From positions 1 through 37,493 of the forward strand of contig CALXJS010000009.1 in assembly GCA_944388685.1 (NCBI GenBank): a DNA stretch of 37,493 nt. Reading direction: 5' to 3'. The DNA comes from an uncultured Clostridia bacterium (GTDB lineage Bacteria; Bacillota_A; Clostridia; TANB77; CAG-508). The position numbers and the translations under genes were made by a program. Shown here one piece after another: positions 1 through 37,493 of this stretch (its first letter is position 1; each line of letters begins with the position of its first letter). The notes under the pieces were generated by a model. That model was not told where the DNA came from. It saw nothing but the letters and a program-made list of their open reading frames with translations, and did not search any database.

Positions 1-52
1 CTGTTAATATTTCTATTGGTATCCATATACCTTTTAAATTCAAGTTTGACAT
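1..52 (-). CDS. N-terminal fragment of a putative HTH replication/regulatory protein
   Basis: An ATG at 52-50 on the minus strand is preceded by an SD (AAGGTGAGGGA) and opens a frame that runs off the window edge. The 17 visible residues begin MSNLNLKGIWIPIEILT. The KGIWIPIEI motif is familiar from the start of helix-turn-helix proteins of phages, plasmids and integrated elements in Clostridia, but 17 residues are too few to be sure. If right, it fits with the neighbouring YhcG-type nuclease in suggesting an accessory region to the left of this window. Confidence 0.45.
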   Translation of the reverse strand, partial: MSNLNLKGIWIPIEILT

Positions 53-157
53 TCCCTCACCTTCTTCCTTTTATTCGTTTCATTTTCAATTTTTAGCCAT
101 TTTTAATTGTTTTTAGTATAACTCTATTTCTTTTTAATGTAGATAAAAAATTTCCAT

Positions 158-200
158 AAAAATAAGCCTTAGTCTTATTTCTAAATCTAAAGCTTATTTT
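158..200 (-). terminator. intrinsic terminator of the YhcG-like gene
   Basis: AATAAGCTTTAG pairs with CTAAGGCTTATT (one G-U) around a 14-15 nt loop and is followed by TTTTT on the minus strand. It lies just past the stop codon of the nuclease gene. Confidence 0.65.
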
Positions 201-227
201 GACAACTATAGTTGCTTAATTTTTATA

Positions 228-1262
228 TTATTCATTTTCTTCTTCAATAATATCAATGTGTAAATTCAAATCTTCTTCTGTTGGTAACACTTCTAAAATA
301 TCTTTTGGTAATACTTTTGATATTTCATATGAACTTACACCTATTGGTTTGTTAATATCTCTTAATGAATACTCAACTGAAAATTTTGTTTTCTCTCTGC
401 ATAATATAATTCCAATTGTTGGATTATCACTTTCTGTTTTGATTAAATCATCAACTGCTGACAAATAGAAGTTTAATTTTCCAGCATATTCTGGTCTATA
501 TTCCGTGTTTTTCAGTTCAACCACTATATAGCAATGCAATTTAGTATGATAAAATAGCATATCTATAAAATAATCTTTATCATCTACTGAAATTTTATAT
601 TGATTTCCAATAAAACTAAACCCATTTCCCAACTCTAATAAAACTGTTTTTATTCGTTCAACCATTGCTTTTTCTAATTCTGTTTCTATAAAACTTTCTT
701 TTAAATTTGATAAGTTCAAAATATATGGATCTTTCATCATATCCTTTGCCAGTCTGCTTTGTGATGGTTGTAATGTATTTTGAAAATTATTAGGTTTATC
801 TCCTAAAACTTGTCTTGTATATAAATCACTTTTTATTTGAAAAGCTAAATCATCATAACTCCATCCATTTATTGAAGTCTGTTCTATATACCATTCTCTT
901 TGTTTTTCTTCTTTTATTTTGCTAAAAATCAATATATTATGCGACCAAGGTATTTTTTCTGAAAGTTTTTGTAAATTACTATTATTTTTACATTCCAAAT
1001 AATATTTTTTCATATTAAGAAGATTTCTTTCTGAAAAACCTTTCATATTTGGGAAATTTATCTTTAATTCTATTGATAAATTATTTATAAATTTATTTCC
1101 ATATTTCGCATTTTCATTTATTATTTTTCCTAAATAACTATATAATGCTAGTGTCCTTATATTTGCACTTTTATAAATATCATATTGGGCATTTAATATT
1201 TCATTTTTTATATCTTTAAATACTTCTTTAAAATCTTTTTCTAACATTTGATTTTCTTCCAT
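228..1262 (-). CDS. YhcG/DUF1016 PDDEXK nuclease domain protein
   Basis: Product of 344 aa with the two-part layout of the YhcG/DUF1016 family. The N-terminal DUF1016 domain (about residues 15-150) carries the typical GFSERNLLNMKKYY and IPWSHNILIF motifs. The C-terminal PD-(D/E)XK domain has D234 (YFIDMLFYH) and E249-x-K251 (VVELK), the catalytic constellation of this fold. Members are often found beside restriction-modification genes or in mobile islands; no methylase or restriction subunit is visible here, so its partner may lie to the left or be absent. The start ATG has an SD (AGAGGAA). The length matches full-size members, so it looks intact. Nuclease activity is inferred from the family, not shown. 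Confidence 0.85.
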   Translation of the reverse strand: MEENQMLEKDFKEVFKDIKNEILNAQYDIYKSANIRTLALYSYLGKIINENAKYGNKFINNLSIELKINFPNMKGFSERNLLNMKKYYLECKNNSNLQKLSEKIPWSHNILIFSKIKEEKQREWYIEQTSINGWSYDDLAFQIKSDLYTRQVLGDKPNNFQNTLQPSQSRLAKDMMKDPYILNLSNLKESFIETELEKAMVERIKTVLLELGNGFSFIGNQYKISVDDKDYFIDMLFYHTKLHCYIVVELKNTEYRPEYAGKLNFYLSAVDDLIKTESDNPTIGIILCREKTKFSVEYSLRDINKPIGVSSYEISKVLPKDILEVLPTEEDLNLHIDIIEEENE

Positions 1263-1322
1263 ATAATTCCTCTTTTCTTTTTCTATTTTTTATTAATAGC
1301 TTGATTTTTCAATTGTTTTCTA

Positions 1323-1348
1323 AATTTCGCAGATGCGTCTGCGAAATT
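1323..1348. repeat. 11-bp-arm inverted repeat
   Basis: AATTTCGCAGA and TCTGCGAAATT are perfect inverted arms around TGCG. A degraded relative (GCAGATGTGTTTGC) follows at 1370-1383. It lies 60 bp upstream of the nuclease gene start, so it could be an operator or a repeat remnant. The rest of 1263-1509 is AT-rich with nothing recognisable. Confidence 0.5.
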
Positions 1349-1509
1349 CAAAATCTTAATTTTAAAATTAGCAGATGTGTTTGCAAATTTATTAATACAT
1401 TGACATTATAGCATTTATTTTCAAAAATTTCATTATAAAATCAAAAAAAGACGAAATTGTTATTATTTTTTACAATTCATCTTTCAAATATGTGAAAATT
1501 TTATTTTTA

Positions 1510-1668
1510 CTAAATTGCTGTTAGGAGGAAACCTTTGCTATTACTATATTTTATTCTTTCGTCATAAGAGAACAAAATCGTGATAACAAGTGCTATTAAA
1601 GTAATACCACTATTCTTTTTAATCGCTTTCTTTTCTAGTTCTCCACATTTTAATTTTTTCTTTTTCAT
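1510..1668 (-). pseudogene. truncated type IV prepilin-like protein (52 aa)
   Basis: Minus-strand frame with a strong SD (AAAGGAG) before the ATG at 1668. The product starts with a Lys-rich leader, then KKNSGITLIALVITI, the prepilin leader/transmembrane motif of this lineage (compare the intact gene at 7299-7829). After VITI the normal hydrophobic helix stops abruptly and a short unrelated tail (LFSYDERIKYSNSKGFLL) leads to a TAG stop. No globular pilin domain remains. It is most likely a decayed pilin gene; a genuine mini-pilin is the alternative. Position +5 after the Gly is not Glu. Confidence 0.55.
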
Positions 1669-1757
1669 TCTAAAAAAAATCTCCTTTCTTTTGTTTCTCC
1701 TGCTTATTTTCTGTCATTTCATTTGTGTGCTTTTTATGCTCTTTTCTTTACTTAGAT

Positions 1758-1957
1758 TTCAGTACTCTATGAAAATACAAAAATCCTGAAACATTAAATA
1801 TATTAAATGTTTCAGGATTTTTTTGTTTATTGCAAATATTCTTGTAAAATTAATTTTTCTCATAAAAATTTTCTGCAAATTTCTTTTATCTTTTTATTGA
1901 CTTTACTACATTTTATTGTTAAAATCGAAATGTAAAAAATTTTCTTAGAGTACTGAA
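1758..1957. repeat. 200-bp element with 19-bp terminal inverted repeats
   Basis: 1758-1776 (TTCAGTACTCTATGAAAAT) and 1939-1957 are inverted copies with 18 of 19 matches. Between them lie AT-rich sequence and a long hairpin (1781-1821), with no coding frame. The shape resembles a miniature inverted-repeat element; no target duplication was recognised. Confidence 0.45.
1781..1825. terminator. long bidirectional terminator-like hairpin
   Basis: AAATCCTGAAACATT pairs with AATGTTTCAGGATTT around a short AT loop, followed by a T run on the plus strand and a weaker one on the minus strand. Confidence 0.6.
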
Positions 1958-1980
1958 CTCTAGGAAAATTTTTATTTTTT
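1935..1980 (-). terminator. terminator of the DUF2651-like gene
   Basis: 17-bp arms (AAAAATTTTCTTAGAGT and its partner, one mismatch) around ACTGA. It lies 40 bp past the stop at 2020, with a T-rich tract on the minus strand. It overlaps the right end of the 200-bp inverted-repeat element. Confidence 0.6.
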
Positions 1981-2019
1981 CTCTATATAAAAATAAAATT
2001 TAATGTATTAATATATAAC

Positions 2020-2658
2020 TTATCTTCTTCTGTACCTACCACAAATACAACCTGTTCTACCATTATTGGCAGTATTTGGTACCACATTAATCCTTGTAGA
2101 TATTTCCTCTTGATTTCTACAACAATTTCCATTACTATCTACGATTCTAATTACGCCATTGATTGTATTGGCTGTATTTAGGTCATTATCATTTTCACAT
2201 CCACAACCATTATCATTGTCATGATTACAAAAACCTCTTCCATTGTTATTACTACTAACTGTTAATAAATTATTTGTATTTCCATTTGCACAATTACTAC
2301 TAATCGTTAATAAGTCCCCATTACCGTTATTTTGACATCTGCTACTAATGGTTAGTAAATCGTTTTGGTTGTTATTATTGTTGCAACAACTACGTCTTCT
2401 GCAACAGTTATTGTCATCATCATTCGATAAGAACCTACATATTAAACAAGTTATAACTGCTGTTATAAAGCTTATCAATGTATATACTAAAGTAGCTGCC
2501 AATGCTATCAGACTTCCTAAAATAAATGTAACAATAATACCTATGGCAAATACGATTCCTGCAACTAGTGCTGGACATTTTAATATTTTTTGTAAAGCGA
2601 TTGAAAATATAATCACAGCTAATGGTATGGCAAAAAATATAAGTAAAATTGTATTCAT
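2020..2658 (-). CDS. DUF2651-like membrane protein with Asn/Cys-rich repeat tail
   Basis: Product of 212 aa. Residues 1-75 are very hydrophobic, with two to three membrane segments and the IPLAVIIFSIALQK/FAIGIIVTF pattern of the small DUF2651 membrane family. After residue 78 the protein turns into a soluble tail rich in Asn, Cys, Asp and Arg. The tail has CC pairs and three copies of an LLTISS/LLTVSS unit spaced about 15-16 residues apart, and ends in CGRYRRR. DUF2651 proteins known to me are far shorter, so the tail is an addition. Start ATG has a good SD (AAAAAGGAG). Function unknown; the Cys/Asn tail suggests a metal-binding or assembly role, but this is inference. Confidence 0.6.
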   Translation of the reverse strand: MNTILLIFFAIPLAVIIFSIALQKILKCPALVAGIVFAIGIIVTFILGSLIALAATLVYTLISFITAVITCLICRFLSNDDDNNCCRRRSCCNNNNNQNDLLTISSRCQNNGNGDLLTISSNCANGNTNNLLTVSSNNNGRGFCNHDNDNGCGCENDNDLNTANTINGVIRIVDSNGNCCRNQEEISTRINVVPNTANNGRTGCICGRYRRR

Positions 2659-2773
2659 ATGCTTTCTCCTTTTTCTTTTTTACTATATTTTATGCATAAT
2701 CCATTAACTTGGTTCATATTATGATTGTCTAGTTTTCGATGTCTTTATATTTTTGTCTTAACACCAATATTTT

Positions 2774-3517
2774 CTATTCTCCATATTCCACTTTTACTAA
2801 ATATAATCCTTGTGGTGGCAAGGTCTTTCCTGCATTTTCTCTTTTTTGTGAAGCAATAATTTTTTTTATGTCTTCTGGATCTATTTTTCCAAGTCCCACA
2901 TCTACTAGTGTTCCTGCTATAATTCTTACCATATTATATAAAAATCCATTGCCTGTTAGTTCGATATAAATTCTTTCATTTCCTGCGTCTATTACTTCTG
3001 CTTTGTAAATCGTTCTAACACTACTTTTACTACTCGTTCCGCTGGCCTTAAACGCCTTAAAATCATGTTCCCCCTCAAAATATTTCACAGCTTGTTGCAT
3101 TTTTGGTATATCTAACTTTATAGGAATATGTGTTTCTAAATTTCGATAAATGGCTGTACCATATTTTGAATGGTTGATAATATATCGGTAGGTTTTTTGT
3201 TTACAAGTTAGTCTGCTATGAAATCTTTCTTCTACCTCTTCTGCTGATTTAATTACAATTGATTTTTTTAAGTTTGCATTTAATGCTATTGGAAATTTTT
3301 CAATTGGTAATTCAGAATTTGTTTTAAAATTAGCCACTTGCCCCAAAGCATGTACACCTGCATCTGTTCTTCCTGAAGCTGTTAAATCTACTTCTTCTCC
3401 TGTTATTTGCTTAATGGCTTTTTCGATTTCACCTTGAATATTTAATTTGTTGGGCTGTTTTTGCCACCCATTAAAATCTTTTCCATCATATTCAATGGTT
3501 AATTTGATATTTCTCAT
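2774..3517 (-). CDS. truA: tRNA pseudouridine(38-40) synthase TruA
   Basis: 247 aa, normal length for TruA, which converts uridines 38-40 of the tRNA anticodon stem to pseudouridine. The catalytic motif SGRTDAGVHALGQ places the nucleophile at D52. YDGKDFNGWQ near the N-terminus and GNGFLYNMVRIIAGTLV in the C-terminal half are also typical. Start ATG has an SD-like GAGGTAGAAG. It lies downstream of cdaA on the same strand, but a hairpin in the 87-bp gap probably separates the two transcripts. Confidence 0.95.
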   Translation of the reverse strand: MRNIKLTIEYDGKDFNGWQKQPNKLNIQGEIEKAIKQITGEEVDLTASGRTDAGVHALGQVANFKTNSELPIEKFPIALNANLKKSIVIKSAEEVEERFHSRLTCKQKTYRYIINHSKYGTAIYRNLETHIPIKLDIPKMQQAVKYFEGEHDFKAFKASGTSSKSSVRTIYKAEVIDAGNERIYIELTGNGFLYNMVRIIAGTLVDVGLGKIDPEDIKKIIASQKRENAGKTLPPQGLYLVKVEYGE

Positions 3518-3551
3518 TCTTCTACCTCTTTTCTAACATTTCCTGTAATGC

Positions 3552-3590
3552 AAAAATATTGTATATAAAAAATTATATACAATATATTGT
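3552..3590 (-). terminator. terminator between cdaA and truA
   Basis: ATTGTATATAA and TTATATACAAT form an 11-bp stem with a 4-nt loop, followed by ATTTTTG on the minus strand. Confidence 0.55.
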
Positions 3591-3604
3591 TTACGATTTT
3601 TTAA

Positions 3605-4561
3605 TTAGTTTTTATTTTCTTCTTTATTCTCTGTATCTTTTGCCTCTACTTCTTTCTTTTCCTTATGTAATTTTTCTCTAATTTCTCTTATTCGATTTCT
3701 TCTTTCTCTTTTTTCTACGGCAAATCGTTTTGTTACCACATTACTAATTAAGATTTTCTTTAATGCTTCTTCACCTACATCTGCAATTAAGGTTCCGTCT
3801 TTCGCAATAGAAATTTTTCCAGTTTCTTCTGAAACAACAACTACAATACTATCTGATTCTTTAGAAATTCCAATCGCTGCTCTATGTCTGGTTCCTAATT
3901 CTTTCGCAATATCATTGTCATCTGCAAGTGGCAATACGCAAGCTGCTGCTGCAATTTTATTGCCTGATATAACAACCGCTCCATCATGTAGTGGTGTTTT
4001 TGGTTCAAAGATATTTACTAATAATTGTGGAGATACATCCGCATTTAATGGTATACCACCAGATATAATATCCTGTATTTTGATATCTCTTTCAATGACT
4101 ATTAGTGCTCCTGTTTTACTTTTTGACAATTCCACTGCTGCTATTGCAATTTTATAAATATCTTCTTTTGTTTTTGTTGCTAAATCTTTGTCAATTCCAA
4201 AGAATTTTGTAAATTTATTCGTTCCTAGTTGTTCTAAACCTCTTCGTAATTCTGGCTGAAAAATAACAATAATGGCAATAACCCCTAAATTCATGATTCC
4301 TGTTAAAATCCAGTTTAGTATTTGTAGATTAAATAAACCACTAAGCCATGTAATAACAATTAATAAAGCAATTCCTTTTATCAATTGCCATGCTCTAGAA
4401 CCTTTTACTACTTTTAAAAAGGAATATATTAAAAAAATAACAATCGCCAAATCAATAATCAATGTGATTAATTCAAATGGATTTTGTTGCAATGATTTAA
4501 TATATCCTACTATATTGTCTGTATAAAAATTTTCCCAATTCATTCCAAAATCTATTATCAT
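3605..4561 (-). CDS. cdaA: membrane diadenylate cyclase CdaA
   Basis: 318 aa. Three hydrophobic segments (about residues 30-50, 60-77, 83-101) precede a DAC domain (about 110-260) with the catalytic LHDGAV (D193-G194-A195) and GTRHRAAIG (R225-H226-R227) motifs. The enzyme makes c-di-AMP from two ATP at the membrane and controls potassium, osmotic and wall homeostasis in Firmicutes. A highly charged Lys/Glu tail (about 275-318) follows the domain. In most Firmicutes cdaA is followed by cdaR and glmM. Here the next genes are a terminator and truA, so the usual regulator is not adjacent. Start ATG is preceded by AAAGGAAAG. Confidence 0.95.
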   Translation of the reverse strand: MIIDFGMNWENFYTDNIVGYIKSLQQNPFELITLIIDLAIVIFLIYSFLKVVKGSRAWQLIKGIALLIVITWLSGLFNLQILNWILTGIMNLGVIAIIVIFQPELRRGLEQLGTNKFTKFFGIDKDLATKTKEDIYKIAIAAVELSKSKTGALIVIERDIKIQDIISGGIPLNADVSPQLLVNIFEPKTPLHDGAVVISGNKIAAAACVLPLADDNDIAKELGTRHRAAIGISKESDSIVVVVSEETGKISIAKDGTLIADVGEEALKKILISNVVTKRFAVEKRERRNRIREIREKLHKEKKEVEAKDTENKEENKN

Positions 4562-4627
4562 ATTTTATTGCTTTCCTTTCCCTAAATGACATAACCTCAG
4601 ATGATTTTGTATCCTTTTCTTCTTATC

Positions 4628-4777
4628 TTATGCCATTAGTGAATACAATAGTGTTGAAGCTGCTGCTACTAACATTAAAATCGCTAAAATTCCTGCCATA
4701 ACTTTTACAAAGATTTGTCCTTTATCATAATGTTTTGTTTTCTTTACCTTTTCTTGTTGTTTTTTTTCTTTTTTCAT
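4628..4777 (-). CDS. small single-pass membrane protein (49 aa)
   Basis: The frame starts at ATG 4777 with SD AAAGGA 10-11 nt upstream and encodes a Lys-rich head (MKKEKKQQEKVKKTKHYDKG), then QIFVKVMAGILAILML and a hydrophobic end, one membrane helix in all. It sits about 65 bp upstream of cdaA on the same strand and is probably co-transcribed with it. Short Lys-headed single-pass proteins like this are common in Clostridia; function unknown. Confidence 0.6.
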   Translation of the reverse strand: MKKEKKQQEKVKKTKHYDKGQIFVKVMAGILAILMLVAAASTLLYSLMA

Positions 4778-4932
4778 TTTATATCAATCCTTTCTCTTTA
4801 AATTTATTATCATTTTATAAAAAGTTTTCTGCTGTTTCTTTTAAAATGCTATTCATTATATTTAATTTTATTTTTTTATTAAAATCTATTTATATTATAT
4901 CATATATTTATTCTTTTTCAATCATTTTAATT

Positions 4933-4957
4933 ATTCCCCCACCGAAGTGGGGGGAAT
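4933..4957. terminator. strong GC hairpin with UUCG loop
   Basis: ATTCCCCCCAC and GTGGGGGAAT on the minus strand close over a TTCG tetraloop, one base past the stop of the 36-aa gene. The following tract is only moderately T-rich. Confidence 0.6.
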
Positions 4958-5068
4958 TTAATCCTCAAATATACCATCATATTCAAGAATCAATTCCACT
5001 TCGTCAGGGGTATACCCCTGACTTTCTAGCCATTCCCTCCGAATGGCTGTTGTTGTTTCAGTGGACAT
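4958..5068 (-). CDS. 36-aa small protein
   Basis: ATG at 5068 follows a near-perfect SD (AAAGGAGGTGGACAA). The product begins MSTETTTAIRREWLESQGYT and ends in an acidic EYDGIFED. An upstream in-frame ATG at 5182 has no SD and is less likely. The gene is clearly richer in GC than its surroundings and carries three inverted repeats: GTGGACA/TGTCCAC over the SD and start codon (5052-5069 region), an 18-bp palindrome at 5004-5021, and the UUCG hairpin at its end. Small size and acidity resemble short regulatory or adaptor proteins; no family recognised. Confidence 0.55.
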   Translation of the reverse strand: MSTETTTAIRREWLESQGYTPDEVELILEYDGIFED

Positions 5069-5171
5069 TTGTCCACCTCCTTTCTGATGAAAACATTGTT
5101 TTTGTGCTACAAGTCTATTATACCACATTTTAAGCCACATATCAATTCCATTTATTTCAAAATTGCTAGAA

Positions 5172-5190
5172 AAATTGCACACTGAACAGT
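5172..5190. repeat. end fragment of the palindromic MITE-like family
   Basis: AATTGCACACTGAACAGT resembles the right end of the elements at 20336-20656 and 37086-37155 (AATTGTACACTGAACTGTAAC). It abuts the pdp stop codon. Confidence 0.35.
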
Positions 5191-5192
5191 TA

Positions 5193-6497
5193 TTATTGCA
5201 TAATCTCCAAAATCATTTTTGGTTTTGAAACAACATTTTCATCAATTTGTATAACCTCTAGTAAGCGTTTCTTTGCCCCTTCTAGTTTTTCCCTTGAATT
5301 GGCATAAATCGTTGCTAATGGTTCTTGTTTATCTACCTTGTTTGATACTTTTTTGTGTAATACAATCCCTACTGCATTATCAATACTATCTTCTTTACGA
5401 ATTCTTCCTGCTCCTAAATCACAAACGATTTTTCCAATTTCTTTTGCGTCCATACGTTTAATATGTCCTGTTTCGTTGCTATATACTTTTTCTATATATT
5501 GTGCTTTTTCAAATCGACTGGTATCTTTAATGTATGAACTATCTCCACCTTGATTTTCTACTAATTGGATAAATTTTTGATATCCTTTGCCATTTTGTAT
5601 ATTTTCTAATAACTGTACTTTATTAGCTTCTATGTCATTTCCTTTTCCTGCTAGTTTTACCATATATGCCCCTAATTCTAACACAACATCTTTTACATCT
5701 TCTGGCATATTTCCTTTTAAGAATTCAATTGCTTCAATAACTTCTAATGTATTTCCGACAGCATAACCTAGTGGCTCATCCATATTTGTTAACACACATA
5801 CTGTTTCTTTATCTGCCAATCTGCCAATTTCAATCATTTCTTTTGCTAGTTCTTCTGCTCTTTCTTGAGAATGCATAAATGCTCCTGAACCACAAGTAAC
5901 ATCTAATACAATTTTTTGTGCACCACTGGCAATTTTTTTACTCATAATACTAGAAGCAATTAATGGAATACTTTCGACACATGAAATACTATCTCGCAAA
6001 CTATAGATTTTTTTATCTGCTGGTGCTAAATTTAATGTCTGTGAAATCATACTGATGCCTACTTTTTCCACATTTTCTACAAAATTGTGGATATTAATAC
6101 CTGTTTGATACCCTGGTATAGATTCTAATTTATCAACAGTTCCTCCTGTAAATCCTAACCCTCTTCCTGACATTTTAGCCACTGGTATTCCTAATGAAGC
6201 TACAAGTGGTAGCAAAATTAATGATACTTTATCTCCTACCCCACCTGTAGAATGTTTATCCACAATTACTTCATTTAAGATAGATAAATCTAACATTTCT
6301 CCAGAATGTGCCATTGCAATCGTTAAATTGGTCGTTTCTTGTTTCGTCATACCATTTATGTATATTGCCATAATGAGTGCAGAGGCTTGATAATCTGCAA
6401 TCTCACCAGATGTATAGCCTGTTATAAAATATTCAATTTCTTCTTTCGATAATTCTTGCTTGTCTCTCTTTTTTTCAATGATTTCTAAGATATTCAT
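5193..6497 (-). CDS. pdp: pyrimidine-nucleoside phosphorylase
   Basis: 434 aa, normal length. It catalyses phosphorolysis of (deoxy)uridine and thymidine to the base and (deoxy)ribose-1-phosphate for salvage. KHSTGGVGDK (81-90) binds phosphate, and the family signature SGRGLGFTGGTVDKLES (about 110-126) is present. A cation-site-like region DVTCGSGAFM follows near 200. A C-terminal domain of about 90 residues closes the protein. Start ATG has SD AGAAAGGAATGAG. It lies downstream of rnhB on the same strand with a 78-bp gap. pdp rather than deoA is chosen because pyn/pdp is the Gram-positive form. Confidence 0.93.
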   Translation of the reverse strand: MNILEIIEKKRDKQELSKEEIEYFITGYTSGEIADYQASALIMAIYINGMTKQETTNLTIAMAHSGEMLDLSILNEVIVDKHSTGGVGDKVSLILLPLVASLGIPVAKMSGRGLGFTGGTVDKLESIPGYQTGINIHNFVENVEKVGISMISQTLNLAPADKKIYSLRDSISCVESIPLIASSIMSKKIASGAQKIVLDVTCGSGAFMHSQERAEELAKEMIEIGRLADKETVCVLTNMDEPLGYAVGNTLEVIEAIEFLKGNMPEDVKDVVLELGAYMVKLAGKGNDIEANKVQLLENIQNGKGYQKFIQLVENQGGDSSYIKDTSRFEKAQYIEKVYSNETGHIKRMDAKEIGKIVCDLGAGRIRKEDSIDNAVGIVLHKKVSNKVDKQEPLATIYANSREKLEGAKKRLLEVIQIDENVVSKPKMILEIMQ

Positions 6498-6575
6498 TTT
6501 AATCTCATTCCTTTCTCAATATAAAACTTGGCCGGAAAAGAATTCAATTGTAATTATTTTCAATCTGCATTCTTT

Positions 6576-7211
6576 TTAAATAATGTTTTTAATAAATGTT
6601 TTTCTATGGATTGGACATGGTCCATATTCTTTTATTGCTTCTATGTGCTTAGCTGTTCCATATCCTTTATGATTAATAAAACCATATTGTGGGTAAATTT
6701 CATCCCATTGCCTCATTATTCTATCCCTTGTCACTTTTGCAATAATAGAAGCTGCTGCTATATTATAACATTTAGCATCTCCTTTTATAATAGAATCATA
6801 TGGAATACCTTTTGTGTTAATATGTGTTAATGCATCTACCAAAATCAAATTTGGTTTTACATCTAATTCCTCTACTACTTTTGTAACCCCTTGCTTGGTT
6901 GCATTTAAAATATTGATGCCATCTATAACATCTTGTCCAATAATTGCAACAGAATAACTAATGGCTTCTTCTAAAATCACATCATATAACTTTTCCCTTT
7001 TCTTTTCTGATACTTTTTTAGAGTCATTAACACCTTCTATCATAGAATCTTTTGGCATAATAACACCTGCAACAACAACAGGACCAGCAAGTGGTCCTCT
7101 TCCTGCTTCATCTATTCCACAAATATATTCAAATCCTTTATTATAGAGTTCTTTTTCCATGCTTTTTAGATTGGTTAATCGTTCTAATTCTTTTTCTTTT
7201 ATTGTTTCCAC
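6576..7211 (-). CDS. rnhB: ribonuclease HII
   Basis: 211 aa. It removes ribonucleotides from DNA and RNA:DNA hybrids. The N-terminal motif YICGIDEAGRGPLAGPVV contains the first two catalytic acids (D34, E35). LILVDALTH and AAASIIAKVTRDR supply further active-site motifs, and the C-terminal HKGYGTAKH motif is typical. The GTG at 7211 directly follows SD AAGAAGG, which leaves no spacer. An ATA codon three codons in (7202-7200) has a 9-nt spacer, so initiation may occur there instead. No ATG in frame has an SD. Confidence 0.93.
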   Translation of the reverse strand: METIKEKELERLTNLKSMEKELYNKGFEYICGIDEAGRGPLAGPVVVAGVIMPKDSMIEGVNDSKKVSEKKREKLYDVILEEAISYSVAIIGQDVIDGINILNATKQGVTKVVEELDVKPNLILVDALTHINTKGIPYDSIIKGDAKCYNIAAASIIAKVTRDRIMRQWDEIYPQYGFINHKGYGTAKHIEAIKEYGPCPIHRKTFIKNII

Positions 7212-7298
7212 CCTTCTTTCAATATTATTTTAATATCTTCCATATTTTTTCTACACATAATAAGTCGAAATCTTTGATTTCACTAACGCACACTTACC

Positions 7299-7829
7299 TT
7301 ATAATTCCACCTGTTCTATCTCAGTTAAAGAATGTTTTCCTTGATATCCTATTGTATGATAAATTTCTGCTGTCGTATCTTGAATATTATATACAATTAT
7401 ATACCAACCTTCATCTTCATTTGATTCTACATCATTAATTCCCATTTTTTCCAAATTTTCTGTTGTTAACTTAAATACATTTCCCTCTCTAATATCTTCT
7501 TCACTAATTCCAATGTTCATCAATTCACCTGAAATGTCATCATCATAAGTAACAACAGTTCCTTTATCTTCTCCAGTTAATTCATTTTGTGCATTCAACT
7601 TCATTTCTTCTGTAGCAGTTTGAGGATCTATTCCCAAATCAAAACTAGCATTTTCAACATACTCTCTTGCTTTTGTTTCAATTAACAACATATTGGTTTT
7701 TAATCCTTCTAGGTTCGCTTTTTGTATCGAGTCTTTTCCATTATATACTGTAATTCCTGCCAAAATTATTAATACGATAATTGTTATTGTTAATACAACT
7801 AATGTTATCCCATTTTCATTTTTTTTCAT
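7299..7829 (-). CDS. type IV pilin/pseudopilin-like protein
   Basis: 176 aa. A short charged leader (MKKNENG) precedes ITLVVLTITIIVLIILAGIT, the N-terminal helix of type IV prepilins with cleavage expected after Gly7. The usual Glu5 of the mature pilin is replaced by Val. The rest is an acidic, soluble domain with no disulfide-forming Cys. No secretion ATPase, platform protein or prepilin peptidase is nearby, so this is an orphan subunit. It has almost no SD of its own; a 9-codon frame with a strong SD ends 4 nt before its ATG (see 7834-7863), suggesting translational coupling. Together with the fragment at 1510-1668 it indicates several such genes in the genome. Confidence 0.75.
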   Translation of the reverse strand: MKKNENGITLVVLTITIIVLIILAGITVYNGKDSIQKANLEGLKTNMLLIETKAREYVENASFDLGIDPQTATEEMKLNAQNELTGEDKGTVVTYDDDISGELMNIGISEEDIREGNVFKLTTENLEKMGINDVESNEDEGWYIIVYNIQDTTAEIYHTIGYQGKHSLTEIEQVEL

Positions 7830-7833
7830 TTTA

Positions 7834-7863
7834 TCAATCTCGCATAATGAACATATAAAACAT
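7834..7863 (-). CDS. 9-aa upstream leader ORF of the pilin-like gene
   Basis: ATG at 7863 is preceded by GAAAGGAG at 9 nt. The frame encodes MFYMFIMRD and stops with TGA four bases before the pilin start codon. It is the only strong ribosome site in front of the pilin gene. Confidence 0.4.
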   Translation of the reverse strand: MFYMFIMRD

Positions 7864-8141
7864 TATACGAATCTCCTTTCTTCTAAATTTGTCAAATATA
7901 CTATTTTTATAGCCCCTGTAAATGCGTAATTATTGTCTATATTTATACTACAGCGTATTTTTCATTTGTTTAAAACTATATACCATGTCTATTTTTCTTA
8001 TATTATATCTTTTTGTATATTTTTTTTCAACAAATTTTTTCTGAAAAATTTTTTTGTTCAATTTTGTTTTACTACTTATTCTCTTCCCTTCATAATTTGT
8101 TCAAAATAATGTCTTTTTATTATCAAAAAAATCCTTTTTTC

Positions 8142-8160
8142 TTCACAAAAAATTCACAAA
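8142..8160 (+). promoter_or_regulatory. tandem TTCACAAA repeat upstream of htrA
   Basis: TTCACAAA occurs twice with an 11-bp period, about one helical turn, which is the layout used by OmpR/PhoB-type response regulators. A TATTAT candidate -10 follows at 8168-8173. HtrA genes of Bacilli are controlled by such a regulator (CssR). The rest of 7864-8217 is AT-rich without other clear signals. Confidence 0.35.
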
Positions 8161-8217
8161 TCTATTGTATTATATGTTCAGAATCGGTTAATATATAGTA
8201 AGTAGGAGGTAATTTAT

Positions 8218-9492
8218 ATGGAAAATAATAATCAAGATAATAATTCAAATACTGTAAATGATTCAAAATTTAAAACAGTTTCAAACCCAGGTACATATAA
8301 AGCGGTTTATGAAATTGATGACAAACCAAAAAAGAAATCTCACTTTGGAAAAAATGTCGTATTGCCTTTCTTTAGTGGTGTTGTCGGATGTGCTGTTGTA
8401 ATTGGTACCTGCTTCGGTGTTCCTTCAATAAGAGAGCAAATTATGGGTACAAATGGTTCTACTAGTTCACAATCATCAAGTTCACAAACAAGTGGATATG
8501 TTGACCAAATTTCCTTGTCTAACTATTCTGATACAGCCGTATATGCAGCTAATAAAATATTACCCTCAATTGTGGGAATTCAAATTGAATATAATGTAAC
8601 ATCTATGTTTTCAATTTTTGGAGGTAGTCAAACTTCAACTGCTACTGCAACGGGTTCTGGTATTATTATTAGTGATGATGGATATATTTTAACAAATAAC
8701 CATGTTGTTTCTTCTAGTGAAGCTGAAGCTTATTATCAGGTGTCTGAAGCAACAAAGATTACTGTAAAATTATTTGACGACGATACTGAATATGAAGCTA
8801 AAATTGTAGGTACTGATGAAGAAACAGATTTGGCTGTTATAAAAATTGAAAAAACTGGTCTAACAAAAGCTGAATTTGCTGACTCAGATTCTATTAAGGT
8901 TGGAGAATTTGCAATGGCTGTTGGTAGTCCTTTAGGCTTACAAAGTTCTATTACTTGTGGTGTTGTAAGTGCTGTAAATAGAGAAGTTACAGATTCAGAT
9001 GGAAAAACATATACTTTGATTCAAACAGATGCTGCTATCAATGCAGGTAATAGTGGTGGTGCCTTAGTCAATAGTGAAGGTAAAGTAATTGGTGTTAATA
9101 CTTTAAAATTAACTGGTGAAGATGTTGAAGGTATGGGATTTGCTATTCCAATTAATTCTACAACAGACATCACTTCACAATTAATTCAATATAGTAAAGT
9201 AAGAAGACCATATATCGGAATCACTGGAATGGATTTAGATGCAGAAACTGCACGTGCCAATAACTTGGTAGAGGGAATTTACGTTAGAGATGTAGAAACT
9301 TTTTCTGCTGGTGAAAAAGCTGGAATAAAAATTGGTGATGTAATCATTGAAGCTGATGGAAAATCTGTTAAAACAATGGATGAATTAAATGAAATTAAAA
9401 ATTCTCACAACATTGGCGATGAAATGAAAATTAAAATAAACCGAGATGGTGAAGAAAAAGACCTAACAATAACATTAGGCGAACAACCTTAA
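8218..9492 (+). CDS. membrane-anchored HtrA/DegP-like serine protease
   Basis: 424 aa, S1C family. A cytoplasmic head (1-45), one membrane segment (about 47-68) and a Ser/Gln-rich linker precede a trypsin-like domain with the triad H162 (TNNHVVS), D204 (EETDLAV) and S279 (INAGNSGGAL). A C-terminal PDZ domain (about 325-420) contains GDVIIEADGK. It degrades misfolded exported proteins at the outer face of the membrane. Start ATG has SD TAGGAGG. It is monocistronic, with terminators behind it, and divergent from the pilin gene. The length matches the HtrA/HtrB/YyxA proteins of Firmicutes. Confidence 0.92.
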   Translation: MENNNQDNNSNTVNDSKFKTVSNPGTYKAVYEIDDKPKKKSHFGKNVVLPFFSGVVGCAVVIGTCFGVPSIREQIMGTNGSTSSQSSSSQTSGYVDQISLSNYSDTAVYAANKILPSIVGIQIEYNVTSMFSIFGGSQTSTATATGSGIIISDDGYILTNNHVVSSSEAEAYYQVSEATKITVKLFDDDTEYEAKIVGTDEETDLAVIKIEKTGLTKAEFADSDSIKVGEFAMAVGSPLGLQSSITCGVVSAVNREVTDSDGKTYTLIQTDAAINAGNSGGALVNSEGKVIGVNTLKLTGEDVEGMGFAIPINSTTDITSQLIQYSKVRRPYIGITGMDLDAETARANNLVEGIYVRDVETFSAGEKAGIKIGDVIIEADGKSVKTMDELNEIKNSHNIGDEMKIKINRDGEEKDLTITLGEQP

Positions 9493-9524
9493 ATAAATAG
9501 CATTAACTTATAAATGTTTTTGAT

Positions 9525-9561
9525 AAAGTTTGGAAAGGAAAAAAACTTTTCAAACTTTTTT
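9525..9561 (+). terminator. first terminator of htrA
   Basis: AAAGTTTGGAAAG pairs with CTTTTCAAACTTT (one mismatch), followed by a T run, 33 nt after the stop codon. Confidence 0.7.
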
Positions 9562-9626
9562 AAATTCTTATTACTTTTCACTTTTAGTTCACAAAATGGA
9601 CAAATTTACAGATTATAATACAACCA

Positions 9627-9651
9627 TAATCAGTAATAGCACTACTGATTA
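9627..9651. repeat. 9-bp inverted repeat
   Basis: TAATCAGTA and TACTGATTA around a 7-nt loop, in the non-coding stretch 9562-9680. Confidence 0.4.
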
Positions 9652-9681
9652 AAATTAAAAAACATCCCCTTTTATTTTCAA

Positions 9682-9714
9682 AAAGAGAAGCTTCAATGCT
9701 TCTCTCTTTTTTTA
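9682..9714 (+). terminator. second terminator hairpin
   Basis: GAGAAGC, loop TTCAAT, GCTTCTC and a long T run. It lies 190 bp past htrA and may serve as a back-up terminator or belong to an unseen small RNA. Confidence 0.6.
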
Positions 9715-9720
9715 TAATTT

Positions 9721-9751
9721 GAGACAATTGGGGCCAGGTTACTTTTGTCTC
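9721..9751. repeat. GAGACA repeat family, copy A
   Basis: GAGACAATTGGGGCCAGGTT then ACTTTTGTCTC. The outer bases GAGACAA/TTGTCTC can pair. It ends exactly at the stop codon of the minus-strand gene that follows. Related copies lie at 14534-14596, 16213-16254, 25857-25900 and 26007-26050. Confidence 0.7.
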
Positions 9752-10609
9752 TTATACAATAATTAAATCCATTTCACTTGTTAAATTTTCATTTCCATAA
9801 GCATAAATTATATAAACATTACCATCTTTAATAAAAAATTCTTGTGTATTTTCTATTTTATACATTTCATCTTCAGAATTTCTTTCAAAAATATTATATC
9901 CTAATCTTCCTAAATCTTCTACTCTTTGTTGTTCTAATGCAATTTCTTCGTCTATTTTTTCTTGTACTTCTTTTACATCTAGTTGTTTTTGATTAATAAT
10001 TTCTTCTAATGAAATTTCTTTATTGTTTTTTAAATCATAATTAAAGGTTTGAATAATTACTCTTTGTGCACTTGCTCCCTCTTTTAAATTTGACCTGATA
10101 ATTAATGATAAAATATCATTTTCTATTGTTGCTTCATATTGCACAGTATAGATGATATTTTGATTTTCTGATTCTAATGTACTTTCTGCTTTTCCTTCAT
10201 ATGTTTCTCTTATTTCCTCATTATAACTTGCTATTGTTTCATTATCAATATTGATATATGGGATATTTAAGTTTAAATCATAACTATTTTCTTTTGCTTC
10301 ATCTTTTGTGTAATATGTATATATGATTTCTTGTCCATCATCTATTTTTTGAATATTTGCATCTGTACTATATTCTTCTAATTGATTTTGAAAAACATCA
10401 TCAAAATTAGATATTAGTAGTTGATAGTCGATATCTTCTTGACTGATATTGGAACCACCTACAGTGATTAATCTATCAAGTTCTTCGCTTCCATAATATG
10501 CTGACAATCCTATGACAATGATTGCAACTATACAGGCTATGATGGAAACTGTATATATGACAATTGCTTTGATATTCAATTTTTCTTTCTTCGGCAATGT
10601 TACATTCAT
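9752..10609 (-). CDS. membrane-anchored RsiV/PdaC-like protein (DUF4163/DUF3298-like)
   Basis: 285 aa. An N-terminal cytoplasmic stretch (1-14) and one membrane helix (about 15-38) carry an extracytoplasmic domain. Its LNIPYINIDNETIASYNEEI segment and the later EISLEEII and FFIKDGNVYIIY segments match the DUF4163 plus DUF3298 pair seen in RsiV anti-sigma factors and the PdaC non-catalytic half. No catalytic deacetylase domain is present. Two overlapping promoters and the CCTTAAGGAAGG leader precede it. The start ATG at 10609 is 12 nt from the SD. A role in wall sensing is inferred from the family only. Confidence 0.6.
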   Translation of the reverse strand: MNVTLPKKEKLNIKAIVIYTVSIIACIVAIIVIGLSAYYGSEELDRLITVGGSNISQEDIDYQLLISNFDDVFQNQLEEYSTDANIQKIDDGQEIIYTYYTKDEAKENSYDLNLNIPYINIDNETIASYNEEIRETYEGKAESTLESENQNIIYTVQYEATIENDILSLIIRSNLKEGASAQRVIIQTFNYDLKNNKEISLEEIINQKQLDVKEVQEKIDEEIALEQQRVEDLGRLGYNIFERNSEDEMYKIENTQEFFIKDGNVYIIYAYGNENLTSEMDLIIV

Positions 10610-10622
10610 ATTTCTTATATTC

Positions 10623-10634
10623 CTTCCTTAAGGC
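10623..10634 (-). promoter_or_regulatory. CCTTARGAAGG leader motif, copy 1
   Basis: CCTTAAGGAAGG on the minus strand contains the SD. CCTT can pair with the AAGG of the SD. Same motif at 15216-15226, 33837-33847 and 35766-35776. Confidence 0.45.
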
Positions 10635-10680
10635 TCTTGTGTTATAACAAATTTTATTCTTTTTTATGTGCTCTTCTAAA

Positions 10681-10720
10681 ATTATATCATTATTATAGGA
10701 ATATTTCAATAATTTTTCAA
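10681..10720 (-). promoter_or_regulatory. two overlapping sigma-A-type promoters
   Basis: On the minus strand TTGAAA-17-TATAAT (10720 to 10692) and a second TTGAAA-17-TATAAT (10709 to 10681) overlap with an 11-bp offset. Both read into the RsiV/PdaC-like gene. Confidence 0.6.
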
Positions 10721-10799
10721 ACTCTTCATAAACATGAAATTCAATAAAATTATATTCCTATTTATTTACTCTTTATTACTACTAACTCATTTGTTGAAT

Positions 10800-10828
10800 T
10801 TGCAATATTATGTAAAATGTTGTATAAT
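10800..10828 (+). promoter_or_regulatory. sigma-A-type promoter
   Basis: TTGCAA, 17-bp spacer, TATAAT. It reads into the 124-aa gene; transcription would begin near 10835. Confidence 0.7.
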
Positions 10829-10853
10829 ATTTATAGTAACTATTAGTAGGCCA

Positions 10854-10873
10854 GCTGGGAGGCATATCCCAGC
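10854..10873 (+). promoter_or_regulatory. 5'-UTR hairpin directly before the SD
   Basis: GCTGGGA, loop GGCATA, TCCCAGC. It ends one base from the AGAAAGG SD of the next gene, in an otherwise AT-rich leader. Confidence 0.5.
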
Positions 10874-10886
10874 AGAAAGGAAAAAT

Positions 10887-11261
10887 ATGAATATAAAAGA
10901 AAAAAATAGCTTCAAAAAATTTTTTGAGGCTGAAAAGGTGGAAAGAAAAAATATAATCCGGAAACAATTGGCTGAGTTTGAGTCAGCCTGTAACTGGATT
11001 GAAGCAAGAGCTCAAGAAGGATACACTTTTAATAGTGTATACCTTTCTAGAAAGGATGTATCCAATATAATGGATACAGACATTTTAGAGAATCACCCCC
11101 AAAAGATTCTGCTTCCTGAAGTGAAAAGGGAGGTTAAAAAATGGGGATACAGCTTCAAATTAGATGAGATTCATGAAGACCATATAGTCTTCGAAATCTA
11201 CATTCGCCCTACACTATGGCGAAAATTTAAATTCTTTCTACTGGATAGAGGACTCCTATAA
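10887..11261 (+). CDS. uncharacterised 124-aa protein
   Basis: ATG at 10887 has SD AGAAAGG at 6 nt and a good promoter. The longer in-frame start at 10734 lies upstream of the promoter and cannot be used by that transcript. The product is soluble and charged, with a likely helical first half (FFEAEKVERKNIIRKQ) and motifs NWIEARAQEGYTF and KREVKKWGYSF, ending in a basic-aromatic FKFFLLDRGLL. No family recognised. Base composition is richer in GC than its neighbours, and the gene comes with its own promoter, leader hairpin and terminator, as for a self-contained acquired gene. Confidence 0.65.
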   Translation: MNIKEKNSFKKFFEAEKVERKNIIRKQLAEFESACNWIEARAQEGYTFNSVYLSRKDVSNIMDTDILENHPQKILLPEVKREVKKWGYSFKLDEIHEDHIVFEIYIRPTLWRKFKFFLLDRGLL

Positions 11262-11279
11262 GGGGTTCTCTGCTTTTTA
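11247..11279 (+). terminator. terminator overlapping the stop of the 124-aa gene
   Basis: AGAGGACTCC and GGGGTTCTCT (with G-U pairs), loop TATAA, then CTTTTTAATTT. The stop codon lies in the loop. Confidence 0.6.
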
Positions 11280-11397
11280 ATTTGTACTTTATTTTTAAAT
11301 TACTATAAACTTTTCTTTTGAAAATTAAATGTTAAATTTCATTTTTACTTTGAGTTGCGTAACTTAATTTTCTAATATATAAAAATCCACAAAAATA

Positions 11398-11426
11398 TTG
11401 ACTATTTGCGTATTTTGCGGTATGAT
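11398..11426 (+). promoter_or_regulatory. promoter of the clpE-like gene with TTTGCG repeats
   Basis: TTGACT, 17-bp spacer, TATGAT. The spacer contains TTTGCG twice, 9 bp apart, and a further TTGCGT lies upstream at 11354-11359. The canonical CtsR heptads (GGTCAAA) are not visible. Confidence 0.65.
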
Positions 11427-11465
11427 ATATGTTGTATATTTATATAGAAATGAGGAATTTAAAGT

Positions 11466-13829
11466 ATGTTATGTTCAGAATGTAATAAAAACCCAGCTAT
11501 CCTTTTTTATAAAAAAATTGAAAATGGTAAAGAATCTTTAGAAGGGTATTGCTATAACTGTGCAAAAGCAAAAGGCATTAACCCTAATGAAGTGTTATAT
11601 AGACAAAACGAAATCTTATCAAAAGATAATGTTAATTTAAATGATATGACTAAACAATTTGAAACCATTTTTAAAGATTTAGCTGAAAATATTAATTTAG
11701 AAGATATTGAAAATATTGATGGAGCCATCACTTTTGAAAATGCTGGCGATGAAAATGGAGATGGCACTGGAAAAGTATCTGGTGCAGCCATTCCACTAAG
11801 TTCATTGTTTTCTAATATGTTTGGAGGAAATTCAAATAATAATGGTAACAATGATCAGGAATTAAACAATGGCAGAAAAAAAGTGAAAGTTGAAAAAAGA
11901 AAAAACACTAAACAAAATAAGAAAAAGAAATTTTTAGATACCTATGGAACCAATTTAACTGCAAAAGCAAAAAATAATGAACTAGATATTGTTATCGGAA
12001 GAGATTCTGAAATTAAAAGAATTATTCAAATTTTAAATAGACGTTCTAAAAATAATCCTTGTTTAATAGGAGAACCTGGTGTTGGTAAAACAGCTATTGC
12101 TCAAGGGTTGGCTATCAGAATTGCTAACCAAAATGTACCTGCTAAATTGTTAAATAAAGAAGTTTATTTGTTAGATATGACTGCTGTAATTGCTGGTACA
12201 CAATTTAGAGGACAATTTGAATCTAGAATGAAAGGCATTATTGATGAATGTAAAGAATATGGAAATATCATTTTAGTGATTGATGAAATCCATAATATCA
12301 TTGGTGCTGGAGATGGCGAACATTCTATGAATGCAGCAAACATCTTAAAGCCAGCACTTTCTAATGGAGAAATTCAATTAATTGGTACAACCACTTTAAA
12401 AGAATATAGAAAATATATTGAAAAAGATTCTGCCTTAGAAAGAAGATTTCAACAAGTTTTAGTTGAAGAACCTAATATTGATGATTCTATCGGCATTTTG
12501 GAAGGTATCAAAAAATATTATGAAGAATATCATAAAGTAAAAATTTCTTTAGATGTTATCAAACAAGCTGTTATCATGTCTGAGAAATATATTCATGACA
12601 GATTTTTACCAGATAAAGCAATTGACATTTTAGATGAAGCTTGTTCAAGAATTAATTTAGAAAACAAAGAATTGTTCACATTAGAAAAATTAAAACAAGA
12701 ATTAGAACAAGTGCAAGCTGAGAAAGAAGAAGTTATCGCTGCTGATTCCACAGAAGATTATCAAAGAGCAGCTGATTTAAAAACTCGTGAATGTCAATTA
12801 ATTGAACAAATTGATGCCTTAAATGCAAAAATGAAACCTAGACAATTAACCGTTCAAGATATTGCAAATGTAATAGAAAGTTGGACAAAAATTCCTGTTC
12901 AAAAAATTACAGAGGCAGAAACACAAAAATTATTAAACTTAGAAACAAATCTTCATAAAAGGATTATTGGTCAAGATGAGGCCGTAAACGCTGTTGCAAG
13001 AGCGATTCGTAGAAATCGTGCAGGTTTAAAATCAACCAAAAGGCCACCTTCATTTATATTTGTTGGTCCTACTGGTGTTGGTAAAACAGAACTTGCAAAA
13101 AGCTTAGCTTATGAAATGTTTGGTTCTGAAGATTCAATCATCAGAATTGACATGTCTGAATATATGGAAAGTCACTCTACATCTAAATTAATTGGTGCAC
13201 CTCCAGGATATGTTGGTTATGATGATGCCGGTCAATTGACAGACAAAGTAAAAAGAAAACCATATTCTATCATTTTACTTGATGAAATTGAAAAAGCACA
13301 TCCAGATGTCTTCAATATTTTATTGCAAGTATTAGATGATGGTATCTTGACAGATAGCCAAGGAAATTCTGTTAGTTTTTCAAATACAATTATTATCATG
13401 ACATCAAATGCAGGTTCTAATTTAAACAATAATTCTATTGGATTTGGAAATTCTATGGTTAATAAAAATAAGATTATGGATAGTTTAAAAGATGTCTTTA
13501 GACCAGAATTTTTAAATAGAGTTGATGAAATTGTTACATTTGACCCATTAACCAATGAACAATTACTACAAATTGTTGATTTGATGTTAAATGATACGGT
13601 AAAAGCTTTATCAGATAAAGATATCAAAATGAATATGTCTAAAGCTGCTAAAAACTATATCTTGGAAAAAGGAACCGATATCAAATTTGGTGCAAGACCA
13701 TTAAGAAGAGCCATCCAAAGATATGTAGAAGATGAATTATCTGAAATGATTTTGAGACAACAATTGTTAGATGGGCAAACTGTCAATATCGATTTTGTAG
13801 ATGGAAAATTAACATTTGAAGTGAAATAA
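11466..13829 (+). CDS. clpE: ClpE-type AAA+ unfoldase (Clp ATP-binding subunit)
   Basis: 787 aa. A CxxC...CxxC zinc finger (C3, C6, C29, C32) replaces the usual Clp-N repeat domain, as in ClpE. A flexible Asn/Gly and Lys-rich stretch (90-155) follows. AAA-1 has Walker A GEPGVGKT (202-209) and Walker B ILVIDE (269-274). A UVR-like coil lies near 425-450. AAA-2 has GPTGVGKT (534-541) and IILLDE (602-607). The IGF tripeptide (658-660) is the ClpP-docking loop, so it should feed ClpP. Start ATG has SD GAGGAA. ClpC is the alternative name, but the N-terminal finger favours ClpE. Heat or protein-stress induction is expected from the family. Confidence 0.88.
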   Translation: MLCSECNKNPAILFYKKIENGKESLEGYCYNCAKAKGINPNEVLYRQNEILSKDNVNLNDMTKQFETIFKDLAENINLEDIENIDGAITFENAGDENGDGTGKVSGAAIPLSSLFSNMFGGNSNNNGNNDQELNNGRKKVKVEKRKNTKQNKKKKFLDTYGTNLTAKAKNNELDIVIGRDSEIKRIIQILNRRSKNNPCLIGEPGVGKTAIAQGLAIRIANQNVPAKLLNKEVYLLDMTAVIAGTQFRGQFESRMKGIIDECKEYGNIILVIDEIHNIIGAGDGEHSMNAANILKPALSNGEIQLIGTTTLKEYRKYIEKDSALERRFQQVLVEEPNIDDSIGILEGIKKYYEEYHKVKISLDVIKQAVIMSEKYIHDRFLPDKAIDILDEACSRINLENKELFTLEKLKQELEQVQAEKEEVIAADSTEDYQRAADLKTRECQLIEQIDALNAKMKPRQLTVQDIANVIESWTKIPVQKITEAETQKLLNLETNLHKRIIGQDEAVNAVARAIRRNRAGLKSTKRPPSFIFVGPTGVGKTELAKSLAYEMFGSEDSIIRIDMSEYMESHSTSKLIGAPPGYVGYDDAGQLTDKVKRKPYSIILLDEIEKAHPDVFNILLQVLDDGILTDSQGNSVSFSNTIIIMTSNAGSNLNNNSIGFGNSMVNKNKIMDSLKDVFRPEFLNRVDEIVTFDPLTNEQLLQIVDLMLNDTVKALSDKDIKMNMSKAAKNYILEKGTDIKFGARPLRRAIQRYVEDELSEMILRQQLLDGQTVNIDFVDGKLTFEVK

Positions 13830-13860
13830 TTTGATAAATTTTATCAAATTATTTGCTTTA
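13825..13860 (+). terminator. terminator of the clpE-like gene
   Basis: Perfect 14-bp arms (AATAATTTGATAAA and its complement), starting at the stop codon, then TGCTTT. Confidence 0.6.
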
Positions 13861-13943
13861 AAAAATAATTGATAAATTCATTTAACAAACAAATAAAAGG
13901 TTTAGATTAATGCCTTAAAGAAATTGAAAGGAATGAAATTTTT

Positions 13944-14537
13944 ATGCTAAAATATGTACCAAATACCCTAACAGTTATTCGATTTATATTAATACCATTT
14001 ATTGTAATGAATATCTTTTCTGGAAATTATATTATGGCATTTATCCTATTTACCTTATCAGCTATAACAGATATTGCTGATGGTTTTATAGCCAGAAAAT
14101 TCAATTTAATATCAAATTTTGGAAAATTGATGGACCCTTTAGCAGATAAACTAACACAAATTTGTACCATCGCTTCTTTAACATTAATTGATATCATTCC
14201 TATTTGGATATTGGTTATTGTATTACTAAAAGAATTGATTATGATTGCTGGTGCCTCTTTCCTTTATGGAAAAGATGTTGTTGTATACAGCAAATGGTAT
14301 GGAAAATTAGCTACTGTACTTTTCTATGTTGCGATTGTATTTTCTCTACTAATTAATCAATTTGAACTTGGAACTCTTTGGGCAAATTTGGATTTGGGCT
14401 TATTCTATTTGGCTTTATTTGCTACTGTTTTTTCTTTAGTAATGTATATTAAAGATGTTTATAAAAAGGGATTTATTGATAAACAAGATTTGAATAAAGA
14501 AGTTACGATTGATAAAAAAGAGAGAAAGAAAAAATGA
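13944..14537 (+). CDS. pgsA: CDP-diacylglycerol-glycerol-3-phosphate 3-phosphatidyltransferase
   Basis: 197 aa integral membrane enzyme that makes phosphatidylglycerol-phosphate, the committed step to PG and cardiolipin. The CDP-alcohol phosphotransferase motif D43-x2-D46-G47-x2-A50-R51-x8-G60-x3-D64-x3-D68 is complete (DIADGFIARKF...NFGKLMDPLADK). About five to six hydrophobic helices are visible. The N-terminus MLKYVPNTLTVIRFILIP is characteristic of PgsA. SD AAAGGAATG precedes the ATG. Its TGA stop lies inside the 63-bp hairpin of repeat copy B. It ends in a Lys-rich tail. Confidence 0.93.
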   Translation: MLKYVPNTLTVIRFILIPFIVMNIFSGNYIMAFILFTLSAITDIADGFIARKFNLISNFGKLMDPLADKLTQICTIASLTLIDIIPIWILVIVLLKELIMIAGASFLYGKDVVVYSKWYGKLATVLFYVAIVFSLLINQFELGTLWANLDLGLFYLALFATVFSLVMYIKDVYKKGFIDKQDLNKEVTIDKKERKKK

Positions 14538-14596
14538 GACAGATTGGGCCAGGTCGGGTTTTGTAGCAAAACCCAACCTGACCCAATCTGTCTCAT
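14534..14596. terminator. 63-bp hairpin, GAGACA repeat family copy B, shared terminator
   Basis: Arms of 30 bp with 28 matches start ATGAGACAGATTGGG, with loop TAG. It contains the pgsA stop and touches the stop of the convergent bofC-like gene, so it can end both transcripts. It shares GAGACA.ATTGGG.CAGGT with the other family copies. Confidence 0.75.
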
Positions 14597-15202
14597 TTAT
14601 TCATAATCTTCTATTAACTGATTTAATTCCACTCTTCCATTTGCTTCAATTCCATTTTGCAATTCAATTCTATCTGTTTCTGTTAAAAATTCAGTTGCAA
14701 TATCTGTTTCTTCTACCAATTCTTCCGTATCGCCCACTCTTAAATATACAGCCACTTTTCCATCTTTTTCTCTTAACACATAATGTTCTCCACATTCACT
14801 ATCAAATTCTCTATATAAAACAATTTGATTTTTTGAAAATTCTTCTATTGTCCATCCCTCATATTGTTTCTGTAAATCTTCTTCTGTCTTATTAACCAAT
14901 TCAGTTGGTACACTAGCATATTGTTCTAGGGTGTGCCCACATTGATTATAATATCTTCTAAATATAATCGAACAATTTGGAGATATTTTTTCACTTTCTG
15001 AACTTGTCTCTTCTACTAATGTATTACTTTGCACCATTTCTTCATATTCATCTGTACACTCGTCATAAATTTCTTCTTGACTTTCTTCTGCGATTTGCGT
15101 TTTTTCTTCTTCTCCAGCAAAGTTTTTTATTAAAATAACACCTATCACGGTTCCTAAGATAAATAATACAATAACGCCTGAAATAATAATACTTTTTTTC
15201 AT
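14597..15202 (-). CDS. membrane protein with BofC C-terminal-like domain
   Basis: 201 aa from the ATG at 15202; an ATG at 15214 is in frame but only one base from the SD, and the leader is aligned with that of the gene at 9752-10609, which starts at the equivalent of 15202. One N-terminal membrane helix (about 5-27) and an acidic linker precede an extracytoplasmic part. The end of the protein (REKDGKVAVYL...ETDIATEFLTETDRIELQNGI...LNQLIEDYE) has the pattern of the BofC C-terminal domain, known from the forespore intermembrane-space protein that controls SpoIVB. In this context a related wall or sporulation role is plausible. It carries the CCTTAGGAAGG leader motif. Confidence 0.65.
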   Translation of the reverse strand: MKKSIIISGVIVLFILGTVIGVILIKNFAGEEEKTQIAEESQEEIYDECTDEYEEMVQSNTLVEETSSESEKISPNCSIIFRRYYNQCGHTLEQYASVPTELVNKTEEDLQKQYEGWTIEEFSKNQIVLYREFDSECGEHYVLREKDGKVAVYLRVGDTEELVEETDIATEFLTETDRIELQNGIEANGRVELNQLIEDYE

Positions 15203-15215
15203 ATTTCTTAACATT

Positions 15216-15226
15216 CCTTCCTAAGG
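15216..15226 (-). promoter_or_regulatory. CCTTARGAAGG leader motif, copy 2
   Basis: CCTTAGGAAGG on the minus strand, 13 nt before the chosen ATG. The following bases (AATGTTAAGAAATATG) parallel the leader of the gene at 9752-10609. Confidence 0.45.
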
Positions 15227-15407
15227 ATTCATCTGTATTAAAAATGATTGTCTTTTCATTTTTATTTTACCGTTCTTATCCTTTTATAGTATTATTTACC
15301 TTTTTTTATAATTTATACATTAAATAGTAAGTAAAATTGTTTAAAATCCTTTCTCTTCTATTTGTTGTTTGACACTTTAAATTCTTACTTTACTAGCTCA
15401 AATTATC

Positions 15408-15749
15408 TTAATTCGTTTTTAAATATAATATTACGGCTTGTTTTATTAATTCATTAATAGAAATATTTTTTTCGATTGATTTCATTTTTGCTTGATTATG
15501 AAGTTCGACACCTAATCTTACATTCAAAGAACCTTTGGCTTGTTTCTCAGGCTTCCAATGATTTGCCTCACATACACTTAAATAATGGTCTATGGCATCT
15601 TGAAAATCTTTTTTTAATTCTTTCACAGTTTCTCCTTCAAATGAAATACTGTCATTTTTTAATCCCTCTATTTCTCCACAAAAACATTCATCTTCATCAC
15701 TATATTTTATTTCTGCCCAGTATCCTCGATATTTCATAATATTTTTCAT
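15408..15749 (-). CDS. hicB: HicB-family antitoxin
   Basis: 113 aa. The N-terminal half (YWAEIKYSDEDECFCGEIEGL, then FEGETVKELKKDFQDAIDHYL) is the partly degraded RNase H fold of HicB. The C-terminal half (GSLNVRLGVELHNQAKMKS, ISINELIKQAV) is a ribbon-helix-helix DNA-binding domain. It should neutralise HicA and repress its own operon. SD GGGAGG precedes the ATG, which follows the hicA stop without any gap (TAA-ATG), so translation is coupled. The order hicA-hicB is usual. Confidence 0.9.
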   Translation of the reverse strand: MKNIMKYRGYWAEIKYSDEDECFCGEIEGLKNDSISFEGETVKELKKDFQDAIDHYLSVCEANHWKPEKQAKGSLNVRLGVELHNQAKMKSIEKNISINELIKQAVILYLKTN

Positions 15750-16004
15750 TTATATTACCTCCCATTCTTTTAATTTATCCAATATTATCTTTATCTGATA
15801 TGGTTTTAATATATTGCTTGGATGTGGTTTATGTATTTCAATTTTTTGAATTTTTTTATTACAAAATTCTACTCTCGAACCCGAAGTTCTCCCTTTATTA
15901 TTTTCATAAAATCCTAATTTATTTAACAATGTTTTTGCTTCTTCATATGTATAATCTTTTGGTTTAGATTTTAGCCTTTCTATTTCTTTTTCTAATTTGC
16001 TTAT
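15750..16004 (-). CDS. hicA: HicA-family mRNA interferase toxin with ATA at the start position
   Basis: The frame translates to a complete HicA of 84 residues: (I)SKLEKEIERLKSKPKDYTY, then GRTSGSRVEF and HKPHPSNILKPYQ, with the catalytic His in the HKPHPSN motif. HicA cleaves mRNA on the ribosome. The expected start position, 9 nt after a perfect SD (AAAGGAG), is ATA instead of ATG. A TAA stop lies 24 nt upstream of the ATA in frame, and no ATG, GTG or TTG occurs before the family-conserved region. So either ATA is used as a very weak start or the toxin has been silenced by one base change while the rest of the frame stayed intact. A gene finder will miss it. Confidence 0.8.
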   Translation of the reverse strand: MSKLEKEIERLKSKPKDYTYEEAKTLLNKLGFYENNKGRTSGSRVEFCNKKIQKIEIHKPHPSNILKPYQIKIILDKLKEWEVI

Positions 16005-16029
16005 TTTATTATACTCCTTTCTTTTTTAT

Positions 16030-16053
16030 AAAGCAACTATTTTTAGTTGCTTT
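16030..16053. promoter_or_regulatory. inverted repeat upstream of hicA
   Basis: AAAGCAACTA, loop TTTT, TAGTTGCTTT, 10 bp before the hicA SD. It could be the HicB operator, or a terminator on the plus strand. Confidence 0.45.
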
Positions 16054-16082
16054 TATTCATTTTTTATATTTGTTGTTTCTAT

Positions 16083-16135
16083 TCAATGTAAAATTCCTCG
16101 AAGGTATATATACCTTCAAAAATTTCACTGTGCAA
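16083..16135. repeat. remnant of the palindromic MITE-like family
   Basis: An 18-bp perfect palindrome GAAGGTATATATACCTTC (16100-16117) is flanked by AATGTAAAATTCC on one side and an imperfect complement (AAATTTCACTGTGCAA) on the other. The end sequence and the GAAGGTATATATA core match the element at 20336-20656. Confidence 0.5.
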
Positions 16136-16137
16136 TC

Positions 16138-16150
16138 GTTAGAGCGAAGC
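16138..16150. repeat. GTTAGAGCGAAGC motif, copy 1
   Basis: Identical 13-mer at 24907-24919, each followed by ...TTCTTG.ATAG.AAAAA. It stands out in GC from its AT-rich surroundings. Confidence 0.45.
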
Positions 16151-16154
16151 AACC

Positions 16155-16193
16155 TTCTTGAATAGAAAAAATTTGATTTTTTCTATTCAAGAA
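16155..16193. terminator. 17-bp-arm hairpin downstream of comEC
   Basis: TTCTTGAATAGAAAAAA pairs perfectly with TTTTTTCTATTCAAGAA across 5 nt. The poly-U side of the arm can act in either direction. Confidence 0.5.
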
Positions 16194-16212
16194 CAAAAAC
16201 TATTCGCCATTT

Positions 16213-16254
16213 TTCGACAAAAATGAGACAAAAAGCTACCTGGCCCAAATTGTC
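16213..16254. repeat. GAGACA repeat family, copy C
   Basis: TTCGACAAAAATGAGACAAA then AAGCTACCTGGCCCAAATTGTC. Same orientation as copy E, located just past the comEC stop on the minus strand. Confidence 0.7.
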
Positions 16255-16281
16255 CATTTAATTTCTCCTTCTTCGTCTGTT

Positions 16282-17748
16282 CTATGAATTTGCATGCCGA
16301 AATGCTTTTAGTCTTTCTAACACTTCTGCGTTAGGATGTCCAAACATGTTATTTTTTCCTACTCCGATTAGTGCTATTTTGCTTTTTATTGCTTTTAAAA
16401 ATTCTTCTGTTGATGATGTTTTTGACCCATGATGGGCTACTTTTAATATGGTTGCTTGCAAATTACTTAAGTTGTTTTTATATAAATTTAAGATTTTCTT
16501 TTCTGCAATTTCTTCAATGTCTCCTGTAAATAGCATACTAAAGTTTTTGTATTGCATTTTCATAACCATTGCATTATTATTTAATATGTTTTCTTCTATT
16601 AACTCTTCTGTTGGCCACAATATATGAAAGCTTATATCATCAATTAGTACGATATCTCCTGCTTTTACTACTTTTACGTAGAGATTTTTTTGTTCTACAA
16701 TTTCTAAGAATTTTTTATAGTTTTCACTTTCTTCTCCTTGTTTTGTGATATAGATTTGTCCTACTCTTAATTCTTCTAGTACTGTTAAAATGCCTCCTAC
16801 ATGGTCTTGGTCAAAATGGGATATGAAGATATAATCTACTTTTGTATGTCCTTTATCTAATATGTAAGGGATAAGCGTATCTTTTCCAACATCAAATGTG
16901 CTAGAAGTGCTTCCTCCTCCGTCTATTAAAATGGTTTTATGATTTGGTGTTGTGATAAAACAAGCGTCTCCTTGTCCAACATCTAAGAAACAAATTTCTA
17001 GTTTTTTATTAAACTGAAAAATAACTATGACACTAATTAGTAAAATAATAATTTTATATGTCTTTAAAATAAGAAATTTTAAATTTTTCTTTACATCTGT
17101 ATTCTTTTTATTTCTATCTTGTTTCCAAAATTCTTTATACGCCTTAGCAAATTTTCTCTTTTTTTGATATAGCTTGTACTTTATCAATGCAATTATATTT
17201 TTTCCCCTCTTTTGTGTAGGGCTTAAATATTTGCTTGTATAAATGACATATAATTGATTGCTTACAAAAATAACAATGTAATATATAATGATACTAACTA
17301 AACTTGGTGTTGCCACATATATTTTTGAAAATGGTAAATTAGCTAAATTAGAAATTTCGATTAGTCCTTGAATTCCAATGGACAGAAATATAGAAATAAA
17401 GTTTGAAATTTCTGAATGAATAAATGCACTGATTATAAATAAAATAGATAAAGCCATGATTGGTCCAATGATAATACTTACCAAGATATTGGCTATTAAA
17501 AAATAGATACCAATCACATTAAAATGGTATAGCAGAACTGGTAAGAGCATAATTTGTGCAGATAGTGTGACAGATATTATGTCTTTAAGATTTTCTATAA
17601 CTTTAGATACATGTTTATTTTTCTTGATTATAATACTATTTTTTAATCTTTTTATATTATCAAAATATTGTTTTATATTTTTATGAAATAAGATAATACC
17701 TATTGTTCCTAAATAAGATAATTGTAATCCCACACCGTGTAATGGCAT
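16282..17748 (-). CDS. comEC: ComEC C-terminal part (channel end plus metallo-beta-lactamase domain), frameshifted
   Basis: 488-aa frame. It begins at an arbitrary ATG without SD inside the Competence domain (GVGLQLSYLGTIGIILF), continues through about seven membrane segments, and ends in a metallo-beta-lactamase domain with LDVGQGDACFI, LIDGGG and the metal motif SHFDQDHVGG, then VAHHGSKTSS. These belong to the ComEC/Rec2 DNA-uptake channel. The N-terminal part is in another frame (17681-18919). The junction is near 17717-17730, where one extra base (or two missing) separates QNPYAI from VGLQLSYLG. The protein as read is a broken gene unless the shift is a sequencing error. Confidence 0.85.
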   Translation of the reverse strand: MPLHGVGLQLSYLGTIGIILFHKNIKQYFDNIKRLKNSIIIKKNKHVSKVIENLKDIISVTLSAQIMLLPVLLYHFNVIGIYFLIANILVSIIIGPIMALSILFIISAFIHSEISNFISIFLSIGIQGLIEISNLANLPFSKIYVATPSLVSIIIYYIVIFVSNQLYVIYTSKYLSPTQKRGKNIIALIKYKLYQKKRKFAKAYKEFWKQDRNKKNTDVKKNLKFLILKTYKIIILLISVIVIFQFNKKLEICFLDVGQGDACFITTPNHKTILIDGGGSTSSTFDVGKDTLIPYILDKGHTKVDYIFISHFDQDHVGGILTVLEELRVGQIYITKQGEESENYKKFLEIVEQKNLYVKVVKAGDIVLIDDISFHILWPTEELIEENILNNNAMVMKMQYKNFSMLFTGDIEEIAEKKILNLYKNNLSNLQATILKVAHHGSKTSSTEEFLKAIKSKIALIGVGKNNMFGHPNAEVLERLKAFRHANS

Positions 17749-18919
17749 ATGGATTTTGAATCAGAATACACAATAAGGAAAATGCAATTGATGTCCATAT
17801 ATCTTTTTTTCGATAAACCAGAAACGATAATATACTTAGTATTCCCATAATACCTGCTCGCACAATGGAACTTGTAGCACCCGTTATACTAACATAGAAA
17901 ATCACAGCTAATATCATAATATATTTTACTTTTCTTTTTCCTAACCATTTTTTGAGAAAAATTTCTATTCCCATAATGATATAAACCACATGCATACCAG
18001 ATACAGCTAAAACATGAGAAATATTGGCAATTTGAAATTGTTCTTGTAAATCCTCTTCTAACACTGTGGTATCTCCTAACAGTAAACCTTTTACAATCTG
18101 TTGTTCCTCTTCTTCTAATGCGCCTTCAATTTTTTGATTAATGGCAAGTTTGACATCATTCATTCCTTTTTCTAAAACTGTTACATTGTTAGAAGATACA
18201 ATTTCATATTTATTCACATTTAATGTTCCATAAATACTAATCGATTTTAAGTATAATTGATAATCAAATCCACCTGTGTTTCTCGCCTTACTTCCCTTTT
18301 GAAATTCTCCTTGTAAAATTACTTTATCTCCATATTGAAATTCTACTTCTTTTTTAACGTCTATATAGATTTGCGTAGAGTGATATTTTGTGGAATTATC
18401 TACTGTTAGAACCTTTACTTTATATCGATTTTTATATTCTCTTTCTTGTTTGTTGCTAATGATAATGCCCTCTACTTTTATGGTTTTTTCTTCATACAAG
18501 TGGTTATAACGACTTTCTTGAAATATGAAAATGATATTGGAAATAATTGAACTGACTATAATAACAGAAATAATTGATTTTGTTAAGAATAATTTGATAT
18601 AGCGAATATATCGCTTAATGGAAAACAATTGAAATTTTTTATTTTCATTTACAGATTTCATCTTTGCCCTTTTATGTGGGAAAAAATGTGTCCCAAAATT
18701 TGAACAAAACAATAATTTCAAATAATAATTATTATCTTTTGTACTCATAAACAAAAGCTTTTTTACGCCATATAAAAATGCTATAAGGATATATAAAAGG
18801 ACTATACTAAAACGAAAGTATAGCCCCCATATAATTCCAATACAATATCCTATAGCGATAACAACAATTGGTCTTTTAATGCTATCGCCTCCTAAATTAC
18901 AATACTCTTCTTGCCCCAT
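17681..18919 (-). CDS. comEC: ComEC N-terminal part (OB/DUF4131 and first channel helices), frameshifted
   Basis: 412-aa frame. Membrane helices (about 17-33, 35-52, 113-131) flank a DUF4131/OB region (KVEGIIISNKQ...KVILQGEFQKGSKARNTGGFDY), then the start of the Competence domain (GLLLGDTTVLEEDLQEQFQ, NISHVLAVSGMHV, TGATSSIVRAGIM). After QNPYAI it runs out of frame. The ATG at 18919 lies inside the end of the NlpC gene and has no SD. A strong SD (TTAGGAGG, right after the NlpC stop) faces an ATT at 18880, giving (I)KRPIVVIAIGYCIGIIW, which is where ComEC proteins normally begin. So the natural start seems to be ATT, or a mutated ATG. Confidence 0.85.
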   Translation of the reverse strand: MGQEEYCNLGGDSIKRPIVVIAIGYCIGIIWGLYFRFSIVLLYILIAFLYGVKKLLFMSTKDNNYYLKLLFCSNFGTHFFPHKRAKMKSVNENKKFQLFSIKRYIRYIKLFLTKSIISVIIVSSIISNIIFIFQESRYNHLYEEKTIKVEGIIISNKQEREYKNRYKVKVLTVDNSTKYHSTQIYIDVKKEVEFQYGDKVILQGEFQKGSKARNTGGFDYQLYLKSISIYGTLNVNKYEIVSSNNVTVLEKGMNDVKLAINQKIEGALEEEEQQIVKGLLLGDTTVLEEDLQEQFQIANISHVLAVSGMHVVYIIMGIEIFLKKWLGKRKVKYIMILAVIFYVSITGATSSIVRAGIMGILSILSFLVYRKKDIWTSIAFSLLCILIQNPYAITRCGITIILFRNNRYYLIS

Positions 18920-20234
18920 AATAATTATTGTTATAATATCCTGTGCTTAAAGAATCAATTCTAACACCTGTTGATGGTGTTGATGCGTGGATAATTTGTC
19001 CTCCGCCTATATATATTGCAACATGTGTAATTTTTGATTTACCAAACATAACCAAGTCGCCTGGTTGTAAATTACTTCTGCTAACGGCAACGCCATTACT
19101 GTATTGTGCTGATGATGTTCTATTTAATGTAATTCCATGTTGTTTGAATACATATGATGTAAATCCTGAACAGTCAAATCCTGTGCTTGGAGAACTTCCA
19201 CCATATACATATTTATATCCCAAATATTTTTTGGCTGTTGCTACAATTGCAGAACCATTGCTAGATGATGGTACAGATGTTGTTTCTGTAGTTGTATTTT
19301 GTGTTTTACTTTGGTTGGTTGTGGTCTTTTTAGTTGATTTTGTACTACTTGTTTTTCTTGAAGTGCTTTGACTTCTTGATGTTTCTTGTCTACTATCTGA
19401 TAATAGGGAAGTTGCGATATATCCCTCTACATTATTAACCTTTACTCTGCTCCATCCACCTTCTTCACTATATACTTGAACTTCTGTATTTAATGAAGCT
19501 GTTGTAACAATTGTACTTGATGTATTTGCTTCTTGTCTAACATTTACAGTTGAAGAATTTATATATTGTGTTTTGATTGGTGTATTTTCAGCAGGTTGTT
19601 GTTCTTGCACTTCTTCTTGATTTTCTTCTACTGGTTCATCTTTCTTTAATTTATCTTTTCTTAACCAACCTTTGGTTGTTTGTGTTTCTACACATGCCCA
19701 TCCATTCATAATTTCTGTAACAGTAACTGTTTCATCTGTTTTTAATTCTATCACGTCTGTTGCATTGATAGATGGTATTAATTTTAATCTTGTATCCTCT
19801 GAGATTTTGTATTCTCCCAAAGTAATTTCTTCTGTATTTTCTGTGTTTTCAGTATTTTCATCTGTTGTATTTTCTTCTGTTGTGTTTGTTTCCACTTGAT
19901 TGTTGTCTTGTGTACTATTTTCATTTACTTGGTTGTTTTCTTCTGTAGGTTCCGGATTTGAATTTATAGTAACAAGTTCTTTGCTCACATATCCTGTAAT
20001 TTGATTATACGTAACTTGATACCAGTCTCCCTCTTCTCCTAATATTTCAACCTCTTGGTTCAAAGTGATTTGCTCCAAGATTGTACTTTCAGCATTTGCT
20101 TCTCTTCGTAAGTTAGCAACATCTACATTGATTGTTCCCGTGTTGGCTGCTAAGCTGATATTTATAAAAAGCATACTAGCTAAAGAAATAATTGCCATAA
20201 TTAAAATGCTTTTTATATTCATTTTACTTCTCAT
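18897..20234 (-). CDS. secreted SH3b-NlpC/P60 cell-wall hydrolase
   Basis: 445 aa from the ATG at 20234, which has SD AAGGAGAAGG; an ATG at 20261 lacks one. A signal peptide (about 1-30, ending INISLAA) is followed by three SH3b-like domains (about 34-88, 145-198, 222-275) separated by Asn/Glu/Thr-rich linkers, then a Ser/Thr/Lys linker and an NlpC/P60 peptidase domain (about 325-445). The catalytic Cys is in GFDCSGF (about 355) and the His in ITHVAIY (about 404). It is expected to cut D-Glu-meso-DAP-type bonds in peptidoglycan stem peptides. comEC follows with an SD right after its stop, so the two probably share a transcript. Confidence 0.9.
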   Translation of the reverse strand: MRSKMNIKSILIMAIISLASMLFINISLAANTGTINVDVANLRREANAESTILEQITLNQEVEILGEEGDWYQVTYNQITGYVSKELVTINSNPEPTEENNQVNENSTQDNNQVETNTTEENTTDENTENTENTEEITLGEYKISEDTRLKLIPSINATDVIELKTDETVTVTEIMNGWACVETQTTKGWLRKDKLKKDEPVEENQEEVQEQQPAENTPIKTQYINSSTVNVRQEANTSSTIVTTASLNTEVQVYSEEGGWSRVKVNNVEGYIATSLLSDSRQETSRSQSTSRKTSSTKSTKKTTTNQSKTQNTTTETTSVPSSSNGSAIVATAKKYLGYKYVYGGSSPSTGFDCSGFTSYVFKQHGITLNRTSSAQYSNGVAVSRSNLQPGDLVMFGKSKITHVAIYIGGGQIIHASTPSTGVRIDSLSTGYYNNNYYGARRVL

Positions 20235-20302
20235 TGTAATCCTTCTCCTTAAATAATTCATATTTTTAAAAAAGTAGTACTTGGACAGTATACTATAAAT
20301 CT

Positions 20303-20330
20303 AAAAAAAAGTCAAATTTTTGACTTTTTT
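20303..20330 (-). terminator. terminator between the structured element and nlpC gene
   Basis: AAAAAGTCA and TGACTTTTT arms with T runs on both sides. On the minus strand it would end transcripts coming from the XRE gene and the element. Confidence 0.55.
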
Positions 20331-20335
20331 CTAAA

Positions 20336-20656
20336 TTCTTCCAGTTAATAGTATACAATTCCTAGAAGGTATATATATTATATTTTAAGCGGGTTTCGGG
20401 GGACCGACACGCTACATACTCTTATTAAATCAGCGATAGTTCCATGGGAGCTGATTTAACATTCTAGGAATTTCAATTCCTAGAATGTTAAATTACATTG
20501 CACAGAAAAATTGCTTAGCAATTTTTCGCGTCGACAAATCTTTACGTTTAGAGAACATAGAGTTCTCTAAACGAGATTTGTCAGAGTATGTAAAGTGTTG
20601 GGATAGCGAAAAATATAATATATATACCTTCTAAGAATTGTACACTGAACTGTAAC
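20336..20656. repeat. 320-bp MITE-like element with four internal hairpins; possible structured RNA
   Basis: The ends are inverted: left 20342-20386 (CAGTTAATAGTATACAATTCC, then TAGAAGGTATATATATTATATTTT) pairs with right 20609-20656 (AAAATATAATATATATACC, then TTCTAAGAATTGTACACTGAACTGTAAC). Inside, ACATACTC/GAGTATGT (20414-20421 with 20584-20591) closes a second helix around four hairpins. These are TTAAATCAGC/GCTGATTTAA (20425-20459), a perfect 15-bp stem AACATTCTAGGAATT (20458-20489), GAAAAATTGCT/AGCAATTTTTC (20505-20527), and a two-part stem GACAAATCT plus CGTTTAGAGAAC with its complements (20533-20582). No coding frame. The ends match the palindrome at 37086-37155. Confidence 0.7.
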
Positions 20657-20664
20657 AATAATCT

Positions 20665-20997
20665 TTATACTACCTGATTTTTTAGTAATAGTTTTACCAT
20701 ATGATAGATAAACTTTTGCTTTTCAATACTACATTTAATAATTAACTCATACAATTCTTTATCCATATATCTCATTATATTTTCATTTTTCTCATTTAGA
20801 ACCTCATAAATAGAAACATTTAAGAAATCACATACTCTAACAAACTTTTCAAATTCTGCACTTGCTTTTCCTTTTTCTAATTGACTAATATAATTTATTG
20901 ATATACCTAACTGCTTAGCCATTTGTTTTTGCGTAATCTTATTTTGTATTCTAGTTTCCTGTAAACGTTTACCAATATTAGAAAAATCTATATTCAT
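20665..20997 (-). CDS. XRE-family HTH transcriptional regulator
   Basis: 110 aa. Residues 8-64 form a Cro/CI-type helix-turn-helix: IGKRLQETRIQNKITQKQMA, then LGISINYISQLEKGKASA. The C-terminal 40 residues (MDKELYELIIKCSIEKQKFIYHMVKLLLK) look helical and may dimerise. It has its own sigma-A promoter (21022-21050) and a GGAG SD. It sits downstream of the SBP gene; whether it controls the importer, the structured element or itself cannot be told. The size resembles SinR/immunity-type single-domain repressors. Confidence 0.88.
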   Translation of the reverse strand: MNIDFSNIGKRLQETRIQNKITQKQMAKQLGISINYISQLEKGKASAEFEKFVRVCDFLNVSIYEVLNEKNENIMRYMDKELYELIIKCSIEKQKFIYHMVKLLLKNQVV

Positions 20998-21021
20998 ATT
21001 ATCACTTCTCCTTCATTGGTA

Positions 21022-21050
21022 AATATAACATTATGAGTTTTATTTGTCAA
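21022..21050 (-). promoter_or_regulatory. sigma-A-type promoter of the XRE gene
   Basis: TTGACA, 17-bp spacer, TATATT on the minus strand, 25 bp before the start codon. Confidence 0.7.
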
Positions 21051-21075
21051 TACATTTTTTACATGTTAGTAAAAA

Positions 21076-22095
21076 TTAATTTTCTATTGAGTTAAATGCA
21101 AATGTATTATTAACAATTTTATTATAAGGTGCTGGATTTTCTAATTCTCCTGCCATTGTCATAACTTCTTGAAGTCGATTAAAACTTTCTTCTTCTAATA
21201 CTGGTGTTTCATTCCATGCATCAATATCTTTATATGTTTGGATGGATTGTGCTAACATTTCAATACTTGTATCAGGGAAAAAATCTTGTATCACAGTTGC
21301 AATCTCTTCTGCTGAATGTTCTTTTACCCAAGTTTGCCCCTCATAAATTGCATTTGTAAAGTTTTGTATTGTTTCTTCATTTGCTTCTATATAACTCTTT
21401 TTCGAAAAATAAGCCGTATATGGGATTTCGCCTGCTTCTTCTCCAACTGACGCTACCACATATCCTTTTCCTTCTAATTCTGTTAAAGACGCTGTTGGTT
21501 CAAATAAGGTTACATAGTCAGCATTTCCAGCAGCAAATGCACCTGCCATTAAGTCAAATTTAATACTATCATCTAATACTACGTCTGTTTCTGGATTAAT
21601 TCCATTCTTTTTTAGGACATATTCTAATGTCATGTATGGTACGCCACCTTTTCTGCCAGGTATAACCGTTTTACCTTTTAAATTTTGCCAACTAAAATTT
21701 TCTTCATCTGTTCTAGAGACCAATAATGACCCATCTTTTTTCGTTAATTGAGCAAATACCTCTGTATAATCTTCTTTTCCTTCATTATATACATAGATAG
21801 ACGCTTCTGGGCCAGCAAACCCAATTTCTACTTGATTAGCTAATACACTTGTCATAACAGCATCTGCCCCCTGACCTGTTGACAATTCAATTTCTAACCC
21901 TCTTTCTTCAAAATATCCATTGCTGATTGCTACATATTGTGGTGCATAGAAGACTGAACGTGTTACTTCACTAACATTGATGGTTTGTAAAGTATTTTGA
22001 TTATTTCCTTTTTGACATTTTATAACGACAACAGCAATAACAATTACTATGAGTACAATGATTACCACTAGCGCAATTTTTCCTTTTTTACTCAT
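21076..22095 (-). CDS. ABC importer substrate-binding protein (SsuA/THI5/NMT1-like)
   Basis: 339 aa. An N-terminal membrane segment (about 7-26) is followed by the two-lobed periplasmic-binding fold of the NMT1/SsuA/THI5 group: FYAPQYVAISNGYFEERGLE, QGADAVMTSVLANQVEIGFA, and LKGKTVIPGRKGGVPYMTLE. A Cys at about 27 follows the helix, but the lipobox is poor. Substrates of this group are alkanesulfonates, nitrate/taurine, or thiamine-pyrimidine precursors; the sequence does not decide. SD AAGGAGG precedes the ATG. The ATPase and permease lie 1.1 kb away on the same strand, separated by an opposing gene. No TPP riboswitch was seen. Confidence 0.88.
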   Translation of the reverse strand: MSKKGKIALVVIIVLIVIVIAVVVIKCQKGNNQNTLQTINVSEVTRSVFYAPQYVAISNGYFEERGLEIELSTGQGADAVMTSVLANQVEIGFAGPEASIYVYNEGKEDYTEVFAQLTKKDGSLLVSRTDEENFSWQNLKGKTVIPGRKGGVPYMTLEYVLKKNGINPETDVVLDDSIKFDLMAGAFAAGNADYVTLFEPTASLTELEGKGYVVASVGEEAGEIPYTAYFSKKSYIEANEETIQNFTNAIYEGQTWVKEHSAEEIATVIQDFFPDTSIEMLAQSIQTYKDIDAWNETPVLEEESFNRLQEVMTMAGELENPAPYNKIVNNTFAFNSIEN

Positions 22096-22244
22096 TTCAC
22101 ACCTCCTTGATTTTTCTCTTTATATTTTATGTTGCTTGTTAGAATGTGTGAAATTGATTTTTCTCTAAAACTGTATATCTTTATTTTAGCTTGTATGTTA
22201 TAATATTTCTATATTCTTAAAATAATCAAGGAGAAATACTATAA

Positions 22245-23144
22245 ATGCCAAAAGAATTTAAAGAAAGATTTCTAGCTAATTTTATTTTCTGCATCATAAT
22301 ATTCGTTATTTTTATAATCCTGTCAGAAGGAAATTTTACTAGCAAAAAAACTTTATCAGAGAAAGATTATCCCACAAAAATTAACCTTACTATTATGCAA
22401 GATGGAACTATAAACGTTGAACAAGTGATAGATGTCAATTCTAGTTATTATGAAACCTACTTTTTTTCTAATCTTGCAAGTCGCTTTAATGAATATAATT
22501 ATGATGAAAATGTGGAAAATCTCAAAGTTTATTTTAATGATAAACCACTAACTTCTACTGAAAATACAGACGGCTATTTCAATTACAGATATTGTACTTC
22601 TATGAGTGAAAAAATTAAAAATCCTGTAGTTGTTGAACTAGGACATGATTCATTTAACAATATAGAAATATTTATGCCTGAAATCCATGGAGAATTAAAA
22701 ATTGTTTATGATCTAAAAAATTATATTGTTAATTACAATGATATAAATTATTTTGAATATGATCTTAAATATCATCATAATGTATTTGATAATGATGTTC
22801 AATTTAATATCATTATGCCTGAATTCACAAATAAATTTTTAATAATGACTAATCCAGAATTTAACCATAGTTCTCTTGTTACTTCTATAAATGATACAAC
22901 AAAGCAAATTTCTTTAAGTGGATTAGAATCCGATTCCCTACATATGGAAGTGTTATTTGACAGACAAATCTCGGAATCTGATTTAAAAATTAATGAAGAT
23001 AAATATGATGATTTATTAAACAAATTTAAACAAGATAAGAATAACTCTATTAAAGCATATGTTGTTATGTTTATGGCGTTATTGATTATGACAATTGCGG
23101 TTACTTGTCGTCAAATAATTCATCAATATCGCCAGTTTAAATAG
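22245..23144 (+). CDS. uncharacterised membrane protein, distantly DUF2207-like
   Basis: 299 aa. One N-terminal helix (about 9-26), a large extracytoplasmic domain (about 35-270) of beta character, and a C-terminal helix (about 275-292) with a basic cytosolic end (HQYRQFK). The start of the domain (YPTKINLTIMQDGTINVEQVIDVNSS) resembles the DUF2207 ectodomain, where a secreted beta domain follows a signal helix, but the long cytoplasmic part of those proteins is absent. SD CAAGGAG. It lies on the opposite strand inside the ABC importer gene set, so it looks inserted there. Function unknown. Confidence 0.6.
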   Translation: MPKEFKERFLANFIFCIIIFVIFIILSEGNFTSKKTLSEKDYPTKINLTIMQDGTINVEQVIDVNSSYYETYFFSNLASRFNEYNYDENVENLKVYFNDKPLTSTENTDGYFNYRYCTSMSEKIKNPVVVELGHDSFNNIEIFMPEIHGELKIVYDLKNYIVNYNDINYFEYDLKYHHNVFDNDVQFNIIMPEFTNKFLIMTNPEFNHSSLVTSINDTTKQISLSGLESDSLHMEVLFDRQISESDLKINEDKYDDLLNKFKQDKNNSIKAYVVMFMALLIMTIAVTCRQIIHQYRQFK

Positions 23145-23157
23145 ATTCGTATAACAG

Positions 23158-23188
23158 AAAAACTACTAAAATAAATTAGTAGTTTTTT
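23158..23188. terminator. bidirectional terminator between convergent genes
   Basis: AAACTACTAA and TTAGTAGTTT arms with T run on the plus strand and A-rich complement. It ends the DUF2207-like gene and the permease gene. Confidence 0.7.
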
Positions 23189-23190
23189 GC

Positions 23191-23997
23191 TTACTGAAAT
23201 TTTTTAGTTTTCAATATCATTTTTTCTAGCAATAGTACTGCCAAATACATTAATCCGGCGACCACGCCAAGTATAATCACACTTGCCATAACCAAATCCA
23301 ACTTAAACACTTGCCCACCATATACAATTAAATATCCTAAACCTGCTTTAGATACTAAAAATTCTCCAGAGATGACACCTACTAAAGAAAGTCCTATACT
23401 AACTTTTAAAGAATTGATAAAAGTAGAAATATTGGCAGGTATAACAATTTTGGTCAATATTTGAAATTTAGTAGCTTTAAAGGTTTTTGCCATCTTAATT
23501 AAGTCTTTATCTGTTTTTATAAATCCATTTAAATTTTCTAATATGGTAACAACCAATGAAATCGCAACTGCCATAACAATAATGGCTGGCGTTCCTGCTC
23601 CTACCCATATGATAATGACAGGTCCTAAAGCAACTTTGGGTAAACTATTTAATACGACTAAATAAGGTTCTAGCACATCTGAAAGAAACTTAGACCACCA
23701 TAACAGAATAGCAATCACCGTTCCTAAAATAGTTCCTAATAAAAATCCAACAACTGTTTCATATACGGTTACTTTGATATGCATTAATAAATCATTTGAA
23801 CCTAAATTGGTTAGTGTTTCCCATATTCTGCTTGGCTGACTCATAATAAAACTATCAATTACATTCATATTGGCCAATATTTCCCATATAGCTAGAAAAC
23901 TGATTAATATTGCTACTTGTGTTATAAATACCAGTATTTTTCTTTTTCGATTGTGTTTGATATATTGTTTTCTTTCCTGTGACAAAAAATTATTCAT
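23191..23997 (-). CDS. ABC importer permease (SsuC/ThiX-like)
   Basis: 268 aa from the ATG at 23997, which overlaps the ATPase stop by 8 bp and has SD-like GGGAG close by plus AAGGAG at 10 nt; a longer start at 24036 is less well supported. Six hydrophobic helices and the BPD-type EAA loop (KTFKATKFQILTKIVIPANI) are present, with LNSLPKVALGPVIIIW typical of nitrate/sulfonate/thiamine-precursor permeases. It pairs with the ATPase encoded just upstream. Specificity is not shown by the sequence. Confidence 0.9.
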   Translation of the reverse strand: MNNFLSQERKQYIKHNRKRKILVFITQVAILISFLAIWEILANMNVIDSFIMSQPSRIWETLTNLGSNDLLMHIKVTVYETVVGFLLGTILGTVIAILLWWSKFLSDVLEPYLVVLNSLPKVALGPVIIIWVGAGTPAIIVMAVAISLVVTILENLNGFIKTDKDLIKMAKTFKATKFQILTKIVIPANISTFINSLKVSIGLSLVGVISGEFLVSKAGLGYLIVYGGQVFKLDLVMASVIILGVVAGLMYLAVLLLEKMILKTKKFQ

Positions 23998-24757
23998 CAA
24001 CTCCCAACTCCTTCCATAAAGTGTTAAAATATCCACTAAATTTTGGACTTTCCCTTACATTGATAGGATTTCTATCTTCCATCTCAAAGTCAATGGTATA
24101 AATATCTTTCACTCTTCCTGGTCTTTTGGTTAATACCACCACTCTGTCAGACATACTAATGGCTTCTGAAATGTCATGGGTTACAATAATTGCCGTCATA
24201 TTTTCTTTTCTTAGTATAGAATAAATATCATTGGTTACCATGATTCTTGTTTGATAATCTAATGCTGAGAATGCTTCATCAAGTAGTAAAATTTTAGGTT
24301 TTGTTGCTAAAGTTCTAATTAAAGCTGCTCTTTGCCTCATCCCTCCTGACAGTTCTGATGGATATTTATCTTTAAAATCATATAAATTATATTTTTTTAG
24401 CAAATTTTCTACATATTGCTTATTACTTTCATTTAAAGCACCTTTTAGTTCTAAACCTAATATGGTATTACTCCATATATTTCTCCATTCTAATAAACAG
24501 TCTTTTTGTAACATATATCCCACATCTTCCGAAATGCCTTCTACTTTTTGGTTTTCTATGTAGATTTCTCCTTTTGTTTTTTCTTCTAATCCACTAATAA
24601 TTGATAATAATGTAGATTTTCCACAACCACTTGGTCCTATAATAGATACAAATTCACCTTTTTTTACTCTAAAATGAATGTTATCAAGTGCTGAAATCTC
24701 TCCTTCTTTACTTTGATAGGTCTTACAAATATCTTTTATCTCTAATATGGTTTTCAT
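23990..24757 (-). CDS. ABC importer ATPase (SsuB/ThiZ-like)
   Basis: 255 aa. Walker A GPSGCGKS (41-48), Q-loop YMLQKD (about 81-86), signature LSGGMRQ (136-142), Walker B ILLLDE (156-161) and H-loop IIVTHD. It has the short length and DPNxR-like C-terminal features of the nitrate/sulfonate/taurine ATPases. It is the first gene of the transporter unit, with SD AGAAAGGAATG. It energises import through the permease encoded next. The family is certain; the substrate is not. Confidence 0.93.
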   Translation of the reverse strand: MKTILEIKDICKTYQSKEGEISALDNIHFRVKKGEFVSIIGPSGCGKSTLLSIISGLEEKTKGEIYIENQKVEGISEDVGYMLQKDCLLEWRNIWSNTILGLELKGALNESNKQYVENLLKKYNLYDFKDKYPSELSGGMRQRAALIRTLATKPKILLLDEAFSALDYQTRIMVTNDIYSILRKENMTAIIVTHDISEAISMSDRVVVLTKRPGRVKDIYTIDFEMEDRNPINVRESPKFSGYFNTLWKELGVDE

Positions 24758-24906
24758 GTAGTTTCATTCCTTTCTAATCTTTTGATATATCTGTCATTTA
24801 TTTTGTCTTTAATATAGTTTATGTAAAATAAATAGAGAAGGTGTCTCCATACATTTGTATTCTATTATAGTCTGCCATACAACCAATGTTGTTTTTTGTT
24901 GAATAG

Positions 24907-24919
24907 GTTAGAGCGAAGC
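24907..24919. repeat. GTTAGAGCGAAGC motif, copy 2
   Basis: Same 13-mer as at 16138-16150, again followed by TTCTTG.ATAG.AAAAA and a hairpin. The rest of 24758-25074 is AT-rich, with no coding frame and no recognised riboswitch. Confidence 0.45.
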
Positions 24920-24935
24920 GATGTTCTTGTATAGG

Positions 24936-24966
24936 AAAAAGGTATGTAAACAATACATACCTTTCC
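24936..24966 (-). terminator. terminator of the 205-aa gene
   Basis: AAAGGTATGTA and TACATACCTTT arms, loop of 5 nt, T run on the minus strand. Confidence 0.6.
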
Positions 24967-25074
24967 ATTATTCTAATTTACTTCTGAAATTCTAAATCAA
25001 ACGTAATTCTAATGGTATTTGTCTTCTGCCTCATTCTACAACTGTAAAACCTATAAAATTATATTCGTTGACTT

Positions 25075-25692
25075 CTAATTTTCTATAAATATTAAATCCT
25101 CCAATATAGTATTTTTCATCTTAGGTTGCTTTGAAAATAATGCTAAATTCAGCAAATTATATTTTAATTCTAATATATGATTATCATATGTTGTCATCTG
25201 AAAACATTGCTTCATCGTTTTACCATAATGATATACATTTTCTTTGGCATATATTACAATAGGAATAATACACATATCCTTAACATCCTTTTGTTCACTG
25301 TTCTGAATAATTTTTATACATTCTTGTAAAATATAATATGGTAAATCTGTAGAAATTTCTTGTAGATACATAATTACATAAAAAATTTGTTTTTCAGAAT
25401 GTTTATAAATAATTTTTACACCTTTTTTTATCCTATAAAATTCTATATATGTCAATTTTTCTTTTTCTATTTTTTCATAACTATCTGAGAAACCATTAAG
25501 AAAAACGCATATTCTTTCTTTGTCTTTAAATAAATGCTCAATGATACCTTTATATTTTGCTTCCAAATTATTTCCTATTAAATTACCATAAATTTCACTT
25601 TCTTCTTGCAAATCTAGATATTTTTTTTGTTTGATATTATGGATACATTGAATATAGTTTTTATATCTAAACTGATGTATGACGTTTTTCAC
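25075..25692 (-). CDS. uncharacterised 205-aa protein, possibly Rpn-family nuclease-like
   Basis: The middle of the protein (IFYVIMYLQEISTDLPYYIL, then CIIPIVIYAKENVY) has the order and spacing of the Rpn/PD-(D/E)XK transposase-like group (IEHQS..DY.MP.R, IPIVLYTG), but the key acidic residues are not evident and the similarity is weak. The start is awkward: GTG at 25692 overlaps SD AAGGAGG, while GTC and ATA codons lie 8 and 11 nt from it. Very AT-rich, like much of the accessory DNA. It could be a degenerate member or an unrelated orphan. Confidence 0.5.
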   Translation of the reverse strand: MKNVIHQFRYKNYIQCIHNIKQKKYLDLQEESEIYGNLIGNNLEAKYKGIIEHLFKDKERICVFLNGFSDSYEKIEKEKLTYIEFYRIKKGVKIIYKHSEKQIFYVIMYLQEISTDLPYYILQECIKIIQNSEQKDVKDMCIIPIVIYAKENVYHYGKTMKQCFQMTTYDNHILELKYNLLNLALFSKQPKMKNTILEDLIFIEN

Positions 25693-25856
25693 CTCCTTAT
25701 AAAACCAAATTTCAACTTACTTTGGGAAAATCTTTTGATATACTATTAAAAATGATGATAAATTTTAGAATAAATATATAAATTAAAATTATGTATATTA
25801 AATCATAAAAACGAGAAAAATACAAGGAATTTTTCATATTTAATATAAAATAATTG

Positions 25857-25900
25857 GAGACAATTGGGGACAGGTAGCTTTTTGTCTCATTTTTGTCGAA
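25857..25900 (+). repeat. GAGACA repeat family, copy D
   Basis: GAGACAATTGGGGACAGGTA then GCTTTTTGTCTCATTTTTGTCGAA. An inverted copy with one mismatch in 44 lies at 26007-26050; 106 AT-rich bases lie between. Confidence 0.75.
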
Positions 25901-26006
25901 TTTTATTGTTTTTTGTTTGTATATATGAAATTTTGGAATCAAAATAAAAGTATAATCTTGTTATAACTTAAATAAACTAAAAAATATTACAAACAGAATT
26001 CCATAA

Positions 26007-26050
26007 TTCGACAAAAATGAGACAAAAAGCTACCTGTCCCAAATTGTCTC
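26007..26050 (-). repeat. GAGACA repeat family, copy E, overlapping rluB 3' end
   Basis: Inverted partner of copy D. On the minus strand it reads GAGACAATTTGGGACAGGTAG and so on, providing the final codons ETIWDR and the TAG stop of rluB. The stretch 25693-26029 contains only these copies and AT-rich filler. Confidence 0.75.
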
Positions 26051-26749
26051 TACTTCTTCTTTGGATAAATATCTCCATTTTCCTAGTTCTAAATTTTTTA
26101 CTTCTATTCCTGCAATAGCACTTCTATGTAATGCTAGCACCTTATACCCAATTGCTTCACACATCTTTCTGACTTGTCTATTTTTTCCTTCGTGTATGAT
26201 AATTTCTAATCTGGTAATTTGTTTTTCTTCATCTGTTTTTAGGTATTTTACTTTCGCTGGTTTTGTAATATACCCTCCAATATCTACTCCTTGTCTTAAT
26301 TGTTCTATTTTTTCCTTGTTGACAATTCCTTTCAAAGTAACTGTATAGGTTTTATGAATCTCATGTTTTGGATGTGTCACTCTATAAACAAAGTCTCCGT
26401 CGTTGGTAAGAATTAATGCTCCTGATGTATACATATCTAATCTTCCTACTGGCACAATTCGTTCTTTCACTTTTACCAAGTCTAAAACAGAATCTCGATG
26501 AAATTGGTCCTTTACAGTGGTTACATAGCCAATTGGTTTATTTAATAAAATGTAAACTTTTCTATTCTCTATTTTTACTGTTTTCCCGAGATAACAGATT
26601 TCATCTTTTTCTGGCACTACTTTTGTTCCTAATTCTGTTACTACTTTCCCATTTACTTGAACTTTTCCTTGTAAGATGAGTTCTTCTGCTTTTCTTCTTG
26701 AGGCAATTCCCGCTTCTGCCAAGTATTTTTGTAATCGTATTTCTTCCAA
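26030..26749 (-). CDS. rluB: 16S/23S rRNA pseudouridine synthase, RluB/RsuA family
   Basis: 239 aa. An S4 RNA-binding domain (LQKYLAEAGIASRRKAEELI, residues 6-25 onward) precedes the catalytic domain with D105 in VGRLDMYTSGALILTNDGD. HEGKNRQVRKMCEAIGY closes the RsuA/RluB signature. It isomerises uridine in rRNA (position 2605 for RluB). It starts at TTG with SD AAAGGAG at 8 nt. The last six residues come from repeat copy E. It is the last gene of the lspA-rluD-hypothetical-rluB cluster. Confidence 0.92.
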   Translation of the reverse strand: MEEIRLQKYLAEAGIASRRKAEELILQGKVQVNGKVVTELGTKVVPEKDEICYLGKTVKIENRKVYILLNKPIGYVTTVKDQFHRDSVLDLVKVKERIVPVGRLDMYTSGALILTNDGDFVYRVTHPKHEIHKTYTVTLKGIVNKEKIEQLRQGVDIGGYITKPAKVKYLKTDEEKQITRLEIIIHEGKNRQVRKMCEAIGYKVLALHRSAIAGIEVKNLELGKWRYLSKEEVETIWDR

Positions 26750-26775
26750 AAACGATGCTCCTTTCTTATTTTTAA

Positions 26776-27396
26776 TTACAATTCTGGTATTTGTATTTCT
26801 GCTCTATTGGGCGATTCTAGTATTTTAGATGGTTTAGGCACATTGTCTCTTTGTGCACTATTTGATTCTTTTCTTTTACCTGCAATGTAATTATCTACAT
26901 TTATTTTCATTCTTTTTGGCGAAAGATTCATTTTTACGAATCTTTCAAATTCGTTTTCTTTGTTTAATTCCATTATATACAGTCTATTAAAATATGGATC
27001 TTTTTTTAATTCTAATCCCTCTGATTTATCATCTTGGATTGCTTCATTATATTCTACCCAAAGGTTAATTTTTTGTTTATCTGGACATCCTTGTTTAATA
27101 TATTCATCATATCTTCTTAAAATTTCTGATGAATATACCTCTACACCCTTTTTTATTTGTATATCTTCATGCTCTAATGGATTTTGCATTTGTAATGTAT
27201 TTACAAACTCTAAAAAAAATCCTAATTGCATAACTGGTTCCAATTTTCTAGTATCTAATTCTATCCCAGAAAATTGATAACGTTTGAAATAATCTACAGC
27301 TATTGGTTGTAAATATTTTTCTCTTACAACCTCTATATTTTTATTATTTGATTCTTCTAACGCTCTTTGCGGAGTTTTATCACTAATTTCAAACAT
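26776..27396 (-). CDS. uncharacterised 206-aa soluble protein
   Basis: No signal peptide or membrane segment. Charged and probably mostly helical, with a moderately conserved-looking centre (YFKRYQFSGIELDTRKLEPV, FFLEFVNTLQMQNPLE) and a Lys/Asn/Pro-rich, likely disordered C-terminus from about 165. It lies between rluD and rluB on the same strand with gaps of 43 and 26 bp, so it is probably co-transcribed with the two pseudouridine synthases. SD AAGGATGAG. No family recognised. Confidence 0.65.
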   Translation of the reverse strand: MFEISDKTPQRALEESNNKNIEVVREKYLQPIAVDYFKRYQFSGIELDTRKLEPVMQLGFFLEFVNTLQMQNPLEHEDIQIKKGVEVYSSEILRRYDEYIKQGCPDKQKINLWVEYNEAIQDDKSEGLELKKDPYFNRLYIMELNKENEFERFVKMNLSPKRMKINVDNYIAGKRKESNSAQRDNVPKPSKILESPNRAEIQIPEL

Positions 27397-27439
27397 TTTA
27401 TAATCTCATCCTTACTTTCTAATTCTCAGAACATATATG

Positions 27440-28348
27440 TTATAGTTTTCTGTTTTCCAAATCTTTTAAAATATTTTCAAAATATTCTGGCAATTTTGCT
27501 TCTAAATACATCTTTTGCCCTGTTGATGGATGCGTGAATTCCAAGCTTTTGGCATGTAGGCATTGTCCCTTCACATTCCACTCATTTTTCCCATTAGAAT
27601 ATACCTCATCTCCCACAATTGGATAGCCAATTTGAGATAAATGTACTCTAATTTGATGCGTTCTTCCTGTTTCGATATTAACTTGTAATAATGTGTACTT
27701 ATCATATCTTTCTAATACTTTAAAATGAGTAATCGCTTCTTTTCCTTTTTTGGTAACTGCCATTTTCTTTCTATCTTTTTCGCTTCTTCCAATTGGCATA
27801 TTAATCGTTGCTTCATTTTCTTTTACAATGCCTCTTACTAAAGCAATATATGTCTTTTTTACTTTATGTTCTTTTATTTGTTCACTCAAATATATATGGG
27901 CTTTATCATTTTTTGCCACAATGATAATTCCTGATGTATCTTTATCTAATCTATGGACAATTCCTGGTCTAATTTCTCCCCCAATTCCTGATAATGAATC
28001 TTTACAAATTGCCATTATGGCATTTACTAATGTACCATCTGGATTTCCATTTGCAGGATGTACTACCATTCCTTTAGGTTTATTTATAACAATAATATCT
28101 TTGTCCTCATAAATAATATCTACAGGAATATCTTGTGTTTTTAAAGATACTTCTACAGGGATTTCTTCTTCTACTTGAATATTATCTCCCTTTTGAACTT
28201 TATATGAAGGTTTTACAGTCTTTCCATTTACGAAAACTTTTTCATTTTCGATTAACCTTTGAACAGCTACCCTTGATGTATCTTCTAGTTTTTCTGATAA
28301 GTACACATCAATTCTTTTACTATCTTCTAGCACCTCAAAATATTTCAT
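27440..28348 (-). CDS. rluD: 23S rRNA pseudouridine synthase RluD family
   Basis: 302 aa. S4 domain (residues 12-65), then the RluA/RluD catalytic motif GIVHRLDKDTSGIIIVAK with D135 as nucleophile, and RTHQIRVHLSQIGYPIVGD later. Members modify U1911/1915/1917 of 23S rRNA in E. coli; Gram-positive members (YlyB) are encoded next to lspA, exactly as here. The start is 3 nt past the lspA stop and has SD AAAGGA. Confidence 0.93.
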   Translation of the reverse strand: MKYFEVLEDSKRIDVYLSEKLEDTSRVAVQRLIENEKVFVNGKTVKPSYKVQKGDNIQVEEEIPVEVSLKTQDIPVDIIYEDKDIIVINKPKGMVVHPANGNPDGTLVNAIMAICKDSLSGIGGEIRPGIVHRLDKDTSGIIIVAKNDKAHIYLSEQIKEHKVKKTYIALVRGIVKENEATINMPIGRSEKDRKKMAVTKKGKEAITHFKVLERYDKYTLLQVNIETGRTHQIRVHLSQIGYPIVGDEVYSNGKNEWNVKGQCLHAKSLEFTHPSTGQKMYLEAKLPEYFENILKDLENRKL

Positions 28349-28351
28349 TTA

Positions 28352-28849
28352 TTAATTATCCTTTCTCGTTTCTTTTTTGTTTTGTAGTTCTTTGGAAGAA
28401 AACACAGCAAATGAAGCTACAAAAGATATCCATCCTATTGCAATACAAACATCTGCTATGTTTATTGGTGGAAAATCTGAAAAATTAATAAATTCCACCA
28501 CTCCTCCTCGACATATTCTATCAATAATATTACTAATTCCTCCAGCTAGTGCAAAACTTAATAAGATTTTTGTTTTTTTCGTTATAAATTGATTATTACT
28601 TTTTACAATTCCTAAAATAATGAATATAATTACTAAATTGGTTAATATCGTTATGGTTTTAGCAGTTTCATCATATATTCCATTATTCCACTCATTTGCT
28701 TTTAAAATTAGTGTATCAGCAATAACTGTTAATTCCCCATAATGTATTACAATTACTTTCGTTAATTGATCTATAAATATAATAATACATACAATTATAA
28801 CTATTATTAAATTTAGCTTTTTTAATTCTATTTTTTTTTCTTTTTTCAT
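28352..28849 (-). CDS. lspA: lipoprotein signal peptidase
   Basis: 165 aa, four membrane helices. The catalytic aspartates are in NIIDRICRGGVVEFINF and INIADVCIAIG, and the family marker ...IDQLTK near the N-terminus is present. It removes signal peptides from prolipoproteins in the membrane. It is the head of a cluster with rluD, a hypothetical gene and rluB. The first 11 residues are Lys-rich. Confidence 0.92.
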   Translation of the reverse strand: MKKEKKIELKKLNLIIVIIVCIIIFIDQLTKVIVIHYGELTVIADTLILKANEWNNGIYDETAKTITILTNLVIIFIILGIVKSNNQFITKKTKILLSFALAGGISNIIDRICRGGVVEFINFSDFPPINIADVCIAIGWISFVASFAVFSSKELQNKKETRKDN

Positions 28850-29011
28850 AAATACCTCTCTTTTTGTTATATAGAAAAATCTATTTTTCCTTGAACATAT
28901 TTAGATTCTTTCGTCCACAACAAAGTTAAGCTTCTTCTTTTTGTGTAACAATTGCATATTTTTTACACATTTGTGTGTTGAACCCTTTGATTTTACAAAC
29001 ACACGCTTATG

Positions 29012-30703
29012 TTATACATTTAATCTTTCATAAACTGTAAAATAGCTATCTTCATATAATTCATTATAATTTGGATCATTTGTTTCTTTTATGATCATAT
29101 TCATTTTAGAATTTTTGTATGTTATAACATGTGTAATATCATATTTTTCAAATGTATTTTCGTAAAACTTTCCAATGCTAGATGTATCAATAAAATCTGA
29201 AAATATATCTTCTTCTTTACCACTAAATTCTGGTGCATATAAATCTGCTCTAGAATCAATAAAAACAGGAATTCCTCTATATATCATATAACTTCCATAA
29301 TTATATTCATTATAAAATCTGGCAGTTTCTAAATCTATATTTTCTATTATATAATCACAAGCTTGCACTGGATATGCAGACTCATCTATGTAGTCATCAT
29401 CTTGTTTTGGTTCATAAAAATGATAACTTAATAATAGCATTATGCAAATCATTAATACATATCCTATTTTTGTAGTTACTATTTTAAATGCTCTTGCAAG
29501 TCCATCTTTTGTATATAATTTTAGAAGTTCACATATCATTTTATTGACAATAAATACGCCAACAATGCAAAACATCGTAATTTGTCTTCTTGATGCTAAC
29601 ATTAAATAACATAAGCCACCTATCATAAATAAATCACTTAATTTAATTTTTGTTTTTGAAAATGTTAAAATTGCTAAAATAATTACAATTGCTGTCAAGG
29701 CTTCTGTTTCATCTACAATTGTCATTGGTAGATGTTCATTAATATTTTGTGTTGTATTTCCTTGCATTGTTTTATACAAATACGTATATGGTGTATCTCC
29801 TAATGGTGTTAATAACCCTGTAAATGCACATATAATCATAACGATAATCAACCATTTAACATTTTGATTTTTACTTAATTTAATTTTATATGGATTTTTT
29901 AAGTCTTCCTCTCTTTTTATTTTTATTCTTTCATTTTTATCAAGAATCTGTTTCAATTTTTCTTCTAATTTTTGTTGGATATTTTCATATTTTCCTAGTT
30001 TTGCTAGTAATTTTATTGCAAGTTTTAAGACTTTTATATTTATTTTTCTATATATAGCAATTTCTGCAATGATTGCAAGTAAATATTCTGCTATATATGG
30101 TAAGAACAATACAAATATAAATGGCCAAACTGCTACATGTAAGTTAGCAATTAAAGTTGAAATTATAACCAATCCTATTGCATATCTTATTTTTCTATTT
30201 TTCAAGAACATTTCTATAAAATAGATAATCCATACAAACAGAATAAAAGTTACTAATTGGGCTCTCGCCGCAATATATCCTCTTATAACATAAATAACAA
30301 CTGCTGTTAATATAAAAGATAGTAATTGATTTTTTGCAATTTTTGTATTGACAATATATAAAGAGATACCTAATATAGCTGTTAATATACAAGTTGTTAC
30401 ATATATTCCCTTCATTCCAAAAGCTGAAAATATAAAATATGTTATTAAATCATATAGCCAATGTGGGTATGTATACGCCAAATCTTCATGCCAAGAAAAA
30501 TGATCTTGCATATCAATGCCATTTTGTGTTATTAATTCCCCTATTTTGATTGTGTAATATGTATCATTCTGTAAGGTAACAGGTGTCATCGCAACACAAA
30601 ATATTGCAATAAGAATAATCGCTAGAATACCAAAAATCCATTTAGAATTTACTTTCCCTTTTTTACTTTCCAATTTTTCTTTCGCCTTTTTTTGTTTCAA
30701 CAT
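29012..30703 (-). CDS. multi-pass membrane protein, GT-C-like
   Basis: 563 aa from the ATG at 30703, which has SD TGGAGG at 5 nt; the upstream TTG at 30715 lies before the SD. About ten to twelve membrane helices. The first extracytoplasmic loop (DTYYTIKIGELITQNGIDMQ, then WHEDLAYTYPHWLYD) with acidic and aromatic residues resembles loop 1 of GT-C/PMT-type glycosyltransferases. A charged cytosolic segment (about 245-285) splits the helices, and the C-terminal soluble part contains GIPVFIDSRADLYAPEF. A role in lipid-linked sugar transfer is possible but not proven. Confidence 0.65.
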   Translation of the reverse strand: MLKQKKAKEKLESKKGKVNSKWIFGILAIILIAIFCVAMTPVTLQNDTYYTIKIGELITQNGIDMQDHFSWHEDLAYTYPHWLYDLITYFIFSAFGMKGIYVTTCILTAILGISLYIVNTKIAKNQLLSFILTAVVIYVIRGYIAARAQLVTFILFVWIIYFIEMFLKNRKIRYAIGLVIISTLIANLHVAVWPFIFVLFLPYIAEYLLAIIAEIAIYRKINIKVLKLAIKLLAKLGKYENIQQKLEEKLKQILDKNERIKIKREEDLKNPYKIKLSKNQNVKWLIIVMIICAFTGLLTPLGDTPYTYLYKTMQGNTTQNINEHLPMTIVDETEALTAIVIILAILTFSKTKIKLSDLFMIGGLCYLMLASRRQITMFCIVGVFIVNKMICELLKLYTKDGLARAFKIVTTKIGYVLMICIMLLLSYHFYEPKQDDDYIDESAYPVQACDYIIENIDLETARFYNEYNYGSYMIYRGIPVFIDSRADLYAPEFSGKEEDIFSDFIDTSSIGKFYENTFEKYDITHVITYKNSKMNMIIKETNDPNYNELYEDSYFTVYERLNV

Positions 30704-30747
30704 ATTTTCCTCCAATAAAAAAAATATTCTTTAGCATTATATCAAAA

Positions 30748-30779
30748 AAAGTTTGAAAAGACTAGTCTTTTCAAACTTT
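30748..30779 (-). terminator. terminator of the ssb gene
   Basis: A perfect 32-bp palindrome centred on ACTAGT (AAAGTTTGAAAAGACT arms) followed by TTTT on the minus strand. Confidence 0.75.
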
Positions 30780-30836
30780 TAATTACAATTTAAACTATTT
30801 ATCTAAAAGTCACAATTATATTATATTGCATTATAT

Positions 30837-31541
30837 CTATACAGCTTCTTGATTTTCTGTTTCAACTGTATTTTCATTATCATTTTCTTCTATAACTTCT
30901 AAGCTTCCTACTGAAACTTCATAAGCAACTCTTGTTTCAATACTTCCATCTTCATGTTTTTTCTCATAAGTTCTTGATTGTACTCTACCTATTAACTTAA
31001 TTTGAGAACCTACTTCAAGGTTTTGACAAAATCTTGCATTTCTACCCCATGCAATACATGGTATATAATCTGACTTGTTATATGCTCTGTTAACTGCAAG
31101 TAATATATCTGCTATTTCTCTACCAAATGGTGTTTGTCTATAGATTGGTTTTTTACAAATATAACCAACTAAAACAACTTCATTTGTGATTACGTCTTTT
31201 CTTGTCATTTCATTTTCTTCTTCACTTTGCTCTTCTTCAGAGATAACTCTTACATCTTTGGCAAAAACAGTTAATATTAATCTGTTTTTTTCACTTTCAT
31301 AACTATTGTATGATCTAAATTGTCCTTTTACTAATAATTTTTGCCCTTCATTTAAAGTATCTTCATTGATTAGTCTTTCTGAAATTGTAATTGGTATGAT
31401 ATCTGCTACACCACTTAAACGAGGTATTTCTAAGTTAAAAACGTAAAATCTTTCACCATAAATTTCGTGACTAAATTTTTTCTCTCCTGTAACTTTTCCA
31501 ACTAATGTTAAATAGTTGTTTTCTAAATAATTTGTATCCAA
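30837..31541 (-). CDS. double-OB single-stranded DNA-binding protein
   Basis: 234 aa with two tandem SSB-like OB folds: residues 9-98 (LTLVGKVTGEKKFSHEIYGE...KLLVKGQFRSY) and about 120-218 (VVLVGYICKKPIYRQTPFGR, IPCIAWGRNA, KLIGRVQSRTY). An acidic linker with EEEQSEEENE lies between. The tail ends TVETENQEAV and lacks the DDDIPF tip that recruits partners in normal SSB. This looks like the two-domain SSB paralogue seen in Clostridia rather than the replicative SSB. It starts at TTG with SD AAGGAGG at 8 nt, has its own promoter (31608-31636), and is followed by a strong terminator, so it is monocistronic. Confidence 0.85.
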   Translation of the reverse strand: MDTNYLENNYLTLVGKVTGEKKFSHEIYGERFYVFNLEIPRLSGVADIIPITISERLINEDTLNEGQKLLVKGQFRSYNSYESEKNRLILTVFAKDVRVISEEEQSEEENEMTRKDVITNEVVLVGYICKKPIYRQTPFGREIADILLAVNRAYNKSDYIPCIAWGRNARFCQNLEVGSQIKLIGRVQSRTYEKKHEDGSIETRVAYEVSVGSLEVIEENDNENTVETENQEAV

Positions 31542-31607
31542 TTTTTTTTCCTCCTTAAATTTAATTTATCAATTGTATTTTTTTACCTGCTTTAACTTAC
31601 ATTACTT

Positions 31608-31636
31608 ATTATACAACATTTTCCTGGGTTTGTCTA
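31608..31636 (-). promoter_or_regulatory. promoter of the ssb gene
   Basis: TAGACA, 17-bp spacer, TATAAT on the minus strand, 67 bp before the start. Confidence 0.65.
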
Positions 31637-31694
31637 CATAAAAAGTTAAATTTGTAATTTTTTTGTAAAATTTCTTTATTTTTCAACCATTTCG

Positions 31695-32189
31695 CTACTT
31701 ATATAAAAGCAAAACTGAATATATCGCTAATATATTTTCTATATTTATTTGTCTATTCTTATTTAACTCTATACTTGCTTCTCCCATTTCAATTTCATTT
31801 TCTTCTATATTTTTGATATTTCTCTGAATAGATATAATTGCTTTTTCTTCTTGAATGCTAGAAACTGTAATTGTTGATTTTTGATTCAATCCATAGGTTA
31901 TACAATTGCTCATTTTATTTGACAATATTTTTGTATTACTAAATATATCTGCATTCATAACAATGTATTTACAATTACCACATATCTTATTTAATATATC
32001 TTTTTGTATATCATTTATATTACATTTATTACATAATATGATTGTTTCAAAAATGATATTTCTCATATTTTCTATATTTTTTGAAGTTATATGGATAAAA
32101 TCTAAATCTTTTCTTTGTATTAAATTCATTACATTTTGTTTTATACTTTCAAATTCTATATGATTTCCAAAAATACCAATAAAATGCAT
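31695..32189 (-). CDS. uncharacterised 164-aa protein
   Basis: Soluble. The start MHFIGIFGNHIEF resembles a nucleotide-binding beta strand but lacks a P-loop. Two Cys pairs (CNKCN and CGNC, about 53-57 and 70-73) are 15 residues apart and could bind metal. The stretch NCITYGLNQKSTITVSSIQ recalls the central domain of Mur-ligase-related proteins. It follows the deacetylase-like gene on the same strand with a 60-bp gap. SD TAGGAGA. Function not assigned. Confidence 0.6.
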   Translation of the reverse strand: MHFIGIFGNHIEFESIKQNVMNLIQRKDLDFIHITSKNIENMRNIIFETIILCNKCNINDIQKDILNKICGNCKYIVMNADIFSNTKILSNKMSNCITYGLNQKSTITVSSIQEEKAIISIQRNIKNIEENEIEMGEASIELNKNRQINIENILAIYSVLLLYK

Positions 32190-32249
32190 TTCTTGTATCT
32201 CCTAAAAAATCTATATACAGTTTCCCCCATATTTCCAATTTTATACATA

Positions 32250-33020
32250 TTATTTTTTAATTTGTGTTCCGTTTATATCTATTTGATAATTATCCTTATA
32301 TATTAATTCAGATAATTTTACAATTTCTAGCCCCTCTTTCTGAATATTTTTTAATATCATTTCTAAGCTATCTGCGGTATGTTCTGTTCCATTATGCATT
32401 AATATAATATCTCCTGGACCAATTTTGTCTTTTATTCGATTCCACATTTCATTTCCACTGTTTCCTGTATAATCTAAAGTATCTAGACTCCATTGTATGG
32501 TGTAATATCCTTTATCTTGCGCTGCTTTTATTACTGTTTCATTATATTCCCCATAAGGTGTTCTATATAGATTGGTTCGATTTCCTGTAATAGCCTCAAT
32601 TTTATCATTACTCTTTTCAATTTCCTCTATATTTTGCTCATAACTTAAGTTATTAACATGTGGGTGTGTATCACTGTGTGTTCCAATTTCATGACCTGCA
32701 TCATAGATTTTTTTCACTGCCTCTGGATATTTGTCTACCCAATCTCCTACCATAAAAAATGTGATTTTAACATTATTTTGTTCTAATGTTTCTAAAATTT
32801 TGTCAATATCATCTGCATTCCACGCACAATTCATTGTTAAAGTTACTTTTTTATCTTCTGTGTTTACCTTATAAATTGGTAAAAGCCTTTCGTTTGCGGA
32901 GGCAGTTGCTATACTTTCTTTATTTTTCATTAATGTGTCAGCTATACAAAATAATAAAACAACTGTTATAATGGATACTAGATATGTGTATATTTTTTGC
33001 TTATTAAATACCAAAAACAT
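32250..33020 (-). CDS. secreted polysaccharide deacetylase-like protein, variant active site
   Basis: 256 aa from the ATG at 33020 (SD TGGAGG, 8 nt); the ATG at 33035 precedes the SD. An N-terminal helix (about 9-30) anchors or exports it. The NodB fold is clear: VKITFFMVGDWVDKYPEAVK, GHEIGTHSDTHPHV (HxxxH metal ligands) and the RTPYGEY motif. The usual first motif TFDDG is replaced by LTMNCAWNADD, so the catalytic-base Asp is Asn. This form occurs in the YlxY/PdaB-like branch. It lies downstream of cwlD with a 65-bp gap, so a wall or cortex role is likely; activity is doubtful. Confidence 0.85.
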   Translation of the reverse strand: MFLVFNKQKIYTYLVSIITVVLLFCIADTLMKNKESIATASANERLLPIYKVNTEDKKVTLTMNCAWNADDIDKILETLEQNNVKITFFMVGDWVDKYPEAVKKIYDAGHEIGTHSDTHPHVNNLSYEQNIEEIEKSNDKIEAITGNRTNLYRTPYGEYNETVIKAAQDKGYYTIQWSLDTLDYTGNSGNEMWNRIKDKIGPGDIILMHNGTEHTADSLEMILKNIQKEGLEIVKLSELIYKDNYQIDINGTQIKK

Positions 33021-33033
33021 AATAAAAACCTCC

Positions 33034-33066
33034 ATTTTAAAGCTACTTAATTATATGCTTTAAAAT
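33034..33066 (-). promoter_or_regulatory. hairpin between cwlD and the deacetylase-like gene
   Basis: ATTTTAAAGC and GCTTTAAAAT around 13 nt, ending directly at the GGAGG SD of the downstream gene. It may stabilise or process the message. Confidence 0.4.
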
Positions 33067-33085
33067 AAAGGTTATTCATAAAATT

Positions 33086-33823
33086 TTATTCATTTTTAAA
33101 ATAGCTGGTAATCCCTGTATAAATCCCCCATGCCAATCGATTTTGATATTCTTCATCTTGTAATTGTTTTTCTTCTTGAGGATTTGAAAGAAATCCACAT
33201 TCTACAATTGATATTGGAATTTCTACATGTTTCATGATATATACTGTATTTAATTTCATTGCAATTCGATTATTTTCTTTTTGAATAGATTCATTTAAAT
33301 TTTCTTGTATCTGCTCTGCTAAAACTTTACTTTGTTCATTACTTGTATTGTAAAAGGTTTGCCAACCATAATACTGTTGCTGGCTAATTTTATTTAAGTG
33401 TATAGATACAAATATATCTGCAGATGATTCGTTTCCTATTTTTACTCGATTGTGAATATCTGAAACTTTCTTTTGTTTTAAAGTTTTAGCATCTAAATCA
33501 TAGATTGCATTTTCATTTGACCTTGTTAATATTACCGTACATCCTGATTGTTCTAATAATTCTTGAATTTTTAATACGATTTTTAAATTGATTTGTGCCT
33601 CTGTTGTTCCATTGTTACTTTCAGCACCTTCATCTGGCGTCCCATGTCCAGCATCTAATATAACAACTTTTCCTGAAACAGGCAATGTAGTTACTTGCAC
33701 AGCATCCCCGATGTTTCTTTCATTTCTTCCATTTGATTGTGTTTTTTGCCCTATGTATACTACAAGACTAATTATAATAGAAAAAAATATAATAAAAACC
33801 CTTTGTTTCGTAAATTTTTTCAT
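33086..33823 (-). CDS. cwlD: N-acetylmuramoyl-L-alanine amidase CwlD
   Basis: 245 aa. A signal/anchor helix (about 6-24) leads to an amidase_3 domain: VVILDAGHGTPDEGAESNNG (Zn-binding His, then Glu), SADIFVSIHLNK (second His) and VECGFLSNPQEEKQL (catalytic Glu). In spore formers CwlD trims cortex muropeptides so that muramic-delta-lactam can form, working with a PdaA-type deacetylase; a deacetylase-like gene follows here. The leader carries CCTTAGGAAGG. The ATG lies 12 nt from the SD. cwlD is preferred over a generic amidase because of its size and context. Confidence 0.88.
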   Translation of the reverse strand: MKKFTKQRVFIIFFSIIISLVVYIGQKTQSNGRNERNIGDAVQVTTLPVSGKVVILDAGHGTPDEGAESNNGTTEAQINLKIVLKIQELLEQSGCTVILTRSNENAIYDLDAKTLKQKKVSDIHNRVKIGNESSADIFVSIHLNKISQQQYYGWQTFYNTSNEQSKVLAEQIQENLNESIQKENNRIAMKLNTVYIMKHVEIPISIVECGFLSNPQEEKQLQDEEYQNRLAWGIYTGITSYFKNE

Positions 33824-33836
33824 TTTACTAACATTC

Positions 33837-33847
33837 CCTTCCTAAGG
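33837..33847 (-). promoter_or_regulatory. CCTTARGAAGG leader motif, copy 3
   Basis: CCTTAGGAAGG before cwlD, followed by GAATGTTAGTAAAATG. Confidence 0.45.
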
Positions 33848-34039
33848 CACAAATTGGGTTGAAAAAAATTAAATTGGGGCTATGCTAAGTTTGTTAAGGT
33901 TTGCTTGTTACAGCCTTAGTAAGCTTTTGCTTTAAATTTCAAATGAAATTTATTAGCCACCAATTGTATTTATTTTTCAACCATTATCTCCTAAAGTTTT
34001 TATTATATATATATGTTTCATTTATATTTTTATGTCACA

Positions 34040-34963
34040 TTATTTTCTTCTATCCACAGCATAGCTACTTCCCATTACTGATTTAGCAGCATGTTTTACT
34101 TGTGCACCTACTTCCCCAATTTCAAGTATATTACTAAATCTTCCTGGATCTGCAACAACAACTCCTATTGAAAGTGAGGTTAGTGGAAATTGTTCTATAA
34201 TTCCCTTTCTATTTTCAACTTCTATATATCCTTTTTCTAAATCCCTTTCTGTAAAAAATTTTTTAACTTGACTATCAAATATCGCTAATATATGTTGGCA
34301 TATTTTTTCACAGTTTGTTGATGGTAATATCGCCACAAAGTCATCTCCACCAATATGTCCAACAAATACTTCATCAGTCAAACTACTATGAACCCCTCTT
34401 AATATTGTTTCAGCTGTAAATTCTATAATTTGATCTCCTTTTACAAAGCCATATACATCATTATATGCTTTAAAATTGTCTAAGTCTAAATACAATACAG
34501 AAAATGGTTCATTATTGGATAATCTCTTTTTAAGTTCCGCATGTATTTGTACATTTCCTGGTAATCCAGTAAGTGGACTGACCCTTCTATTATTTGAAAG
34601 TAATCGATTTAAATTTTTTACTGTAAAATATAAATATTCTTCATCTACTGGTTTTTTTATGTAATATTCGATAGATTCTCTTAAGATTTTCATTCTATGC
34701 TCTTTATCATTATTTGATGAAACGACGATTACTGGTGTTATTGTATTATCCTCATCTCGTCTTATTTGTTTACAAAGTCCAACCACATCTCTGTCTATTG
34801 CATCTTCATTTATAATAATTAGAGAAGGTATATTTTTAAGTGCAATATCAATTTGCTGTGATTTGACACTTATAAATTTGTAATCCTTATCATTTTTAAA
34901 TAATTCCCTAAAAATAACAATAGATGAGTCATCATCATCAATAATATAAATTTCCTGAATCAT
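34040..34963 (-). CDS. REC-GGDEF protein, putative diguanylate cyclase
   Basis: 307 aa from the ATG at 34963, which has an SD-like AAAGGGTG and sits 1 nt past the upstream stop; an earlier in-frame ATG at 35011 lies inside the upstream gene. Residues 1-115 form a receiver-like domain with IYIIDDDDSS and YYIKKPVDEE, but the phospho-acceptor position after LIII is Asn. The GGDEF domain (about 125-300) has SPLTGLPGN, LDLDNFKAYNDVYGFVKGD and the active-site loop as GGDDF. That loop is close to the active GGDEF form, so c-di-GMP synthesis is possible. Coupled to the PF06541 membrane-protein gene. Confidence 0.88.
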   Translation of the reverse strand: MIQEIYIIDDDDSSIVIFRELFKNDKDYKFISVKSQQIDIALKNIPSLIIINEDAIDRDVVGLCKQIRRDEDNTITPVIVVSSNNDKEHRMKILRESIEYYIKKPVDEEYLYFTVKNLNRLLSNNRRVSPLTGLPGNVQIHAELKKRLSNNEPFSVLYLDLDNFKAYNDVYGFVKGDQIIEFTAETILRGVHSSLTDEVFVGHIGGDDFVAILPSTNCEKICQHILAIFDSQVKKFFTERDLEKGYIEVENRKGIIEQFPLTSLSIGVVVADPGRFSNILEIGEVGAQVKHAAKSVMGSSYAVDRRK

Positions 34964-34964
34964 A

Positions 34965-35753
34965 TTATTCACCCTTTTTTTCTTTTTGATTTTTTTTATG
35001 TTTAAATTCAATTTTTTTATTTAATATTTCTGTAAATTCTTTGATATCAATTGCTGGAAAGGCCTTTTTTAATCTATATGCTCTTCTATATAAATGCTTT
35101 ATTGTCCTATCCCTTCTAGTTTTCAGACGATTTATTAAATTCTGCAAATTTTCATTTGCTGAAATCTTTTCTTTATCTTTCAATTCTGATAATCTTTGTT
35201 TTATTTGTTCATTGATTTCTTCTATTTTCTCTAATGTTGATTTTATATTTTTAATTTTTATAACACTAATAATTGCATCTATTAATAATATCAATGCTAT
35301 AATACTTGCTATAATAGATACATATGTAAAATTAAGATATCCTATTATGTGTATAATAAACGGATGTATATATTTTATAAATAAAACGCCTAATATTCCC
35401 CACGCTATCGAATTTGTTAAACAAATCCTTCCTTTATAGTTAAATCTTTGGTTTGAATAATCCCAATATTTCGTATGAAATAATTTTTCTAAAAGTACAC
35501 CTACTATATATTCCCATAATGTTAATGCTAATAACGAAATAATAAATAAAAGTACTATATTGTTTTTATAATAATCTAAAAATACAATCATGATGATAGC
35601 ACCAAATCCATATATTGGGCAAAATGGTCCTATCAAAAATCCCGTATTTATAATTTTTCTTTCGCAAATCGTTCGTACAATACTTTCTAAAATCCATCCC
35701 AAAAATGAATAAATAACGAAATAGGTTAATATATGAAAAAAAGTATCAGCCAT
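34965..35753 (-). CDS. PF06541 family membrane protein (CmpB-like)
   Basis: 262 aa. About five membrane helices in the first 160 residues with the family motifs YSFLGWILESIVRTICERK, TGFLIGPFCPIYGFGA, TLWEYIVGVLLE and the FNYKGRICLTNSIAWG segment. A long helical, charged cytoplasmic tail (about 165-262) follows. The family is annotated as a putative ABC-transporter type IV but has no proven activity. The stop abuts the start of the GGDEF gene, so the two are co-translated. A long leader hairpin (35779-35843) and the CCTTAAGAAGG motif precede the ATG. Confidence 0.85.
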   Translation of the reverse strand: MADTFFHILTYFVIYSFLGWILESIVRTICERKIINTGFLIGPFCPIYGFGAIIMIVFLDYYKNNIVLLFIISLLALTLWEYIVGVLLEKLFHTKYWDYSNQRFNYKGRICLTNSIAWGILGVLFIKYIHPFIIHIIGYLNFTYVSIIASIIALILLIDAIISVIKIKNIKSTLEKIEEINEQIKQRLSELKDKEKISANENLQNLINRLKTRRDRTIKHLYRRAYRLKKAFPAIDIKEFTEILNKKIEFKHKKNQKEKKGE

Positions 35754-35765
35754 TTAATTGCATTC

Positions 35766-35776
35766 CCTTCTTAAGG
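35766..35776 (-). promoter_or_regulatory. CCTTARGAAGG leader motif, copy 4
   Basis: CCTTAAGAAGG on the minus strand before the PF06541 gene, followed by GAATGCAATTAAATG. Confidence 0.45.
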
Positions 35777-35778
35777 TA

Positions 35779-35843
35779 GAACAATAGCGGGCTTTTTGAA
35801 CATTTTCTCTGTTTATAACATTTTAAAGTCCGCGTTATTGTTC
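35779..35843 (-). promoter_or_regulatory. long 5' leader hairpin
   Basis: GAACAATAGCGGGCTTT and AAAGTCCGCGTTATTGTTC pair with a 2-nt bulge and one mismatch around about 29 nt, ending 3 bp before the CCTTAAGAAGG motif. Further small hairpins lie at 35851-35870 (AATTTTAC/GTAAAATT). Confidence 0.5.
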
Positions 35844-35929
35844 GCGTGCCAATTTTACGTAAGTAAAATTGTGTACAATGATTGATGTTATAGGAAAAAG
35901 CGATTTCCTATATAATAAAAAAATTAATT

Positions 35930-35963
35930 AGAAAAGAATTAAATATTACATTCTTTTCTTTTA
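35930..35963. terminator. terminator-like hairpin
   Basis: AGAAAAGAAT and ATTCTTTTCT around 10 nt, followed by TTTT on the plus strand. Confidence 0.45.
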
Positions 35964-35967
35964 ACCC

Positions 35968-35998
35968 ATTTCCCTACATATTAAATATGTAGGGAAAT
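35968..35998 (-). terminator. terminator of the Ig-like protein gene
   Basis: 15-bp perfect arms ATTTCCCTACATATT and AATATGTAGGGAAAT; it lies 10 bp past the stop at 36008. Confidence 0.65.
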
Positions 35999-36007
35999 TT
36001 TTCAAAT

Positions 36008-36937
36008 TTATTTACTTGCACTTACCTTTTGTGTATCAGATGCTATACCATCAACATTGTATGCTGTTATTTCTAGTCTATTGGTATCACCTTCATTTAA
36101 TTTTAACTTATATTTTAATTCTGTTTCTCCATTTTCAACTTCAATTGTTTTTTGCTCTCCTCTAATCGTAAATTCTACTCTTTCTAGTCCTGTATCATCT
36201 GAGATTGTAATTAAATAGTATTCTTGTGCATCATCTACGCCTATACTTATTGTTGGTTTTGTAACACCTTTTACTTTTTGTTCTTTTGTAATTGTTTCAT
36301 TATTCACATCTACTAAAATAACCGTTAAGTTATGTTCTCCCATTGGTATATCGATTTCTTCATCAACAGTTGTTGAATTAATATCTATTGTTGTCTCTTC
36401 TTCTTCATCCCATCTATATGTCATATATGAAATTTCTGTTTCATTTTCTGCAGTTATTTTTAATTTATTTCCAGAAACTGATAAATTAATGATATTTGTT
36501 GCTGTATATTCCTTTTCTGTAGAAATATCTTGTCCCTGTACATCAATTGCTTTTACATTTAATGTATTCGTTCCTCCTGGAATTTCTATATTTACTTCTA
36601 TATCTCTTCTACCATTTCCAGTAACTGTTTGGACTTCACCATCATTCCAGCTGTATTCTATCCTATCAATTGCTTTATCATGTGTTACTGATAGTATAAC
36701 TTCCGTACCTTCCGCATTTAATGCTTCTGTTATGGTTGGCTTTGTTTCTTCTGAAGTCTTTGCCTCATTATCTTTATATATTGCATACGAACCTGTGCCT
36801 ATCATAAAAGCACCAAATATAAGCATTGTTATAGCAAATACTCTAACAACTGATTTTATATCTGCTGGCCCTGATCTTCTATTCTTTTTTTGTTTTACTT
36901 TACTCGTTGTGTTACTTGTCTCTAAGATTTGATTCAT
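36008..36937 (-). CDS. membrane-anchored protein with three Ig-like repeats
   Basis: 309 aa. A cytoplasmic basic head (1-27), one membrane helix (about 30-53) and an extracytoplasmic region made of three beta-sandwich repeats of about 75-85 residues. Each has the pattern [PTI]-..-L-I-x-A-..-I-x-Y/F-x-W/I-..-I-P-G-x-N-x-L-x-V-x-A-x-D/N (for example IEIPGGTNTLNVKAIDVQG in repeat 1 and IDIPMGEHNLTVILVDVNN in repeat 2). No enzyme domain or sortase signal. It probably is a wall-facing scaffold or adhesin. SD AGAAAGGA. It is encoded directly downstream of the surface-protein gene at the window edge. Confidence 0.75.
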   Translation of the reverse strand: MNQILETSNTTSKVKQKKNRRSGPADIKSVVRVFAITMLIFGAFMIGTGSYAIYKDNEAKTSEETKPTITEALNAEGTEVILSVTHDKAIDRIEYSWNDGEVQTVTGNGRRDIEVNIEIPGGTNTLNVKAIDVQGQDISTEKEYTATNIINLSVSGNKLKITAENETEISYMTYRWDEEEETTIDINSTTVDEEIDIPMGEHNLTVILVDVNNETITKEQKVKGVTKPTISIGVDDAQEYYLITISDDTGLERVEFTIRGEQKTIEVENGETELKYKLKLNEGDTNRLEITAYNVDGIASDTQKVSASK

Positions 36938-37085
36938 ATTTCATCTCATTCCTTTCTCAAATCACACATTTCATTGGTGTTATAGTATTTTGCCTCTTTA
37001 GTTCATTTCATGGAAAATTATACCATACCAATTTTTAATTGTAAAGAAATTTCATAATAAAAAGGACATCTTTTGAAAACTAATA

Positions 37086-37155
37086 GTTACAGTTCAGTAT
37101 ACAAAATCCCGGGAAGATATATATCTTCCCGGGATTTTGTATACTGAACTGTAAC
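37086..37155. repeat. perfect 70-bp palindrome, minimal MITE-like copy
   Basis: The left half GTTACAGTTCAGTATACAAA then ATCCCGGGAAGATAT is mirrored without mismatch. Direct repeats AACTAAT lie at 37078-37084 and 37156-37162, like a target-site duplication. The outer 20 bp match the ends of the 20336-20656 element. The rest of 36938-37272 holds no gene. Confidence 0.8.
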
Positions 37156-37272
37156 AACTAATGTTATTAGTATTTCTTCTGATGTCCTATATAGCAAATC
37201 TATGCCTTAAATATAGATAGTCAGATTAGGAAAGGTAGAGAAAATATTCAAAAAAGTTTACTATTGTTTTCT

Positions 37273-37493
37273 TTATATAACAAACTTCTTAATTAATACC
37301 AATCCTCCAGCTAATGTTCCCAATACTGTAAATCCTAATACAAAGTAAATTCTTGCTTGTCCTGTTTCGATTGATAACAATACTGGTGCGTCATCTATAT
37401 CATCTTCTCCTGGTACTTGGTTATCTGGTGTTGAATCTCTATCTGGTACACCTTTGTCATTGTAGTCTTCTGAGATTTCTGCTATGTTTGTCA
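37273..37493 (-). CDS. C-terminus of a surface protein (partial)
   Basis: The frame enters from the right edge and ends at TAA 37273, giving 72 residues. It starts with a calcium-binding-like, Asp-rich segment (EISEDYNDKGVPDRDSTPDN), then DDAPVLLSIETGQARIYFVL, one membrane helix (FVLGFTVLGTLAGGLVLI) and the short tail KKFVI. This is the end of a large SdrD/Cna-B-type surface protein. No LPXTG precedes the helix, so it would be held by the helix rather than sortase. The main domains lie beyond the window. Confidence 0.75.
   Translation of the reverse strand, partial: TNIAEISEDYNDKGVPDRDSTPDNQVPGEDDIDDAPVLLSIETGQARIYFVLGFTVLGTLAGGLVLIKKFVI

Follow-up and report, generated by a model that had tools for sequence, protein, structure and literature searches.

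Bacterial MITEs are usually regarded as defective transposons whose definition rests on their ends, and REP/REPIN elements are dispersed intergenic palindromes linked to RAYT (Y1) transposases. Among the bacterial MITEs that have been reviewed are Correia, ERIC, RUP, BOX, SPRITE, and QMITE (PMC10969869). Structured RNAs are also associated with mobile DNA, as exemplified by the RAGATH-18 RNAs, which go with IS607 TnpB (PMC11061315). Furthermore, palindromic candidate structured RNAs have been predicted in gut bacteria; two of the examples come from Bacteroidetes, and the main text of that study contains no word beginning with "transpos" (PMC8040213).

Here, we analyzed a 37,493-nt stretch of DNA from an uncultured Clostridia bacterium (hereafter, the window; GC content of 28%), in which an earlier note had described a single folded element of 320 bp with mobile ends that may be a structured RNA. 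It is well supported that two structured, mobile, non-coding families are nested in the window, both apparently absent from Rfam. As a transposon-like repeat, the element is ordinary; what sets it apart is that conservation resides in a covarying fold.

Composition of the locus and insertion of its elements

The element is flanked by two genes on the (−) strand, one encoding an NlpC/P60-SH3 protein (18897-20261) and the other a helix-turn-helix protein (20665-20997), and no ORF of ≥100 aa was found within 20353-20656. The minimum free energy of the reported element was −139.6 kcal/mol on the (+) strand and −144.3 kcal/mol on the (−) strand (z = −15.4 and −18.0, respectively). No shuffle out of 100 reached this stability on either strand; such an excess over shuffles is expected of nested inverted repeats. 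The inverted ends noticed earlier were recovered as 37-nt arms with 95% complementarity (20350-20386 with 20610-20646), the predicted fold also contains the second closing helix and a number of inner hairpins, and a dispersed palindrome matching the ends, which had likewise been claimed, was found at 37076-37165 and, with a poorer match, at 16070-16112.

A blast search with 331 bp against the genomes of 10 relatives returned matches in all 10 and split the query: positions 1-129 and 246-331 recur jointly without the middle, and positions ~126-220 recur alone, indicating that the reported 320 bp comprise two elements (Table 1). Hence, the idea of one folded 320-bp element holds for the folding and fails for the single molecule, since ~20459-20582 is a separate dispersed repeat. 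Similarly, of the limits first proposed (20336..20656), the right one stands and the left one does not, as the transposon-like unit begins at ~20353 with an apparently shortened left end.

Table 1. Coordinates of the outer element, the inner repeat, and related palindromes in the window
Feature	Position	Strand	Description and basis
Outer palindromic MITE-like element	20353..20656 (approx.)	+	Conserved core 5'->3' on the + strand; right end GTACACTGAACTGTAAC; left end apparently short by ~15 bp
5' half of outer core	20371..20458	+	P1 strand, GGGTTTCGGGGGA joining strand, CCGACAC, P2b 5' strand, P3 hairpin; blast split, R1 model match, alignments A1 and A9
3' half of outer core	20583..20625	+	P2b 3' strand, GTGTTGG, GATA, P1 strand; blast split, alignments A1 and A9
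Second structured repeat, inside apical part of outer core	20459..20582 (approx.)	-	Dispersed on its own; R3 match of 88.8 bits, this repeat being one of the 7 sequences used to build R3
Inner repeat, conserved part	20498-20582	-	GACAAATC-hairpin-GATTTGTC, GACGCG-hairpin-TGTGCAA
Inner repeat, most of a further long hairpin	20459-20497	-	5' arm begins at ~20454, in outer sequence
Target duplication, right copy, 8 bp AATAATCT	20657..20664	.	Empty-site comparison; left remnant AATAGT at 20347-20352
Solo palindrome without core, ends as in outer element	37076..37165	.	Flanked by octamers AACTAATA and AACTAATG
Degenerate copy without core	16070..16130	.	Centre GAAGGTATATATACCTTC

The outer fold in the window is broken by the inner insertion, and this interrupted copy scored 42.7 bits with model R1, compared with 140-160 bits for intact near copies. 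The same composite, 95% identical, occurs at a different locus in another species (L072 in G003), between octamers ATAAATTT and CTAAATTT, which suggests that the composite probably moved as one unit. A parallel nesting was seen at L245:557-877 (G017), where a different repeat of similar layout (ACAAAT..ATTTGT, GCGC-hairpin-TGTGCAA) is lodged in the same core region.

Other repeats were observed in the window as well. A GTTAGAGCGAAGC..GTTC stretch is repeated at 16138-16171 and 24907-24940; at 16138 and in L098 it adjoins TGTGCAATC and is perhaps a cousin of the inner family. A second dispersed inverted-repeat family, GAGACAATTGGGGACAGGTAGC..TTTTTGTCTCATTTTTGTC, which we take to resemble the REP-like repeats of Firmicutes, is found at 9714-9746, 14521-14609, 16207-16254, and 25849-25902 with 26005-26058. 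In addition, a ComEC-like protein is split across the overlapping ORFs 16282-17748 and 17681-18919 (Competence domain positions 1-124 and 121-262, respectively), suggestive of a frameshift or of an error in the assembly.

Evidence for insertion came from L005 and L006 (92% protein identity), where the orthologous gap lacks the element and reads AGACTATTAACTGG. On the same strand, the window reads AGATTATT and then GTTACAGTTCAGTGTACAATTC, with ..GTATAC-TATTAACTGG on the far side; comparison of these flanks with the empty site suggests that the window copy has lost ~15 bp at the left, including one end motif. L004 (95%) carries a hairpin without the core at the same site, and the centre of this hairpin keeps TATAATATATATAC, as next to the core, which makes it likelier that the core was lost from L004 than that it was never present.

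The end motif of the outer element is GTTACAGTTCAGTGTAC. For the analyses of ends, duplications, gene context, and inversion, we used 84 near copies (81 model matches minus L191, at a contig end, plus L117-L120), 38 of which have two recognisable ends. Of these 38 copies, 12 have an exact 8-bp direct repeat immediately outside the ends (0.45 expected), and 4 more have an 8-bp repeat with one mismatch; in five sets of copies from more distant genera, a fixed target duplication was not found. Thus, inverted terminal repeats and, in near copies, a direct target repeat are present as in MITEs, and the element is likewise small (193-206 bp end to end in the 38 uninterrupted copies of relatives), non-coding, and multicopy.

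The same ends also bound core-less hairpins. Different cores between the same GTTACAGTTCA ends were observed at L238:199-426, L239:221-448, and L240:225-452 and possibly at L244:1334-1592 and L253:932-1060; the first three are near-identical 228-bp copies in G005 with a third core (TCGGCTACCCTCC..CGGTCGCATTC). At L331-L335 (G116), L118/L271 (G025), L283, and L287, cores lie between long copy-specific inverted repeats (e.g., TTGCCAAGAGGGACGG..TTTTTGGCAA on both sides) and look as if they had been inserted in the centre of a pre-existing palindrome.

A conserved, covarying fold in both families

In alignment A9 of the outer core (72 distinct rows), 95.7% of cells are paired and 17 of the 23 pairs show changes on both sides. 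Covariation in A9 amounted to 0.44, compared with 0.15 in shuffles and ≤0.07 with slid partners, and double-change cells numbered 288, compared with 96.5 in shuffles. Changes on both sides were also found in 18 of 57 pairs among 18 outer-core copies (A1), and double changes in 25 of 49 pairs in A3 (74 distinct rows), 10 of 23 in A6 (22 distinct rows), and 16 of 23 in A7 (32 distinct rows). Across A3, A6, A7, and A9, paired cells made up 95.7-97.0% and double-change cells reached 3.0- to 3.7-fold the shuffled mean, with the counts from A3, A7, A9, and the inner-family alignment A11 leaning towards structure because their rows were fitted to models. None of 500 shuffles attained the covariation score in any of these four outer-core alignments, and sliding the pair partners abolished the signal in all of them. 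Further pair types showed no excess in A6 (16, vs 16.1 in shuffles), and the apical helix proved the weakest in A9 (82% paired).

At the level of single helices, one P2b pair in A9 is G-C in 38 rows, A-U in 23, and U-A in 11, with zero exceptions, and P2a occurs as CCGAC/GUUGG, CCAAU/AUUGG, CCAAC/GUUGG, and CCAGC/GCUGG. The unpaired joining strands next to P2a are GGGGA in 69 of 73 A9 rows and GA in 66 of 73; on our structural reading, tandem G.A pairs between the two are possible. One subfamily has GUGAG/CGAAC or GCGAG/CGAGC as P1a, in which the G.A/A.G is kept and the adjacent pair varies. When single copies from distant genera were folded alone (n = 4), three gave the full consensus core and L273 retained P2a and P2b. 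Since the helix sequences vary and the pairing and joining motifs are kept, the fold appears to be under selection.

The inner family behaves similarly. Its alignment (A11; 38 distinct rows, including one weak row, L382:1749-1854, at 48 bits) has 97.6% of cells paired and double changes in 20 of 37 pairs, none of 500 shuffles reached its covariation score, and GACGCG..TGTGCA and GTAAAGATTTGTC are nearly fixed. Covariation beyond chance, as expected of a structured RNA, was therefore found for the outer core and the inner family alike. The compensatory changes that the earlier note had proposed to look for are present in these alignments, and it had named an inner part without such changes, or a single untranscribed copy, as speaking against a functional element; we found the opposite, i.e., covariation and many copies.

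These patterns bear on an alternative that we consider unlikely, namely that the outer element is an ordinary palindromic MITE, in which template-switching during replication copies one hairpin arm onto the other and the fold has no role. Quasi-palindromes are known to undergo such template-switch correction of one arm from the other. Consistent with it, the arms are copy-specific yet matching (mean identity of 0.74 between a copy's own arms vs 0.55 between copies), and some P2b columns hold A-U, U-A, and G-C without an intermediate. However, arm copying leaves unexplained both the joining strands that are shared across genera (GGGGA and GA, see above) and the similar internal loop. Moreover, in 12 of 16 orthologous groups, the agreement between orthologous arms exceeds that between a copy's own two arms, so the stems are not generally shaped by arm copying; the general concerted evolution that we had expected for the two arms was not observed.

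Distribution, gene context, and candidate partners

The closest loci, retrieved with one protein of the window, comprised 26 at ≥61% identity, each in an assembly of uncultured Clostridia or Eubacteriales. Of the genomes of the 26 nearest relatives, 15 matched the intact outer core strongly, with up to 14 copies per genome, 1 matched weakly, and 10 did not match. Among the relatives' genomes behind 37 of the 68 loci found with this protein, 19 of 37 matched the outer core at E ≤ 1e-3, where E-values are rough and a match of models R1-R3 to the sequences from which they were built is inevitable. In a sample of the order, the outer core occurred in 67 of 287 genomes and the inner family in 70 of 287; 33 genomes had both, compared with 16.3 expected under independence with relatedness ignored. 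Order-wide copy counts are to be read as "at least," with at most 12 candidates scored per genome. In a sample of the class, the outer core was found in 3 of 391 genomes, all 3 of which belong to the order sample as well.

Rfam 15 gave no match in the window at the gathering score, and under permissive settings the element and 22 loci yielded only weak sub-threshold matches to unrelated families, none of them credible. The 331 bp had no match in the phage and plasmid collections in distant mode. Viral contigs yielded three matches by the end-motif pattern and five by the core pattern, all eight with flanking stretches unlike the element and hence attributed to chance; model R2 found no match at the five core-pattern loci. 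A literature search by title revealed no description of such an element, and an earlier, unnamed listing in the tables of PMC8040213 is possible. The combination of mobile ends and a conserved inner fold outside the named families, as first suggested, is thus corroborated by the 8-bp duplications, the empty site, the many copies, the order-wide covariation, and the Rfam 15 scans.

The element was inverted in 5 of 16 near-set orthologous groups, with both flanks matching in each. Orientation was kept in three further groups in G182/G186 (L323/L338, L325/L339, and L327/L340). The inversion count covers orthologous flanks only, leaving aside groups with homologous non-orthologous flanks, same-locus duplicates (L096/L149 and L118/L271), and the mixed L329/L341. 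Recombination between the long arms would produce such an inversion. In G017, the core is found between two different carrier ends that occur in either order, and a carrier without a core, with GTGATATATATCAC at its centre, was observed as well. Together, in-place inversion and carrier ends in either order argue against an orientation-dependent cis role.

Could the core nevertheless be a cis-acting RNA of adjacent genes (a 3′ UTR hairpin, an attenuator, or an mRNA stabiliser) that is dispersed only incidentally? Such roles are among those that MITEs can play (PMC10969869). None of the 50 distant-set copies tested (of 54, with L338-L341 dropped) lies inside an ORF of >150 aa, and an ORF end lies within 20 bp in 48 of 83 near copies (the 84 rows minus one duplicate locus), consistent with this reading. 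It nonetheless seems very improbable to us given the inversions between species, the occurrence of both orientations beside genes, the patchy presence (absence from 10 of the 26 near relatives), and a search of 20200-21100 that found no terminator-like site.

Regarding the strand, tandem gene contexts favour the one opposite the core (36 vs 16 in the near set and 21 vs 15 in the distant set). On the (+) strand, G.U cells outnumber A.C cells (195 vs 37), with 141 of the 195 coming from two fixed columns and the remainder being 54 vs 37, which weakly favours the (+) strand. Judging from conservation, the core may well be a selected folded strand, with RNA more likely than single-stranded DNA.

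A mobilising partner was sought near the ends and genome-wide. Among the 8 proteins scanned out of 121 ORF stretches, no transposase was recognised near the ends. We then compared 20 copy-rich genomes (≥10 matches in the order search; G004 qualified too and was left out) with 20 copy-free genomes for four families. PF01797 (Y1 family) was present in 15 of 20 vs 14 of 20, PF00872 in 4 of 20 vs 2 of 20, PF07282 above the cut-off in 2 of 20 vs 5 of 20, and PF02371 in 5 of 20 vs 4 of 20, i.e., none of the four was clearly associated with copy-rich genomes in this 20-vs-20 comparison.

Another reading is that the core serves a TnpB-, IscB-, or IS110-like RNA-guided mobile system as its guide or scaffold and has spread in non-autonomous derivatives, as structured RNAs within mobile elements do serve such systems (e.g., RAGATH-18 with IS607 TnpB; PMC11061315). 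However, the copy-rich genomes are not clearly enriched in a TnpB or IS110 effector gene, as judged by the PF07282 and PF02371 counts above. In addition, such systems are not known to leave inverted ends with 8-bp duplications. We regard this possibility as extremely unlikely.

Proposed explanation and comparison with known systems

The best explanation, which we consider probable, is that in the window one non-autonomous mobile element is nested in another, both belonging to an AT-rich and little-studied order of gut Clostridia, and that the outer one is MITE-like with a selected fold that is recognised in trans. It builds on what was observed, namely dispersed copies with target duplications, nesting, a conserved fold with covariation, the range of the families, and inversion in place. 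The outer element would be palindromic, with ends GTTACWGTTCA, an 8-bp target duplication, and the conserved fold at its apex. This predicted fold is built from stem P1 and a 5′ joining strand whose terminal GGGGA faces GA or GAUA; helix P2a (CCRAY/RUUGG) follows, then an internal loop (outside the near genus, AAG / YGNA in most cases), and finally P2b with a variable apical hairpin, in which the second structured element (GACAAATC..GATTTGTC, GACGCG-hairpin-TGTGCAA) is lodged in the window copy. The fold may act as a folded strand, more likely RNA than single-stranded DNA, and may be recognised in trans by the factor that mobilises or maintains the element rather than regulate neighbouring genes.

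A broader reading is possible, although we hold it only tentatively: the order might harbour mobile elements of a class in which selection acts on the folded strand as its unit, with several unrelated cores that ride on or in palindromes, enter hairpin centres, flip in place, and nest hairpins, and with the fold as the recognition signal for an undescribed trans-acting RNA- or ssDNA-based mobilisation. The cores would be family 1, family 2, and the third core in the 228-bp elements with the same ends, and carriers centred on GGTATATATACC and GTGATATATATCAC would conceal the 8-bp duplication as a palindrome.

Returning to the two families, the centre is the lasting part in both: two unrelated folds, each of which occurs in roughly one in four of the genomes sampled from the order, show RNA-like covariation while being present in many mobile copies. 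It thus becomes testable whether an RNA or ssDNA structure under selection can be carried by mobile DNA and by what it would be read.

How does this locus compare with the systems described so far? Like the candidate RNAs from gut metagenomes, it is palindromic, and it differs from them in that two of their examples come from Bacteroidetes; the motif is possibly among those listed there unnamed (PMC8040213). With RAGATH-18 RNAs, it shares the setting of a conserved structured RNA (here a putative one) within mobile DNA (PMC11061315), whereas the outer core has no TnpB association in the genomes compared and no Rfam match in the scans made. As with REP/REPIN elements and RAYT (Y1), there are dispersed intergenic palindromes, and long Y1-type proteins occur in the order; in contrast, the outer element has 8-bp duplications at its GTTACWGTTCA ends, and the Y1 family is about as frequent in copy-free as in copy-rich genomes (14 of 20 and 15 of 20, respectively). 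Bacterial MITEs are likewise short, AT-rich, without ORF, intergenic, and present in many copies, with inverted ends, direct repeats, and transcripts expected to fold (PMC10969869). Unlike in bacterial MITEs, a parent IS was not found, and the centre of the outer element is a fold kept by order-wide covariation, with fixed joining motifs.
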